64,000 nucleotides of DNA from Prosthecobacter vanneervenii (GTDB lineage: Bacteria > Verrucomicrobiota > Verrucomicrobiia > Verrucomicrobiales > Verrucomicrobiaceae): NCBI RefSeq assembly GCF_014203095.1, contig NZ_JACHIG010000001.1, positions 434,001 through 498,000 on the forward strand. Direction: 5' to 3'. Of the stretch, positions 1 to 64,000 are shown one piece after another; the stretch's first letter is position 1; every line of letters starts with the position of its first letter. The notes beneath the pieces are model-generated. The model was not told where the DNA came from. It did not search any database and saw only the letters and a list, made by a program, of their open reading frames with translations. A program made the position numbers and the translations under genes.

Positions 1-904
1 GAAGGTGGACGGGCTCTACGAGGAGGCGCTGCAAAACACCGACACCGTGCTGCGCGTGTGGGCCTCCAACATGACCAGCCAGCTCTCCAACCACCACGCC
101 TACGAGTATCTCGGCGGCCTGAGCATGGCGGTAACGAAGGTCACCGGCAAATCACCCGCCGCCGTCATCTCCGATGTGCGCGATCCCAGCGGGGCACGCG
201 TACGCGACTTCGAGGAGGTGCTGGCGTCCAACCTGAAGTCCGAGCTCCTTAACCGCCGCTGGCTGGAGGGGATGAAATCGCACGACTACGCCGGGGCGGG
301 GCACATCTCCGAGCTGGTGAAAAACACCTTTGGCTGGTCCGTCACACGGCGGGGTAGCATCACGCAGGAAACATGGAACGAGGTGTATGACGTGCTGGTG
401 AAGGACAAGCACAATCTCAAGCTGCCCGAGTGGTTTGAGCGCGTGTCTCCGCATGCCATGCAGGAGATCAGCGCCACGCTGATCGAGGCCGCGCGCAAGG
501 ACCTGTGGCAGGCCACGCCCGAGCAGGTGCGCACGCTGGCAGAGATCTATGCGCGCTCCGTGAATGCGCATGGCGACTCCGGTGGTCTCGTCAGCGGTGG
601 AAACACCCGCATGGCCGATTTTGTGAACGCCAAGCTCACCGCGCCGGGAGATCAGGAAGGTGCGGCGCTGGCGCAGGAGATGCGGGCCAAACTGCAGCAA
701 AGCGCCGAGCCGCCGCCCACTGCGGTGGAGAAGGTCAGTGGCACTCAGATCAGCCAGCCGGCAGCCGCAGATAAACCGCAGCCGCCGCAGCCCGAGGGCA
801 CGGTGCTGCAACCTGCATGGAATTCATTCGCTTGGTTGATCGCCGCCGCAGCTGTGCTCCTGATGGTGGCCGGCTTCTTTAAAAAGGCCGGATCCGCCTC
901 ATGA
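1..904 (+). CDS. cobN: CobN-like cobaltochelatase large subunit, C-terminal part (truncated by window edge)
   Basis: This is the C-terminal end of a CobN/magnesium-chelatase H-type protein, the large subunit that holds the corrin ring while a metal is inserted. The reading frame is open to the first base of the window, so the true start lies upstream. The family signature is the stretch with the NTDTVLRVWASNMTSQLSN block and the HAYEYLGGLS block, followed by the WFERVSPHAMQEI region. After the chelatase domain comes a Pro/Gln-rich linker (about residues 230-265 of the visible part), then one hydrophobic segment and a short basic tail, so the protein appears anchored in the membrane by its C terminus. 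Soluble CobN proteins of the aerobic B12 pathway lack this anchor. The stop overlaps the start of the ExbB-like gene (ATGA), so translation is probably coupled. Confidence 0.82.
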   Translation, partial: KVDGLYEEALQNTDTVLRVWASNMTSQLSNHHAYEYLGGLSMAVTKVTGKSPAAVISDVRDPSGARVRDFEEVLASNLKSELLNRRWLEGMKSHDYAGAGHISELVKNTFGWSVTRRGSITQETWNEVYDVLVKDKHNLKLPEWFERVSPHAMQEISATLIEAARKDLWQATPEQVRTLAEIYARSVNAHGDSGGLVSGGNTRMADFVNAKLTAPGDQEGAALAQEMRAKLQQSAEPPPTAVEKVSGTQISQPAAADKPQPPQPEGTVLQPAWNSFAWLIAAAAVLLMVAGFFKKAGSAS

Positions 905-1500
905 AGCTGCTCGAACAACTCCTTTCCCTGATCTCCGAAGCGGTGCTGCTGCCCACGCTGGCGGCCATCGTCATCCTTGTGGGCTGGAGCACCATGCTGC
1001 TGGGCGGGCTGCTGCGTGAGTGGCTGGGGCGCAGCCACACGGCCTTCATCCTGGCCCAGCTCCGCCGTGCGCATGTGGAGGGCGGGGATCAGGTGCGGCT
1101 GCTGCAAATTCTAAGTACTGCCACCAGCGGCCTCCCGGCACGGCTGCACCAGTTGCTGGCCCAGTGGGGCGGAGCAGGGGAGCTGGCGCATTGCCTGGTG
1201 GATCTGGAGATCGAGACTGCCACTGCGCTTTCCCGCCTGACGTGGATGACGCGCATCGCCCCCATGCTCGGGCTCATGGGCACGCTCATTCCGCTGGGGC
1301 CTGCGCTCACCGGTTTGGCCTCGGGAGATCTGGCCACGCTTTCCAGCAATCTCGTGGTGGCCTTCACCGCCACGGTGGTGGGTGTGCTGCTGGGCTGCTG
1401 CTCCTATACGATGAACCTCGTGCGGAAGAACTGGTATCAGAGCGATCTCAGCACGCTGGAGCATCTCTTCATCAACGCCAACCGTCCCGCCATGCCATGA
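901..1500 (+). CDS. MotA/TolQ/ExbB-family proton channel protein
   Basis: This 199-residue protein has three predicted membrane segments: one near residues 16-37, and a pair near 115-135 and 150-172 separated by a short loop. That is the layout of ExbB/TolQ proteins. The pair of helices carries the family-like pattern RIAPMLGLMGTLIPLGPAL, followed by a small-residue helix rich in Thr/Val/Gly. Such proteins form a pentameric channel that couples proton flow to work on a partner protein. Its start overlaps the end of the cobN-like gene and its stop overlaps the DUF2149 start, so the three are almost certainly one translational unit. The inferred role is to energise the membrane-anchored CobN-like protein or metal/corrinoid movement. 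No ExbD/TolR protein is seen, but the small downstream protein has a similar single-helix topology. Confidence 0.8.
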   Translation: MKLLEQLLSLISEAVLLPTLAAIVILVGWSTMLLGGLLREWLGRSHTAFILAQLRRAHVEGGDQVRLLQILSTATSGLPARLHQLLAQWGGAGELAHCLVDLEIETATALSRLTWMTRIAPMLGLMGTLIPLGPALTGLASGDLATLSSNLVVAFTATVVGVLLGCCSYTMNLVRKNWYQSDLSTLEHLFINANRPAMP

Positions 1501-1814
1501 AAAAGCGCCTTTGGGACGACTCCGAAGGTGACGATCCCGCCACAGGACTGATCAATCTCTTCGATGTCTGGATTGCCTTTGCCGCAGCCTTGCTGCTCGC
1601 AGTGGTGAGCTATTTCAACCTCCCCAAACCGGCTGCCGCTGCTGATGCACAGGCTGACAAATCCCCCACGGCAGAAGCTATCGACGCCGCCCGCATGAAG
1701 GTGGAGCGCTTTCAGGAAAGCACCGCCAGCAAGAGCGGCGAGGGCGAGCGCCTGGGCACAGCCTACCGCCTGAAGTCCGGCGAAATCATCTACGTGCGCG
1801 ACAAGCAGAAGTAG
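1497..1814 (+). CDS. DUF2149 domain protein (ExbD/TolR-like topology)
   Basis: This small protein of 105 residues starts with MKKRLWDDSEGDDPATGLIN, followed by a single hydrophobic helix (about residues 22-42) and a hydrophilic, Ala/Lys-rich periplasmic tail. The N-terminal pattern with acidic residues just before the helix (DPATGLINLFDVW) is characteristic of DUF2149 proteins, which recur next to CobN-like and ExbB-like genes. The start is chosen because its ATG overlaps the preceding stop (ATGA) and gives the conserved N terminus. One helix plus a periplasmic tail resembles ExbD/TolR, the usual partner of ExbB/TolQ, so it may fill that slot in the complex. This role is an inference from topology and neighbourhood. 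Confidence 0.78.
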   Translation: MKKRLWDDSEGDDPATGLINLFDVWIAFAAALLLAVVSYFNLPKPAAAADAQADKSPTAEAIDAARMKVERFQESTASKSGEGERLGTAYRLKSGEIIYVRDKQK

Positions 1815-1941
1815 GAGACGAAACCGGCACCTGCTGATCTGATCTAGCCCTTGTCAGCTTTGGCCAAAGGTTCCTATTGCGATTTTTGCCGAGGGCAGCA
1901 CTGTTGGAAACAATTCGATTTCTCATCCACAGCCACCTGAT

Positions 1942-2838
1942 TTGAAACAGACAAACCTGTCAGCCATCAAGCCTCAGCCGGCAGCGGGGAACCTCCCGAG
2001 GGCGGTTCTCCTTGTGGTGCTCTGTCTGGTGTGTGCTGGCATGGCATCTGCACAGGAGCCGGTGCAGGAACAGGCTCCGGAGACTACGCAGCCTGAGACC
2101 TTTGAAGCCCCCAAGGCCTACCCGATTGACCGTTATGAGGCTGGCTGGAACAAAAACCCATTCACCCTGAAAACAGCGCCCACGGTGCTGGATCAGGATT
2201 CCTTTGCCAAGGATCTAGCGATTGGTTCCTACTTTGGCGATGCCAAGGATCCCACAGTCGTGGTGGTCAATACCAAGACCGGCAAACGCACCTCGCTGAG
2301 AAAATCGCAGGGGGAAGGCAAGGACGGCATGCAGCTCAAGGCGCTGAAGATTGGCAGTAGCCGGAAGGATGCCGTGGCTGAGATCACGATGGGCAGCCAG
2401 ACGGCTGAGGTGAAATTTGACAACGACTACCTGAAGCAGGTGGCCGGGGCGGATGCTGCCAGAGGCGGGCAGCAGGCTCCGGTGCCTGGCGGTGTCCCCG
2501 GACAGCAGCGCCCGGGTGGCATGCAGCCTGGTCAGCAGCAAAATCGTGGCCCAATGGGCCCGGGTGGAGTTCAGGCTGCCAATCAGAATCCCAGGGTGCA
2601 GATGCCTCAAATGCCGCAGGTGCCCCAAGGAAACCCCATGGGAAGCCCAGGTGGTGGTGTGCCTGTGGTGCAGCCTCCTGTGGCTGCTGTGTCCGCCGCC
2701 AACCGCTCCATAGGCACTGTCAATGCTGGTGCCGCAACGGTGCAGGCTGCCTCTACACCTTCGGTAAATACAGGGGATGTGCCTGTGGTGACGCGTCGCC
2801 GCCTGATCACGCCCGCCACACCTGTTCCTGGCACGTAA
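1942..2838 (+). CDS. Secreted Gly/Pro/Gln-rich hypothetical protein
   Basis: I do not recognise a named family. The 298-residue product has an N-terminal hydrophobic stretch (about residues 19-37, ending in CAGMASAQ) that looks like a signal peptide with an Ala-Ser-Ala cleavage site. A compact region follows (about 58-170) with alternating beta-type sequence, including the VVVVNTKTGKRTSL segment. The C-terminal half is low complexity, rich in Gly, Pro, Gln, Met and Val. The only start that includes the signal peptide is a TTG. No in-frame ATG or GTG was found further upstream, and no ribosome binding site is visible. The next gene, thrS, starts shortly downstream on the same strand, but nothing suggests a shared function. 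A periplasmic or envelope protein is the safest description. Confidence 0.6.
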   Translation: MKQTNLSAIKPQPAAGNLPRAVLLVVLCLVCAGMASAQEPVQEQAPETTQPETFEAPKAYPIDRYEAGWNKNPFTLKTAPTVLDQDSFAKDLAIGSYFGDAKDPTVVVVNTKTGKRTSLRKSQGEGKDGMQLKALKIGSSRKDAVAEITMGSQTAEVKFDNDYLKQVAGADAARGGQQAPVPGGVPGQQRPGGMQPGQQQNRGPMGPGGVQAANQNPRVQMPQMPQVPQGNPMGSPGGGVPVVQPPVAAVSAANRSIGTVNAGAATVQAASTPSVNTGDVPVVTRRRLITPATPVPGT

Positions 2839-2931
2839 TCCTCAGCGCCAGACAGCGTCATGAGGGATCGTGTTGTTAATCACCTTGAATCCCGTCGTGT
2901 CCTGAGGCATGGACACGCCCCATTTACAACC

Positions 2932-4893
2932 ATGTCCGAAGCCCGCAAGACCCTCGAAGAACGCGCTCAGATGTCCGACATCGACCGCCTGCGCCACTCC
3001 TGTGCCCACGTGATGGCCACCGCCATCCTGCGCCTGTGGCCCAACGCCCAGTTTGCCTACGGGCCGCCTGTGGAGAATGGCTTCTACTACGACTTTGATC
3101 TCCCGGATCACCGCATCACGCCGGACGACTTCGAGAAGATCGAGGCGGAGATGAAGAAGATCGCCAAGGAGAACCAGAAGTTTGAATGGAAGGGCGTGAG
3201 CCGCGAAGAAGCGATCGCGCTGGCGAAGTCCGGCCGTCTGGGCGGCCTGACGGAGCGTCCGGGGAATCCGAGCGTCTTCAAGCTGGACCTGCTGGAAAAA
3301 ATTCCAGAAGGCGAGCAGATTTCCACTTTCCAGAACGGTGACTTCATCGACCTCTGTGCGGGGCCGCACGTGGGCTACACGTCGAAGTGCAAGAACGTGA
3401 AGATTATGTCGGTGGCGAGCGCCTTCTACATGGGCGACGAGACGAAGCCGCAGCTGCAGCGCCTCTATGGCACCGCCTTCCCGACGAGCGAAGAACTGGC
3501 CAAGCATCTGGAGCAGCTGGAAGAGGCAAAGAAGCGCGACCACCGCAAGGTGGGCAAGGAACTGAAGCTCTTCCACATCGACGAAGACGTGGGGCAGGGG
3601 CTCATCCTCTGGACGCCGAACGGCGCCATCCTGCGCCAGGAACTGCAGAACTTCATCAGCGAAGAACTGCGCAAGCAGGGCTACAGCCAGGTCTTCACGC
3701 CGCACATCGGCAAGACCGTGCTGTACAAGACCAGCGGTCACTTCCCTTACTACAAGGACAGCCAGTTCGCGCCGGTCATTGAGAATGATGATCTCGCTAA
3801 GGTGATCAAGGAAGGCTGCGGCTGCTGCGAGGTCATGGAGCGCCTCGGTGCTGTCTCCTCCCGCCTGCGCCAGCAGCTCAATGAGCGTGCCGGCAAGGAA
3901 GTGGTGCCTGAGGACCGTGTGATGCCGGATGACCAGCTTCTCGACGGCTTCCTGCTGAAGCCGATGAACTGCCCGCACCACATCAAGATCTACGCCAGCC
4001 AGCCACGCAGCTACCGCGATCTGCCCGTGCGCCTTGCTGAATTCGGCACCGTGTACCGCTGGGAGCAGAGCGGTGAATTGAATGGCATGACCCGCGTGCG
4101 TGGCTTCACGCAGGATGACGCCCACCTCTTCTGCACCGAGGATCAGGTGGCCAAGGAAGTGCTGGGCTGCCTCAGTCTCGTGAAGATCGTGCTCAACACC
4201 CTGGGCATGCACGACTACCGCGTGCGCGTGGGCCTGCGCGATCCGGATAGCAGCAAGTTTACCGGAGATCCCGCCAAGTGGGATGCCGCCGAAGAAGCCT
4301 GCCGCACCGCCGCAGCCACCCTGGGCGTGCCCTTCACCGAAGAGCCCGGCGAGGCCGCCTTCTACGGCCCGAAGATCGACTTCGTCATCAAGGACGTCAT
4401 CGGCCGTGAATGGCAGCTCGGCACCGTGCAGGTGGACTACGTGCTGCCCGTGCGCTTTGACCTGACCTACAACGGCGCGGACAACAAGCCACACCGCCCA
4501 GTGATGATCCACCGTGCGCCCTTCGGCAGCATGGAGCGCTTCTGCGGCGTGCTCATCGAACACTTCGCCGGTCATTTCCCCACCTGGCTCGCCCCTGAAC
4601 AGGTGCGCATCCTCACCATCAGCGAAAAGGTGGACGCCTTCGCCGATGAAGTGTACGCCAAGCTCAAGGACGCCGGCCTGCGCGTCACCCTCAACAACGA
4701 CGCCGACAAAATTGGCGCCAAGATCCGCCTCGCCCAGCTCGACCGCATTCCCTACATGCTCGTCCTCGGCGAGAAAGAAGCTGCCGCCCAAAGCGTCGCC
4801 GTCCGCCACAGCAAGAAGGGCGACCTTGGCGTTAAGGCCATCGATGACTTCATTGCGGAGATCACGAGTGAGGTGAAGGAGCGGAGGCTGTAA
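2932..4893 (+). CDS. thrS: Threonyl-tRNA synthetase
   Basis: The enzyme charges tRNA-Thr with threonine in the cytoplasm. From this ATG the protein has 653 residues. An editing domain begins almost at once (HSCAH at 22-26, CAGPHV at 142-147). The class II catalytic core follows, with motif PMNCPHH (Cys347), QDDAH (His398) and a His in VMIHRAPFGSMERF near the end of the core; these three are the zinc ligands that recognise threonine. The C terminus is the anticodon-binding domain. Two things are odd: the usual N-terminal TGS domain of about 60 residues is absent, and about 50 extra residues (roughly 280-340, with a CGCC cluster at 296-299) lie before the PMNCP motif. An upstream ATG at 2860 would add 24 residues but no TGS domain. 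Confidence 0.96.
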   Translation: MSEARKTLEERAQMSDIDRLRHSCAHVMATAILRLWPNAQFAYGPPVENGFYYDFDLPDHRITPDDFEKIEAEMKKIAKENQKFEWKGVSREEAIALAKSGRLGGLTERPGNPSVFKLDLLEKIPEGEQISTFQNGDFIDLCAGPHVGYTSKCKNVKIMSVASAFYMGDETKPQLQRLYGTAFPTSEELAKHLEQLEEAKKRDHRKVGKELKLFHIDEDVGQGLILWTPNGAILRQELQNFISEELRKQGYSQVFTPHIGKTVLYKTSGHFPYYKDSQFAPVIENDDLAKVIKEGCGCCEVMERLGAVSSRLRQQLNERAGKEVVPEDRVMPDDQLLDGFLLKPMNCPHHIKIYASQPRSYRDLPVRLAEFGTVYRWEQSGELNGMTRVRGFTQDDAHLFCTEDQVAKEVLGCLSLVKIVLNTLGMHDYRVRVGLRDPDSSKFTGDPAKWDAAEEACRTAAATLGVPFTEEPGEAAFYGPKIDFVIKDVIGREWQLGTVQVDYVLPVRFDLTYNGADNKPHRPVMIHRAPFGSMERFCGVLIEHFAGHFPTWLAPEQVRILTISEKVDAFADEVYAKLKDAGLRVTLNNDADKIGAKIRLAQLDRIPYMLVLGEKEAAAQSVAVRHSKKGDLGVKAIDDFIAEITSEVKERRL

Positions 4894-5151
4894 GACTCCA
4901 ATCCTTCGGCCATGCGTTTCCATAGCTTGAATTTCCCAAGTCAGGATTTCGGTTCGTTCTCGGTCCCGAATCCGAAGCTTGGGGTACGGCAATGGGCACG
5001 TGCCCCAATGTCATTTGCTCTAGGAGAGTGCAGGATCTTCCCACCGAATGAAAGTCTTTCAGATCGAATCATAATTTATGGCAGTTCGATGGAAAAATTC
5101 CAATCAATGCCCGGGAGCGATCTGATCTAATCACATGATCGTTGTTTCGAG

Positions 5152-5727
5152 GTGGGCGGTGATCCTGATGGGCATGCCTACTTTATCTCTCGTGATTCGG
5201 GTGAGTTTTATGTGTGGTGGCATGATCCAGATAAACTGACGCGACTGGATGTGACGCCGTTTTCCATGGAAGTGCTCGTCGAGTGGAGCCTCCGTAGAGA
5301 TCTCTCATATTCGCATGATAGAAACTGGAGTAAATTTGAGGAAATGGGGGGCTCGATAAAACTCGATACCCCAGACGGCCTTGGCGCGACCCTGCGTAAA
5401 CCATCAACGAGTTGGAGGTTTTTTGGGCATCGTTTGGAATACCCATTCATTCGGATTCGCGAGCGACTGGCTGTGTTTGGAGATTTTGAAGAGCAGTTTG
5501 AGTCCGAGCAGGTGTTGGCATTGCTCCAGCCCCATCGGGGGTTTCTGGTCGAGATGACACACCGGCTGAGAGGTCGTCGATGCAAGATTAACTTGCTGAT
5601 CAATAAAAATTTGATCTACGATGCCACCTTCGTGGAACACGCTCGTCAGCTTGATGTTTGGATGAAGGCGGAAGGATTCTGTAATGTTGACGATCCGTCG
5701 GTGAGGATGTCGAAGAATAGTCAATGA
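5152..5727 (+). CDS. Hypothetical protein, SMI1/KNR4-like fold suspected, probably N-terminally broken
   Basis: The open frame from a GTG encodes 191 residues. The segment with GGDPDGHAYFI, GEFYVWWHDPDKL and a later VLVEW resembles the second half of SMI1/KNR4 (SUKH) domains, which often act as immunity or regulatory proteins. The match is by pattern only. The frame continues upstream past a single TAA at 5128-5130 into an open stretch from 4912 whose sequence (GECRIFPPNESLSD) would fit the first half of such a domain. The intact gene may therefore have started near 4912 and now be a pseudogene. The region is visibly richer in A+T than its neighbours and stands alone between thrS and a MYG1-family gene, as expected for acquired DNA. 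The gap 4894-5151 holds nothing else I can identify. Confidence 0.45.
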   Translation: MGGDPDGHAYFISRDSGEFYVWWHDPDKLTRLDVTPFSMEVLVEWSLRRDLSYSHDRNWSKFEEMGGSIKLDTPDGLGATLRKPSTSWRFFGHRLEYPFIRIRERLAVFGDFEEQFESEQVLALLQPHRGFLVEMTHRLRGRRCKINLLINKNLIYDATFVEHARQLDVWMKAEGFCNVDDPSVRMSKNSQ

Positions 5728-5803
5728 GGCCGGTTGGTTCTGAAAGGTGCAGGGTCTGTCTAGTTTCAGGCCGCGTTGATCGGATGGAGTTGTTTTGCCT
5801 CCT

Positions 5804-6655
5804 CTAAACCCTCGCCATTCCCAGCAGCTCCCTCACTCGCTCCATCTCCTTCGCAGACGTCTTCGCCACAAACCCACGCGCATGCGCAAAGTGGACGTCG
5901 GGTTCCTTCTCGATACGGGTGAAGTCGTAGAGCGGATTGTCGTTATGACGTGAGAGGCCGTAGCCGGTGCCGCGACGGTCGGGATAGATGAGGGCGGCGA
6001 CACTGCTGTCCTTGCCGATGCTTTCGAGATAACGCTCGATGCCGGAGGAGGGCTCGTCGGGCAGTGGATCAGTACGCGGGAGGAAGAGGACTTCGTGGTC
6101 GCCGAGGTTCCAGATTTTGGCGTGCAGGGCGATGTAGTCGAGCCGGGTCCGCAGCTCGCGCAGGTACTCCAGAAGATCGGAGCCGATGTAGCTGAGGATT
6201 TCCCACAGCGGCTCGCCGGGTTCAAGGCGCTTGGCTTTGGCAAAGCGGCGCAGGAGGGTGACGTCGATGGGAGAGGTCAGTTTGGACATGGCCTCGCGGC
6301 TCACGCCCAGCCATTTGGCGGTGGTGTTGGGGCCACGGGTGTCAAACCACTCGGCGGGCTCCAGCCAGTCGCAGAAGGCGCGTGCATCTTCATACAGAGA
6401 CATGTGCTGCAGCACGAGGCTCAGTGCGCAGATGGGCTCGTGGTCGGCGGGAAACTGATGGTGGTCAAAGTTGTGGCGCTCCGGCGCATGCTCTCCTCCC
6501 ACGTCCACCACGGCGATGGTGGGATCGGCCAGATCCTCCGCCGTGGGCTCGCGCCGCACGATGGGTACACTGTGCACGGCGGCGAGCAGGCTGCAGGCAA
6601 GGAATTCGTCCTTATGCGCGCCGCCTGGATGGGTGAGGATGAGGGAAAGTGGCAT
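5804..6655 (-). CDS. MYG1 family (UPF0160) metal-dependent hydrolase/nuclease
   Basis: This 283-residue protein carries the family's metal-binding signatures near its N terminus: HPGGAHKDEFLACSLL, DVGGEHAPERHNFDHHQ and, further on, a conserved aromatic/acidic region. The DHH-like metal site matches MYG1 proteins, described in eukaryotes as 3'-5' RNA exonucleases; bacterial members are largely uncharacterised. The start is placed at the ATG giving MPLSLILTHPGG, because a longer frame upstream (to 6853) is unlike the family and overlaps the promoter region of the divergent phosphatase gene. The family normally begins just before the HPGxxHxD motif. No operon partner is visible: the divergent neighbour is a signalling phosphatase and the gene behind it is the suspected SMI1 fragment. 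Confidence 0.82.
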   Translation of the reverse strand: MPLSLILTHPGGAHKDEFLACSLLAAVHSVPIVRREPTAEDLADPTIAVVDVGGEHAPERHNFDHHQFPADHEPICALSLVLQHMSLYEDARAFCDWLEPAEWFDTRGPNTTAKWLGVSREAMSKLTSPIDVTLLRRFAKAKRLEPGEPLWEILSYIGSDLLEYLRELRTRLDYIALHAKIWNLGDHEVLFLPRTDPLPDEPSSGIERYLESIGKDSSVAALIYPDRRGTGYGLSRHNDNPLYDFTRIEKEPDVHFAHARGFVAKTSAKEMERVRELLGMARV

Positions 6656-6935
6656 GGAGATAGGAGGGGCTGTGTCAGCAGGTGGCTTCGTCCTGAAGCA
6701 CGAGATGTGCGGGAGCGTGTGGCCTGGATAGCAGCTTGAAGAGTCTGCGTAGCGGGAGTGGATGGCACAGTCAAGGGCAGCGAAGACTGATTCCATGGTC
6801 TTTGCCTGCCCGCGCTCGGCCTGCCGCCCACGATGTGTGCCCTTTGCCGCCACACAGAGATTCCATTGTCTTTTTCCGCAACCGTGGTTTCATCTGCGCG
6901 CTGTCCACCAACCCTATGCGGGAGTCGCTTTCACT

Positions 6936-8717
6936 ATGAAGATGATCTATCGCAGACTCAGCTTTTTTTGCGCTTTACTGACGGGCGCACTTGGTGCTCT
7001 GACGCTGATCGGCTGGGTGTCGGGAAAGGTGATCCTGGCCAGTGTGAGCCAGGCCTACATACCCATGGCACCCAGCACGGCGCTGGCGTTTACCCTGCTC
7101 AGCCTGGTGCTGCTGATGCGGGAGCATTCAAAGTTTCGGAGGCCTGTAGCGGAGGTGGTGCTGGTGGCGGTTGGGATCGTGGCGGCTGGAAAGCTGGTGG
7201 AGTTTCTCTCAGGGGCCAGCCTGGGGGTGGATGAGTGGCTGGTGGCGGATCCGGTGAAGTTTGGAACCGTGCGCACAGGGCGGATGTCCCCCATCACGGC
7301 GTTGAATTTTCTGCTCGTCAGCAGCGCCATATTTGCCCTGCTGAAGCCTCGCCTGCGTTTCTGGGCCGGGCCTCTGGCTGCTGCGGTGGCGGCCATCTGC
7401 GGCGTGGTGGTGCTGGGGTACCTGCATGGCACGCCGCTGCTCTACGGAGGGGCCATCATCCCTGTGGCGCTGCCCACGGCCACAGCCTTCATCCTCATGA
7501 GCGCCAGCGTGGTGGCGGCTGTGGGGGCGGAGTGCTGGCCGCTGCGCAGCTGGATGGGGGACTCCACCCGAGCCATGCTGCTACGCTGGTTTCTGCCCGC
7601 TGTGGTGTTGGTGGCGCTGGCAGAGGGGCTGCTGCGCACCCGGTTTCTCGTGGATCTGGGGCTCAATCCCGCGCTGGCATCCGCGCTCTCAACGCTGCTT
7701 CATACGCTGATCGTCACCGCAGTGATCTCCCAGGTGGCGCGGTTGCTGGGCCGCCGCATCGATCAGGCGGAAAGTGAGCGCAACGAGGCCCAGGACGCCC
7801 TGCAGGCGCTGAACCGGCACCTCGAGCAGCGCATCATCGAGCGCACGCAGGAGCTGAGCGCCAAAAACCAGCAGATGCAGGAGGAGCTGACGATGGCGCG
7901 CGAGCTGCAGCTGGCCCTGCTGCCGGACCGCTTTCCCAGCATCCCCCGCTCTGCACCAGCGACTGAGAGCGCGCTACGGTTCTTCTCGCTCTACCAGCCC
8001 GCAGGCGTAGTCAGCGGAGATTTCTTCAGCGTCTTCCCGGTGTCAGAAACTGGAGTGGGCATTTTCATCTGCGATGTCATGGGACACGGTGTGCGCGCGG
8101 CTCTGGTGACGAGCATGCTGCGCGCCCTGCTGGAGCAGCATAGCGAGGAGGAGCCCGATCCCGGCATCCTGCTCACAAAGATGAATCACGGCCTGCACTC
8201 GATCCTGAAGCAGGCAGGCACTACCATGTATGCCACCGGGGTGATGCTCATCGCTGATGCGGCGCGGTCAGAGGTTCTCTACTCCGTCGCCGGACATCCG
8301 TCTCCGCTGCACCTGCGGCGGCATGAGGGCAGGACAGCTCCGCTGGATGGCCGAGGCACCTGCGGAGCGCTGGGGCTGTTTGCCGATACTATTTTCACCA
8401 CAGCACGCGCCACCATCGCGCCTGGAGATCTGATCATGCTCTTCACGGACGGCTTGTTCGAGGTCGAGACCCCTGAAGGGGCGCTCTACAGCCACGAAGA
8501 TCTGCAGCAGGCCGTGCATGAGCGCCTGAACCTGCCGACCAACACGCTCTTTCAGGAAATCCTGTCCGAAGTGCAGTCCTTCTCCCAGCGCCAGGATTTT
8601 GATGACGATGTATGCATCATCGGCATCGAAGTGGCGCGGAGTCTGGAAGATCCGAACTCAAAAAAAGGATCAATGAGCAGTCATGCAGGCCAAGGCACAG
8701 CGCTTGACCTGGCATGA
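6936..8717 (+). CDS. Membrane-anchored SpoIIE-type serine/threonine phosphatase (PP2C family)
   Basis: The 593-residue product begins with roughly 260 residues of hydrophobic helices (about eight membrane segments), forming an integral sensor domain. A coiled coil follows (about 275-325, rich in Glu/Gln/Arg, with HLEQRIIERTQELSAKNQQM), then a C-terminal PPM/SpoIIE phosphatase domain. Metal-binding acidic positions are visible in SGDFF (from residue 360) and in DVMGHG (from Asp380), and again in the FTDGLFE motif near the end. Such proteins usually dephosphorylate anti-sigma-factor antagonists in partner-switching pathways, so a stress or envelope signal is the likely input. No anti-sigma kinase or STAS protein is adjacent. 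The ATG at 6936 is chosen because upstream codons give a non-hydrophobic, unlikely leader. Confidence 0.85.
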   Translation: MKMIYRRLSFFCALLTGALGALTLIGWVSGKVILASVSQAYIPMAPSTALAFTLLSLVLLMREHSKFRRPVAEVVLVAVGIVAAGKLVEFLSGASLGVDEWLVADPVKFGTVRTGRMSPITALNFLLVSSAIFALLKPRLRFWAGPLAAAVAAICGVVVLGYLHGTPLLYGGAIIPVALPTATAFILMSASVVAAVGAECWPLRSWMGDSTRAMLLRWFLPAVVLVALAEGLLRTRFLVDLGLNPALASALSTLLHTLIVTAVISQVARLLGRRIDQAESERNEAQDALQALNRHLEQRIIERTQELSAKNQQMQEELTMARELQLALLPDRFPSIPRSAPATESALRFFSLYQPAGVVSGDFFSVFPVSETGVGIFICDVMGHGVRAALVTSMLRALLEQHSEEEPDPGILLTKMNHGLHSILKQAGTTMYATGVMLIADAARSEVLYSVAGHPSPLHLRRHEGRTAPLDGRGTCGALGLFADTIFTTARATIAPGDLIMLFTDGLFEVETPEGALYSHEDLQQAVHERLNLPTNTLFQEILSEVQSFSQRQDFDDDVCIIGIEVARSLEDPNSKKGSMSSHAGQGTALDLA

Positions 8718-8731
8718 CGCTTTGAACATCT

Positions 8732-9940
8732 TTACTCCCCAGGCATCTTCTCCGTGGGCCAGGTCTCCACCCAGGGCAGGCCGTAGGCGTTGAGGTCCTT
8801 CATGAAGGGATCTGGATTGAGCTGCTCCACATTCCACACGCCGGGCTGGCGGTATTCGTCAGGATTGGTCAGGAGCTGGCGGGCGGCGATCATGGCGGGC
8901 ACGCCGGTGGTGTAGCTCACGCCCTGGCTGTTCGTTTCCTTGTAGCAGTCCTGATGGTCGCAGATGTTGTACACGTAGTAGCGGAGCGGCTTGCCGTCCT
9001 TGCCAGTGCCTTCGATCCAGTTGCCGATGCAGGTCTTGCCCTTGGTGTCGGGGCCGAGGGTGCCGGGCTCAGGCAGCAGGGTCTTGAGGAATTCGATGGG
9101 GATGATGTCCACGCCCTTGTGCTTCACGGGATGGATGCCGGTCATGCCCACGTTCACCAGCACTTCCATGTGCTTGATGTAGGCGTCGCCAAAGGTCATC
9201 CAGAAGCGCGCACGGCGCATGGGGATGTGCTTGGTCAGGGACTCCAGCTCCTCGTGATAGAGGCAGTAGATGTTCTTTGGCCCGATGCCATCCGGGAAGG
9301 GGAAGCTGCGCTTGATTTCGAGCGGCTTGGTTTCCACCCACTGGTCGTTTTCCCAGTAGCGGCCGTTGGCGGTGACTTCGCGCAGGTTGATCTCGGGATT
9401 GAAGTTGGTGGCAAAGGCTTTGCCGTGGTCACCGGCGTTGCAGTCGATGATGTCGAGGGTGTCGATCTTGGAGAAGTGGTGCTTCAGCGCGTAGGCGGTG
9501 TACACATTCGTGACGCCCGGGTCAAAGCCGCAGCCGAGCAGCGCGGTGAGGCCCGCCTTCTTGAACTTGTCCTGGTAGGCCCACTGCCAGTGGTATTCAA
9601 ACTTGGCCACATCGCGCGGCTCGTAGTTGGCGGTGTCGATGTAATGCACGCCGGCTTCGAGGCAGGCGTCCATGATGGTGAGGTCCTGGTAGGGCAGGGC
9701 GACATTGATGACGACCTCGGGCTTGAAGCTCTTCAGCAGGGCCACCAGCTCCGGCACGTTGTCGGCGTCCACAGCGGCGGTCTGGATGGGGCGCTTGAGT
9801 TCAGCGGCGATGCTGTCGCACTTGGACTTGGTGCGGCTGGCCAGCATGATCTCGCCGAACACGTCGGGCTGCTGGGCGCATTTATGGACAACAACGCGGC
9901 CAACGCCGCCGGCACCGATGATAAGGACTCTGTGGGACAT
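8732..9940 (-). CDS. Carboxynorspermidine dehydrogenase / saccharopine dehydrogenase family protein
   Basis: The 402-residue protein starts with a Rossmann nucleotide-binding fold (MSHRVLIIGAGGVG, with the glycine motif at residues 9-14). It continues with SRTKSKCDSIAAEL, HYIDTANYEP and GCGFDPGVTN, which are typical of the saccharopine dehydrogenase superfamily and closely fit carboxynorspermidine dehydrogenase. That enzyme reductively condenses a diamine with aspartate semialdehyde in the alternative route to spermidine or norspermidine. The partner decarboxylase (nspC) is not in this window. The start is the ATG directly before the Rossmann motif; a 47-codon upstream extension is not family-like. 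It faces the phosphatase gene tail to tail with only 14 bases between stops, and I see no terminator there. Confidence 0.85.
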   Translation of the reverse strand: MSHRVLIIGAGGVGRVVVHKCAQQPDVFGEIMLASRTKSKCDSIAAELKRPIQTAAVDADNVPELVALLKSFKPEVVINVALPYQDLTIMDACLEAGVHYIDTANYEPRDVAKFEYHWQWAYQDKFKKAGLTALLGCGFDPGVTNVYTAYALKHHFSKIDTLDIIDCNAGDHGKAFATNFNPEINLREVTANGRYWENDQWVETKPLEIKRSFPFPDGIGPKNIYCLYHEELESLTKHIPMRRARFWMTFGDAYIKHMEVLVNVGMTGIHPVKHKGVDIIPIEFLKTLLPEPGTLGPDTKGKTCIGNWIEGTGKDGKPLRYYVYNICDHQDCYKETNSQGVSYTTGVPAMIAARQLLTNPDEYRQPGVWNVEQLNPDPFMKDLNAYGLPWVETWPTEKMPGE

Positions 9941-10119
9941 GTGGGGTGGGAAAATGACGAAATTTGAGGGGAAACGACAAGCCAGCGCCCGAAAAAGGCG
10001 GGAGGGCGATTGTAGCAGACGTGCAGGGAATGCAAGCGACGGAAATGAGGCGGAGATGGTTCCATCTTCACCTGCCTGCAAGCTCTTGATGCTGCCAGCG
10101 TTGGCTTCTCAGCAGGAAC

Positions 10120-11055
10120 TTACTTCTTCAAAGGAGGAGGAGAGCTCTCACTTCGTGGCTGCTGCGCCGCGAGCAGTTCCGTGAGCAAGCCGCCTCCGGA
10201 GGAGGGAACGAGGGTCACGGTGGCCTGACCGCCGATGATCTTCTGGGCTTCCAGCACATCAAACACAGCCTGGGCCACATCGGGGTCGGCTGAAATGTCG
10301 CGGAGGGCGTTGCCGACGATTTCGGGACGCACGGCGGCGGCTTTGGCGAGTTCGATGGCGGCGGTCTTTTCGGCGGTGCTGGTGATGATGTTGACCTGGT
10401 TGGCGCCGTCCTGCTTGATGGCGGAGGTGACCTGACGGAGACGGTTCACGACCTTGCTCTCGATCTGCTTGATCATCTTGGCATCGCGGAAGTGGACCTT
10501 GCGGATGTACACGCTGCCGAGCTTGTAGCCCCACTCGTGGGACTTGGGCGTCACTTCATTGCGCACGGTGTCGCTCATGACGTGGCGGTTTACCAGCATG
10601 TCTGCCAGCGGCATGTTGCTGAGGCAGCGGACGGTGGAGTTGCTCACGTTGGCGGAGAGAGAGCCGCTGGGGTCGGTGTTTTTGAAGAGGAAGGAGACGG
10701 GATCGCTGACAAACATTTCATACCAGATGCCAATACCCATGGGCGCGCCCTCCTCGGAGTTCACAGGCTGGCTGCGCAGGTAGGTCTGGTCCAGACGCAG
10801 GTCCACTTCATGGCATTTGCCCAGCCAGTTCACCAGGAAGGCTGAAAGCCCAAGTTTCTTGGGCAGGAAGTGCAGTCCGGGCTCGTCGATGGTGCCGATG
10901 ACCTTGCCAAACAGCACGTAAACCTGCGCCCGGCGCTCCTGCACGATGGCGTAGAGACCGGCGACACGGGCGATCCAGAGCAGCAGGGGGACGGCGATGC
11001 TGCAGGCGATGAAGGTGCCGGCCGCAGCGATGAGGAAATTGGAAAAAGCGTCCAT
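10120..11055 (-). CDS. SPFH/band-7 domain protein (second of a tandem pair)
   Basis: The 311-residue protein has one N-terminal membrane helix (about residues 7-33) followed by an SPFH/band-7 domain with the typical run YAIVQERRAQVYVLFGKV. The later region GYKLGSVYIRKVHFRDAKM matches the part of the domain that ends in a long helix. A stretch of Ala-rich, charged sequence then suggests a coiled coil for oligomerisation, as in stomatins and flotillins. The C terminus is a Pro/Ser-rich tail. Such proteins form membrane-associated rings that scaffold proteases or transporters. It sits 28 bases downstream of a second SPFH gene on the same strand, so the two probably form a hetero-oligomer, as HflK and HflC do. 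I see no close match to HflK or HflC in detail. Confidence 0.8.
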   Translation of the reverse strand: MDAFSNFLIAAAGTFIACSIAVPLLLWIARVAGLYAIVQERRAQVYVLFGKVIGTIDEPGLHFLPKKLGLSAFLVNWLGKCHEVDLRLDQTYLRSQPVNSEEGAPMGIGIWYEMFVSDPVSFLFKNTDPSGSLSANVSNSTVRCLSNMPLADMLVNRHVMSDTVRNEVTPKSHEWGYKLGSVYIRKVHFRDAKMIKQIESKVVNRLRQVTSAIKQDGANQVNIITSTAEKTAAIELAKAAAVRPEIVGNALRDISADPDVAQAVFDVLEAQKIIGGQATVTLVPSSGGGLLTELLAAQQPRSESSPPPLKK

Positions 11056-11083
11056 AGGATGGTCTCAGTGCGAGGTTCTGGGT

Positions 11084-12076
11084 TTAGTCCTTGTGGGTTT
11101 CGACGAAGACCTGTCCGGCTTTGTCAAAGAGGGCGAGCCGCACGTTGCGCACGTAGGCACGCAGGGCTGTGGTGCCCCGGGATTTCAGCTGGCTGAGCTG
11201 GTCTGCCAGACGCCTCAGGGGCTCGACTTCGGCCTGGGCCTTGAGTGTTTCGATCTCCACGGCGCGCTGTGACTGCACGATCTTCTGGTCGGCGCTAGCC
11301 TGGGCAAGGCTGATGTCCGAGGAGACCTGGTTGTAGGCGGTGTTGATGGCGGCGAGCGCGGACTCGACCTCCTGCGGCGGATCGATGCCGGTGATCAGGG
11401 AGGCATCCAGGACGATGCCGTAGCGTGCCGAGGAGCTAAGGCACTCGCGATCCATGTGCTCATTGAGGTCGCGCAGATTTTTGCGGATGTCATTGATGGA
11501 GATGCTGATGCTGGCGGCGGCGCTGGCAGGCTGCTCTGCCTCCACCCCCTGGGCCTTGGGCGCCTCAAAGGTGGCGATGCGCTCGCGCAGCACGCTGACG
11601 AAGTAGCCCATGACATGGGCGTAGGCGTTCTTCACGCCGAAGATGAAGGCGTAGAGATTGCGGTCAGAGACACGGAAGCGGATCTGGCCGGTGAGCCCCA
11701 CATTGAGCTGGTCCTTGGTCACGGCCTCCAGAATGCTGCCGGAGCTGTTGGCGCTGGGATCATTGGGATCCCAGGCCATGTTTACAGTGCTGGTGGCCAC
11801 ATCCACTTTGTACACGTGCTCCCAGGGCCATTTGAAATACGGACCGCCCGGCGGGATGACACGCACCTGCGGGTAGTCGTAGCGCAGCTTTTGCTCCGGG
11901 GTGAGGTGCTCTGCCACGGGATCGTCCACGGTGCGGAGGCTGCCGATGCGCTGGACGCGGCCAAAGCTGGTTTTCACCGCCCGCTCGTTTTGATTCACCG
12001 TGTAGAAACCTGCGATCAGGTAGCGCATGAGGAACCAGACAATGGATCCGACAAAACAGCCAAAGGCGATGGACAT
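11084..12076 (-). CDS. SPFH/band-7 domain protein (first of a tandem pair)
   Basis: The 330-residue protein starts with a membrane helix (MSIAFGCFVGSIVWFLMRYL), then the band-7 core beginning FYTVNQNERAVKTSFGRVQRI, a hallmark of HflK/prohibitin-like proteins. The sequence YPQVRVIPPGGPYFKWPWEHV is also typical of this group. A long charged, Ala/Gln-rich region (about 240-310) should form the coiled coil used for ring assembly. Expression is probably as a two-gene operon with the following SPFH gene. The promoter should lie in the 157-base divergent gap shared with the lipoprotein gene. Its role is membrane scaffolding or protease regulation by analogy; the sequence does not reveal the client. 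Confidence 0.82.
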   Translation of the reverse strand: MSIAFGCFVGSIVWFLMRYLIAGFYTVNQNERAVKTSFGRVQRIGSLRTVDDPVAEHLTPEQKLRYDYPQVRVIPPGGPYFKWPWEHVYKVDVATSTVNMAWDPNDPSANSSGSILEAVTKDQLNVGLTGQIRFRVSDRNLYAFIFGVKNAYAHVMGYFVSVLRERIATFEAPKAQGVEAEQPASAAASISISINDIRKNLRDLNEHMDRECLSSSARYGIVLDASLITGIDPPQEVESALAAINTAYNQVSSDISLAQASADQKIVQSQRAVEIETLKAQAEVEPLRRLADQLSQLKSRGTTALRAYVRNVRLALFDKAGQVFVETHKD

Positions 12077-12233
12077 AGGCGTGGTGTGGTTGCTGACTCA
12101 CAGAGCCTGCGTGGGAATCCCCGGTCTGCCAACTACAAAGGTGGGCCGCGCTTTGGAATATGCGCAGGGTCGGGGGCGGCGCTCTTTCGTGCTTGACCCC
12201 GGGAGGGGAGAACGGCTACTGCGGAGGCCTGCC

Positions 12234-12782
12234 ATGAAGAAAGCCTGCCTGTCTCTCCTCCTCCTCACAAGTGCCCTGTCCCTGATGAGCTGCGCCACCT
12301 CCTCCAAGCCACAGCGCCAGCCGGTGGCGGGAGGCGAGCAGCTCTCTTTCCCCAGCCAGCACATCTCTTTCTTTCTGCCTGCGGGGTGGAAGACGATGCC
12401 CAAAACCAAGGGGCCCGGACGCCTGCTGGGAGCCGCACGCGAGAATGAAGGTGGCCAGCCGGGTGGGATGGTGTTTGCCCTCATCTCTGTGCCGGAGACC
12501 AGCTTTCAAAGCGTGACGGACAAGGCGTTTTTCAAAACCCTGCAGGGCGCATGGACTCGGAAGGGATTCACCAAATTCAACAAGCCTCAGCTCGTCAGAG
12601 TGGGCGGACGCGAGGCGTTGCGCTTTGAGGCCCAAAAGCCCGAGGCCCAGCAATCTCTGCTGAACTACACCTTCATCCATCAGGGGCAGATGATCGGTCT
12701 GCTGTTCTCGTATTACGGCATGCCAGTTACCAAAGGGCCTGCGGTGCAGCGCATCGTGGATTCCTTCTCAATCTCTCAGTGA
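12234..12782 (+). CDS. Putative lipoprotein of unknown function
   Basis: The 182-residue product has a short signal peptide ending in a lipobox-like LMSC (Cys at residue 19), so it should be lipidated and held in the envelope. The mature part has the flavour of PsbP/DUF-type single-domain lipoproteins: a beta-rich start (FPSQHISFFLPAGWK) and the central segment REALRFEAQKP. I cannot assign a family with confidence. This is one of the few genes here preceded by a good ribosome binding site (GGAGG about 8 bases before the ATG), which decides the start. It is divergent from the SPFH pair and is followed by a strong terminator, so it is monocistronic. Confidence 0.72.
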   Translation: MKKACLSLLLLTSALSLMSCATSSKPQRQPVAGGEQLSFPSQHISFFLPAGWKTMPKTKGPGRLLGAARENEGGQPGGMVFALISVPETSFQSVTDKAFFKTLQGAWTRKGFTKFNKPQLVRVGGREALRFEAQKPEAQQSLLNYTFIHQGQMIGLLFSYYGMPVTKGPAVQRIVDSFSISQ

Positions 12783-12816
12783 GAAGGCGCGGTAATGGTG
12801 CTTGGTGAGGCATGAG

Positions 12817-12842
12817 GGCGGCTGGAGGACCAGCCGCCTTTT
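12817..12842 (+). terminator. Rho-independent terminator after the lipoprotein gene
   Basis: Nine perfectly paired bases (GGCGGCTGG with CCAGCCGCC) enclose a four-base loop and are followed by four T residues. It lies 35 bases after the lipoprotein stop codon. Confidence 0.7.
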
Positions 12843-12887
12843 CGCGTGCTGGGTTAATACCCTGATGAGATGAAAACGGGTCTGAAG

Positions 12888-13049
12888 ACGGAGGCACGAG
12901 CCGACGGAGGAGGGGGATCATCTTGATCCCCCTCCTGCAGCAGCTTCGTGGAGGTGCGAGGGCGCTGGACGATGCGGGAGGCTCGGTTTTGTGGAGGTAC
13001 GAGAACGCAGGGCGATGCGGGAGCGAGAGGGATCGGGACGATCCCTCTC
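12888..13049. repeat. Non-coding block of degenerate direct repeats and palindromes (REP-like)
   Basis: The 457-base gap between the lipoprotein gene and atpC has no convincing gene but is highly structured. A 33-base unit occurs at 12948-12980 and again at 12991-13023 with 28 of 33 positions identical, starting GTGGAGGT and ending GATGCGGGAG. A more diverged partial copy begins near 12888. The first and last copies are each followed by a palindrome: 12908-12936 has two 13-base arms around TCT, and 13025-13049 has two 11-base arms around GGA. The innermost 11 base pairs of the two hairpins are alike except for two pairs, and both differences are compensatory. This resembles REP/BIME elements. 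It is not a CRISPR array, since unit lengths and spacing are irregular. Confidence 0.72.
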
Positions 13050-13180
13050 CGCCAGAGCGCTGGCTTGTCCGCATGAAATGCTGGCTTCCACCCATGAGAC
13101 CCTTTTTCAGCTGTGCGTGGTATAATCCCGGCTGTGGCGGTGACTTGACCTGGAAACACCGCCTGCGATTCGCACTAAAC

Positions 13181-13212
13181 AAAAAGGCACTGAGACTTTC
13201 ATCTCAGTGCCT
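13181..13212 (-). terminator. Terminator of the atp operon
   Basis: Read on the minus strand, an 11-base-pair stem (AGGCACTGAGA with its complement) with a six-base loop is followed by five T residues. It lies about 30 bases after the atpC stop codon and closes the ATP synthase operon. Confidence 0.85.
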
Positions 13213-13239
13213 TGAATTGTCGGAGCGTTGGCTGGTCCT

Positions 13240-13656
13240 TTAGACGGTCTTGCGCTTGCGCTTGAAGTTGAGGTGGGCGGTGGCGCGCTGGATGGCGGCC
13301 ATGGCGGCTGCCACTTCCTCTTGGTGTTCACCAGGCTTGAGTTCTTCAAGGGTCTTCTTGGCGCGGGCGATGGCTTCTTCAGCGGCCTTTTCGTCGATCT
13401 TGTCGGCGTCCAGCGCGGAATCCGTGAGGATGCGCGTGACGGAACCGGTCACTTCGACAAGGCCTTCGCCAACGGCCAGTTCGGTCGTCTTGCCAGCCTT
13501 GGTGATGCGCAGCTCGCCGGGACGCAGGGTGGTCACGAGATTACTGTGCGCAGGCAGCACGCCCATCTCACCTTCGTAACCTGGAAGCACGACGGTATCG
13601 ACCTCGTCTGAATAGACGCGGGCATCTGGGGTGACGATTTCGAGTTTGAGAGGCAT
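13240..13656 (-). CDS. atpC: ATP synthase epsilon subunit
   Basis: The 138-residue epsilon subunit of F1 regulates catalysis and links the gamma stalk to the c-ring. The N-terminal beta-sandwich is clear (MPLKLEIVTPDARVYSDEVD, then LPGYEGEMGVLPAHSNLVTT, the family signature). The C-terminal helical hairpin is Ala/Glu/Lys-rich and ends in a basic tail. Length is normal for the family (about 130-140). It is the last gene of the atp operon and is followed by the operon terminator. No Shine-Dalgarno sequence is visible before its ATG; the 51-base gap after atpD is A+G-rich only. Confidence 0.96.
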   Translation of the reverse strand: MPLKLEIVTPDARVYSDEVDTVVLPGYEGEMGVLPAHSNLVTTLRPGELRITKAGKTTELAVGEGLVEVTGSVTRILTDSALDADKIDEKAAEEAIARAKKTLEELKPGEHQEEVAAAMAAIQRATAHLNFKRKRKTV

Positions 13657-13707
13657 GTGGGAAGGAAATGACGAATGACTGACTCAGAATGACGAAAAAG
13701 CAGCAGC

Positions 13708-15204
<1,497 letters not shown>

Positions 15205-16083
15205 TTATTCGAGAGCCATCTTGGCGGTGGTGATTTCGAGGAGTTCGTTGGTGATCGCGGCCTGGCGGAGCTTGTTGTACTCAAGGCTGAGGTCCTTGAT
15301 CATCTGCTTGGCGTTGTCGGTGGCGTTCTTCATAGCCACCATTCGGCTGGAGTGCTCGGAGGCGCGGGATTCGAGCACCATCTGATACACGGTGTCGTTC
15401 ACATACTGCGGGAGCACGGTTTCAAACACAACCTGGGCACTCGGCTCAAATTTGTATTCGAGTGAAGGGCCCGCAGGAGCGGAGGTGTCATGGCCAAAGT
15501 CACGCTTGCCACCCAGGGTCACCGGGTTCACCGGCAAAAGCTGCTCCACGGAGGGAACGACGGTGACGGTGTTGATGAAGTTGTTGAAGACGACCAGCAC
15601 CTTCTTGTATTCGCCGGTGCGATATTTTTCCTGGAGGAAGCGGCTAACGGCGCGCACTTCAGGGAACTTGGCAGGGTCCTTGATCGGGAAGTCAGCCAGC
15701 AGGGTGCGGCGCAGACGGTTGATGGCTTGGACGGCTTTTTTGCCGATGGTGACGTATTCGACTTCGCCTTCGATCTGCGTGGTGAGGAGCTTCTTGAACA
15801 GGTTGGTGTTCAAGGCGCCGCAGAGGCCTTTGTCGGAGGCGATGAGCAGGACGAGGGTTTTGTCCCCCTTGCCAGCGGAGAAGAAGGGATGGATGCCTTC
15901 TTCAGCGTGCTCCTTGAGATTCACGAGAATCTTGTTGAGCATCTCGGCGTAGGCGCGGCCGTTGCTGGCCTGATCCTGCGCCTTTTTCATCTTCGCGGCC
16001 GCGACGAGCTGCATGGCCTTGGTGATCTGGGCCGTGTTTTTGACCGATTTGATACGGCGTCTGATGTCGCGGGTGGAGGGCAT
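15205..16083 (-). CDS. atpG: ATP synthase gamma subunit
   Basis: The 292-residue gamma subunit forms the rotating central stalk of F1. The N-terminal helix starts MPSTRDIRRRIKSVKNTAQITKAM, of which RRIKSVKNTAQITKAM is the family signature. The central Rossmann-like domain contains LIASDKGLCGALN. The C-terminal helix has the MKNATDNAKQMIKDLSLEYN signature and ends in EITTAKMALE. The order of signatures and the length agree with bacterial AtpG. A loop around residues 200-225 (GGKRDFGHDTSAPAGPS) is somewhat longer and richer in Gly/Pro than in the E. coli protein. Confidence 0.97.
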   Translation of the reverse strand: MPSTRDIRRRIKSVKNTAQITKAMQLVAAAKMKKAQDQASNGRAYAEMLNKILVNLKEHAEEGIHPFFSAGKGDKTLVLLIASDKGLCGALNTNLFKKLLTTQIEGEVEYVTIGKKAVQAINRLRRTLLADFPIKDPAKFPEVRAVSRFLQEKYRTGEYKKVLVVFNNFINTVTVVPSVEQLLPVNPVTLGGKRDFGHDTSAPAGPSLEYKFEPSAQVVFETVLPQYVNDTVYQMVLESRASEHSSRMVAMKNATDNAKQMIKDLSLEYNKLRQAAITNELLEITTAKMALE

Positions 16084-16125
16084 CTTTTAAAGGATGAAGG
16101 ATGAAAAACTCTGAACTAAAACAAC

Positions 16126-17655
16126 TTACTTCCAAGCGGTCTTGAAGTCGTCGAGGGCGGACTTGAGGCCGGCTTCGACGTTGTCGAGGGTCTTCTCGTT
16201 GGCCAGCTGGTCCATGAGCTCGGCCTTGCGGGTGGTGAGGTATTCTTCCAGTTTGGTCTGGAATTCCTTCACGCGGTCCACGGAGACGGAGTCAAAGTAG
16301 CCCTTCTGCATGGCGTAGAGAGTGCTGACCATGATGGGCAGGCTCTTGGGCTGATACTGCTGCTGCTTGAAGAGTTCCACGATGCGCGCACCGCGGTCCA
16401 GCTTGGCCTTCGTGCCAGCGTCCAGGTCGGAACCGAACTGGGCGAAAGCGGCGAGTTCGCGGAACTGGGCGAGGTCGAGCTTCGTGGTGCCGGACACCTT
16501 CTTGATGGCCTTCGTCTGAGCGGCGGAACCCACACGGGACACGGAGAGACCCACGGAGATGGCGGGACGGATGCCCTGATAGAAGAGGTCGGTTTCGAGG
16601 AAGATCTGACCGTCGGTGATGGAGATCACGTTCGTCGGGATGTAGGCGGACACGTCGCCAGCCTGGGTCTCGATGATCGGCAGAGCGGTCATGGAGCCAC
16701 CACCGTAGTTTTCGCTGACGCGGCAGGAGCGCTCAAGCAGACGGGAGTGGAGATAGAACACGTCGCCCGGATAAGCTTCACGGCCGGAAGGGCGCTTCAG
16801 GATGAGGGACACCTGACGGTAAGCCACAGCCTGCTTGGAAAGGTCATCATAGACGATGAGGACGTCCATGCCCTGATCCATGAACCACTCACCGATGGCA
16901 GCACCGGCGTAGGGGGCGAGATACTGGTTCACCGCGGAGTCAGAGGCGGAAGCGCTGACGATGGTGGTGTATTCCATGGCACCGGCGTCTTCGAGGGTCT
17001 TGATGACGCGGGCGATGTTGGACTGCTTCTGGCCGATGGCGACGTAGATGCAGTAGAGGGGCTTGTGGCCCTTCAGCTTGCCCTGTTCGGCAGCCTTGTT
17101 CTGCTGGGCCTGGGAGATGATGGCGTCAACGGCGATGGTGGTCTTGCCGGTGGAGCGGTCACCGATGATCAGTTCGCGCTGACCACGACCGATCGGGATC
17201 ATGGCGTCGATGCTCATGATGCCGGTCTGCACGGGGACGGACACGGACTTACGGGCAATGATGCCAGGGGCGAGCTTTTCGACGGGATACTGGGTTGCAC
17301 CCTTCACTTCGCCTTTGCCGTCGATGGCCTGACCGAGCGCGTTCACCACGCGGCCCAGGAGGCTCTTGCCGACCGGCACTGAGAGGAGGCGGCCAGTGGT
17401 CTTGACTTCGTCGCCAGCCTTGATGTTTTCGCCGGAGCCGAGGAGCACGCAGCCGACTTCGGTTTCTTCGAGGTTCAGAGCGAGACCGTACACACCGCCG
17501 GGGAACTCGATCATTTCGTTGAGCATCACATCGCTCAAGCCTTCAATCTTGGCTGCGCCGTCACCGATTTCACGGACGATGCCCACATTGGACTTCGTGA
17601 CGGCGGTCTTGAGGCCGGCGATTTGGGATTCGATCTCCTGGAGGATGTTGCTCAT
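16126..17655 (-). CDS. atpA: ATP synthase alpha subunit
   Basis: The 509-residue alpha subunit alternates with beta in the F1 hexamer and carries the non-catalytic nucleotide sites. The P-loop GDRSTGKT lies at residues 165-172, and the family signature around the arginine finger is present ([18 protein letters not shown]). Length and domain order are typical. The N-terminal helix ([15 protein letters not shown]) is the part that binds the delta subunit. It is preceded by atpH and followed by atpG as in most bacteria. The leader just before the ATG is A/T-rich without a Shine-Dalgarno match. Confidence 0.98.
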
Positions 17656-17702
17656 GGTATTACTGGTTTTAAAAAGCTAAGAGGGAAGAGGCGGGGCGGG
17701 AA

Positions 17703-18101
17703 TTAAGCGGCGAGGGAGTCAGACAGGGCTTTGAGACGTGCTTTGACGCTGCCGTCCCAGACATCAGAGCCGACCTTCACGCGGATGCCACCGAGCAGCT
17801 CTGGATTGACACTGAAGTCGAGGGTGAGCGGGCGGCCGTACTTCTTGGAAAGGCTTGCCTGGAGCTCGGTCTGTGTGGCGGGGGAAAGCGGGGAGGCGCT
17901 TTCCACTGCGGCACGCTGACGATCGACTTCGTTGGCCACGAGGCGTGCAAAGGCATCGAGGATGCCGATGTAGCCACGGGGCTTGCTGCCGGCCACGGTG
18001 CTGACCACCTTGCGCACGCTGGATTCATCGAGCTTTCCGTTGACCATGCAGGCGCGGAAGAGCTGGCGGGAGGTGCGTCGGGCTTCTTTGGTGATCTTCA
18101 T
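17703..18101 (-). CDS. atpH: ATP synthase delta subunit (short)
   Basis: The delta subunit caps F1 and ties it to the peripheral b stalk. At 132 residues this one is well below the usual 175-180. The C-terminal domain is recognisable (the region with SKKYGRPLTLDFSVNPELLGG and GIRVKVGSDVWDGSVKARLKAL is the family signature). What is shortened is the N-terminal helical bundle, the part that binds the alpha subunit. The start at 18101 gives MKITKEARRTSRQLF, which does look like the beginning of an AtpH protein, so this is a compact form and not a wrong start. Position between atpF and atpA supports the assignment. Confidence 0.9.
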   Translation of the reverse strand: MKITKEARRTSRQLFRACMVNGKLDESSVRKVVSTVAGSKPRGYIGILDAFARLVANEVDRQRAAVESASPLSPATQTELQASLSKKYGRPLTLDFSVNPELLGGIRVKVGSDVWDGSVKARLKALSDSLAA

Positions 18102-18122
18102 GATGGCGAAGCGGCAGAAAAA

Positions 18123-18644
18123 TTAAGCGGAGACCTGGGCGGCGGTTTCCTGGTTGATGCGGGTCTGGTCTTCGGTGTTGAGGACCTTGCCGGTGACGCG
18201 GCTGGTGGCGTCGGAGACCATGCGGCCGAATTCACGCTTCAGCTGGGACATGAGCTGCTCCTGCTCAAGCTGGGCGGCTTCACGGGCCTTGGCGATGATG
18301 GTGTTGGCGCTGGCCACGGCGTCCTGCTGGCGGCGCTCCTGGATGGCCTTGGCGGCGTCGTCGGCTTCCTTCACGATGCGGGCTGCGTCAGCCTCTGCTT
18401 TGTCGAGAATGGCCTGGGTGTTCTGCTTGGCCTCTGCGGCTTCGCGGGCGATTTTTTCGAGCTTGGCTTCGCCATCGGCGATGCGCTGGCGGCGCTGCTC
18501 CAGCATGGCCAGGATGGGACCAAAAGCGAACTTCTTCAGGATGCTGTAGACCGCGATGAAAATGATGACTTGGGCGAAGAACTTGCCCCAGGCGAGTCCG
18601 AAGTCGCCTGCGATTTGATATGCGATGCCTTTGATCTGGTCCAT
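18123..18644 (-). CDS. atpF: ATP synthase subunit b
   Basis: The 173-residue b subunit forms the peripheral stalk. One membrane helix sits near residues 18-38 (the WGKFFAQVIIFIAVY region), followed by a long charged Ala/Glu/Lys/Arg-rich helix that should form the coiled-coil dimer reaching F1. Only one b gene is present, so a homodimer is expected. A GC-rich hairpin (18691-18717) separates it from atpE. The sequence before the start is purine-poor on the coding strand and lacks a Shine-Dalgarno motif. Confidence 0.94.
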   Translation of the reverse strand: MDQIKGIAYQIAGDFGLAWGKFFAQVIIFIAVYSILKKFAFGPILAMLEQRRQRIADGEAKLEKIAREAAEAKQNTQAILDKAEADAARIVKEADDAAKAIQERRQQDAVASANTIIAKAREAAQLEQEQLMSQLKREFGRMVSDATSRVTGKVLNTEDQTRINQETAAQVSA

Positions 18645-18690
18645 GGCCGAAGTTTGAAGAGAAAAAGGAGAGAGAAGAAGAGAGCTAGCT

Positions 18691-18717
18691 GCGGCGGGCT
18701 GGGACTCAGCCCGCCGC
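18691..18717 (-). promoter_or_regulatory. GC-rich intercistronic hairpin between atpE and atpF
   Basis: An 11-base perfect inverted repeat (GCGGCGGGCTG and its complement) encloses a five-base loop. On the minus strand it begins 13 bases after the atpE stop. It lacks a following T-run, so it does not look like a full terminator. It could protect the 3' end of the upstream atpB-atpE message or dampen read-through, raising the c-subunit yield. Confidence 0.6.
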
Positions 18718-18729
18718 GAAATTCAAGGC

Positions 18730-18975
18730 TTACTTGCCAAGAATGAAGGACAGAATGCCGAGACCTTCTGCAAGGGCCATGGCGATAATGCCGAGGGTCA
18801 GGATGTTGCCGAAAGCGCCGGGGTTGCGGCCGACGGCTTCCACAGCCTTGGAACCGATGAGGCCCACGCCGATGGCGGCGCTGCCAGCACCGATACCGGT
18901 GGCGATGGAACCGGTGACGCCGGTGGGAACCTGAGCTGCTGCTTCGGAGGCCATGGAGATGAGTTCGAGTGTCAT
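18730..18975 (-). CDS. atpE: ATP synthase subunit c
   Basis: This 81-residue proteolipid forms the rotor ring of Fo. It has two hydrophobic helices joined by the polar loop VGRNPGA, the R-N-P-like motif that contacts gamma and epsilon. The ion-carrying carboxylate is the Glu in helix 2 (MALAEGLGI). Helix 1 shows a Gly/Ala pattern with no Gln in the usual sodium-binding position, and helix 2 lacks the Ser/Thr that follows Glu in sodium-type rings, so proton use is inferred. The ATG giving MTLELISMASEAA is chosen; an upstream GTG (19017) would add 14 polar residues. It is directly upstream of the hairpin. Confidence 0.95.
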   Translation of the reverse strand: MTLELISMASEAAAQVPTGVTGSIATGIGAGSAAIGVGLIGSKAVEAVGRNPGAFGNILTLGIIAMALAEGLGILSFILGK

Positions 18976-19051
18976 AGTCGTGTGTCTAGTTTGGTTTGTT
19001 GTGTCACCTGCGTCCACGCGTTGCGCATGGTCCCGCAGGCAAAGTCAGAGA

Positions 19052-19912
19052 TTAGTGGTGGCCCTCTTCATGACCGTGGTCGTCATGAGCGGTGGAGAGC
19101 TGGATGTAAACCGTGCTCAGCAGGGTGAACACAATGGCCTGCAGGAGACCGACGAGAAGCTCCATGAAATAGAAGGGGAAGGGGGCAAGGATGCTGCCCA
19201 GGAAGCCGCCCATGCCGCTCATGGTGTGAAGCACGTTTTCACCGGCGATGATGTTGCCGTAGAGTCGAAAGGAAAGAGTGATGGGGCGGAAGACGATCGA
19301 GAAGATTTCGATCACGCCGACGAAGAGGAAGACCAGAGCCACCATCATACCCATGACGCCCTTAAGGCCGCCCTTGGGGCCGAAGGTGTGTACGATGAAG
19401 CCCCAAACGCCCACTTCCTTGATGGTGATGTAAAGCCAGACAACGAACATGGCGGCGGCAAGACCGAAGGCGGCGTTGAGGTCAGTCGTTGGAGGACGAA
19501 GCAGTGCAAAGTGAACTTCCTTAACGCTCAGGGTGCCGGTGCCTTCGCCCCAGCCAATGGTTCCCACGCCAGGCAGCAGCCCGAACCAGTTGGACACCAG
19601 GATGTAGATGAAGACGGTCGCCAGCAGCGGGAACACCTTTGGGGCCAGTTTTGCACCCACGATGCCTTCGACCTGACCAAAGAGAAACTCGACGATGAAT
19701 TCGAAAAGGTTCTGAGTCTTGTGCGGAATCAGAGTCATGTTCGTCGTGGCCTTGCGAGCGAACCACAGCAGCAAACCGGTGATGATGGTTGCGACGAAAA
19801 GAGATGTGGTGATGAAGCTCAGATTGCTCTCTTTAAAGAACTCCGACGCATAGCTGGGCACGTTCGCGAGCACCGGCGAGAAGGAGGTTGAGTGCAGAGT
19901 CGAGGACAACAT
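19052..19912 (-). CDS. atpB: ATP synthase subunit a
   Basis: The 286-residue a subunit provides the half-channels of Fo beside the c-ring. About five to six membrane segments are visible. The essential arginine lies in the signature SFRLYGNIIAGENV in the second half, and the C terminus is His/Asp/Glu-rich. This is the first gene of the atp operon; no atpI is seen upstream. The ATG at 19912 is preferred. A GTG at 19981 would add 23 Pro/Ala-rich residues and cannot be excluded. The promoter should lie in the 266-base gap before the divergent sulfatase gene. Confidence 0.94.
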   Translation of the reverse strand: MLSSTLHSTSFSPVLANVPSYASEFFKESNLSFITTSLFVATIITGLLLWFARKATTNMTLIPHKTQNLFEFIVEFLFGQVEGIVGAKLAPKVFPLLATVFIYILVSNWFGLLPGVGTIGWGEGTGTLSVKEVHFALLRPPTTDLNAAFGLAAAMFVVWLYITIKEVGVWGFIVHTFGPKGGLKGVMGMMVALVFLFVGVIEIFSIVFRPITLSFRLYGNIIAGENVLHTMSGMGGFLGSILAPFPFYFMELLVGLLQAIVFTLLSTVYIQLSTAHDDHGHEEGHH

Positions 19913-20005
19913 GAGGGTAGGGGCTGCCGGGGAGGGCCGTTGTAGGGTCTGGCCGGGATGGCGGGCCTTGTTTTTAGCCACTTGGGAAAAGGGTTCAAGC
20001 CCTAT

Positions 20006-20023
20006 TTGTGAAAAATTTCACAA
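20006..20023. promoter_or_regulatory. Inverted repeat in the atpB/sulfatase divergent gap
   Basis: Two perfect 8-base arms (TTGTGAAA and TTTCACAA) flank an AA spacer. It sits about 94 bases upstream of the atpB start and about 155 bases upstream of the sulfatase start, in AT-rich sequence. The symmetry suits a dimeric helix-turn-helix regulator. Which gene it controls is unknown. Confidence 0.4.
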
Positions 20024-20178
20024 AGTCGCCGTTTTCATCAACTAGCTCGTTCCACGATCAAAAATTCGGCAGAAACGACTAAATAAAATACATAGGATAG
20101 AGTGTTCATTTGACGCTATTGTGAGGCTTTGAACAGCTAGGCTCGACATCCTGCCGGCTTCATGCGAGCGTTTCACCA

Positions 20179-22206
20179 ATGTCATCCCATGCCAGTCTTT
20201 TTCTGTGCGTTCTCATTGCGCTGATTTCAGCCCCCGCAGGTGCTGCGGTGAAATCGAAAACACGAACCATTTCCGCCGCAGGGAAGCCCAATGTGCTCTT
20301 CATCATTGCAGATGATCTGCGCGACTATCCGGCGTGGCTGGGAGGTCACCCCCAGTCGGTGACCCCCAACATGGACCGCCTGGCGAAGATGGGCATGCGG
20401 TTTACCAATGCTCATTGCAACTACGCTTTGTGCAATCCCTCCCGCACCTCCCTCCTGACAGGGATGCTGCCCTCTTCCAATGGTGTGTTTGGCAATGAGC
20501 AGGACTGGCGGCGCAGCGTGCAGGTTGTCGGCAAGCCAACGCTGCCGGAGCATTTCAAATCCCAAGGCTACACGACGGCTGCTGCAGGCAAGATATTCCA
20601 TGCCAACCATGGCGGACCAGAGGGGCGTCTGACCGGCTGGCATGGCGGGCGGCGCGGTTTTGAGCAGGACGCAGCCTGGGGAATTCGTTTTCCTGAGACT
20701 GGGGTGCAGATCCCCGACCTGCCGGTGCATACGGGGCAGAACTTCAACGGTCTCAATATCTGGCACTGGGACTGGGGTGGCATTCAAGTGGTGGATGAGA
20801 AGACGGATGACGGGCAGATCGCCGCCTTTGCCGCTGATTTCCTGACTCAAAAGCAGAAGCAGCCTTTCTTTCTGGCGCTGGGGCTCTACCGCCCCCACTC
20901 GCCCTGGTATGTGCCTCAAAAGTATTTTGATGCTCTGCCACCGCTGGATGCGATCAAGCTGCCCGAGGTGAAGGCGGATGATCTGGACGATGTACCCGCC
21001 GTCGCCAAGACGCATCTCAAAGAGGGGTATCACCAGCTGATCCTGGAAAAGCACCTCTGGAAAGATGCCGTGCGTGCGTATCTGGCCAGTGTGGCCTTCT
21101 GTGATGCCATGCTGGGGCGCATCCTGGAGGCGGTGGAAAAGGGGCCGAATGCGAAGAATACAATCATCGTTTTCACCTCTGACCACGGCTGGTATCTCGG
21201 AGAGAAGCAGATGTGGCACAAAGGCAAGCTCTGGGAGGAGACGACACGCGTACCTCTCACCATCTACGCACCGGGTGTGACTCAGGCGGACAGCGCCTCC
21301 GCGCAAGCCGTGGCTCTCATTGATCTGTATCCCACGCTTTGCGATCTGACCCAGTTGCCGCTGCCTGAGCATCTGGATGGCAGCAGTCTCAAGCCACTGC
21401 TGCAAGATCCAGCTGCCAAGCGCGATCGCCCCGCCATCACCTGCATGGGTGGTGGCAAAAATGCGGGCTATGCCGCGCGCGATGATCGCTGGCGCTACAT
21501 CCGCTACGCAGACGGCAGCGAGGAGCTCTACGACCACCAAAATGATCCGCACGAGTGGACCAATCTCGCGGGCAGAGCCGAACACGCGGGGCTCAAGGAA
21601 AAGCTGACCTCCTTTTTCCCCAAGGAGTTTAAGAGCGCCGAGCGTCCGGCGGCGGAGATCGTGGGGGCAACCAGCCCTGCGGGGTCGGTGGATCTGGCAC
21701 TACAGGTTGGCGATACGATTCGCGCCGATCAGGTTCCGAAAATCCAAGGCAGGGGTGTTTTTATAGATGCGGCTTTTGAGTTTGATCCGCTGGTGGATCA
21801 GGACAGCACCCTGCTGGCCCAGGGGGATGAGCAGTCTGGCTATGTGCTGCATCTGGTGGCCGGACAGCCGACGCTGAGCGTCTTTGCCAATGGACAGGTC
21901 ACATCGGTAAGCACCGCCACTCTGGAAAAGGGGCGGGTGAATCTGCGCGCCCAGATCGAGACCGGAGGCGTGATCTCCCTGGCAGCGCCGGGCCATAGCG
22001 AGGTGCTGGGGGTGGCCCCCTTTACCCAAGGGTTTCCGCAGGAGCCCAAAGCGGGCCTCTTTGCCGGGCAGAGCTTTGGCATCCTCAAAGCGGCCAAATA
22101 CCCCAACAGCACCCCCTTTGACGGACAGGTGTACCGGCTGAACCTGACCATCCTGCCGCCGCACGTGGCACCTGCCCCCACGGCTGCTCCGGACAAGAAT
22201 CCCTGA
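20179..22206 (+). CDS. Secreted sulfatase, iduronate-2-sulfatase-like, with C-terminal beta-sandwich domain
   Basis: The 675-residue protein has a signal peptide (residues 1-22) and a sulfatase domain. Metal-binding aspartates are in FIIADDLRDYP and the formylglycine site is Cys85 in CNPSRTSLLTG, followed by GKIFHANHGG and the TSDHGWYLGE motif. The layout, with LRDYPAW and a bulky insert, is closest to iduronate-2-sulfatase/choline-sulfatase-type members. About 170 extra C-terminal residues (from about 495) form a beta-rich region resembling a LamG-type carbohydrate-binding module. It likely removes sulfate esters from polysaccharides in the periplasm or outside the cell. Maturation needs a formylglycine-generating enzyme not recognised in this window. 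Confidence 0.88.
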   Translation: MSSHASLFLCVLIALISAPAGAAVKSKTRTISAAGKPNVLFIIADDLRDYPAWLGGHPQSVTPNMDRLAKMGMRFTNAHCNYALCNPSRTSLLTGMLPSSNGVFGNEQDWRRSVQVVGKPTLPEHFKSQGYTTAAAGKIFHANHGGPEGRLTGWHGGRRGFEQDAAWGIRFPETGVQIPDLPVHTGQNFNGLNIWHWDWGGIQVVDEKTDDGQIAAFAADFLTQKQKQPFFLALGLYRPHSPWYVPQKYFDALPPLDAIKLPEVKADDLDDVPAVAKTHLKEGYHQLILEKHLWKDAVRAYLASVAFCDAMLGRILEAVEKGPNAKNTIIVFTSDHGWYLGEKQMWHKGKLWEETTRVPLTIYAPGVTQADSASAQAVALIDLYPTLCDLTQLPLPEHLDGSSLKPLLQDPAAKRDRPAITCMGGGKNAGYAARDDRWRYIRYADGSEELYDHQNDPHEWTNLAGRAEHAGLKEKLTSFFPKEFKSAERPAAEIVGATSPAGSVDLALQVGDTIRADQVPKIQGRGVFIDAAFEFDPLVDQDSTLLAQGDEQSGYVLHLVAGQPTLSVFANGQVTSVSTATLEKGRVNLRAQIETGGVISLAAPGHSEVLGVAPFTQGFPQEPKAGLFAGQSFGILKAAKYPNSTPFDGQVYRLNLTILPPHVAPAPTAAPDKNP

Positions 22207-22302
22207 GCGTGGCATGAGGGGCCATTCACAGATTCCGCACAGCATTCGTGCTGGCCAGAGAGAAGAAGTGGATTAAAGACTCTCCCATTCCCCCAACCAT
22301 TC

Positions 22303-22668
22303 ATGCGCGCACGCATCATCAAAGACTTCCGTTTCGAGGCCGCCCAGACGCTGCCCAATCTCCCCGGCGAACACAAATGCACCAAGATGCATGGTCACTC
22401 CTTCAAGGTGGAGATCGCCGTCGAAGGCGAGGTGGACCCCAAGATCGGCTGGGTCTATGACCACGCGGAAATTTCCAAGGCCATGAAGCCGATCATCGAC
22501 CGCCTGGACCACTCCTACCTCAATGAAGTCGAGGGACTGGAAAACCCCACCATCGAGTACATGGCGGGATGGCTCTGGAAGAAGCTGGCCCCGCAGCTCC
22601 CCGGCCTGTGCGAGATCGTCATTTATGAGACACCCAGCGCCCGCTGCGTGTTTCGCGGGGAGTTTTGA
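22303..22668 (+). CDS. queD: 6-carboxy-5,6,7,8-tetrahydropterin synthase
   Basis: QueD converts dihydroneopterin triphosphate to 6-carboxytetrahydropterin, the second step in making queuosine for tRNA. At 121 residues it matches E. coli QueD in length and layout: HKCTKMHGHSF carries the catalytic Cys26 and zinc-binding His30 and His32, RLDHSYLN the Asp69-His70 pair, and the IYETPSARC block carries Glu109. The first zinc ligand, normally His in FEAAH, is Gln15 here (FEAAQ). The other queuosine genes are not in the window. It is read in the same direction as the sulfatase, 96 bases after it, and is followed by a strong terminator. Confidence 0.92.
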   Translation: MRARIIKDFRFEAAQTLPNLPGEHKCTKMHGHSFKVEIAVEGEVDPKIGWVYDHAEISKAMKPIIDRLDHSYLNEVEGLENPTIEYMAGWLWKKLAPQLPGLCEIVIYETPSARCVFRGEF

Positions 22669-22710
22669 TGTGACCTTCGACTGGCGGAGTCCGTACGCTT
22701 TCTGAGAACG

Positions 22711-22752
22711 AACATGGCCGGGTTGCTGAGTGCAGCCCGGCCATGTTTTTTT
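22711..22752 (+). terminator. Rho-independent terminator after queD
   Basis: Eleven paired bases (ACATGGCCGGG with CCCGGCCATGT) form a stem around a 13-base loop, followed by a run of T residues. It lies 43 bases after the queD stop. The PEP-CTERM gene reads towards it from the other side. Confidence 0.85.
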
Positions 22753-22771
22753 GATTCCGTTCGGGGCTTGT

Positions 22772-25000
22772 TCAGGCGGCAGTCCCCTTGCGTAAGCGGC
22801 GGCGGCGCAGGGCGATGAAGGCCAGCCCCATGGCACCCAGGAGTGCGCGTGAAGGCTCAGGCACAGCGTTTACGTGCAGTGTCAGTGAGTTGGTGCCGAC
22901 AGTGAACTGGCCGGCAAAACCAGCTGGGGTGTTGCCGAAGGAGAGATTGGAAAGGGACAGGCCGGAAACGGACCCGTAGTTCAGCAGCGTGTAGTCGGAG
23001 CCGCTGGTCAGGCCGCCGCTGTCCACAATGTCAAAGATGGTGGCGCCGCCACCGGTGTAGTTGAGAGCGCCGGTGATGTTGACGAGGTCGGAGATGCTTC
23101 CCAGATCAAAGGCCAGATGAGAGCCGCTTACGAGGCTGAGGCTGCCGCCGACGCCGAGCGTGCCCGCACTGAGGCCGGGGGAAAGGGTGCCGCCGTTTGC
23201 CAGAGATAGATCTCCGCCAATGCTGCCGGTGCCTTTGAGCACGCCGCCTGAGTTGACCAGCACGGAGCCGGAGCCTGTGGCGCTGCCGGTGGTGTTGGTG
23301 ACGCTCAGAGTGCCGTTCACCGTGGTGCTGCCGCTGTAGGTGCTGGCCCCGGAGAGGATGACGTTGCCGGTGGAGATGGTCACATCGTGCAGGTTGGACA
23401 TGGAACCCGAGTAGCTGAAGGAATTTCCAACTCCGGGTGTGAAGGTGGCGGAAGTGACACTGGCATTGCCACCGTCGATGTTGCCATTGATGACGGCCGA
23501 TCCGCCGGAGACATTGATCGCGCCGCCCGCGGTGCCCATGGTGATGGCCTTGCCGCTGCTGGAGCCGTCGATTGTACCTGAGTCATTGATGGTCACGAAA
23601 TCAGCCGCTGTCAGGATGGCGGGTGCCGTGGTGCTGCCCGTCTGGATGAGCGCACCAGCCTGATTGGCGATGGTGTGACTGAAACCGCTGGAAAGTGCGG
23701 AGCTGAAGATGATCGCGGAATCTGAGTCGCCGATGATCTGTCCACCCACCTGGTTGGTGATGGTGGTGGCGGCATACGGAGCCTGCACCGGAATGGGGGT
23801 ATCAACCTCGCTGCCTGTGCCGCCATTGGTGATGAGCTTGTCCACGCCTGCAATGGTGATGCCACGGCCGATGGCTGTGGTGTTGCCGGCAGCCACGCTG
23901 CCCTGGATAAGGCCTGAATTGGTGATGATTCCGCCACCTACAGTGATGCCCTCGCTGTTCTCGATGCCCTGCACGCCGCCGACGGGCGTGCCGCCATAGG
24001 CATTGATGGACTTGATGGTGCCGGTATTGGTGATGTTCACCACACCATCGATATCGATTCCGTCGCCATCATGAGCGGCACCATCGCCCAGATCGCGGCC
24101 GTTTCCCGTGATGGTGCCGCGGTTGATGATGGTCGCGGTTTCGTTGGCGTTGAGACCGTCGATGTTGATGCCAGAGCCATTGTTTCCCTTGATGGTGCCG
24201 CCGAGATTGTTGGTGATGCTCATGGTGTAGGCACCGTTGTTGACGGTTGGATTACCGCTGGCATCTGTGGCCGTATTGCCGCCGGTGATGCCGTGGCGTG
24301 CGCCTTCGATCAGGCCGGTGCCGGTTCCACCACCAGCACTGGCAGCGTTCACAATCGTGATGCCGGTGTTTGCCTGGGCGTCGATGCCATCGCTGCTGCT
24401 GCCGGTGCTCGTGGTGGATTTGATGGTGCCGTCGTTGTTGACAGCGCCATTCAAGCCAGGACGAACGGCGTCGGCTTCCGAGGCCTGAATGATGCCGGTG
24501 GAGTAGTTGTTGAGGATATTGCTGCCGCTGGTGATGGCGTTGAAGTCGATTGCCTGGGAACCGCCAGCCGAGGCGTTTAGAGAGGTCAGGGTGCCGTAGT
24601 TGTTGAAAGTCACGCTGGCGGCCGCTTTGTTCATCTGGATGACGTCCGCATCAGCCGTCTGCATGAGGGCCGTCGAGTTGGTGCTGCTGCCGTTGTTGAT
24701 GATGAGGCCGGTCACTCCGGTGTTGTCACGGATGGCACGTCCGGTGCCGGTCTGGCTGAGGGTGCCGAGATTGGTCAGGGTTTCGTTGTTGCCTGTGATG
24801 GTGACAGCCACTGTGGCACCGCTGACTGTAAGCGAGACACCACTGTTGATGGTGCCGGTTTGTCCCGATCCACTGCCCAGCGTCTGGGCGGTTGTGGAGT
24901 TTGTGCTGATGACAAAGGTGGCGGCAGGGAGCGAGGTGGCCGCGAGAAGAGCAGCGAGCGTGAAGGTGGCTGCGGTGATTTTCCAAGGGAGGATTTTCAT
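22772..25000 (-). CDS. PEP-CTERM protein with autotransporter-associated beta-strand repeats
   Basis: The 742-residue protein has a signal peptide (about 1-27) and a long Gly/Ser/Thr/Asn-rich region with repeating ITNxGTI-type units, as in beta-helical passenger domains. An autotransporter-associated beta-strand repeat is visible in SGASTYSGSTTVNGTLSV. The C terminus (from about 713) has the complete PEP-CTERM sorting signal: VPEPS, a hydrophobic helix and an Arg/Lys cluster (RRRRLRKG). Such proteins are cleaved by an exosortase and attached to, or released from, the cell surface. No exosortase gene is present here. Low sequence complexity means the protein is probably structural or adhesive. 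Confidence 0.85.
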   Translation of the reverse strand: MKILPWKITAATFTLAALLAATSLPAATFVISTNSTTAQTLGSGSGQTGTINSGVSLTVSGATVAVTITGNNETLTNLGTLSQTGTGRAIRDNTGVTGLIINNGSSTNSTALMQTADADVIQMNKAAASVTFNNYGTLTSLNASAGGSQAIDFNAITSGSNILNNYSTGIIQASEADAVRPGLNGAVNNDGTIKSTTSTGSSSDGIDAQANTGITIVNAASAGGGTGTGLIEGARHGITGGNTATDASGNPTVNNGAYTMSITNNLGGTIKGNNGSGINIDGLNANETATIINRGTITGNGRDLGDGAAHDGDGIDIDGVVNITNTGTIKSINAYGGTPVGGVQGIENSEGITVGGGIITNSGLIQGSVAAGNTTAIGRGITIAGVDKLITNGGTGSEVDTPIPVQAPYAATTITNQVGGQIIGDSDSAIIFSSALSSGFSHTIANQAGALIQTGSTTAPAILTAADFVTINDSGTIDGSSSGKAITMGTAGGAINVSGGSAVINGNIDGGNASVTSATFTPGVGNSFSYSGSMSNLHDVTISTGNVILSGASTYSGSTTVNGTLSVTNTTGSATGSGSVLVNSGGVLKGTGSIGGDLSLANGGTLSPGLSAGTLGVGGSLSLVSGSHLAFDLGSISDLVNITGALNYTGGGATIFDIVDSGGLTSGSDYTLLNYGSVSGLSLSNLSFGNTPAGFAGQFTVGTNSLTLHVNAVPEPSRALLGAMGLAFIALRRRRLRKGTAA

Positions 25001-25198
25001 GTCAGGAGAGGCTGAGCGCGCCGCCTATGCGCTCACTGCCTGCCACTGTCGAAAGCTGCGAGGTGACGATTTTGCCTTGTGGCAGTTCTGTCATTTTTCG
25101 GGTGAAAAACCCCGCTGCAGAACGCGTAAAATCTGATCGAACTGTAACATGACTTGCCGCCATGACCGCTTGGCTGTAGTCCGAGCAAACCATTTCCC

Positions 25199-26980
25199 AT
25201 GCCGATTCTCACCGAACGCAAAACTCAGCCTCAGTATGATGTCATTGTTGTCGGATCCGGAGCTGGGGGCGGCATGGCGGCGATGATCCTGGCTCTCAAT
25301 GGCGTGAAAGTGCTCATGATCGAGGCCGGGCGCAATTATGATCCGGTGAAGGAGACGCCAATGTTCAACACGCCTGAGATGGCTCCGCTGCGTGGGGCGG
25401 CCACGCCGGATCGGTATTTCGGGTATTACGATGCCACGGTGAACGGTGGCTGGCAGGTGCCGGGAGAGCCTTACACCAACAAGAAGGGGACGGAAGGCGA
25501 CTTCTGGTGGTGGCGCGCGCGCATGCTCGGCGGGCGCACGAATCATTGGGGCCGCATCTCGCTGCGGTTTGGCGAGTTTGATTTCAAACCCAAGTCCCGC
25601 GATGGCCTCGGTGTGGACTGGCCGATGGGCTATGAAGACATGGCTCCGTGGTATGACCGCGTGGAGCAGCTCATCGGTGTGTATGGCGAAAATGATGGCA
25701 TTGCCAATGCGCCCAACTCATCACCTGGAGTGCTGATGCCTCCGCCGAAGCCGCGTGTGGGTGAGTTGCTGGCCAAAAAGGCTGGGCGTAAACTCGGCGT
25801 GCCCGTCGTGGCCGCTCATCGTGCAGTGCTCAGCCAGCCGATGGACTGGAAAAATCTGCCGAAGGTGCTCTTTCCCAACAATCCCAAGGCGCAGGAGATC
25901 ATCGGCAAGGACATGATGTCCCGTGCTGCCTGCTTCTGGGCCACGAACTGCATCCGAGGCTGCAGCATCCGCGCCAACTTCCAGAGCACCACCGTGCTTC
26001 TGCCGCCTGCGCTGGCCACAGGCAATCTCGACATCATCACCGACGCGATGGTCCGCGAGGTGGTGATGGGCGCGGATGGCAAAGCGACGGGTGTGCATTA
26101 CATCGACAAGATCTCCCGCCGCGATGCGGTGGCAAAAGCACGCGTGGTCATCCTGGCCGCGAGCACCTGTGAAACATCACGCATTTTGCTGAACTCAAAA
26201 TCCGGTGACAAAGCCGGGCTGGCGAACTCATCCGGGCAGGTGGGGCGCAATCTCATGGACAGCGTGGGTACTCGCCTCGGTGCGCATATTCCTGCCATGG
26301 AAGACCTGCCTCCGATGAATGAAGATGGCGCGGGAGGCCTGCACACCTACGTGCCTTGGTGGCTGGTGAATGATCATGCGAAACTCGGCTTTGCCCGAGG
26401 CTACCACATTGAGATGGGCGGCGGCCGGCAGATGCCGGATGTGAAGAGCTTTGGCTACCTGGATGCGACCTCGCCAGGTGTGTATGGACGCAAGCTCAAA
26501 GAAGACGCTCGCCGCTACTACGGGGCGCAGTTTGGCTTCTCCGGACGCGGCGAGATGCTGCCCAACAAAGACTGCTACTGCGAACTGGATCCCAAGGTGG
26601 TGGATCAGTGGGGCATCCCGGTGCTGCGCTTTCACTGGAAGTGGAGCGATCACGAGATCAAGCAGGCGGAGCACATGCAGCAGACCTTTGCTGCGCTGAT
26701 CGAAGGCATGGGCGGCACGGCCAGACCGCAGAGTGGAGCGGATGCCATCCAAAGGCCCGGCGAGATCATCCACGAGGTGGGCACCGCCCGCATGGGGGCC
26801 AAGGCCGCCGAGAGCGTGACGAATCAATTCTGCCAGACCTGGGATGTGAAAAATCTCTTCCTCATGGACGGCGCCGTCCTGCCCAGCAACCCCGACAAAA
26901 ACCCCACCCTCACCATCCTCGCCCTCGCCTGGCGCTCCAGCGAGTGGCTGATGGAGGAGATGAAGCGGGGGAACATCTAA
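25199..26980 (+). CDS. GMC family FAD-dependent oxidoreductase, large subunit
   Basis: The 593-residue flavoprotein has the N-terminal ADP-binding motif (GSGAGG at residues 19-24), LMIEAGRNYDP after it, and the C-terminal block DGAVLPSNPDKNPTLTI that closes the FAD site in GMC enzymes. Related proteins are the large subunits of gluconate 2-dehydrogenase and other membrane sugar/alcohol dehydrogenases. The gene behind it encodes the small subunit of that type, 14 bases downstream, so the pair forms one enzyme. The usual cytochrome c third subunit is absent, so electrons may go elsewhere. The substrate (sugar, alditol or aldonate) cannot be read from sequence. Confidence 0.88.
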   Translation: MPILTERKTQPQYDVIVVGSGAGGGMAAMILALNGVKVLMIEAGRNYDPVKETPMFNTPEMAPLRGAATPDRYFGYYDATVNGGWQVPGEPYTNKKGTEGDFWWWRARMLGGRTNHWGRISLRFGEFDFKPKSRDGLGVDWPMGYEDMAPWYDRVEQLIGVYGENDGIANAPNSSPGVLMPPPKPRVGELLAKKAGRKLGVPVVAAHRAVLSQPMDWKNLPKVLFPNNPKAQEIIGKDMMSRAACFWATNCIRGCSIRANFQSTTVLLPPALATGNLDIITDAMVREVVMGADGKATGVHYIDKISRRDAVAKARVVILAASTCETSRILLNSKSGDKAGLANSSGQVGRNLMDSVGTRLGAHIPAMEDLPPMNEDGAGGLHTYVPWWLVNDHAKLGFARGYHIEMGGGRQMPDVKSFGYLDATSPGVYGRKLKEDARRYYGAQFGFSGRGEMLPNKDCYCELDPKVVDQWGIPVLRFHWKWSDHEIKQAEHMQQTFAALIEGMGGTARPQSGADAIQRPGEIIHEVGTARMGAKAAESVTNQFCQTWDVKNLFLMDGAVLPSNPDKNPTLTILALAWRSSEWLMEEMKRGNI

Positions 26981-26994
26981 CCGAGATTTGTGCC

Positions 26995-27651
26995 ATGCCT
27001 GAAAACTCACCCATTTCCCGCCGCAACGCGCTGAAAGGTCTCCTAAGTAGTGCCGCAGGCGCAGCCGCTGTGCCCGCTATCGCAGCGCCAAACCACACTG
27101 AGCCCGCGCCTCCGGCACACCCTTCGCGCTTTGTTTTCCATGATCCCGACTTCATGCAGCCGCAGAAGTTTCCGTGGGAAAAGCTGCTGTCCGCCGAAGA
27201 ACTGGCCACCACACAGGCGCTGGCGGATTTGATTCTCCCAAAGGACGAAACCTCACCTGCCGCCTCCGAGGTGGGCGTGCCGGATTTCATCAATGAGTGG
27301 ATCAGCGCCGAGTATCCTGCGCACCAGGAGGATCGGGAGACGATTCGCGGCGGTCTCGGCTGGCTGAATACGGAGAGCTTCAAGCGGTTTGAGAAACGCT
27401 TTGAAGAGCTGGGGGTTGCACAGCAGGCGCAGCTCACAGATGACATCTGCGGGGCGGGGGAGGTGCGGCCGGAAAACCGCGTGGGAGCGGCTTTTTTCAA
27501 GCGTTTCCGCCAGCTTTGCCTCAGCGGCTATTACAGCCACAGCCAGACCTGGAAAAGCCTTGGTTATGTGGGGAATGTCAGCATCGGAGGCCCTTATCCC
27601 GGGGTGCTGCCGGAGGTGATCGAGAAGCTGGGGCTGCAGGACGTGGTTTGA
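26995..27651 (+). CDS. Gluconate 2-dehydrogenase subunit 3 family protein
   Basis: The 218-residue product begins with a twin-arginine-type leader (SRRNALKGLLSSAAGAAA) and continues with the ALADLILPKDETSPAASEVGVPDFI block, which is diagnostic of the gluconate 2-dehydrogenase small subunit. This subunit helps export and stabilise the FAD subunit, which itself lacks a signal peptide and may be carried out with it as a complex. It follows the GMC gene with a 14-base gap and no promoter. The ATG chosen gives the leader; the frame is open further upstream inside the GMC gene but that part is not coding in this frame. Confidence 0.88.
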   Translation: MPENSPISRRNALKGLLSSAAGAAAVPAIAAPNHTEPAPPAHPSRFVFHDPDFMQPQKFPWEKLLSAEELATTQALADLILPKDETSPAASEVGVPDFINEWISAEYPAHQEDRETIRGGLGWLNTESFKRFEKRFEELGVAQQAQLTDDICGAGEVRPENRVGAAFFKRFRQLCLSGYYSHSQTWKSLGYVGNVSIGGPYPGVLPEVIEKLGLQDVV

Positions 27652-27678
27652 GGGGTGGTTTTGGCTTCAAAAAAGACT

Positions 27679-27690
27679 GCTCTTAAGAGC
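27679..27690. promoter_or_regulatory. 12-base perfect palindrome upstream of gyrB
   Basis: GCTCTTAAGAGC is flanked by A-runs (CAAAAAAG before, AAAAAAACC after) about 120 bases upstream of the gyrB start. It could be an operator in the gyrB promoter region or a remnant hairpin ending the GMC operon. A TTGGCT / TAGTCT pair with a 16-base spacer just downstream (27700-27727) would serve as a weak promoter for gyrB. Confidence 0.35.
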
Positions 27691-27724
27691 AAAAAAACCT
27701 TGGCTAGCCCCCTCAGCCTGCTAG

Positions 27725-30388
<2,664 letters not shown>

Positions 30389-30438
30389 TCCACCTGCGCC
30401 GCTTTCTCCACTGATTCAACACCTCAAGTTTTCATTCG

Positions 30439-33087
30439 ATGCAAGATCCTAACATTCACCCAATCTCAGTTGCTGACGAAGTTAAGAATTCGTTCCTGGA
30501 CTACTCCATGTCCGTCATCATCGCGCGTGCTCTGCCGGACGTGCGTGATGGCCTGAAGCCCTCACAGCGTCGCATTCTTTACGCGATGCATGAGCTTTCG
30601 CTCTATCCGCCGAAGAAGCACATGAAGTGCGCGAAGATCGCGGGCGACACCTCGGGTAACTACCACCCGCACGGCGAGGCGGTCATCTACCCGACACTGG
30701 TGCACATGGGCCAGCCCTGGGCCATGCGTGAGCCGCTGATCGATCCCCAGGGGAACTTCGGCTCTGTGGAAGGTGACCCTCCGGCTGCCATGCGTTATAC
30801 GGAAGCCCGCATGACGCACCTCGGCGGAACTCTCATGTCCGACATGGACAAGGAGACCGTGGACTTCGTCCCGAACTATGACGAGCGTCTCACCGAGCCC
30901 GTTGTCTTCCCGGCTGCATTCCCGAACCTCATCGTCAATGGCGGCACCGGCATCGCCGTCGGCATGGCCACAAACATGCCACCGCACAATCTGGGCGAGG
31001 TGGTGGATGCCGTCTGTGCGCAGGTGGACAATCCGCAGATCACCATCAGTGAGCTGATGCAGTTCATCCAGGGGCCTGACTTCCCCACGGGCTGCGCCAT
31101 CCAGGGCACCAGCGGCATCCGCGAATACATGGAGACCGGCCACGGGGCCGTACGCATTCGCGGTCAGGCGGAGGTTGTTGAGAACGGCAACCGCGAGCAG
31201 ATCATCGTCACCGAGATCCCGTTCAACGTGAACCGGGCCGAACTGGTGAAGCGCATCGCCGAGCTGGCCAATGAGAAGGTCATCACCGAGATCAGCGGTG
31301 TCCGCGACGAGTCGGACGAAAACACCCGTGTGGTGATCGATCTGAAGCGTGATGCCCGCGCCCAGGTGGTGCTGAACAATCTCTACAAGCATACCGCACT
31401 AGAGACCAGCTTCTCCATCCACATGCTCGCCATTGATGGCGGCAAGCCGCGCGTTCTCAGCATGAAGGACGCCATCGCGTGCTACATCGAGCACCGCCGG
31501 GAGGTCATCATCCGCCGCACACGCTACCTGCTCAAGCAGGCCGAGTTCAAAGCCGAAAAACTCGAGGCCCAGCTCCTCGCGCTCGGACACCTGGACGACT
31601 TCATCAAGATCATCCGCGACAGCAAAAGCCGCGATGAAGCCCGCGAGCGACTCAAGGCCTACCACTTCGCCGTCAGCACCGCCGAGCAGCTCGGCATCCT
31701 CATCCGCGGCCAGGCCAGCGTGGTGGGAGACAAATATATCTTCACCGACAAGCAGGTGGAGGACATCCTCGAGCTGCGTCTCTACCAGCTCGTCGGCCTG
31801 GAGCGCGACAAGATCAAAGGTGACTACGATGAAATCCTGGCAAGCATCCGCGACCTCATGGACATCCTCGCCCGCGAGGTGCGCGTGCTCCAGATCATCA
31901 AGGACGAGCTGCAGGCCATCCGCCTGAAGCACGCCACGCCGCGCTTCACCCGAATCGAAGCCGCCGAGGGCGAGATCCAGAGCATCGACCTCATCCCGAA
32001 CGATCCCACCGTCGTCACCATGACACACTTGGGCAGCATCAAGCGCACCGCCACTGCCGAGTACCGCGTGCAGGGTCGTGGTGGCAAGGGGCTCAAGGGA
32101 ATGGAAACCCGCGAAGCTCACAGCGAGGACGAGGCCGCTGACTTTGTGGAGCATCTCTTCAGCGCTCATCTGCACGATTTCCTGCTCTTCTTCACCAACA
32201 CCGGCCGCATGTACGTGGAGCGCGTGTATCAGATCCCCGAGGCGGCACGCACTGGCAAAGGACGCAGCATAAAGAACATGCTGAACCTGCGCGCAGAGGA
32301 AAAGATCGCCAGCGTGCTCATCCTCAAGGCGCAGGGCGCCGAGGACGAAGCCATGTGGGCTGCGGACAAGTATGTACTCTTTGCCACCAAGGACGGCACG
32401 GTGAAAAAGACCGCTCTGGAAGAATTCAAAAACTACCGCAAGGACGGCATCATCGCCATCAAGCTGGATGAAGGAAACGACCTCGTGGACGTCGTCCTCA
32501 CAGATGGCAACAAAGAGGTCTGCCTCGTCACGCATGAAGGCATGTGCGCCCGCTTCCATGAGACCGGGGACGATCCCGCTTCTCCGAATCTTCGCCCGAT
32601 CGGTCGTGCCACCGCCGGTGTGCGTGGCATCACGCTGGACGATGGCGATTTCCTCGTGAGCTGCATCACCAATGAACCCGACACCATGGTGCTCGTGGTG
32701 TCTGAAAACGGTCTCGGCAAGCGCACGGCCTTTGATGAATACCGCCTGCTCACCAATCGTGGCGGCAAGGGCGTGACAACCATGAACGTCACCGAGAAGA
32801 CCGGCAAAGTGGTCGCGGCTAAGGCGGTGCATGACAAAGACGAGCTCATGCTCATGACCACCAAAGGCCAGAGCGTGCGCATCCGCGTGAGTGACATTCG
32901 TGAAACCGGACGTAATGCCCAAGGTGTGAAGCTCATGGGGCTCAATGAAGGCGAAACCATCCAGGATGTGGCCACCGTGGTGGCAGATGATGCAGAGCCC
33001 GCAGCGGAAGCTGCCGCTGCTCCGAGCGTAGCTGATGCCGAAGCTGCGCCTGCATCAGAGACTCCAGAAACTCCTGCGGCTGAATAA
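30439..33087 (+). CDS. gyrA: DNA gyrase subunit A
   Basis: GyrA cuts and rejoins DNA and wraps it. The 882-residue protein has the catalytic tyrosine at 120 (AAMRYTEARM) in a normal winged-helix domain, and a C-terminal beta-pinwheel with a GyrA-box (VQGRGGKGLKG), which marks it as gyrase and not topoisomerase IV. The tail is Ala/Glu/Pro-rich. In the quinolone-binding helix, NYHPHGEAVIYPTLVHM has Ala81 and Pro85 where E. coli has Ser83 and Asp87. It is co-transcribed with gyrB and followed by a strong terminator. Confidence 0.97.
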   Translation: MQDPNIHPISVADEVKNSFLDYSMSVIIARALPDVRDGLKPSQRRILYAMHELSLYPPKKHMKCAKIAGDTSGNYHPHGEAVIYPTLVHMGQPWAMREPLIDPQGNFGSVEGDPPAAMRYTEARMTHLGGTLMSDMDKETVDFVPNYDERLTEPVVFPAAFPNLIVNGGTGIAVGMATNMPPHNLGEVVDAVCAQVDNPQITISELMQFIQGPDFPTGCAIQGTSGIREYMETGHGAVRIRGQAEVVENGNREQIIVTEIPFNVNRAELVKRIAELANEKVITEISGVRDESDENTRVVIDLKRDARAQVVLNNLYKHTALETSFSIHMLAIDGGKPRVLSMKDAIACYIEHRREVIIRRTRYLLKQAEFKAEKLEAQLLALGHLDDFIKIIRDSKSRDEARERLKAYHFAVSTAEQLGILIRGQASVVGDKYIFTDKQVEDILELRLYQLVGLERDKIKGDYDEILASIRDLMDILAREVRVLQIIKDELQAIRLKHATPRFTRIEAAEGEIQSIDLIPNDPTVVTMTHLGSIKRTATAEYRVQGRGGKGLKGMETREAHSEDEAADFVEHLFSAHLHDFLLFFTNTGRMYVERVYQIPEAARTGKGRSIKNMLNLRAEEKIASVLILKAQGAEDEAMWAADKYVLFATKDGTVKKTALEEFKNYRKDGIIAIKLDEGNDLVDVVLTDGNKEVCLVTHEGMCARFHETGDDPASPNLRPIGRATAGVRGITLDDGDFLVSCITNEPDTMVLVVSENGLGKRTAFDEYRLLTNRGGKGVTTMNVTEKTGKVVAAKAVHDKDELMLMTTKGQSVRIRVSDIRETGRNAQGVKLMGLNEGETIQDVATVVADDAEPAAEAAAAPSVADAEAAPASETPETPAAE

Positions 33088-33110
33088 GCCGGGGCACTTC
33101 ATGACATTGA

Positions 33111-33149
33111 GTTCCTGCCATGACTTATCATGGCAGGAACTTTTGTTTT
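33111..33149 (+). terminator. Rho-independent terminator after gyrA
   Basis: A 13-base perfect stem (GTTCCTGCCATGA and its complement) with a four-base loop is followed by TTTTGTTTT. It begins 24 bases after the gyrA stop. Confidence 0.92.
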
Positions 33150-33209
33150 CGGTGTAAAACGCGGTGAATTTCGCGATACGAACGCACCATCGAACTCGTT
33201 GGATGCTGC

Positions 33210-34811
33210 ATGACCCGCCTGTCCATTCTCCTGCTGCTGCTTTCCTGCCTGACGCTCCAGGCTGCATCGCCCAAGCCGAACTTCGTCGTCATTCTGGCGG
33301 ATGATCTCGGTTACTCCGATCTCGGCTGCTATGGCAGCGAGATTGCGACGCCGAATCTCGACAAGCTGGCGGCGGGTGGGCTGCGGTTCACGCAGTTTTA
33401 CAATACGGCGCGCTGCTGGCCCACGCGCAGTGTTCTCATGACAGGGCACTACGCGCAGCAGATTGGCATGGACCCGCAGTATGGCAAATTTCCCGCATGG
33501 GTGCGCACGTTGCCGCAGCGGCTGGCTCCGCTGGGGTATCGCAGTTATCACTCCGGAAAGTGGCATGTGACCAATGCACCACGCGTCGTGGCGGATGGCG
33601 GCTTTACGCATTCCTACCATGTGGCCAAGCAGGACAATCACTTCCACCCGCAACGCCATGAGCTGGATGACAAGCCGCTGCCGGAGCCGGAAGGTGCCTG
33701 GTACTCCAGCATCGACATTGCCAATCACACCATCGACTTCCTCAAGGAGCACGCCCAGCAGCATGCTGGCACGCCTTTCTTCACTTACGTGGCATTCACT
33801 GCACCGCATTTCCCGATCCAGGCGCTGCCGGAGGACATCGCCAAATACAAGGACACCTACACCCGGGGGTGGCCCAAGACGCGGGCGGCACGTTTTGAGC
33901 GGCAGAAGCAGATCGGGCTGGTGCACACCAGCCTGTCTGATCCTGAGCCGCAGATCACCGCCCCCAGCGGCAAGGAGAGCGATCTGGAAATCCTCGGGCC
34001 GGGCGAGACTCGCCATGCCGTGCCGTGGGATAGCCTTACGCCTGAACAGAAGCAGTTTCAGGCCACGAAAGAGGCGATCCATGCAGCAATGATCGACAGG
34101 CTGGACAAGGAGGTGGGCAGGGTGCTGGAGCAACTTCGGGTCATGAATGCTTTGGAGAACACGCTCATCGTTTTCCTCTCTGACAATGGTGCGAGCGCCG
34201 AGGTCATGGTGCGAGGACTCGGGCACGACAAGGCGGCCCCGATGGGTGCCGCTGCCTCGTATCTGTGTCTCGGTCCAGGAGGATCCACGGTGTCCAACAC
34301 CCCCTTCCGCCGACACAAAATCTGGACGCATGAGGGCGGTATCAGCACGCCTTTGATTGCCCACTGGCCCCAGGGAATCAACGCACGTGGAGAACTGCGT
34401 CACACACCGGGGCATGTCATCGACATCGCCCCCACCTTCATCGCTCTGGCTGGTGGCGACATCGCCGCCATGCCGGATAATGCCCCGCCATTTCCCGGCC
34501 GCAGTCTGGTGCCCGTCTTCGTCAAAGATGAGGCGATCAGCCGCGACTACCTGTTCTTCAATCACTCCGGCAACCACGCCCTGCGGGAAGGGGACTGGAA
34601 GCTCGTCAGCTCTGGTGATGAAGGAAATGTGTGGGAGCTCTACAACCTGAGCACCGACCGGGCGGAGTCTCACAACCTCGCCACCCAGGAACCCGAGCGC
34701 GTCAAGGCAATGGCTGCACGCTGGGAGAAACTGCAGGCGGAGTTTGAAGCACAGGCCGGACCTAGGCCGGAACCAAAGAAGAAAGGCAAAGGGAAGAAAG
34801 CAGAGGAGTGA
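33210..34811 (+). CDS. Secreted arylsulfatase-type sulfatase
   Basis: The 533-residue enzyme starts with a signal peptide (residues 1-19). The sulfatase domain shows PNFVVILADDLGYSDLGCYG with the metal-binding aspartates, the formylglycine site at Cys69 in CWPTRSVLMTG, and the FLSDNGA motif near residue 320. It resembles the arylsulfatase A-type subfamily with a short C-terminal domain; the C terminus is Lys-rich. It is convergent with the following redoxin-like gene, only six bases apart. The enzyme is expected in the periplasm, releasing sulfate from glycans or aryl esters. Confidence 0.9.
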   Translation: MTRLSILLLLLSCLTLQAASPKPNFVVILADDLGYSDLGCYGSEIATPNLDKLAAGGLRFTQFYNTARCWPTRSVLMTGHYAQQIGMDPQYGKFPAWVRTLPQRLAPLGYRSYHSGKWHVTNAPRVVADGGFTHSYHVAKQDNHFHPQRHELDDKPLPEPEGAWYSSIDIANHTIDFLKEHAQQHAGTPFFTYVAFTAPHFPIQALPEDIAKYKDTYTRGWPKTRAARFERQKQIGLVHTSLSDPEPQITAPSGKESDLEILGPGETRHAVPWDSLTPEQKQFQATKEAIHAAMIDRLDKEVGRVLEQLRVMNALENTLIVFLSDNGASAEVMVRGLGHDKAAPMGAAASYLCLGPGGSTVSNTPFRRHKIWTHEGGISTPLIAHWPQGINARGELRHTPGHVIDIAPTFIALAGGDIAAMPDNAPPFPGRSLVPVFVKDEAISRDYLFFNHSGNHALREGDWKLVSSGDEGNVWELYNLSTDRAESHNLATQEPERVKAMAARWEKLQAEFEAQAGPRPEPKKKGKGKKAEE

Positions 34812-34817
34812 CGCGGA

Positions 34818-35375
34818 TCACTTCATGCCGCCGATCTTGCAGCCTTGGGCTGGTTCCTGCGGTGCAGGCACCGGTTTGCCGCTCAGAATAGCATCCAGCG
34901 CATCCCGCAGATCCTTGGTGGTGGCGGCACGCTGGCGTTTGGTGGGGCCGAGGTAGAGATCATTGATGCGGCCCTGATACAGCGTTTTGCCGTCGGGGCC
35001 GATCACCACGGCTTCCGGCGTGATCTTCGCCTGCACCTGCTTGGCCAGCGTCTGCTCCTTGTCGAGCAGCACCGTGGCTTTCACTTCGGAAAGAATGGCA
35101 TGCTCCATGGCCACCTCCTTGGTGACTTCGGGATCGGAGTGCACGAGATACACCGCCATCTTGTCCCCATAGTCCGCCGCGATGGCATTGATCTCCTTGA
35201 TGAAGGACTTCGTGGTGGAGCAGAAAGGGGAGACAAAAAAGAGCACTGAGGCTTTTTTGCTGCCTGCTGCCATCGGATTGTAGATCTGACCATCCGTGCC
35301 GGGCAGATCGAGCGCAGAGCCAAAGCTGGAAAACAGCAGGAAGAGCGCGGCAATGAGTCGTGCGTGGAAAAACAT
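34818..35375 (-). CDS. Secreted redoxin/thioredoxin-fold protein with incomplete active site
   Basis: The 185-residue product has a signal peptide (about residues 1-22) and a thioredoxin-like fold: FFVSPFCSTTKSF holds the position of the redox site, and the ITPEAVVIGPDGKTLYQG segment is the typical cis-Pro strand region of AhpC/TSA-like proteins. Only one Cys is present at the site (C-S-T-T), so it cannot form the usual CxxC disulfide. Related domains appear in Planctomycetes and Verrucomicrobia alone or fused to cytochrome modules. A role in periplasmic thiol or peroxide chemistry is likely but unproven. The ATG at 35375 is chosen because it gives the leader; upstream codons are polar. Confidence 0.75.
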   Translation of the reverse strand: MFFHARLIAALFLLFSSFGSALDLPGTDGQIYNPMAAGSKKASVLFFVSPFCSTTKSFIKEINAIAADYGDKMAVYLVHSDPEVTKEVAMEHAILSEVKATVLLDKEQTLAKQVQAKITPEAVVIGPDGKTLYQGRINDLYLGPTKRQRAATTKDLRDALDAILSGKPVPAPQEPAQGCKIGGMK

Positions 35376-35409
35376 CTCTGGAAAACGCTGGTTGGGTTGG
35401 AGAGCATTC

Positions 35410-35447
35410 AAAAAACACCCGGTGTTCCAGGAAGGAAGCACCGGGTG
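35410..35447 (-). terminator. Terminator after fabD
   Basis: On the minus strand a nine-base perfect stem (CACCCGGTG with CACCGGGTG, extended by further pairs past a one-base bulge) is followed by six T residues. It lies 34 bases after the fabD stop and separates it from the redoxin-like gene. Confidence 0.8.
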
Positions 35448-35480
35448 ATGTTGAAAACCTAACGAAGACAGCTCAGGGCA

Positions 35481-36410
35481 TCACCCCGCCGTCAGCGCCG
35501 CCACCGCTGCATCCAGCGAGGCCGCGTCTTTGATGCTGATGACCTTCACGCTCTTGTCGATCTTGCCCATGAGTCCGGCAAGAGTGGCATCAGGTCCAAG
35601 CTCGATGAAGGTGGTGTGCCCTGCGGCGATGAGGTGCTGCATGCTCTCCACCCAGCGCACGCTGCCGGTCACCTGGCTGGTGAGCGTGGAGCGAATCTCC
35701 TCTGGAGTCGAGACGGGGCGAGCTTCAAAGTTGCATACCACCGGAACCTTCGGGCTCTGGATGGGGGCTGCAGCAAGAGCCACGGCCAGCTTGTCCTGCG
35801 CGGACTTCATCAGGCGGCTGTGGTAGGCGCCAGCCACGGGCAGGGGGATGGCGCGCTTGATGCCCTTGTCCTTGGCTTTGGCCGCTGCATCAGCAATGCC
35901 TTCGGCGCTGCCGCTGAGCACGATCTGGCCGGGGGCATTCAGATTGGCCACGTCCACATCGCATTCCTGGGCCAGTTCGCGGATGGCGGATTCCTCACCA
36001 CCCAGCAGGGCCAGCATGGCGCCCTTGGTGTTTTCGCAGGCTTCCTCCATGAAGCTGCCGCGCTGGAAGACGAGGTTCAGACCGGTGGCAAAGTCAAAGG
36101 TGCCAGCGGCGGCGTGGGCGGTGAATTCACCCAGAGAAAGCCCGGCGGTGGCGGTGATGTTCAGCGCGGGGACCTTGCTCTTCAGCACTTCCAGAATGGC
36201 CAGCCCGTGGGCGTAGAGCGCCGGCTGGCAGCGGGAGGTCTTGGTCAGCTCCTCCATCGGTCCCTCGTACATGATGCTGGAGAGTGAGTAGCCGAGAGTG
36301 GCATCTGCCTGGTCAAAAAGGGCGCGTACGGCGGTGTAGCTTTCAGCAAGATCTTTGCCCATGCCGACTTTCTGGGCGCCTTGACCGGCGAAGAGGAGGA
36401 CTGCGTTCAT
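35481..36410 (-). CDS. fabD: Malonyl-CoA:acyl carrier protein transacylase
   Basis: FabD moves malonyl groups from CoA to acyl carrier protein for fatty acid synthesis. The 309-residue protein starts MNAVLLFAGQGAQKVGMGKD, contains the nucleophile motif GLSLGEFTA and the catalytic histidine in AGAYHSRLM, and ends with the substrate-binding region. Length matches the family. The ATG at 36410 is right before the family's first strand; a longer frame upstream is not conserved. The other fab genes are elsewhere. The glycerate kinase gene ends 74 bases upstream on the same strand, but the products are unrelated. Confidence 0.95.
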   Translation of the reverse strand: MNAVLLFAGQGAQKVGMGKDLAESYTAVRALFDQADATLGYSLSSIMYEGPMEELTKTSRCQPALYAHGLAILEVLKSKVPALNITATAGLSLGEFTAHAAAGTFDFATGLNLVFQRGSFMEEACENTKGAMLALLGGEESAIRELAQECDVDVANLNAPGQIVLSGSAEGIADAAAKAKDKGIKRAIPLPVAGAYHSRLMKSAQDKLAVALAAAPIQSPKVPVVCNFEARPVSTPEEIRSTLTSQVTGSVRWVESMQHLIAAGHTTFIELGPDATLAGLMGKIDKSVKVISIKDAASLDAAVAALTAG

Positions 36411-36484
36411 TCGTGGATGGTGGATACGTGATACGGGGTTCTGGATGAGTGAGAGAGAGCACAGAGCACGGTCAAGGGGACCGG

Positions 36485-37612
36485 TCAAGCGGTGGTCATG
36501 AGGTCACGGAGGGCCTGGGCCTGGGTCGTGACGGCTGCCACCAGGAGTTCCGGGCCTCTCTGCATGGCCTCAGCCAGGGGCATGTCCTTGGGTTTGATGG
36601 CGCAGAGGAGATCGATGCGTGTGCGCAGCTGGTCTTCGGCCTCGATGGCTCCGGCAAAGGCGGCCACGGGTTTGCCCAGTTCATGCGCCATGTCGGCCAC
36701 GCCCATGGGCCCCTTGCCATGCAGTGTCTGGGCATCCATGCGCCCCTCGCCAGTGATGATGAGATCAGCCACCGCAATGCGCTCGTGCAGATGGACGAGA
36801 TCAGCGATGAGGTCAAAGCCGCTGGTGAGCCGGGCTCCGCAGAAGGTCATGAGGCCAAAGCCCAGGCCGCCAGCCGCACCTGCACCGGGGACATCCCGGT
36901 GGTCCGCGCCCAGATCACGCTTGGCGACGTCTGCCAGAAGTCGCACGCGGTTTTCAAAGAACTCGAAGTCCGTGACTCCTTTCTGCGGGCCGTAGATGCG
37001 GGTGCAGCCATGCGAGCCGAGCAGGGGATTGTTCACGTCACAGGCCACCAGGATCTCGGGAGGGGTGAAATCCACAGGCTGCTCGATGCGGGCCAGCCGG
37101 TCTATGTTGGCAATGATCGGGTCCAGCACAGCTCCGGCGGCATCCAGAAACCGGAAGCCAAGCGCGGCCGCCATGCCGATACCTGCATCGTTGGTGGCGC
37201 TGCCGCCAATGCCGATGACGATGCGCTTTACCCCGCGCTCCAGAGCATCCTGCAGCATCAGGCCTGTGCCCCAGGTGCTGGCGGTGGCCGGATTCAGCGG
37301 CAGATCGCTCACCATGGCCAGGCCGGAGGCGGCACTCATTTCCATCACGGCTTCGGACTGTCCTGCCGAGGTGGCGAGTCCATAGCGTGCGGTGACGGGG
37401 CGGCTTTGCGCGTCAAAGGTGGCTGCCTCACACCACTCGCCGTTCAGGGCGGTCACTACTGCCTCGGCGGTGCCTTCTCCTCCATCGGCGATGGGGCAGA
37501 GATCGCAGACAGCTCCAGGGAGAGCTTGCGCCAAGGCAGAGGCGATGGACTTGGCGGCCACGGAGGCCGGGATGGAGCCCTTGAACTTGTCGATGGCGAT
37601 CAGGATGCGCAT
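36485..37612 (-). CDS. Glycerate kinase
   Basis: The 375-residue protein belongs to the GlxK/GarK type of glycerate kinases, which phosphorylate glycerate to 2-phosphoglycerate. Signatures are the N terminus MRILIAIDKFKGSIPASVAA with FKGS, then CPIADGGEGTAEA, the GIGGSATNDAGIGMAAALG phosphate-binding loop, and the ITGEGRMDAQTLHGKGPMGV block near the C terminus. It would feed glycerate from glyoxylate or sugar-acid breakdown into glycolysis. The neighbours (fabD, a histidine kinase) give no pathway context. Promoter sequence should lie in the AT-rich gap upstream. Confidence 0.93.
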   Translation of the reverse strand: MRILIAIDKFKGSIPASVAAKSIASALAQALPGAVCDLCPIADGGEGTAEAVVTALNGEWCEAATFDAQSRPVTARYGLATSAGQSEAVMEMSAASGLAMVSDLPLNPATASTWGTGLMLQDALERGVKRIVIGIGGSATNDAGIGMAAALGFRFLDAAGAVLDPIIANIDRLARIEQPVDFTPPEILVACDVNNPLLGSHGCTRIYGPQKGVTDFEFFENRVRLLADVAKRDLGADHRDVPGAGAAGGLGFGLMTFCGARLTSGFDLIADLVHLHERIAVADLIITGEGRMDAQTLHGKGPMGVADMAHELGKPVAAFAGAIEAEDQLRTRIDLLCAIKPKDMPLAEAMQRGPELLVAAVTTQAQALRDLMTTA

Positions 37613-37765
37613 GTGCGGCGCACCTTGGCGAGCAGATTCCAGACTGCCAAGCAGGGGTGCATTTTGAATCGCTTTCGGTGGCGTTTGAGGGGTGTCAGGG
37701 AATTGTAAAAAACCTTGAATAGACCTTGATTTATCAACGTAATTATTATTAATTTTATAGTAATT

Positions 37766-39211
37766 ATGTCTCTGACAGCTTTGGCAGACCTCGATTCGCC
37801 GCTGATCGCGTCACGCCCCGATGACCCCGCAATTGAGGGGAAAACGGTGGCCGTGCCTGCGCCCACGAGGTTTGAGCAGGAGCAGATGGAGCTGAATCTG
37901 CGGAACGCCCGAATGGGGGCATGGTTTGTGATGGTGATGGTGCCATTGTGCAGCTTTCTGGACTGGATGGCCTACCCTGACAGTTACTGGCAGTTTCTGG
38001 TGCTTCGTCTGGCCTGCGCGGCCAGCTGTGTGCCTCTGCTGCTGGCGCTAAATCGCTCTCTCGGGCGGAGGTACTGCCGTGCCTATCCAATCATCCTGCC
38101 ACTGCTCCCGGCGTTGATGATCTGCTTCATGATCTACCTCAGCGGCGATCCCGGTTCCGGCTACTATGCGGGTTTGCTGCTGTGCATCGTCGCCACGGCC
38201 TTTGTCTTCCATTGGACGTTTCGAGAGATCGGCATCACGCTCGGACTGGTGGTGGTGGCTTATTTTGCCGCCACGCTGCCAAATCTTTTCACCACAGATG
38301 AACCGCGTGCGCTGGGTATTTTTGTCAACAACACCGGTTTCCTCCTGCTGCACTGTGTGGTGCTCTACGTAGGCAGCCGCCAGCATCACGCGATCCGCCT
38401 GCGGGAGTTTGCCAACCGCTGCAAGGTGGAAGACCAGCGCGAGGAGCTGGCTGCGCGCAATGAAGAGCTGACCGCCACGCTGAAACGCCTGCGTGAGACC
38501 GAGGCCCAGCTGGATCAGAGCGAGAAGCTCGCCTCTATCGGTCGTCTCAGTGCCGGGATCGTGCACGAGATCAACAATCCGCTGAACTACGTGAAGTCAG
38601 CGATCTACCTTCTGAAGAAAAAAGGCCGCAATCTGCCACCCGAAATGGCGGAGAGCTTCAACAGCATCGCCGAGGACATCGGAGAGGGCATCGACCGTGT
38701 GAGCGCCATCGTGTCCGACCTGCGTACTTTTGCACATCCGGAAAATCGTGGCTCCCGCCCCGTGGATCTGCACGAAACCACCCGCAAAGCCCTGCGTCTG
38801 CTGGCCAAGGAGATTGGAGATCGTGGCGTGGCGCTGCTGGACGAGATTCCTCCGGGAACCATCGCGCAGGGAGATGAAAACTATCTCATTCAGATCCTGC
38901 TCAACCTCGTGCAAAATAGCCTGGATGCACTGGCCGGTCGCCCGGCACCGACCATCTGGCTGAAGGCTGCCACCACCCCAAACGGCGTCGATCTCATCGT
39001 GCTGGACAACGGCATGGGCATCCCAAAGGAAAACCTCTCCAAGATCTTTGATCCGTTCTTCACTACCAAGCAGGTGGGACAGGGCATGGGGCTGGGCCTG
39101 AGCATCTGCTTCCGCATGATCCAGCAGATGGGCGGGGAAATAAAGATCGACTCACTGGCGGGCAGTCACACCCAGTTCACCCTGAGCCTGAAGAAACCTG
39201 AAAACACCTGA
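37766..39211 (+). CDS. Membrane sensor histidine kinase
   Basis: The 481-residue protein has about six membrane helices (roughly 50-205), a coiled coil (about 215-255) and a cytoplasmic kinase core. The H-box is RLSAGIVHEINNPL with phospho-acceptor His267. The N-box is LLNLVQNSLDAL, and the ATP lid shows DNGMGIP, FDPFFTTK and GMGLGLSICF, all intact. No periplasmic or PAS sensor domain is seen, so the membrane part must sense. The response-regulator fusion starts 12 bases downstream and is surely its partner. The gap before the ATG is strongly AT-rich (37680-37765), consistent with a promoter. Confidence 0.92.
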   Translation: MSLTALADLDSPLIASRPDDPAIEGKTVAVPAPTRFEQEQMELNLRNARMGAWFVMVMVPLCSFLDWMAYPDSYWQFLVLRLACAASCVPLLLALNRSLGRRYCRAYPIILPLLPALMICFMIYLSGDPGSGYYAGLLLCIVATAFVFHWTFREIGITLGLVVVAYFAATLPNLFTTDEPRALGIFVNNTGFLLLHCVVLYVGSRQHHAIRLREFANRCKVEDQREELAARNEELTATLKRLRETEAQLDQSEKLASIGRLSAGIVHEINNPLNYVKSAIYLLKKKGRNLPPEMAESFNSIAEDIGEGIDRVSAIVSDLRTFAHPENRGSRPVDLHETTRKALRLLAKEIGDRGVALLDEIPPGTIAQGDENYLIQILLNLVQNSLDALAGRPAPTIWLKAATTPNGVDLIVLDNGMGIPKENLSKIFDPFFTTKQVGQGMGLGLSICFRMIQQMGGEIKIDSLAGSHTQFTLSLKKPENT

Positions 39212-39222
39212 TCTAATTGTTC

Positions 39223-40479
39223 ATGTCGAGCCAGATGCTATCGCCTTATCACATTCTCTACGTCGATGACGAGGAGAAGGCGTTGCGCTACTTCAAAGAG
39301 ATCTTCGGTGACGAATACACCATCCACACCGCCACCAATGCGATGGATGGCTACCGCATTCTGCAGACCTACGGTCCGCAGATCGGTCTGCTGCTCACAG
39401 ACCAGCGCATGCCCGGTCCCAGCGGGGTGGAACTGATGGAGCATGCACGCAAGCTCAACCCAAATCTGGTTCGCATCCTCGTCACAGCCTACACGGACTA
39501 CCAGGCGGCCGTGGATGCGGTGAATTCCGGACGCTGTTTCCGCTATCTCCACAAGCCTTGGGACCCCGACGAGCTCAGCATGGTGCTCAAACACGCGCTG
39601 GACTACTACCATGCGCTCATCGAGCGCGAGCGCCTGCTGGCTGAAAAAGCAGACACCGTGCGCAGCATGCTCTCGGCGGACAAGGTCTCCGGCCTGGGAA
39701 TCCTCGCAGAAGGCCTGAATCACCACCTGCGCAATGCTCTGACAGTGGTGCGCGCCTTCATCGACCTGGCCCCCATGAAGCTCATGGAGGAAATCGGCGG
39801 AGCACACCCACGCGACCCCTCATTCTGGATCGATGTGCAAAACCAGGCGCAGTCGCAGCTGGAGCGTATTCAGTCAATGCTTGCCCGGCTGGCAGAGGCC
39901 TCGCACTCAAAGCAGCTAGACCGTACAGACCAATGCCATCTCAAGTCTGTGCTCAACGAGATGGTGGAGCTATTTGGCCCTCAGATGGCGGAAAAGAAGC
40001 TGCAGATCGTGGTGGATGTGGACGACACGCTGCCGCCCGTTGTCGTTCACGGGGCGCGCTTCCGCCAGATGTGGCGCCTCATCTTCATGGAAGAGCTGAC
40101 GCACCTCAGCGCAGGAGACAGCATCCATATCAGCGCAAAGGTGGAGCGCGATGCCCGCGGACGCTGTCATGTGAACATGTATGTGCGCGACAACGGCATC
40201 TGGGAAGGCACGGATAAGCCCGTGAATCTTTTTGATCCCTTCTACACCCGCAGCCGCAAGCCCGATGATTTCGGCGTGAACATGATGGCATGCTACGTGA
40301 CCATGCACCTGCATGGTGGCAATGCCGAGGCTCACCATCTGGATCCACGCGGGCTGGAGTTGAAGCTCACGCTGCCACTGGACAACGGCTTTGAGCCCAA
40401 GCAAGAGGAGGACTTCTTCCACACGCTGCTCACCCACGAGAAACGCTGGAAGCAGCGCGAGGAAATGGCGGCGGCGTGA
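39223..40479 (+). CDS. Response regulator fused to a degenerate histidine-kinase-like domain
   Basis: The 418-residue protein begins with a CheY-like receiver: acidic pair Asp15-Asp16, phospho-acceptor Asp60 (LLLTDQRMPG) and Lys111 (HKPW). After a helix (about 120-155) comes a histidine-kinase-like region with an H-box NHHLRNAL (His167, the usual following Glu replaced by His168). The ATPase-like domain has lost key motifs: the N-box reads FMEELTHL, the D-box DNGIWEG, and the lid lacks GxGxGL. So it receives phosphate but probably cannot bind ATP normally. A TTG six bases upstream could also start the frame. Partner is the upstream kinase. Confidence 0.85.
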   Translation: MSSQMLSPYHILYVDDEEKALRYFKEIFGDEYTIHTATNAMDGYRILQTYGPQIGLLLTDQRMPGPSGVELMEHARKLNPNLVRILVTAYTDYQAAVDAVNSGRCFRYLHKPWDPDELSMVLKHALDYYHALIERERLLAEKADTVRSMLSADKVSGLGILAEGLNHHLRNALTVVRAFIDLAPMKLMEEIGGAHPRDPSFWIDVQNQAQSQLERIQSMLARLAEASHSKQLDRTDQCHLKSVLNEMVELFGPQMAEKKLQIVVDVDDTLPPVVVHGARFRQMWRLIFMEELTHLSAGDSIHISAKVERDARGRCHVNMYVRDNGIWEGTDKPVNLFDPFYTRSRKPDDFGVNMMACYVTMHLHGGNAEAHHLDPRGLELKLTLPLDNGFEPKQEEDFFHTLLTHEKRWKQREEMAAA

Positions 40480-40518
40480 GGTGTACCAATACTCCTCGCG
40501 ACTGCCAAAGCCGTTCCT

Positions 40519-41955
40519 TCAGCCCAGCTTCCACCCATCGCGTGGCACGCGGCTCAGGAAGCGATTGGCAGCCTCGTTGTTGGTGATGCGCATGGCTTTG
40601 GCATCCCAGACGATTTTGCCTCCGGCGCGGTGGGCTACGTTGCCGAGATGATTTGCCTCAGTAAGCGGGCCTGCATAGCTGAAGGGGCTGCCGGTGGGCG
40701 TGCCATTGCGGATGGCAGCAAGAAATTCGGCATGCTGCCCCGGGGAGTCGGCGATGAAGGGCTTCGGTGCCTGAAAGTCTTTGAAAGCTGCTTCCGGCAG
40801 CAGGAGGTGCTTGCTGTAATCTGAGAGCAGCATCCCTTTGTCTCCCACAAACAGCACACCACTGCTCCATTTGCTGATGATGGGATCATTCTTCCAGACA
40901 TCGGGCTTGTCTGCACCCTGGTGCCAGTGGAGCTGGCAGGCCGGCATGTCGCCCCGTGGTCCGTATTCATACACGGCATGCATGGAGGCGGGAGCGATCT
41001 CTGGGTGTGGCGGCGGACCAAAAGCTTCGACACTGAGTGGCGCATCCAGTTTCAGCGCCCAATAGGGAAGATCATTCCAGTGGCTGCCTAGATCGGACAT
41101 CGTGCCATTCCCAAAGTCCCACCAGCGGTACCATTTCGGGCCGGGGAAATAAACGCTGCTGTAAGGACGCATCGGTGCCGGACCGATCCAGAGATCCCAG
41201 TCGAGGTATGGTGGTGGCGTCTCGGCTTCGGCAGGACGTTCGGTGACGTGGACGATGTCTCCATTCTTTTCCGCCTCCTCCTTGCTCTGCAGCCCCCAGG
41301 CGCGCGAGACGCATACGTGCGCCTCGGTGACTTTGCCGATCGCGCCGCTCTGGATGAGCTCCACCACACGGCGGTAGTTGGGCATGCCATGAATCTGCGT
41401 GCCCATCTGTGTGACCACACCCGCTCTGGCGGCGGCCTCGGTGATGAAGCGGGCCTCGGCCACGTTATGGGTGAGCGGCTTTTCACAATACACCGGCTTC
41501 TTCATCAGCAGCGCAGGCAGTGTGGCGTAGGCATGCGTATGCTCGGTGGTGCTGATCACCACGGCATCGATCTCGCCAGCACTGACAGAATCGTACAGCT
41601 TGCGGAAATCGCGAAACTTCTGCGCCTTGGGAAAGGCGGCACCTGCGCGGTCGAGGTTCTCGCCATTCACATCGCACAGAGCCACCACGTTTTCACGCGG
41701 CTCGACTGCTGGCGGTGGCTGTATGCCTGCATCCGGCTTGCCAGCATTCTTTCCACGCGGCGGGGTGTATAGCGCCACACCGGTCAGCTCTTTGACATTG
41801 GCCGCGCCACGCCCGCCCACACCAATGAAGACGAGATTCAGTTTCTCATTGGGAGAGCGCGCACTGACGATGGCGGGAAATCCAAAGGCCGCAGCAGCCG
41901 TGGCGCTGCGGGCAAGGAACTGACGGCGGGAGGTGGCAGGCTGGCGAGCGTTCAT
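40519..41955 (-). CDS. Gfo/Idh/MocA family oxidoreductase with twin-arginine-type leader
   Basis: The 478-residue protein has a leader with [19 protein letters not shown], a twin-arginine export signal, then a Rossmann fold starting [19 protein letters not shown] and the EKPLTHN motif, whose lysine is the usual catalytic residue of the family. The long C-terminal domain is typical of secreted verrucomicrobial/planctomycetal members. They act on sugars or cyclitols with a bound NAD(P) carried out in the folded state. It stands at one edge of a block with two sulfatases and a second family member, suggesting breakdown of sulfated sugars. Its substrate is not known. Confidence 0.87.
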
Positions 41956-42051
41956 GGTTGTGTGACTAGAACGCTGCTCGCGGAGCAGTTTCAGGAGGAA
42001 AGTTGCGGGATGCAGGTCGGGGCGCAGCCTCTCTGCCCCGTGACCCGGGCG

Positions 42052-43695
42052 CTATTCCGCCTTCTTCTTTTTGCCTTCTCCTGCTTTCTTCGGCTCATTC
42101 AGCGCCTTGTCAGGATCATACTTCGGATTGCGCTCCGGGATCTGTGCTCCGGTATCCTTGAGCCAGGCCATGAGCTTGTCTCGCAACTGCAGAGCACGCA
42201 CGGAGTCAAAGGGGGCGCGGTTGTCTTCTTCTCCGGCGTCGAGCTTGAGATTGTAAAGCTCCAGATGGTTGTCCTCATGGAAGAGGATGAGCTTCCAGTC
42301 ACCTTCGCGGATGGCGCTGTAGGGACGTGCGCTGCCGGGGTGGTAGTGTGGGTAGTGCCAGTAAATGGCCTCGCGTGCCAGCGTGTCAGTGCCTCCGAGC
42401 AGAGGCAGCAGGGATTCTCCATCGACGATCTGATCCTTCTTCAGCGGCGTCTGCGTGGCGGCCAGCAGTGTGGGTACATGGTCATAGGTGATGACCGGCA
42501 CATCACAGGTGGTGTCCGGCTTCACCAAGGCAGGCCAGCTGACAATGAGCGGAATGTGCACACCACCCTCGTAGGCGCTGCCTTTGCCCAGGCGGGCAGG
42601 ACTGTTGTCTGTGGGGCCGCGTGACCAGCCCTGGGGCCTGACGAGATGGCTCAGTCCGCCGTTGTCGCTGGTGAAGATGAAGAGGGTGTTTTCGCTGAGC
42701 TTCAGTTCGCTCAGCTTGGCGCGTAGTTTGCCCACGCTGTCGTCGATGCTCTCGACGAGCGCGGCATACACGGGGTTGCTGTGACCACCTGCGGGCTTTT
42801 TGGCCTGATACTTGGCGACGACCTCCGGCTTGCCCATGATCGGCGTGTGCACGCCGTAGTGCGGGAGATAGACGAAGAACGGTTTCTCCATGTTTTTTTC
42901 GATGAACTTCACCGCCTCGTCCGTGAGCCTGTCGCTCAGAAATTCATCCTTGGGGCCATCCGGCAGCGTGGCGATCTTGTAAGGGGAGAAATAGCTCGGC
43001 GGCGAGCCGATGTGTGCGCCGCCGATGTTCACATCAAAGCCCTGCTTGGTGGGGTAATACTCCTCCTCGCCAAGATGCCATTTGCCGATGCTGGCTGTGG
43101 CGTAACCACGAGTTTTGAGCCGCTCGGCGATGGTCTCTTCCTCCAGCGGCAGGTGCATTGTCCAGTTGGGAACGAGCAGGCGGCCATTGCTTGGCACATG
43201 ACCGGCGATCCAGTCAGTGATGTGAAGGCGCGCAGGAGACTTGCCTGTCATCATGGCCGCACGCGTGGGGGAGCAGACCGTGCAGGCCGAATACGCCTGG
43301 GTGAAACGCATGCCGTCCTTGGCCAGTTGGTCGATGTGCGGCGTCTCGTAGTACTTTGATCCATAACAGCCGAGATCGGTCCAGCCCATGTCATCGATGA
43401 GCACCACGATGATGTTTGGCGGCGGCCCGGCAGGAAGCTGGGGCACCACAGGAACCTTCACCGGCGGCGGCTGGATGGGGGGCAGCGGAGCAGGCGGGGA
43501 AGATTCTGCAGCCGGAGCTGATGCCGGAGGGGCGGCGGGCGCTGGAGCCGCAGGCGTGGCAGCACCGGGGGCGGGGGCAGGTGCACTAGCTGCCGCTGGC
43601 ACCGTCTCCGGATTGGTCGGTGCTGGCGCTGGAGCGGGAGTTTGAGCGATCAAAAGACCGGCACTGCAAAGGTAGGCGGCGAGAGTTCGAAGCAT
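42052..43695 (-). CDS. Secreted sulfatase with Ala/Pro-rich N-terminal linker
   Basis: The 547-residue enzyme has a signal peptide, then about 70 residues made almost only of Ala, Pro and Ser (about 19-92), then the sulfatase domain: PNIIVVLIDDMGWTDLGCYG, the formylglycine site at Cys141 in CSPTRAAMMTG, GKWHLGEEEY and FTSDNGGL. It most resembles the arylsulfatase A/GALNS-type group. The C terminus is Lys/Glu-rich. The linker may tether it or let it reach polymer. The ATG at 43695 is chosen because it gives the leader; an upstream extension to 43845 runs through a likely operator and overlaps the next gene. Confidence 0.9.
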   Translation of the reverse strand: MLRTLAAYLCSAGLLIAQTPAPAPAPTNPETVPAAASAPAPAPGAATPAAPAPAAPPASAPAAESSPPAPLPPIQPPPVKVPVVPQLPAGPPPNIIVVLIDDMGWTDLGCYGSKYYETPHIDQLAKDGMRFTQAYSACTVCSPTRAAMMTGKSPARLHITDWIAGHVPSNGRLLVPNWTMHLPLEEETIAERLKTRGYATASIGKWHLGEEEYYPTKQGFDVNIGGAHIGSPPSYFSPYKIATLPDGPKDEFLSDRLTDEAVKFIEKNMEKPFFVYLPHYGVHTPIMGKPEVVAKYQAKKPAGGHSNPVYAALVESIDDSVGKLRAKLSELKLSENTLFIFTSDNGGLSHLVRPQGWSRGPTDNSPARLGKGSAYEGGVHIPLIVSWPALVKPDTTCDVPVITYDHVPTLLAATQTPLKKDQIVDGESLLPLLGGTDTLAREAIYWHYPHYHPGSARPYSAIREGDWKLILFHEDNHLELYNLKLDAGEEDNRAPFDSVRALQLRDKLMAWLKDTGAQIPERNPKYDPDKALNEPKKAGEGKKKKAE

Positions 43696-43717
43696 GAAAT
43701 GGGAGTGATGGCTGATT

Positions 43718-43738
43718 AAATGAGACGCTGTCTCATTT
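43718..43738. promoter_or_regulatory. Perfect inverted repeat upstream of the sulfatase, TetR-type operator candidate
   Basis: Two 9-base arms (AAATGAGAC and GTCTCATTT) flank GCT, 22 bases before the sulfatase ATG on the minus strand. The symmetry and the TGAGAC/GTCTCA half-sites resemble operators of TetR-family repressors. No tetR-type gene is in the window. Confidence 0.5.
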
Positions 43739-43828
43739 CTGGATTTTGACAAGAGCGGATCTGCAGTGAGAGCGGATTTTAACAAAATAAGGTGAGTTTC
43801 AGGCGGGAAAACTGTCGCCCCGGCGCAC

Positions 43829-45310
<1,482 letters not shown>

Positions 45311-45390
45311 GGTCGGGCATTCTCAACGAAGGAATGGCAGGCTCTTTGTCAAAAAGGAAAGGCAGCTGCTTGTGTGGCGTTTGTCTGCAC

Positions 45391-46908
45391 ATGACCACGA
45401 ACCGCCGCTCCTTCCTCAAGCAGTCCGCCGCAGCCACCACGGGTGTCTTTTACATCGCCAAAACCTCCTGGGCGCAGAAAAGTCCGGGAGACACCATCAA
45501 TGTGGCCGTCATCGGTTTCGGCGGGCGCGGCGGCTCTCACATCAGCGGCTACAACAAGCTCAATAAAGACGGCGAGGGCGTGCGTGTGTCCGCCCTGTGC
45601 GATGTGGATAGCAAGATCCTCGAAAAAGGACTGCAGGGATACGACAAGGAGAAGATCAAAGTGCAGGGCTACAGCGATCTGCGGAAACTGCTGGAGAGCA
45701 AGGACATCGACGCCGTGAGCATCGCCACGCCAAACCACTGGCATGCGCTTGCCACCATCTGGGCCGTGCAGGCAGGGAAGGATGTGTATGTGGAAAAGCC
45801 GGTGTCCCACTGCGTGTGGGAAGGCCGGCAGATGGTGAAGGCTGCGCGCAAGTACAGCAAGATCGTGCAGACCGGCACGCAGTCGCGATCAAGCCGCAAG
45901 GGCATCGCCGAGGCGGTGAAGTATGTGCAGGAGGGAAACCTCGGCAAAATCCTGCTCTCACGAGGCCTGTGCTACAAGCGCCGCAACAGCATCGGCAAAA
46001 CTGAAGGACCGCAGCCGATTCCGGATTCCGTCGACTATGATCTGTGGTGCGGCCCTGGCCCCAAAGGGCCTCTGCTGCGCAAGCAGCTAAAGTACGACTG
46101 GCACTGGACCTGGGCCTATGGCAACGGCGACCTCGGCAATCAGGGCATCCACCAGATGGACATCGCACGTTGGTTCCTCGGCGAGATGGAGCTCTCTCCC
46201 AGCGTGTGGAGCGTGGGCGGCCGCATGGGCTATGTGGATGATGGAGAAACTGCCAACACCCAGATCATCTACCACGGCTATGAAAAGGCCCCGCTCATCT
46301 TTGAAGTGCACGGTCTGCCGGATGTGAAGGATGGTAAAAACATGGACAAGCTCATGCAGACCAGCAAGGGCGTGAAGTTTCAGCCTCTCCCTGGCAAGGA
46401 TGGCAAAGAAGGCGTGACCGGAGCAGGAGTGGGAGTCATCGTCGAGTGCGAAGGCGGCACTGTTGTTGTGCCCAACTACTCAGGCGCTGTGGTTTTTGAC
46501 AAGGAAGGCAAGGAGATGAAAAAGTTTGAAGGCAGCGAGGACCACTTCAAAAACTTCATCAATGCCTGCCGCAGCCGCCGTGTGGATGATCTGCATGCGG
46601 ACATTCTGGAGGGGCATCTCTCCAGCGCGCTCTGCCATACCGGAAACATCAGCCATCGGCTGGGCCAGAAGGAGAAGCCGGAGGCCATTCTCGAAAAGAT
46701 CAAAGGAGACCGCTTTGCTGGCGAAAGCTTTGCCCGCATGCAGGAGCATCTGGGGAAAAACGAGGTCGATCTCGCCAAAGACATGCTCACTCTCGGCCCT
46801 GTGCTGAAGATGGATGGCAAGACCGAGCGCTTCATCGATCAAGACGAAGCCAACGCCATGCTCAAGGACAAGTATCGTCCGCCCTTTGTCGTGCCGGAGG
46901 AGGTGTGA
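45391..46908 (+). CDS. Gfo/Idh/MocA family oxidoreductase with twin-arginine-type leader
   Basis: The 505-residue protein starts with TTNRRSFLKQSAAATTG, a twin-arginine signal, followed by the Rossmann motif NVAVIGFGGRG and the EKPVSHCVWEGRQM motif with the catalytic-type lysine. The segment TGTQSRSS and the NQGIHQMDIARWF helix are typical of secreted family members, where the conserved His takes part in catalysis. It is divergent from the sulfatase with an 80-base gap, so a shared control region is likely. Substrate is unknown; a sugar derivative released by the sulfatases is plausible. The ATG at 45391 gives the export signal. Confidence 0.88.
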   Translation: MTTNRRSFLKQSAAATTGVFYIAKTSWAQKSPGDTINVAVIGFGGRGGSHISGYNKLNKDGEGVRVSALCDVDSKILEKGLQGYDKEKIKVQGYSDLRKLLESKDIDAVSIATPNHWHALATIWAVQAGKDVYVEKPVSHCVWEGRQMVKAARKYSKIVQTGTQSRSSRKGIAEAVKYVQEGNLGKILLSRGLCYKRRNSIGKTEGPQPIPDSVDYDLWCGPGPKGPLLRKQLKYDWHWTWAYGNGDLGNQGIHQMDIARWFLGEMELSPSVWSVGGRMGYVDDGETANTQIIYHGYEKAPLIFEVHGLPDVKDGKNMDKLMQTSKGVKFQPLPGKDGKEGVTGAGVGVIVECEGGTVVVPNYSGAVVFDKEGKEMKKFEGSEDHFKNFINACRSRRVDDLHADILEGHLSSALCHTGNISHRLGQKEKPEAILEKIKGDRFAGESFARMQEHLGKNEVDLAKDMLTLGPVLKMDGKTERFIDQDEANAMLKDKYRPPFVVPEEV

Positions 46909-46942
46909 AGCGCGGTGGGCGCTCCTGCCTGTCGATCAGCGC

Positions 46943-47152
46943 TCAAACTTCTCCCAGCAGCAGCCCGTAGGAGAAGTCGCTCACATGCATCTGCACACGC
47001 ACGGAGGCGCCGTCCTTGAGCGGAAAGTCGGCCACGTCTCTTTCGATGCTGCCAAAGATCTCCTTGCCATTGGGCAGCACGGCGTGGCAGGTGCGCGGGC
47101 CCAGCACTTGTCGAATGGTGGCCACGGTGTAAATGCGATCGGCGATCTCCAT
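46943..47152 (-). CDS. Small IF-1-like OB-fold protein
   Basis: The 69-residue product has the length and core pattern of translation initiation factor IF-1: a beta strand into VLPNGKEIFGSI and the later GASVRVQMHVSDFSYGLLLG, aligning with the LENG...VTAHI and GDKVTVELTPYDLSKGRI parts of E. coli IF-1. It lacks the basic C terminus of true IF-1 and has a longer acidic stretch in the middle. It may be a divergent paralogue, and whether it binds ribosomes is unknown. It lies 7 bases upstream of the stop-side end of the next gene's stop codon on the same strand, so it is the last gene of a thiD-S41-like-IF-1-like run. Confidence 0.6.
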   Translation of the reverse strand: MEIADRIYTVATIRQVLGPRTCHAVLPNGKEIFGSIERDVADFPLKDGASVRVQMHVSDFSYGLLLGEV

Positions 47153-47159
47153 GCTTGTC

Positions 47160-48257
47160 TTATTTCTTCAGGGGAATGGCACGGCGTGCCGGTGGTTCGC
47201 GGCTGGCGGGCGCTTTGCGATTCCAGTCGATTTTGGCAGCCTGAAACAGGCCGCGGGTGGTGATGAGGTCCACGGCACGCTGCAGCACGAGGTCTGAAGG
47301 CGGCGGCGAATCCTCCGGCAGAGGCTTGCCAGCGGAACGCTTGAGATAGGAGTCCAGCTCAGGATTCTGATTCGCCACCAGGGCAGCCTCATTGAAGCGC
47401 GGGCGCGGCTTGTCGGTGATGGAGCTTTTCACGTCCTTGGCATCAGTGGCGTGGTACACCTGGCGCTTGAGACTGGTGGGCATGCTGACGGCCAGATCAG
47501 GCTGCAGTCCTTTTTTGAAAACTGAGCTGTCATCCGTCAGCAGCACCTCGGCACGGGCAAAGCGGAGAGACCACTCTGCATCCACCGGCACCGTCTCATA
47601 GCGCACTGCGCCTCCGCGCGTGGGAGAGCCGATCAAGAGCGCCTGCTTCCGCAGACGCAGCACGGCGGCGATGGTTTCTCCGAGGTTGTTGGTTTCATTA
47701 TCCACCAGCACAAAAATCTGCTGCGTCCACACAGGCTCGCGGGAGTTGGTCTCCACCTCGGCGGCGGTCTGCCCCATCTGCTGCATTTTGAAGAGAACCT
47801 CCCCCTTCGGCACAAACAGGCTCAGCATGTCTGCGGCATCATTGAAGTCACCAGGAGGTGCGGGGCTGCGCAGATCGAGGATGAGGTGGGCGACTTTCTT
47901 TGCAGCAAAGTCCGTGAGATGCTTTTCCATCTCCTTCGTCTCCTGCGGGGTGTACTCTCGTGGGCGCAGGTAGCCTGTCTGCGGAGTCAGCAGCTCGGCC
48001 TGCACCCCGGTGAGAGCGCCGGATTTGGCCTCGGCGGTGCGGGGCACCAGCTCGGCGCCGAAGTCCAGTCGCTGCAGCAGGCCGGAAAGTGCCGCGCGGT
48101 TCAGCACATCAAAGGTCAGATCGCTGCTGCGGATGTATTCCTTTTGCAGGATGCGGAAGGCTGACTGAATGCCCGCCTGGCTGATGTCCTTCGGCGCCGT
48201 GCCGCTGGCGGCAAAAACGGAGCTGCTCAAGGTCAGAAGGATGGCGAGTCGTCTCAT
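47160..48257 (-). CDS. S41 peptidase-like protein lacking catalytic residues
   Basis: The 365-residue protein has a signal peptide (about 1-17) and the fold elements of C-terminal processing (S41) proteases: a helical cap, then VAHLILDLRSPAPPGDFNDAA, IFVLVDNETNNLGETIAAVLR and LIGSPTRGGAV. In active members the last two carry the Ser nucleophile (SASxSE) and a catalytic Lys. Here the serine positions read NETNNLGE and the Lys side reads TRGG, so proteolysis is not expected. No PDZ domain is seen. It overlaps thiD by four bases (ATGA), so they are translationally coupled, although the pairing makes no obvious biochemical sense. Confidence 0.72.
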   Translation of the reverse strand: MRRLAILLTLSSSVFAASGTAPKDISQAGIQSAFRILQKEYIRSSDLTFDVLNRAALSGLLQRLDFGAELVPRTAEAKSGALTGVQAELLTPQTGYLRPREYTPQETKEMEKHLTDFAAKKVAHLILDLRSPAPPGDFNDAADMLSLFVPKGEVLFKMQQMGQTAAEVETNSREPVWTQQIFVLVDNETNNLGETIAAVLRLRKQALLIGSPTRGGAVRYETVPVDAEWSLRFARAEVLLTDDSSVFKKGLQPDLAVSMPTSLKRQVYHATDAKDVKSSITDKPRPRFNEAALVANQNPELDSYLKRSAGKPLPEDSPPPSDLVLQRAVDLITTRGLFQAAKIDWNRKAPASREPPARRAIPLKK

Positions 48258-49066
48258 TCGGCGGTTTGCTGGAGATGATTGAGAGCATGTACGGGACCTG
48301 CGCCAGCACTTTGCCACACGAAATGCTGGGCTATGGCGCGGCTGACAAATTGCTTGGCCTGTGCCACAGCCTCATTCAGCGCCAGTCCATGCGCCAGCCC
48401 TGTGGCGATGGATGCCGAGAAAGTGCAGCCGGTGCCGTGGGTGCGAACACCGGGGGTCCGTGGTGCGGTATGCCAGGAGAGTGTGCCATCCGCGCAGAGC
48501 ACATCGGCGGCATCGCCTTTGAGGTGGCCGCCTTTGACCAGCACCGCTGTACCAAAGCGCCCGCTCAGCTCCTGAGCACAGGCCTCCATGTCCTCGATGC
48601 CGGACACCTCACGCTCCCAGAGGACGCGTGCCTCATCCAGATTGGGGGTGATCAGGGTGGCCAGAGGCAGCAGTTCATCGATCAGGGTGCGCACGGCGCT
48701 GTCTTCCAGCAGTTTCCCGCCACTGGTGGCGATCATCACCGGGTCCACGACCAAAGGGATGCGCCCGTGTCCGAGTTGCCTCCACGCCTCAGCCACAGCC
48801 CGCACCTGGGCCTGCCCGCCGAGCATGCCGGTCTTGGCCGCAGCAATGGGGAAACCGCCAAAGAGCACACGCATCTGATCCACAATGAACTCCGCATCCA
48901 TCAGACGTACCTGAGAGACGAGTCCCGGGGTCTCGGACACAATGCTCGTGAGAGCGTTCAGCCCGTAGCCGCCCAAGGCCGAAATGGCCTTCAGGTCCGC
49001 CTGCACCCCAGCACCACAGGAAGAGTCTGAGCCTGCGATGGAGAGAACGGGGGGAGGAGGGGGCAT
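48254..49066 (-). CDS. thiD: Hydroxymethylpyrimidine/phosphomethylpyrimidine kinase
   Basis: ThiD phosphorylates HMP and HMP-phosphate on the way to thiamine. The 270-residue protein has [20 protein letters not shown] at the N terminus, [20 protein letters not shown] and the C-terminal [11 protein letters not shown] anion-hole loop with its catalytic Cys, all as in the family. A short Pro-rich start (MPPPPP) precedes it. Its stop overlaps the start of the S41-like gene. Other thiamine genes are not in the window, and I see no TPP riboswitch in the 185-base gap upstream. Confidence 0.95.
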
Positions 49067-49251
49067 GAGAGTGGGAGGTGTGATGGTAGGAAACCAGCCG
49101 CTTTTTGCAAATGCTGCCTCCGCTTCCTGATGGGTGCGAACTGCTGCGCAGGCACGGTCTCGGAAGGGGATTTCCCGTTCTTGAGTGGCGGGTTACAGGA
49201 TTTTACAAACCCCGGCTTGTGACTTCACACGTATTTGTTACACTAAACTTT

Positions 49252-49632
49252 ATGAATTTCGAACCGTTGCCTGGACTCTCGGTCACGGTGGACAGCGTCT
49301 CCTACGATCCCACGCGGCCTGCTCCGCCTGACCGGCCGCACCCGTTTGTCTATCACCTCTCGATCCACAATGCCTCGCACGACGTCGTGCGCATCTTTGG
49401 CCGCAAGTGGATCGTGCGCGACACGGATGGCGACACCATGGTCGTCGAGGGGGATGGCGTCGTGGGCCAGTTTCCCAATCTCTCTCCCGGGGAAACCTTC
49501 AGCTACAACTCCTACCACGTCATCAAGACCGAAAGCACTGCCACAGGTTCCTTCTTTGGCACCACCCCCGACGGCCGCCGCGTCTGCACCCGCATCCCGG
49601 CGATTGAGATGCATCCGCCCATGCCGGCGTGA
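49252..49632 (+). CDS. apaG: ApaG-family protein
   Basis: The 126-residue protein is a single fibronectin-like beta-sandwich of the ApaG/DUF525 family: FVYHLSIHNASHDVVRIFGR, WIVRDTDGDTMVVEGDGVVG, FPNLSPGETFSYNSYHVI and the GSFFGT motif. E. coli ApaG has been linked to cobalt/magnesium homeostasis, but its biochemical role is not settled. The ATG at 49252 is the natural start; the frame stays open upstream to 49105 but that part is not conserved. It stands alone between thiD (divergent) and the SUMF1-like gene (convergent). Confidence 0.88.
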   Translation: MNFEPLPGLSVTVDSVSYDPTRPAPPDRPHPFVYHLSIHNASHDVVRIFGRKWIVRDTDGDTMVVEGDGVVGQFPNLSPGETFSYNSYHVIKTESTATGSFFGTTPDGRRVCTRIPAIEMHPPMPA

Positions 49633-49682
49633 GGAAGGCAAATCGCTGTTACTTGGCGGGTCCCGCTCGTTGTGAGTCCGGA

Positions 49683-50441
49683 CTACTCCTCACACACAAT
49701 CCGAAACCCCACGCTGTCGAGGTGCACATTGTGCGGGTCGGGTCCGCGAAATGACGCCAGCAGGCGTTTTTCGCTTCCTGCTCTGAAGGATCCGCCGCGA
49801 ACTATGCGCAGCGTGTTTTTAGGCGGGTCGTACCAGCCGTCCACCCACTCCCAGACATTGCCGGCGAAGTCGTGGAGACCATTCGCATCGGCGGGGTAGC
49901 TGCCCACAGGCGCGGTGTCGGCGTAGCCGTCGTCCACCTCCAGCCATTGGGCGTCGTAGCTGGCGTGGTACTTTTTGCCAAAGGCCTCGTCGCAGAAATT
50001 GCCCGAGTCTTTGGTCAACGGCCCAGTGCCCCAATGATGCATGCCGATGCTGGGGGGCTGCTGGTTTGGTGGGATGTCCGGCTTCTCATGCAGGCCAGCG
50101 AGCAGGCTCCACTCCTGATCGGTGAGGAGGCGGTACCTGCGGCCTTCCTTTTGGCCCAGCCATTCACAGAAAGCCAGCGCCTCGGTGAAGCTGACATTGA
50201 CCGCAGGATGATCCGGCGTCTGTGAAAAGTCAGGCTTCTTCCATTCGGTGTTTGTCGCGACGGCAAAGGGCTGATAGTCCTTCACGCGCGTCTCAAAGCG
50301 GCACACCAGCACCTTGAGTCCGGGCACGCGGACAAACGGCATTTCCAGGCTGTTGGTGAATGCCGTTTCGACTTTGGCCTGCTGCGCACTGGCATAGTGC
50401 GCGAGTAGCAGCAGGGCAAAGGCGGTGAGCGTGCGCAGCAT
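49683..50441 (-). CDS. Secreted SUMF1/formylglycine-generating-enzyme-like protein without catalytic cysteines
   Basis: The 252-residue product has a signal peptide (about 1-19) and an FGE-sulfatase domain: HPAVNVSFTEALAFCEWLG, YRLLTDQEWSLLAG, DFAGNVWEWVDGWYDP and RGGSFRAGSEKRLLASFRG. True formylglycine-generating enzymes have two cysteines in the last segment (Cys336 and Cys341 in the human enzyme); here they are Ala and Arg. It therefore probably binds something else, as many SUMF1-like domains do. It lies 10 bases downstream of the secreted alpha/beta hydrolase stop and should share its transcript. Confidence 0.8.
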   Translation of the reverse strand: MLRTLTAFALLLLAHYASAQQAKVETAFTNSLEMPFVRVPGLKVLVCRFETRVKDYQPFAVATNTEWKKPDFSQTPDHPAVNVSFTEALAFCEWLGQKEGRRYRLLTDQEWSLLAGLHEKPDIPPNQQPPSIGMHHWGTGPLTKDSGNFCDEAFGKKYHASYDAQWLEVDDGYADTAPVGSYPADANGLHDFAGNVWEWVDGWYDPPKNTLRIVRGGSFRAGSEKRLLASFRGPDPHNVHLDSVGFRIVCEE

Positions 50442-50451
50442 GACAGAATGG

Positions 50452-52473
50452 TTACTTCTTGGCAGCCGGTGCGGGCTTCCACTCCCAGCTCTCGCCAAAG
50501 AAACCGGCATCGCTGATGCCGCCCGGGGCCTGGCTGGTTTTGGGCTTGGTGAGGTCGATCACCGCCCAATCTGGCAGCTTGGCCACCTGGCGGGCGTTGT
50601 TGAGGTAGTCGTATTCGCGGTAGGTGAAGCTGCTGTTGATCACCACATACTTTGTGGGATTGAGCGGGTTCGGGTAGATGAGCACTGGGGCGCTCGTGGT
50701 GGCATCGTAGGTTTTGCCATTGGCCACCAGCTTGTCCTTGGACCACTGGATGGGCAGCTTGTCGGCGATCTTGGCCAGCACGGCATTGCTCTGCGGATCT
50801 CCCCACAGCACGAGGTTGCTGGAGGCGATGTCGGCGTCACTGACGGCAGTGTCATCCTTGGTCGGGGCATCGCCACGGAACTGGCGGCGCCATTCGAACT
50901 GCGCGCGCTCCAACTCGGCCTTGGCCCAGGCGTCCACTTTCTCGCCGATGCCGGGCTTGGTGGGTTTCACAAAGAGAAACTTGTCCATGAAGGCGTCGTC
51001 GATGGGACCTTCGAGAGCGTGCTTCTTCACGAGCTTGCCATCTTCCTGATTGTCCAGCGTCTGGGTCCATTTGCCATTCTTGAGCTGAAAATGCACCAGC
51101 CAGGAACGGTCCAGCTTCGGGCGGGTGACTTCAAGGAGCTGGCCGTCGATGCTGACCACTGGCTTGAACAGCAGGGGCATGGGGCAGTGGCCGGAAGGCA
51201 TGTCCAGCGTGAAGGCGGTGATGTTTTGCAGCTTGATGGTGATCTCAGACGGGCCGGTGATGCGGGCATGGATGCGGCCGCGCTCCCAGTGCTGCTCCAG
51301 CGCATCCACCGTGACCCAGTGCATGTGATTGTAACGCAGGAACCATGTGGAAAGGTGGATCTCCTTGGGCACGCGATTGCGGCCCATGGCGGCGATGCTG
51401 GCCAGGCGCTTCTCGATCTCGATGAGGGAGTCGGGATGAATCTTGTGCGCGGTCTGAGGGCCGATGATGTGCAGCAGGTCCACATTTTCTCCGCGCAGAG
51501 CTTTCTCCATCATGTCGGCGGCCTGCTTCTGTTTGTCGATCTCGCCGCTGTAGGCCACCGTCGGGCAGTTTTCCAGATTGAGGGCGTTGTCCGTGGCATT
51601 GTACCAGTGCCACAGCTTCTGCTGATACCAGGGGGCGCCGCTCACATCTTCATTCTGAAAACCGCCGAGGAATTCGGGCGTCTCAGAGAATCCAGCGCCA
51701 GGATTCGCGCCGCACCATTTATCCGCGTAGTTCACCGCAAACTGCCAAGCGGCAGCACCGCCCATGCTGAAGCCGCGCACGATGATGCGGTCTTCATCCA
51801 CGGCGTAGAATTTGGATGCGTGGTCAATCGCTTCCAGCAGGTCGATCTCGCCAGCAAATTTGTTGGCGCAGCAGTAACGGCCGTAGGGGTGCAGCACGAG
51901 CGCCCCCTTGGGCGAGATCTGCCCGACCTGCTTGCGTCGCTGGTCCAGGAAGGCGAGCTCGCTGAGCGTCTCACCACGGCCATGGCACCAGATGTCCAGG
52001 CGCACCGGAGCACCCACGTAGCTCTCTGGGATGACCATGCCGTAGGGCTGCACGGAACCGTCGATCTTGGAGCGGTAGGCGCGCACCACGAGGCCCTTCT
52101 GCTTGGTCCATGGGGCCTGGCCGCCTTTGAACTGCTCGGCGCGTTGCATGCCTTCGGCCAGAATCTCATCGGCGCTTTTGAGTTCACCCAGCTTGTGCAC
52201 CTCGTTGTAGCGCAGCGCCCAGTCCACGGCCTTGTGGTAGATCTCGATGTCTGGCAGCAGATCGGCGTGCTGCGGATTTTTGGCCTGAGCTTTGGCTGCT
52301 TCATCGATGGCCGTGCGGAGCTTCTTCAGGCCTTCGGTGAGGCGGGCACGATCTGCGTCAGGCACTGCCACGCCGGGAGGCGGCACTGGGCGGACGTTGT
52401 CGGCTGAGTTGTCCTTGGGACCATCCGCAAAGGCGGATGTGAGGGCGAGAAGGGGAAGGAGGAGGCGCTTCAT
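50452..52473 (-). CDS. Secreted alpha/beta hydrolase (prolyl-oligopeptidase/esterase type)
   Basis: The 673-residue protein has a short signal peptide (about 1-16), an alpha-helical N-terminal region, and an alpha/beta-hydrolase domain with the nucleophile elbow GFSMGGAAAW (Ser236) and the oxyanion-type segment CHGRGETLSELA. Likely acid and base residues are in the SGEIDKQ and TAHKIHPDS regions. A second beta-rich domain (about 390-560) and a further C-terminal part follow. Similar architectures are found among planctomycetal and verrucomicrobial peptidases and carbohydrate esterases. Substrate is unknown. It is followed 10 bases later by the SUMF1-like gene. Confidence 0.78.
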   Translation of the reverse strand: MKRLLLPLLALTSAFADGPKDNSADNVRPVPPPGVAVPDADRARLTEGLKKLRTAIDEAAKAQAKNPQHADLLPDIEIYHKAVDWALRYNEVHKLGELKSADEILAEGMQRAEQFKGGQAPWTKQKGLVVRAYRSKIDGSVQPYGMVIPESYVGAPVRLDIWCHGRGETLSELAFLDQRRKQVGQISPKGALVLHPYGRYCCANKFAGEIDLLEAIDHASKFYAVDEDRIIVRGFSMGGAAAWQFAVNYADKWCGANPGAGFSETPEFLGGFQNEDVSGAPWYQQKLWHWYNATDNALNLENCPTVAYSGEIDKQKQAADMMEKALRGENVDLLHIIGPQTAHKIHPDSLIEIEKRLASIAAMGRNRVPKEIHLSTWFLRYNHMHWVTVDALEQHWERGRIHARITGPSEITIKLQNITAFTLDMPSGHCPMPLLFKPVVSIDGQLLEVTRPKLDRSWLVHFQLKNGKWTQTLDNQEDGKLVKKHALEGPIDDAFMDKFLFVKPTKPGIGEKVDAWAKAELERAQFEWRRQFRGDAPTKDDTAVSDADIASSNLVLWGDPQSNAVLAKIADKLPIQWSKDKLVANGKTYDATTSAPVLIYPNPLNPTKYVVINSSFTYREYDYLNNARQVAKLPDWAVIDLTKPKTSQAPGGISDAGFFGESWEWKPAPAAKK

Positions 52474-52505
52474 GGCTGGCGGTTGTAAAAGAAGGCGTAT
52501 TCAGG

Positions 52506-53108
52506 CTATTTCTTGCGGCGTGTTTTGGGTTTCGGCGCAGAAAGCAGAGGAATATTGTGCAGCTCAAAGGGGCCGCTGGTGGCGCTGTCAAACTCAGCAG
52601 CAGCCTCCAGTCCGATGCGGGCGATCTCTTCGGCGGTCTTGCCTTTGTCATAGGCTGCCTGCATGGCACCCAGCGCGTAGTCGCGGCCCGAGCCTGCGGC
52701 CCAGAACTTGTGAAACTGCTGCGCAGAGCGGTAGGAGTAGATGGCAAAGATGCCATGCGCATTGGCCATGAGACCGTAGAACTGCGTGGTCTCGTACTCC
52801 TCCCCTTTGTCAGGAGCGGCGGACATGAAGTATTCCACTTTCAGCCAGGCGTGGGCATGACGGAAGGTTTCAAAGATGGCCTCGCAGGAGGAGAAATTGC
52901 GCGGACGCTCCGGATTGGCAAAGTAGCTGTTCAGCACCACGAGGCTGGCCGAGGTGCCCACCAGCCCGATGTAGGTGTCTTCGATTTTGGCGATCTTCGT
53001 CTTGTTGACGATGTGCTGCGCCTTTTGCCGCAGAGAGCCAAGACAGCTGAGCGTATCCGCGCCAATGCAGGCGACGCCGTTTTTCTGAGCAACAACGATG
53101 GTGGACAT
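52506..53108 (-). CDS. HslV-like Ntn hydrolase (proteasome superfamily) with N-terminal Ser
   Basis: The 200-residue protein starts M-S-T-I-V-V, then KNGVACIGADTL. This aligns with HslV T-T-I-V-S-V...NG...GDGQ, placing Ser at the nucleophile position after Met removal and Asp at position 17. The segment KTKIAKIEDTYIGLVGTSAS matches the Lys-containing turn and following strand, and AAGSGRDYALGAMQAAYDKG matches the GSGGPYAQAAARAL helix. The C terminus is basic. No HslU ATPase gene lies next to it, and the sequence is too divergent to call it HslV. It may work as a stand-alone ring. The ATG at 53108 is chosen because it exposes the Ser/Thr N terminus. Confidence 0.75.
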   Translation of the reverse strand: MSTIVVAQKNGVACIGADTLSCLGSLRQKAQHIVNKTKIAKIEDTYIGLVGTSASLVVLNSYFANPERPRNFSSCEAIFETFRHAHAWLKVEYFMSAAPDKGEEYETTQFYGLMANAHGIFAIYSYRSAQQFHKFWAAGSGRDYALGAMQAAYDKGKTAEEIARIGLEAAAEFDSATSGPFELHNIPLLSAPKPKTRRKK

Positions 53109-53176
53109 GAGAGCCTGATGTTTAAAGAGAACGCAGGAGCTGCGCAACCTTCAAACAACAGGCATACGATCTGGCG

Positions 53177-54388
53177 CTACCCGCGGCGGATCTCCGAGCC
53201 TTTGAAGATGATGCGGAAGCGGAAGACCTTCTTTTTGCGGCAGGTGATCTGTCCCGTCTGCAGGTCAAAGCGCTCAGGGATCTCGATGCGGTGCAGGTCC
53301 GCCGTGGCGTGGTAGCCGCGCTCGGAAAAGATGTCGATCAGCATGGCCAGGGCTTCTGGATCGTGGAAGAGCTTGTCCTCAGTGTTGATGTCCGCCCGGC
53401 CGGAGATCGCGTGTCGCACGATGATGGGCATCATCTTCTCCTGGATGAAGGCCACCACCGCCTGCATGAGCTCAGGCTTTTCCACCTTGTAGCTGTCCAG
53501 ACGGCGCACCAGATCCTGGCGCGCATGACGCACGATCTCGCTGGCCAGCGGCAGGTCGCGCAGCTGGTCAAAGGTGCGCGGATCGAGCTCCAGCGAGCTT
53601 TGGTACTCCAGCTCACGGATGATGTTGTCCTGCACCAGCTCCAGCGGAGCCTGGGCGTTGATGAAATGGTAATGGAAGATCTCTTTGAGAGAGACCAGCG
53701 CATCAAACGTCTTTTCCTTGAAGACCTTGTAGCGATTGCGTGCCAGGGCGGGATCAAAGTCGGTGGCGCGCTCCTCCCAGAGTTCGCCGATGCCGGAGCT
53801 GCGCACCTCTTCATTGTGTGCCAGCACCTCCTTGCCGCGCTTGAGCTGGCGGGCGATGCTTTCCGCCTCATCCACAAACAGCACCATGATGTGGAAGATG
53901 GGCTGCTTGAAGTGCGCGGCATCCGGCGTCTGTGAAAACTCACGGCGCAGTCGGATCATCTCATCAAAGAGCATCTTGAGGCACTCCACCTGCACCTTGG
54001 TGCGCGGAAAGCCGTCAAGGATGGCGCCATTCTGCTGCTCGGGCTCCAGCAGCTTGCGGATGAGGATGCCCACCACCTCGCGGTCGCCCACCATGCCACC
54101 TTGGGCTTTAAGCTTCTTCGCCTCCGGGCTGTCCAGCAGTGCACTCACCACGATGGGCTCGGCGGTGATGCCGCGCACCTCGCGGATGAAGTCGGTGTTG
54201 GTGCCTTTGCCCGCACCGGGGGCACCGCCCAGCAGGATCAGCTCTTTGGGAAAGCGCAGCTTCTCGCGGCCATAGTCGGCTTCGAGCTGTTTCCAGACAT
54301 GATTGAAGATCAGCTGGGCGTCTTTGATTTCCAGGTCCGCCGGAGCGGCGGGCTTGGGGGCAGGTTCTGGGGGCGTGGTGGGCTGCAT
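53177..54388 (-). CDS. Adenylate-kinase-like nucleoside monophosphate kinase with C-terminal extension
   Basis: The 403-residue protein has a Pro/Ala-rich N terminus, then the P-loop GGAPGAGKGT at residues 54-63, and the family motif GAILDGFPRTKVQ at 122-134. The NMP-binding and lid elements follow, with the lid reduced to RGKEVLAHNEEVRSSGI. About 150 extra residues at the C terminus are charged and helical with a basic end; I do not recognise them. Normal bacterial adenylate kinase is about 215 residues, so this is a family variant with an added domain. The housekeeping adk should be elsewhere. Confidence 0.75.
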   Translation of the reverse strand: MQPTTPPEPAPKPAAPADLEIKDAQLIFNHVWKQLEADYGREKLRFPKELILLGGAPGAGKGTNTDFIREVRGITAEPIVVSALLDSPEAKKLKAQGGMVGDREVVGILIRKLLEPEQQNGAILDGFPRTKVQVECLKMLFDEMIRLRREFSQTPDAAHFKQPIFHIMVLFVDEAESIARQLKRGKEVLAHNEEVRSSGIGELWEERATDFDPALARNRYKVFKEKTFDALVSLKEIFHYHFINAQAPLELVQDNIIRELEYQSSLELDPRTFDQLRDLPLASEIVRHARQDLVRRLDSYKVEKPELMQAVVAFIQEKMMPIIVRHAISGRADINTEDKLFHDPEALAMLIDIFSERGYHATADLHRIEIPERFDLQTGQITCRKKKVFRFRIIFKGSEIRRG

Positions 54389-54448
54389 TCGGTGGCAGTG
54401 CGCCTATCGTGATTCCCAGCGGTCTGTCAAACAGGAGTCATGCCCCTT

Positions 54449-57400
54449 TTAGCCCTTTAGTGTCATCAAATGCGCCAGCAGATCGGCCACCTGCTGATCC
54501 TGCAGCGCGTCCAGCAGCCCCTCGGGCATGAGGGAGCGGCGGATGAACTTGGTGCTGCGGATGTCCTTTTTGTCCAGCCGGCGGTCCGGCAGGCCGGGCT
54601 GGCGGATGACGGTGGCCTGCTTGTCCTCGCTGACAAAGAAGGCGTCGATGAGATCGCCATTCGTCATTTCCACCCGAAAGATGCGGTAGCCGGGCTCCAT
54701 GGCGGCATTGGGCGTGAGGATATTGCGCAGCACGGCCTCCAGACCCATTGCACCTGCGCCGCTGAGGTTTGGCCCGATCTGACCGCCTGCATTGCCGATC
54801 TGGTGGCAGGCCATGCAGATGGCGCTGAGGGCCTTGCCATTTTGCGCGTTGCCCTTGGGGGCGAGCGCCGTGAATTTGGCAAACTTGCTGTCCAGGGCCT
54901 TGGCCTGCTCCTCGGTGAGCAGTGGCGGTGTGTCGATGGTTTTGGCCATGCGCGCGCCTTTGCCAAAAACTCCTTTTTTCCATTGTTCAGCGGACGTGTA
55001 GGTCAGATCAACTCCTGTGGCTATGATGCGGTCAAACGTGGCACGGATCTCCTGGGCACTGCGTGCTTTTTTCCATACCCGGAACTCAGTCATGGCGCCT
55101 GTCGTGCCCTGCTTCGGACCGCTCCAGCCGATTTTGCAGTTCGCCCACTTCGCGGGGGCAGGCTTGGTGCCCGCGGCGTCGAGTTCACCGTTTTGATAAA
55201 TGCGGATGATGCCCTTTTCATCGCGGGTGACGGCGAGATGCGTCCACAGATCTGGCGTCATGGGCTTGGTGGCCACGCAGACATCCTTCAATTCGCTGCC
55301 CGCATACACACGGAATCGGGAGGCAAAGAAATTCATGTCCACACCACCGGGGATGCCAAGCAGGCTGTCAGCGTTGCTGATGCCCTCGGCCAGACGCACC
55401 CATGCCTCGACCGTGAAAGGCCCGTCGAGCGTGATCTTGGAATCGACCCAGGCGGTGTCTTCGCCATTCAGCTGCAGAACCTCATGGAAGATGCCCCCCA
55501 GCTTCTGCTGGAGCTTTTCGATCATGGGGTCATCTCCCAGCACGGTGGCGAGACGTTCGACGGTCGAGCCGTCGAGGTCAGTTTGCGGAAGGCTTTTGTC
55601 CACCAGAGCGGCGACGATGGACTGAGCCCCGGTCTTGGTGCTGGCCAGTGCGGCGAGCGCACTCCGCCGCTGAGCAGGCTGGAGCTTTGGATAAAGGGCA
55701 AGCAGTTTGGCTACGGCGTCGGGGGAACGTGAGGCGGCAAGCGCCTGCAGTGCGGCGTCTCGGACGAGCGGGTCGGGTTCCGACTGCACGATCAAAGCCA
55801 GGGCAGCCGAGGCGCTGCTGTGCAGATCTCTCAGGGTATTGAGAAGCGCGACCGACCGTTGCTTCTCCAAAAGTGCGATGAGGTCGCCTTCGAGGGCTGT
55901 GAGCTGAAAGCCCCCGATGAGCTGCAGGGCCAGCGGGTCCGCATCACTTTGCAGCATCTGCTTCGCTGTCTGTGTAAGCAGCGGTGCAATCTTGGCTGAA
56001 TCAAGTTTGGTGCGCTGGACCAGCAGCTTCTCAGCGACTGCGGTGCGCGATTTCTCATTCATCAGCATTGCCTTCAGCGACTCGCCGACTCCAGCTTCTT
56101 CGGGAAACTGCGCCAGCCGCAGGAGCTCTTCATCATTGGGCGCGCGGTCGAGTTGTGGCAGGAGTTTGGCCACACGCGAAGCGCTGGCTTTCGGCTCCAA
56201 TGCCAGCGAGGCCAGCACGCGGGCCTCGACGGGCAGTTTGGCTGCGGCGTCAGAGTCGAGGAACTTGGCAATGACATCTGGATGGCGTTCCAAAAACATG
56301 CGCACAAGGAAGCGCTCAAATTCCCGGTCATAGGCCTCGCGCACAGGAATCTGTTGCGGGCCACGGGAAGATTGCCCCAGAGGGCCGGGAAGCGAGGGTT
56401 TGGCGAAGGAAAGCAGCTCGCCGATGTTTTCCTCAGTCAGTGAACGGCCAAGAAGGCGTATGGCCTTGCTCTTGCTGGGAAATGCGTATTCGGATGCAGA
56501 CCAGTGGCCGACGGGCAACTGGTCTTTGTCCTGCAGCGTCTGCCACGCCAGATGGGCACGGCCCAGAGGTGATGAAGCAAGCATGGATTGCAGCTCTTTC
56601 GTTTCGAGCTTGGTGAAATCGGGAATGCTGGAGACGAACTTGGAAGTCGCTTGCACAGGCTTTACACGCCAGATGCGGCCGCGTGTCTTATCCCGGTCTG
56701 GATGCGCCCTCGGCACCTCGTTGTGGGAGATGATCTTGTTGTACCAGTCCACGATGTAGATGCAGCCATCGGGTCCGTTGGTCAGACCCACGGGGCGGAA
56801 GAAGGGATCATCGCAGGTGAGGAGGTCGGCGAGTTGTTCGAGCCGCAGACCGGTGACGTTGCCCTGCTGCGCATCGCCAGGCTGAGTGCGGTGGAGAGCG
56901 ATGGTCTGGACCTTGGAGGTGATGGGGTTGGCGACGGCCATGACGTGGGCCGCTTTTGGGTCGCGGAGAGATCCCTCTTCGATCAGCGCCAGACCGCTCA
57001 ATCCTGTGCCACCCATGCGAAACTCAGCGGTCGGCGGAAAGTCGGGCTGGTAGCTTTTCTTCAGCGCCTCCATGCCGCCGGGGTAGTAAGCGTATTCGTG
57101 GAAGGGCATCACGGGGTAGCCGTAGTCGTTGGCCTCCTGGATGAAGGCCTCACCTTCACTTGTGAGAACGAGTCCCCAGATGTTGTTCGGCCCGATGCTC
57201 GTCATCTCAAACCCGCTGCCATCCGGGCGCATGCGTGCCATCCCGCACTTGGGGTAATCGATGACCACATCGCTGCCGGGCTTGTGCACCTTGCTGTTGT
57301 TAAAGAGGCCCTGCGCCATCCAGATCCAGCCGCCAGGAGCACGGGTGAACTGATGCGGAAACAGGTGCGAGTCCTGCACGCCGAAACCGGTGAGGATGAC

Positions 57401-58579
57401 CTCGCGCTTGTCAGATTTGCCATCGCCATCGGTATCCTTAAGCAGCAGCAGATCATGGCCGTGCAGCGTGTAGCAGGAGTCACCATTGCCCCAGGGGAGG
57501 ATGCCCAGCGGGATGGCCAGGCCATCGGCATAAACGGTGGGCTGGGTGAGTCCACCTGCGGGAATCGGCGCATTCACCGACTCCCGCGGATAGACGAGCA
57601 CCTTGTCCTTGCCCCGCGCCGCATAGACGGCCTCCGCTGCAGCCGGGTTTTCATTCGCATCCACCGGATACTCCAGCGCCGTCTGGGTCCACAACCGGCC
57701 ACGCTGGTCGAAATAGACGCTGACAAATTTGCCGATGCCGTCGCTTTCCTGAATGACCAGCTCGATTTCATAGCCGTCTGCGACATGGAATTTCTTGAGC
57801 TGCTCCTGCGCGGTGAGCGGCGTGCCCTGCACGTTGTTGTAGCTGATGTCGCGCTTGGGCGCTGCTGCGTCGGCCTGCGGCTTCGGCGGCGGGGCCACGA
57901 GCTTGCGTGCGGCATCTACTCCGCCAAGGGATTCCCAAGTCGGCGCACCGGGTGTGGCAGGCAGTTCTTCAATCGTCACATCCTTCACCTGCACGAGGCA
58001 AACACCGCCGCTGTGCACCTGCGGGCCGATGAGTCCGTCCAGCGCGATGTTTTTGTCCGCCTCAGTGTAGTCCATGCAGTGCACGCCGTTGATCCAGGTC
58101 TGAATGCGTGGGCCCTCTGCACGGATGCGGTACTCATTCCAGCCGAAGACATCCACCGCTTTGTCCAGCGCCGCTTGCTGTTCCGGTGTGGGAGCCCAGA
58201 TGACTTTGTTTCGGCGGAACTCGTCATAAATTTTGCCGAACCAGCCGGCCCCGCAGTCCACCTGATACCCCGTCATGTGCGCGCCGCCGGGCACGCGCAG
58301 GCTGCGAATCTGGATGCCGCTGTTGAGCATGCCGGTCTTGGGATCACCACTGACCTTGATCTTAAGTTTCAGGTCAAAGTTCTGGTAGCTCTTCTTGGTG
58401 CAGATGAAGTGGTTCTCCTTGATCTTCTCCGTGGTGGAGCCGCCGGTGATCATGCCATCCTCCACACGCCAGATTTTAGGATCGTAATCCCAGCCTTCGA
58501 GAGTCTTGCCGTCAAACAGGGACACGGGCTCCGCGTGGAGCGCTGTGGCTAGGAGAAAAAAGGTCAGGGCATGCTTCAT
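54449..58579 (-). CDS. Giant secreted DUF1080 / membrane-bound dehydrogenase / HEAT / LamG / cytochrome c protein
   Basis: The 1376-residue product has a signal peptide (1-16). A DUF1080 domain (about 18-207, VSLFDGKTLEGW at its start, now often called 3-keto-disaccharide hydrolase) comes first. Next is the beta-propeller dehydrogenase-like domain of planctomycetal/verrucomicrobial proteins (about 265-655, ending near RGRIWRV), then a helical HEAT-like region (about 675-1035). A LamG-type sandwich (about 1055-1200) and a C-terminal cytochrome c domain follow, with haem site CMACH at 1255-1259. The order suggests oxidation of a sugar with electrons passed to haem, plus carbohydrate binding. 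It is divergent from an AraC regulator. Two activities on one chain are notable. Confidence 0.87.
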   Translation of the reverse strand: MKHALTFFLLATALHAEPVSLFDGKTLEGWDYDPKIWRVEDGMITGGSTTEKIKENHFICTKKSYQNFDLKLKIKVSGDPKTGMLNSGIQIRSLRVPGGAHMTGYQVDCGAGWFGKIYDEFRRNKVIWAPTPEQQAALDKAVDVFGWNEYRIRAEGPRIQTWINGVHCMDYTEADKNIALDGLIGPQVHSGGVCLVQVKDVTIEELPATPGAPTWESLGGVDAARKLVAPPPKPQADAAAPKRDISYNNVQGTPLTAQEQLKKFHVADGYEIELVIQESDGIGKFVSVYFDQRGRLWTQTALEYPVDANENPAAAEAVYAARGKDKVLVYPRESVNAPIPAGGLTQPTVYADGLAIPLGILPWGNGDSCYTLHGHDLLLLKDTDGDGKSDKREVILTGFGVQDSHLFPHQFTRAPGGWIWMAQGLFNNSKVHKPGSDVVIDYPKCGMARMRPDGSGFEMTSIGPNNIWGLVLTSEGEAFIQEANDYGYPVMPFHEYAYYPGGMEALKKSYQPDFPPTAEFRMGGTGLSGLALIEEGSLRDPKAAHVMAVANPITSKVQTIALHRTQPGDAQQGNVTGLRLEQLADLLTCDDPFFRPVGLTNGPDGCIYIVDWYNKIISHNEVPRAHPDRDKTRGRIWRVKPVQATSKFVSSIPDFTKLETKELQSMLASSPLGRAHLAWQTLQDKDQLPVGHWSASEYAFPSKSKAIRLLGRSLTEENIGELLSFAKPSLPGPLGQSSRGPQQIPVREAYDREFERFLVRMFLERHPDVIAKFLDSDAAAKLPVEARVLASLALEPKASASRVAKLLPQLDRAPNDEELLRLAQFPEEAGVGESLKAMLMNEKSRTAVAEKLLVQRTKLDSAKIAPLLTQTAKQMLQSDADPLALQLIGGFQLTALEGDLIALLEKQRSVALLNTLRDLHSSASAALALIVQSEPDPLVRDAALQALAASRSPDAVAKLLALYPKLQPAQRRSALAALASTKTGAQSIVAALVDKSLPQTDLDGSTVERLATVLGDDPMIEKLQQKLGGIFHEVLQLNGEDTAWVDSKITLDGPFTVEAWVRLAEGISNADSLLGIPGGVDMNFFASRFRVYAGSELKDVCVATKPMTPDLWTHLAVTRDEKGIIRIYQNGELDAAGTKPAPAKWANCKIGWSGPKQGTTGAMTEFRVWKKARSAQEIRATFDRIIATGVDLTYTSAEQWKKGVFGKGARMAKTIDTPPLLTEEQAKALDSKFAKFTALAPKGNAQNGKALSAICMACHQIGNAGGQIGPNLSGAGAMGLEAVLRNILTPNAAMEPGYRIFRVEMTNGDLIDAFFVSEDKQATVIRQPGLPDRRLDKKDIRSTKFIRRSLMPEGLLDALQDQQVADLLAHLMTLKG

Positions 58580-58694
58580 GGCTGGCTGGTAGTACGAGGT
58601 GGATAATCTCAGGCTAGCAGGACCGCATGCACTGTGTCATGCCTGAAATGCACCTGTACGTGACAGCGCAACTCTTCCGCGATTAAATACGGGC

Positions 58695-59528
58695 ATGTCC
58701 CAAGACCTTGCCGAAACGACGCTCGACGGCCCGCGCACCCGGCGCTGGGTGGTGGAGGCGCGGGAATGCGTGGAGATGACGACGCACCGCATGGCACGCT
58801 TTGGCATGGACGAGGCGCTGCCTCCCTACAAGCGCGTACGCATGAGCCCGGAGGGCAGCTTTGTGCTGGCATGTGTCAGCGGAGAAGGGGCCATCCTTCT
58901 CGATGGCCGCTGGCAGCGTGTCAGGCCCGGCATGGTCTGCCTGGCACCGCCGCGTGTGCTGAATGCCTTTGAGGCCAAAGGTCGCGAACGCTGGTGCTTT
59001 GCCTGGGTGCGTTATGATGAGCCCAGCTTCGTCACTCCGGTGGTGGGTGCTGCATCTCCCGTCATGCCCACCGCGCATGCGGGTGAAATAGCGCGCATCA
59101 TCTCCGGTCTGCGTGCTGAGTGGGAAGGGGAGCGCGAGCCACGACTGCTGCATCACTGGCTGGAGCTGCTGCATGGCACCATACGCCGTATCGCGCAGCC
59201 CTGGCGCAGCAATGAACCCCGTGTGGCAAAGCTCTGGGCAGACGTCTGTCAGGATCTCAAGCGCGACTGGACGCTCGCCGAGCTGGCTCATCGAAGCCAT
59301 TGCAGTCCCGAGCATCTGCGCCGGCTCTGCATGAAGGAGCTGGGCCGCAGCCCCATGCAGCACCTCACCTGCCTGCGCATGGAGCAGGCCCGCCGATTCC
59401 TGGAAGCTGGAAACGACAAGCTCGAAGTCGTGGCCGCCCGCGTCGGCTACGCCAATGCCGCGATCTTCTCCCGTGTGTTCAGGCGCTGGGTCGGTGTAGC
59501 GCCGGGGGAGTATCGGGGAAGGGCCTGA
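58695..59528 (+). CDS. AraC family transcriptional regulator
   Basis: The 277-residue protein has a beta-rich N-terminal cupin-like sensing domain (FVLACVSGEGAILLDGRWQRV) and a C-terminal double helix-turn-helix (DWTLAELAHRSHCSPEHLRRL and VAARVGYANAAIFSRVFRRW), as in AraC/XylS proteins. It is divergent from the giant DUF1080/cytochrome gene with a 115-base gap, so that gene is the prime candidate target and a sugar the prime candidate signal. The gap contains two similar TGCAC-starting stretches (near 58630 and 58651), possible half-sites. The ELWxxDGT-protein gene follows on the same strand. Confidence 0.88.
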   Translation: MSQDLAETTLDGPRTRRWVVEARECVEMTTHRMARFGMDEALPPYKRVRMSPEGSFVLACVSGEGAILLDGRWQRVRPGMVCLAPPRVLNAFEAKGRERWCFAWVRYDEPSFVTPVVGAASPVMPTAHAGEIARIISGLRAEWEGEREPRLLHHWLELLHGTIRRIAQPWRSNEPRVAKLWADVCQDLKRDWTLAELAHRSHCSPEHLRRLCMKELGRSPMQHLTCLRMEQARRFLEAGNDKLEVVAARVGYANAAIFSRVFRRWVGVAPGEYRGRA

Positions 59529-59579
59529 AATCGATTCAATCATTGACGCTTTCGGCCGGGCGTCACTATTCTGCCATCC

Positions 59580-60968
59580 ATGTGGCGCACATTTCTTTGC
59601 CTCGGGATCATGCTGTCCAATGCTCTCATTGCGTCGGAAACCGGCGGGCTCCGACTGGTCTCCGACCTGAATCCGGGGGCGGAGGGCTCCAGTTTATCGG
59701 GTTTTTTTGTGTGGAATGGCAGGGCTTGGTTCAAGGCTGCCACCAGGCAAGGCGACAAAACAGTGTGGGCACTCCATGCTTCCGACGGCAGCACGACTGG
59801 CACACGACGCATCAAAGATTTTCCGCCGCAGGAACACGGGTCGATTTTTGACAATCCCTTTGTCTATGAGAACCGGTTGTACTTCCAGGGACCTAATGCC
59901 GCTCTGGGGAAGGGCAGCCGGATCTGGGTGACGGACGGCACCGAGGCCGGCACCCGGCCCATATCCGAAGACGGCAAAGATGTGTGCGATGAGTTCAAGC
60001 CGTTTCTGATCGGCGAGCGCCTGGTGCTCTCGCTTCATGGCGACTACAACGGGCATGGACTGGTGGCGCTCAATCTCCACACCGGGGTGACGGAGACTCT
60101 CGCGGTGCCTTTTGATGGCTGGGAGGACTATACCGATGGCGCCATGCTCAAAGGAGCAATGCTGAAGCTGGATCTTGATGGCCGGGTGTTTTGGAGCATC
60201 GATGGCACACGCAAGGGATTGAAAAAGCTCGTGCTGCCGGGAATGCCGGTTTTTGAGAATGATGACGGCATGAACCAGTTCATCGCTATGCCGAATGGAG
60301 TGTTGATGCTCCCCAACGGGCAGCGGAAGCCACCCTTGGATTTGTGGCATACCGATGGAAAATCCGTGGTCAAGCTGGCGTCGTGGTGGCCTGACAATCC
60401 TTTCTCCGAACTCTGGTTTGGACGTCTGGGTGATCTTGGTCTGGTGCTTGCGTATGATCGGACCCGGCGTTGTGGCTTGTGGAGCAGTGATGGCACGGTG
60501 GAAGGTTCCAGGAACATTCTGGACAGCGATCCCTATCATGATGCCAGCTTCTCATTCCAGCCGGGGCGGCAGTCGCAGCCGTTGATTGCTGGAAACAAAC
60601 TCTTCTTTGAAATGGATGACGGCAAGCATGGCCTGGAGCTATGGGTCTCGGACGGCACCAAGAGCGGCACGCACCTGGTGATCGACATCGCGCTCGGCAA
60701 TGAAGATGCTGGAATTTTCAAACTGTTTCCGATGGCGGATGGCCGCGTGTTGTTCCAGCGCAAGAACGCAAATTCAGGGACGGATGTGTGGGTCTCTGAC
60801 GGGACAGAAGATGGATGCCGCAGACTGGCCGCCCTCGAACGGGCAACCGATGTCGTTGCAGCGCTCCAGGGAATGATTCTGCTGGTTTCCGATCATGATC
60901 AGTTCGGGCAGGAACTGCATGCGCTGGACATTCCGCAGCCAATCGTGCCCGCAGCCAAGTCTAAATGA
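59580..60968 (+). CDS. Secreted ELWxxDGT-repeat protein
   Basis: The 462-residue product has a signal peptide (about 1-18) and several copies of the ELWxxDGT-type repeat, such as RIWVTDGTEAGTRP, GLELWVSDGTKSGTH and TDVWVSDGTEDGCR, which fold as blades of a beta-propeller. A function for such repeats is not established; they are common in secreted proteins of this phylum and related bacteria. The gene starts 51 bases after the AraC stop and could share its transcript. No sorting signal or lipobox is visible at the C terminus. Confidence 0.8.
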   Translation: MWRTFLCLGIMLSNALIASETGGLRLVSDLNPGAEGSSLSGFFVWNGRAWFKAATRQGDKTVWALHASDGSTTGTRRIKDFPPQEHGSIFDNPFVYENRLYFQGPNAALGKGSRIWVTDGTEAGTRPISEDGKDVCDEFKPFLIGERLVLSLHGDYNGHGLVALNLHTGVTETLAVPFDGWEDYTDGAMLKGAMLKLDLDGRVFWSIDGTRKGLKKLVLPGMPVFENDDGMNQFIAMPNGVLMLPNGQRKPPLDLWHTDGKSVVKLASWWPDNPFSELWFGRLGDLGLVLAYDRTRRCGLWSSDGTVEGSRNILDSDPYHDASFSFQPGRQSQPLIAGNKLFFEMDDGKHGLELWVSDGTKSGTHLVIDIALGNEDAGIFKLFPMADGRVLFQRKNANSGTDVWVSDGTEDGCRRLAALERATDVVAALQGMILLVSDHDQFGQELHALDIPQPIVPAAKSK

Positions 60969-61000
60969 CTTCGGCGCGGAACCGAGGCTGTATGCAAAGT

Positions 61001-63754
61001 TTAACCCGTCGTCCGCAGCCCGGAAGCAATCGCATTGATCGAGATCAGAAGGTCGGTGACCATGGCATCGGCGGCTTCGGTTTTGCCAGCGGCCTGGAGG
61101 CCCCGCCATTCGCGGAGCAGGGCCACCTGCTGATGATGCAGCACCTTCAGCGGCTCTTCGCGGATGTTCAGCGTGTAGGCCAGTCGCGGACGGCGTTCTT
61201 CAAAGGTGCCTTTGAAAAGTTCGTCGATGATGCTGCGGGTGGCTTCGTATTCGGAGAGGATGGTGTTCAGGAAGCGATCTCGCACGGCGGCATCCTCCAC
61301 CAGACCTGCGTAGGCGCACATGAGGTCGGTGTTGGCGCTGACGAGCGAGCTTTCGATGTTGGTCAGCACGTAGCGCAGGAAAGCTGAGCCGGGCAGGGCG
61401 GCGGCGAGGGTTTCGTAGCCCTTCGGGTCGTCGGTCTTGAGCTTGGTCAGGGCGCTGCCGGCACCAAACCAGCCGGGGAGGTAGAAGCGCGACTGCGTCC
61501 ACGAAAAGACCCAGGGAATGGCGCGCAGGTCATCGAGCGAAGCCTGGCCGGTGCGGCGGGCGGGACGCGAGCCGATGCGGGAGTTTTCCAGCGCATCGAT
61601 CGGTGTGGCCTGCCGGTAGAACTTCATAAAATCCGGCGCGTGCAAGAAGGCGCGGTAGGCATCGCGGCTGTCGGCAGCCAGCTTGTCAAAGAGCGGCTCC
61701 AGGGCGGGTGGGGCGCTGGATTCTGTGCAGCGATGACGCGCGGTGGCCGCTGTGGCGGAGGCCATGAGCAGCTCGGCATTGTAAACAGCGGAGCCGATGT
61801 GCGCGTATTTCTGCGCGATGGTTTCCCCCTGCTCGGTCATGCGCATGCCGCCGCTGAGAGAGCCGTGTGGCAGCGCCTCCATGAACCAGTGTGTGGGGCC
61901 CGCGCCGCGGCCGACGGTGCCGCCACGGCCATGGAAGAAGATCGGGCGCACACCGTGGCGCTGGATCGTGCTGGAAAGCTCGCGCTGTGCACGATGCAGG
62001 GCGCACTGGCTGGCCACGATGCCGCAGTCCTTGTTGGAGTCGGAGTAGCCCACCATCATCTGGAAGACCGGTGTGCCGCCCTTGCTCTGGGCAAGGAGGC
62101 TGCGCTTGGCGATAGGATGTGACAGGAAAGCCTCGACGATTCCAGGGCCGGATTCGAGGTCGCCCATGGTTTCAAACAAAGGAACGACGGGCAATGGGCA
62201 CACAAGGCCATCATCGCTCCAGGTCATGAGTCCGGCTTCACGGGCCAGCAGGAAGACCACGAGCATGTCCTCGACGTTGCGGGTCATCGAGATGATGAGG
62301 GAGCCCAGGCCTGCATTGCCAAACTTGGAGCGGTGGTCGGCCAGCACGCGGTAGCAGTTGAGCACGGTGTCTGCCTCGGGCCCTGCGGAGATGCCAGGGG
62401 CGAGGAAGGGGCGCGGAGAGGCCAGCTCACGCTCCAGCAGCTCGCGCTTCTGCTCGAGGGGCCAGCTGATAAAGGAGCCACCGTTTAGCAAGCCTGCGGC
62501 ACGCAGGAGCTGATCGAGCGCCTTTTCGTGGAAGGCGGAATTCTGGCGCACGTCGAGCACGGCTGAGTGGAACCCGAAGGCGGTGAGATTGCGGCGGAAG
62601 GGCACGATCTGCTCTTCGACGACGGCCTTGGAACCCACGTCGAGCAGGGTTTGTGCGAGGATGTCGATGTCAGTCCGCAGTTCTTCAGGCTGCACATAGG
62701 CGGCAGGCGAGGAGGGTTTCTCAGTGGCGAGCACGACCTTGGCGCGCATGAGGTAAACGGCCGCACGCCAGGGCTCCTCCTTGTTGCGCTCCAAGATGTA
62801 GGCCAGATCCACGCTGGGCTCGGCCTTCAGCTGGGCGCTGAGGTCCTCGATGAGTTCCGTGAGCTGTGGTGGTGTGACCTGGAACAGCGAGCTGAGTGGC
62901 AGATGGAAGGCAAGTGCTTCGAGAGCACGACGCTGCACACGCAGGGCGTTCTTGCGCATGGTTTGCAGGGCATGGCGGGTGACGTCAGCCGTGACAAAGG
63001 GGTGGCCGTCGCGGTCACCTCCGATCCAGGAGCCAAAGCGGATCAGCGGCGGCAGGGTGTCGATCTTGGCCACATCGTATCCAGCGGCCTGCCAGGCTTC
63101 ACGCAGGTGCACATGCGCGCGGGTTAGGGCTTCAGGAAAAACATCCCGGAGGTAGTGCAGGGCGTTTTGCAGCTCGGCCTCGATGCTCGGGCGTGTGACA
63201 TGGATCTCTCCGGTGCGCCAGAGATTCTCCAGCTGGGTACGCAGCTGGCTTTGCAGACGGGCCTGCTCACGCGGGGTGTAGGCCGCGTTTTCATGCCGGT
63301 TCATCAGGCTGTAGATCTCGCGGTGCAGCTCGCGCACTGTCTCGCGCTTAGCCTCGGTGGGGTGGGCGGTCAGCACTGGCTCCACACAGACGTCCTTCAG
63401 GGCGGCGAGGATGTTGGCCTCATTCAGCCCCAGTGTGCGCAGCTGCTTGAGGTTGTCTGCCCACAGGCCTTTTTCAGCTTCGGGTCCACTCTTCTTTTCC
63501 CGCAGACGGCGGATCTGGGAGGCGGCGCGCTCCTCCACCACATTGAGCATCTGAAAGGCGATGGAATAGGCTTGGCCGAGGGAGCGGGTGGCCTTTTTGG
63601 GTGCCCCGGTGCCGATCCACGGCAGGCTGTCCGCCAGCTCAGGCTCACCCATTTGCCGCAGAACGGCCGAAAAGGCCTCCATGAGATAGCGAAGGTCGTC
63701 TTCGAGAAGTTGAAAGCCGTGGGTGCGGAGGTTTTGCGGAGGTGTTTCGGACAT
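61001..63754 (-). CDS. ppc: Phosphoenolpyruvate carboxylase
   Basis: The enzyme carboxylates phosphoenolpyruvate to oxaloacetate to refill the citric acid cycle. The 917-residue protein has the first catalytic motif VLTAHPTEAKRETVRE with His131, the GGDRDGHPFVT loop, VGYSDSNKDCG and the Arg-rich catalytic loop FFHGRGGTVGRG. The C-terminal end NAIASGLRTTG matches the family. The ATG at 63754 is chosen because the upstream part of the frame (to 63850) is hydrophobic and unlike the family. It is convergent with the ELWxxDGT gene. No regulatory site is obvious. Confidence 0.97.
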   Translation of the reverse strand: MSETPPQNLRTHGFQLLEDDLRYLMEAFSAVLRQMGEPELADSLPWIGTGAPKKATRSLGQAYSIAFQMLNVVEERAASQIRRLREKKSGPEAEKGLWADNLKQLRTLGLNEANILAALKDVCVEPVLTAHPTEAKRETVRELHREIYSLMNRHENAAYTPREQARLQSQLRTQLENLWRTGEIHVTRPSIEAELQNALHYLRDVFPEALTRAHVHLREAWQAAGYDVAKIDTLPPLIRFGSWIGGDRDGHPFVTADVTRHALQTMRKNALRVQRRALEALAFHLPLSSLFQVTPPQLTELIEDLSAQLKAEPSVDLAYILERNKEEPWRAAVYLMRAKVVLATEKPSSPAAYVQPEELRTDIDILAQTLLDVGSKAVVEEQIVPFRRNLTAFGFHSAVLDVRQNSAFHEKALDQLLRAAGLLNGGSFISWPLEQKRELLERELASPRPFLAPGISAGPEADTVLNCYRVLADHRSKFGNAGLGSLIISMTRNVEDMLVVFLLAREAGLMTWSDDGLVCPLPVVPLFETMGDLESGPGIVEAFLSHPIAKRSLLAQSKGGTPVFQMMVGYSDSNKDCGIVASQCALHRAQRELSSTIQRHGVRPIFFHGRGGTVGRGAGPTHWFMEALPHGSLSGGMRMTEQGETIAQKYAHIGSAVYNAELLMASATAATARHRCTESSAPPALEPLFDKLAADSRDAYRAFLHAPDFMKFYRQATPIDALENSRIGSRPARRTGQASLDDLRAIPWVFSWTQSRFYLPGWFGAGSALTKLKTDDPKGYETLAAALPGSAFLRYVLTNIESSLVSANTDLMCAYAGLVEDAAVRDRFLNTILSEYEATRSIIDELFKGTFEERRPRLAYTLNIREEPLKVLHHQQVALLREWRGLQAAGKTEAADAMVTDLLISINAIASGLRTTG

Positions 63755-63869
63755 GGCTGGGCTGGTGCTGACAAGACAAAGCAGGAAGGATGCCTGATTC
63801 ACTATCAGCCATGCCGAAAACCGCAGGAAAAGCCAGCGATCAAGCACCAATCACCGGAATCTGACCTTT

Positions 63870-64000
63870 TCAGACCGGGTACTGCCAGGGCTTGCGGTAC
63901 TCGCGCCCCATCAGCTTGGCGGCATCGGCATCGCCTAGAATCTGCTCGTTGTCCGCATCCCACTGGATGCTGCGCCCGGTTTTGTAGCTGATCATGCCCA
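63870..64000 (-). CDS. Gfo/Idh/MocA family oxidoreductase, C-terminal end (truncated by window edge)
   Basis: The minus strand at the window edge is open and ends in a stop at 63870-63872. The last 43 residues include MISYKTGRSIQWDADNEQ, then a GDADAAKLMGREYRKPWQYP end. This fits the typical C terminus of secreted Gfo/Idh/MocA proteins (a GRxxxWD element and a final REYRxPW element). The gene starts outside the window. It would be the third family member here, transcribed in the same direction as ppc and upstream of it with 115 bases between. Confidence 0.78.
   Translation of the reverse strand, partial: GMISYKTGRSIQWDADNEQILGDADAAKLMGREYRKPWQYPV

What the first reader, a model, noticed from the sequence alone, without database searches (positions are those of the whole stretch)
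1..1814. CobN-like chelatase coupled to its own ExbB-like motor
The three genes overlap by ATGA junctions and encode a membrane-anchored CobN-like protein, an ExbB/TolQ-type channel and a one-helix DUF2149 protein. The sequence shows the fusion-like coupling and the added C-terminal membrane helix on CobN. Known: ExbB/TolQ channels power partners by proton flow, and CobN-type ATP use normally involves CobS/CobT. Inference: this is a proton-driven corrinoid or metal handling machine at the membrane, with DUF2149 in the ExbD place, and not a classic soluble cobaltochelatase.
Basis: partly seen in the sequence, partly recalled or inferred. Interest (0 to 1): 0.62.

Follow-up and report, generated by a model that had tools for sequence, protein, structure and literature searches.

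The report
Hmu-type membrane chelatase with proton motor
This is a variant of a known bacterial operon that probably takes iron out of heme at the cell membrane, and comparison with archaea suggests that its small ion-driven motor works on the chelatase itself rather than on the outer-membrane receptor, as is usually assumed.

Summary
Window 1-1814 holds the end of a CobN-like gene, an ExbB-like gene and a DUF2149 gene with ATGA overlaps. Upstream, outside the window, lie the rest of the CobN gene (exported; C-terminal membrane helix) and a TonB receptor closest to heme receptors. The genome shows no CobS, no corrin enzyme CbiC/CobH and no second CobN, so this is not B12 synthesis.

The set is a known kind: hmuR-S-U-V of the Bacteroidota hmu operon, whose HmuS strips iron from heme. 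The window protein is a divergent relative: it keeps HmuS's two active-site histidines and His254, but lacks the methionine-rich insertion, Met79 and two pocket residues.

The new part concerns the motor. Published models tie HmuU/HmuV to TonB and the receptor. But ExbB-DUF2149-CobN recurs in archaea, which have no outer membrane: in 40 loci ExbB 40, CobN 31, receptor 0. Both-ended hydrophobic segments mark 104 of 108 motor-adjacent CobNs and 0 of 33 others. Membrane CobNs group together, and ExbB tracks CobN, not the receptor, in evolutionary distance.

I favour a proton-driven motor acting on an extracytoplasmic heme de-chelatase. Coupling, substrate and proton flow are inferred, not shown.

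The parts
2..904 (+). C-terminal 300 aa of the CobN-like (HmuS-like) protein; the rest lies upstream (ORF G000:C1:430837-434904, likely ATG at 430960)
   Evidence: best solved structure HmuS 9d26, E 9.1e-148
95..106 (+). Codons of His1087 to Glu1090 (ORF numbering); these two align with HmuS His1209 (axial ligand) and Glu1212, in motif LSNHHAYEYLGG
827..880 (+). C-terminal hydrophobic helix of the CobN-like protein (FAWLIAAAAVLLMVAGFF)
901..1500 (+). ExbB-like protein, 199 aa (HmuU-type); T128 (1282-1284) and T158 (1372-1374) in the conserved helices
   Evidence: T128 142 of 142 rows, T158 141 of 142
1497..1814 (+). DUF2149 protein, 105 aa (HmuV-type): one membrane helix, long linker, short C-terminal hairpin in a low-confidence model
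1563..1565 (+). Asp23 of DUF2149, at the start of the membrane helix (NLFD)
   Evidence: conserved in 142 of 142 rows

Best explanation
A four-gene Hmu-type system, hmuR-hmuS-hmuU-hmuV without hmuY and hmuT. The TonB receptor brings a metal tetrapyrrole, most likely heme, into the periplasm. The exported CobN-like protein, anchored by its C-terminal helix, binds it between His592 and His1087 and pulls the metal out; ferrous iron would then enter by a separate transporter. ExbB and DUF2149 form a small ion-driven motor of the ExbBD/MotAB type. Protons would pass at Asp23 of DUF2149 and Thr128/Thr158 of ExbB, and the movement would be passed to the CobN-like protein to drive loading, metal release or product ejection, taking the place of the ATPases CobST/ChlID. 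Shown: gene order, families, hydrophobic anchors, conserved residues, co-occurrence, grouping in trees, no hit for CobS and CbiC. Inferred: substrate heme, direction (de-chelation), ion flow, contact of motor with CobN, the iron transporter (not searched).
For: Closest solved structure is the HmuS heme de-chelatase, ahead of ChlH and CobN. Axial His538, His1209, Glu1212 and heme-site His254 are kept in 7 of 7 genus members. The receptor scores best with heme receptor models (TIGR01785, 206 bits, against 123 for B12; below its cut-off of 317) and PhuR. Motor-CobN link: in 40 archaeal DUF2149 loci ExbB 40, CobN within 3 kb 31, receptor 0; CobN in 87 of 91 archaeal DUF2149 genomes against 88 of 203 others. 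Motor-adjacent complete CobNs have N- and C-terminal hydrophobic segments in 104 of 108; 13 hand-picked others 0; 20 more, every third listed hit from archaeal genomes without DUF2149, 0 (none has even the C-terminal one). Membrane CobNs are one side of a branch (SH-aLRT 100). Distance matrices in 55 loci: ExbB-CobN given receptor 0.84, ExbB-receptor given CobN -0.02. The genome has 11 ExbD and 12 ExbB-family hits, one of the latter this gene. Purified HmuS stalls after 1-2 turnovers (PMC12583661, section read), as expected if a partner is missing; the authors name other possible causes.
Against: Truncated HmuS without its membrane helices or HmuU/V still makes some PPIX with NADH, so the motor is not needed for one round of chemistry. 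Some archaeal motor pairs have no CobN beside them (9 of 40, of which only L218 and L237 stop at a contig end on that side; 3 of the 4 archaeal loci). L233 and L235 sit next to another secreted protein. In 5 of 6 own-phylum loci without CobN beside the pair, CobN lies on another contig. DUF2149 is not significantly similar to ExbD. Met79, the methionine-rich insertion, Gln1198 and Trp1202 of HmuS are missing, so heme is unsure. Most archaeal CobNs have another active site (Asp-Asp/Gln in place of His/Glu), so the substrate differs within the family. Distance correlations could be inflated because CobN is the longest protein and tracks the species tree best.
Confidence: 0.58

Rival explanations
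1. ExbB-DUF2149 is a dedicated ExbBD that powers TonB and the upstream receptor (the published model for HmuU/HmuV); the CobN-like protein works without a motor.
For: Mesle et al. 2023 state that HmuU/HmuV resemble ExbB/ExbD and, with a TonB from elsewhere, drive HmuR (PMC10100974, passages); Nath et al. draw the same (passage). A receptor is immediately upstream in the window genus, 7 of 7.
Against: The pair is conserved with CobN in archaea, which have no outer membrane (0 of 40 loci with a receptor). DUF2149 shows no ExbD-type periplasmic domain in a low-confidence model. The genome has 11 ExbD hits. The ExbB-receptor correlation vanishes given CobN.
Confidence: 0.22
2. Same machine, other cargo or direction: the window CobN-like protein removes or inserts another metal in another tetrapyrrole (cobamide, zinc or nickel porphyrin).
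For: Met79, the Met-rich insertion, Gln1198 and Trp1202 are changed; the clade is separate from HmuS; the receptor misses the heme cut-off and also matches B12 models; most archaeal relatives carry an Asp-Asp/Gln site, and one (L113) lies between genes that read like CbiM/Q/O cobalt transporters (by eye).
Against: His538, His1209, Glu1212 and His254 of HmuS are all kept; best receptor models are heme; a tRNA is the only Rfam hit at gathering score in 17.5 kb, so no B12 riboswitch.
Confidence: 0.25
3. Classic soluble cobaltochelatase subunit for B12 synthesis.
For: Pfam and NCBIfam name it CobN (below all the NCBIfam cut-offs listed).
Against: Signal-peptide-like start and C-terminal helix; no CobS, no CbiC/CobH hit in the genome; groups with membrane CobNs, not with the 13 soluble ones.
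Confidence: 0.02

Closest known systems
hmuYRSTUV operon of Bacteroidota; HmuS heme de-chelatase (PDB 9d26; Bacteroides thetaiotaomicron, Porphyromonas gingivalis; BtuS1/2 of B. fragilis)
   Same: Receptor, exported CobN-like protein with C-terminal helix, ExbB-like HmuU, DUF2149 HmuV; axial His538/His1209, Glu1212 and His254 kept
   Different: No HmuY and no HmuT gene in the operon; no Met-rich insertion (109 aa with 3 Met against median 239 aa with 18 Met in 53 Bacteroidota, range 114-367 aa and 2-30 Met); Met79 to Leu, Gln1198 to Ala, Trp1202 to Thr; separate clade
Archaeal DUF2162-ExbB-DUF2149-CobN operon (methanogens, ANME-1)
   Same: Same motor pair next to a membrane-anchored CobN on the same side of the tree
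   Different: No receptor; extra DUF2162 membrane protein in 35 of 40; active site mostly Asp-Asp/Gln; complete motor-adjacent CobNs 1284-2484 aa
CobN-CobS-CobT cobaltochelatase and ChlH-ChlI-ChlD magnesium chelatase
   Same: CobN/ChlH family and the superfamily His of HxGTHG
   Different: Those are cytoplasmic and ATP-driven (recalled); here exported, no CobS hit in the genome
ExbB-ExbD / TolQ-TolR / MotA-MotB
   Same: ExbB-family helices with two conserved threonines; one-helix partner with a TM Asp (residue roles in E. coli recalled)
   Different: DUF2149 tail has no ExbD-like domain in the model; no significant profile match; these ExbBs stand apart from 5 ordinary ExbBs of the same genome (long branches)

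Membership tests
HmuS heme de-chelatase (as defined in PMC12583661) | His538 in HFG(T/A)HG and His1209/Glu1212 in LSLDHxxEFMGG | tested here: met
   His592, His1087, Glu1090; motifs HWGTHG and LSNHHAYEYLGG, residues kept but flanks differ
HmuS heme de-chelatase (as defined in PMC12583661) | Methionine-rich insertion in domain IV | tested here: not met
   109 aa with 3 Met; 53 Bacteroidota median 239 aa with 18 Met
HmuS heme de-chelatase (as defined in PMC12583661) | Site-1 heme ligands Met79 and His254 | tested here: not met
   His254 kept 7 of 7; Met79 is Leu (6) or Val (1); also only 43 of 53 Bacteroidota rows have Met there (weak alignment in this region)
HmuS heme de-chelatase (as defined in PMC12583661) | Complete six-gene hmuYRSTUV operon | tested here: not met
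   R, S, U, V only; no gene between CobN and ExbB, no HmuT hit in 7 genus loci; HmuY not seen among the upstream ORFs (by eye). Pattern 011011 is in print for 140 species
HmuS heme de-chelatase (as defined in PMC12583661) | Removes iron from heme | not testable with these tools
   Needs the protein
CobN of cobaltochelatase CobNST | CobS/CobT and the corrin pathway in the genome | tested here: not met
   TIGR01650 none, PF02570 none; CobT not searched
ExbB-ExbD type motor | ExbB-family channel subunit | tested here: met
   PF01618 E 5.3e-9, over cut-off
ExbB-ExbD type motor | ExbD-family partner | tested here: not met
   hhalign probability 0.6%, E 0.1, Asp on Asp; no ExbD domain in the model, mean pLDDT 65.8
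ExbB-ExbD type motor | Ion flow drives the partner | not testable with these tools
   Bench only
DUF2149 (PF09919) | Pfam gathering score | tested here: met
   64.6 bits against 27.1

The most novel reading that the evidence does not exclude
ExbB-DUF2149 is a dedicated ion-driven motor for exported CobN-type chelatases, shared by bacteria and archaea and not a TonB accessory. It replaces the ATPases of CobN/ChlH, serves different tetrapyrroles in different clades (heme, corrin- or F430-like, unknown), and in some archaea may also serve other surface proteins such as secreted CbiX-type chelatases. It would explain why purified HmuS stalls after one or two turnovers.
Probability: 0.5. Interest if true: 0.78.

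Novelty: new variant of a known kind. Interest (0 to 1): 0.55.

Why it matters
How HmuS-type enzymes are powered is open: the published in vitro reaction stops after 1-2 turnovers, and HmuU/HmuV are assigned to TonB. The archaeal operons, where no TonB system exists, make the alternative directly testable: that proton flow drives metal removal at the membrane. If true, it adds a new kind of work to the ExbB/MotA motor family (driving an enzyme) and gives a role to a large set of archaeal 'CobN' genes of unknown function.

Tried and rejected
B12 synthesis: rejected (no CobS, CbiC/CobH hit). B12 riboswitch control: none in 17.5 kb at gathering score. Fur box: the 19-base E. coli consensus (recalled) with up to 3 mismatches gave 0 matches in L002; a weak test in this phylum. 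Promoter/terminator scans: no excess over shuffles. Gene fusion of motor parts: none among the ORFs scanned. HmuT as a DUF2162 relative: probability 71%, E 3.8e-5 on one comparison of two membrane families, left open. A fold search with the DUF2149 model was not run because its confidence is too low. A complex prediction was not possible (single chains only). L241's soluble CobN near a motor pair groups with the soluble proteins and was treated as a chance neighbour, though it stays in the count of 108.

Limits. The first soluble set of 13 was hand-picked from high-scoring CobN hits with frames of about 1160-1350 aa, so it was likely to be soluble; the second control of 20 took every third hit, in listing order, of genomes without DUF2149, but that list is cut at the best hits and holds archaea only; 3 of these 20 have an N-terminal segment over 1.5. 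The trees hold 71 of 121 aligned CobNs (near-copies and L234 left out by me) and 44; ChlH is not in them, and the 20 are not either. The 40 archaeal loci are 40 of 130 listed hits, from 37 genomes, chosen by me mostly from the higher scores on long contigs. Membrane segments were scored by hydropathy alone (threshold 1.5). The receptor HMM is lax, so its bacterial count (60 of 75) is an upper bound. The 142 ExbB and DUF2149 rows include a few from stretches fetched twice. L083 was dropped from counts as the same record as L053.
Full report
What is there. Window 1-1814 holds three genes on the + strand: the last 300 codons of a CobN-like gene (2-904), an ExbB-like gene (901-1500) and a DUF2149 gene (1497-1814), each pair overlapping by ATGA. 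Pfam assigns CobN-Mg_chel, MotA_ExbB and DUF2149, all over the curated cut-offs. The window is G000:C1:434001-498000. The stretch upstream (L002) shows the whole CobN ORF of 1355 aa. Its likely start is the Met at residue 42, followed by a signal-peptide-like segment, and it has a C-terminal hydrophobic helix. Right before it lies a TonB-dependent receptor (L002:9504-11705). No cobS/cobT is seen there. The source is anonymous.

Not B12 synthesis. The genome (97% complete) has one CobN, no CobS by TIGR01650 and no precorrin-8X mutase by PF02570. CobT was not searched. There are 11 ExbD hits and 12 ExbB-family hits including this one, so ordinary motors of this type exist besides it. DUF2149 occurs once.

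What it resembles. By sequence the closest solved structure is HmuS, the heme de-chelatase of Bacteroides thetaiotaomicron (9d26, E 9.1e-148), then ChlH and CobN. In print, hmuYRSTUV encodes a hemophore-like protein, a TonB receptor, the CobN-like HmuS, a membrane protein HmuT, an ExbB-family HmuU and, in a transcriptome paper, a DUF2149 protein at HmuV (PMC10434189, passages; PMC13227078, passages). HmuS of B. thetaiotaomicron has predicted membrane helices at both ends and turns heme into PPIX and Fe(II) with NADH (PMC12583661: abstract, introduction, the sections on structure, insertion, body and turnover, part 1 of the discussion, and passages). B. fragilis BtuS1/2 and FeoAB point to periplasmic iron removal (PMC6460266, passages). 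So the trio as such is known. Operons with R, S, U and V but without Y and T (pattern 011011) were tabulated for 140 species (PMC10100974, one section and passages).

How the window protein differs from HmuS. In 7 of 7 genus members the axial pair His538/His1209, Glu1212 and His254 are kept; Met79 is Leu or Val, Gln1198 is Ala, Trp1202 is Thr and Asp1208 is His. The methionine-rich insertion is absent: 109 aa with 3 Met in that stretch, against a median of 239 aa with 18 Met in 53 Bacteroidota (range 114-367 aa, 2-30 Met, so a few of those lack it too) and 136 aa with 2 Met in 13 soluble CobNs. In trees of 71 and 44 CobNs the window genus groups with Planctomycetota, same-phylum and Desulfobacterales proteins, a clade beside HmuS. 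By the published definition it fails three HmuS features and is a relative, not a strict member. The receptor scores best with heme receptor models but below their cut-offs, with PhuR first and BtuB second among solved structures. Heme is the best guess for cargo, not a result.

Distribution. In the genus 7 of 35 genomes (own included) hold the CobN, 64-88% identical in the other six, and none of 21 further genomes of the order; all seven have receptor-CobN-ExbB-DUF2149. In the phylum 39 of 387 genomes have DUF2149 and 46 CobN; 38 have both, and 8 of the 348 without DUF2149 have CobN (Fisher p 1.6e-43; related genomes are not independent). In 20 loci taken from that phylum ExbB was next to DUF2149 in 19 and CobN within 3 kb in 14. 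Of the six without, five genomes (G009, G025, G089, G129, G314) have CobN on another contig and one (G086, a partial DUF2149 hit) has none. Leaving out L083, which repeats L053, 75 bacterial loci have ExbB in 75 and CobN within 3 kb in 70; 4 archaeal loci have ExbB in 4 and CobN in 1.

Archaea. DUF2149 is in 91 of 294 genomes of the phylum of an ANME-1 archaeon, and in Methanosarcina acetivorans among the named controls. Of 40 loci fetched, ExbB is adjacent in 40, a DUF2162 membrane protein within 3 kb in 35, CobN within 3 kb in 31 and a TonB receptor in none. Of the nine without CobN, two (L218, L237) stop at a contig end on the side where CobN would lie, and L226 has only a 77 aa CobN fragment. 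CobN is in 87 of 91 genomes with DUF2149 and 88 of 203 without. Archaea of this kind have no outer membrane (established knowledge), so this pair cannot be there for a TonB receptor. Two of these genomes were seen with both kinds of CobN: G577 (membrane, L227; soluble, L275) and G596 (L207; L277).

Membrane anchoring goes with the motor. Of 108 complete CobNs with ExbB within 3 kb and DUF2149 within 3.5 kb, 104 have hydrophobic segments (mean over 1.5) at both ends; of 13 hand-picked others, none. A less selected control took every third listed CobN hit of archaeal genomes without DUF2149: of 20, none has both segments, none has the C-terminal one, 3 have an N-terminal one, and no ExbB or DUF2149 was found in the fetched stretches. 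The four exceptions among the 108 are L105 (N-terminal 1.44), L113 (N-terminal 0.78), L234 (no C-terminal) and L241 (neither). L241 falls among the soluble proteins in the tree. The other membrane CobNs are one side of a branch with SH-aLRT 100 under LG+G4 (71 rows) and under the mixture model (44 rows); the root is not inferred. Active sites differ among the groups: His/Glu in HmuS and the window clade, mostly Asp-Asp/Gln in archaea (25 of 32 Asp at the His1209 place), and Lys-Tyr/Tyr in L054-L056. So one machine seems to serve several tetrapyrroles (inference).

The motor. Over 142 ExbB and 142 DUF2149 rows, ExbB Thr128 (142), Thr158 (141), Pro121, Gly124, Gly142 and Gly161 (142 each), and DUF2149 Asn20, Phe22 and Asp23 (142 each), are conserved. 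The two threonines and the Asp sit where E. coli ExbB Thr148/Thr181 and ExbD Asp25 sit (recalled; E. coli was not aligned here). DUF2149 is predicted as one helix (14-41), a low-confidence linker and a hairpin (87-101), mean pLDDT 65.8. A profile comparison with six ExbDs of the same genome places Asp on Asp but is not significant. The ExbBs of these operons stand apart from five ordinary ExbBs of the same genome, with two other low-scoring ExbBs on the ordinary side (long branches).

Motor for receptor or for chelatase? Published models give HmuU/HmuV to TonB and HmuR. Against this stand the archaeal operons, the grouping of membrane CobNs and, in 55 bacterial loci with all four genes, the distance correlations: ExbB-CobN 0.95, ExbB-receptor 0.82; partial 0.84 (bootstrap 0.77-0.88) against -0.02 (-0.13 to 0.07). 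In L058 genes that look like an ordinary ExbB/TolQ cluster lie beside the operon (by eye, and a weak ExbB hit). For the published view stands the adjacent receptor in bacteria. Recombinant HmuS without helices or motor makes PPIX, but only 1-2 turnovers: the chemistry does not need the motor, sustained turnover may.

Print. Among listings and the passages I opened, no paper proposes the coupling: searches 'CobN ExbB archaea' (10 papers), 'HmuV HmuU ExbD CobN' (10 of 31 listed), 'cobN-like methanogen surface', 'BtuS ExbB', 'HmuS proton motive force chelatase', 'ExbB archaea proton channel chelatase', 'DUF2149', 'DUF2162' (none). Most listed papers were not opened, and only open-licence PMC papers were searched. 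Nath et al. [quoted passage not shown] fragilis (PMC10846266, passages). The P. gingivalis study says it cannot exclude that HmuT, HmuU and HmuV affect HmuS activity (PMC13227078, passages), which is the nearest to the present idea.

Verdict. The operon is a new variant of a known kind. The fresh element is the evidence that ExbB-DUF2149 belongs to the chelatase. Confidence: Hmu-type extracytoplasmic chelatase system about 0.85; motor acts on CobN about 0.65; heme as cargo about 0.55. The mended counts (two, not three, contig ends; one more control) did not change these odds.

Noticed in passing
L131:3553-4509 (also hits in L136, L162): Bacteroides loci carry a CbiK-type (class II) chelatase gene with a signal-peptide-like start near the CobN-ExbB-DUF2149 set (CbiK E 3.3e-77 in L131; neighbours), directly before CobN in L131; a second chelatase class in the same locus.
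   Followed up: partly
L108:10580-12418: Methanosarcinales contig: a 612 aa protein with three CbiX stretches and an FmdE domain lies just after an ExbB-DUF2149 pair with no CobN found in the locus.
   Followed up: partly
L113:1078-3909 and 14002-16534; L234:12623-16030: Genes that read like cobalt/nickel CbiM/CbiQ/CbiO transporters (by eye in L113; L234 by similarity to them) lie near the archaeal DUF2162-ExbB-DUF2149-CobN set, hinting at cobalt or nickel tetrapyrrole salvage.
   Followed up: no
L233:5566-9363; L235:8956-12762: An ExbB-DUF2149 pair beside a secreted protein of about 870 aa, alike in both, instead of CobN, in two archaeal genomes; the motor may have other partners.
   Followed up: no
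L202-L241: DUF2162, a predicted membrane transporter, lies within 3 kb of DUF2149 in 35 of 40 archaeal loci; weak profile similarity to Bacteroidota HmuT (E 3.8e-5, one comparison).
   Followed up: partly
L054-L056, L124: A sister group of the window CobN lacks the axial His/Glu (motif NKYTWYIDGS or NKFSWWVEGM); substrate unknown.
   Followed up: no
window:1942-2838: Gene after the operon encodes a Gln/Pro/Gly-rich protein with a hydrophobic start, role unknown, followed by an ORF that reads like threonyl-tRNA synthetase (both by eye).
   Followed up: no
L203, L208, L215, L217, L220, L222, L225: A second CobN follows the first in several archaeal loci, cut by the end of the stretch I fetched.
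   Followed up: no
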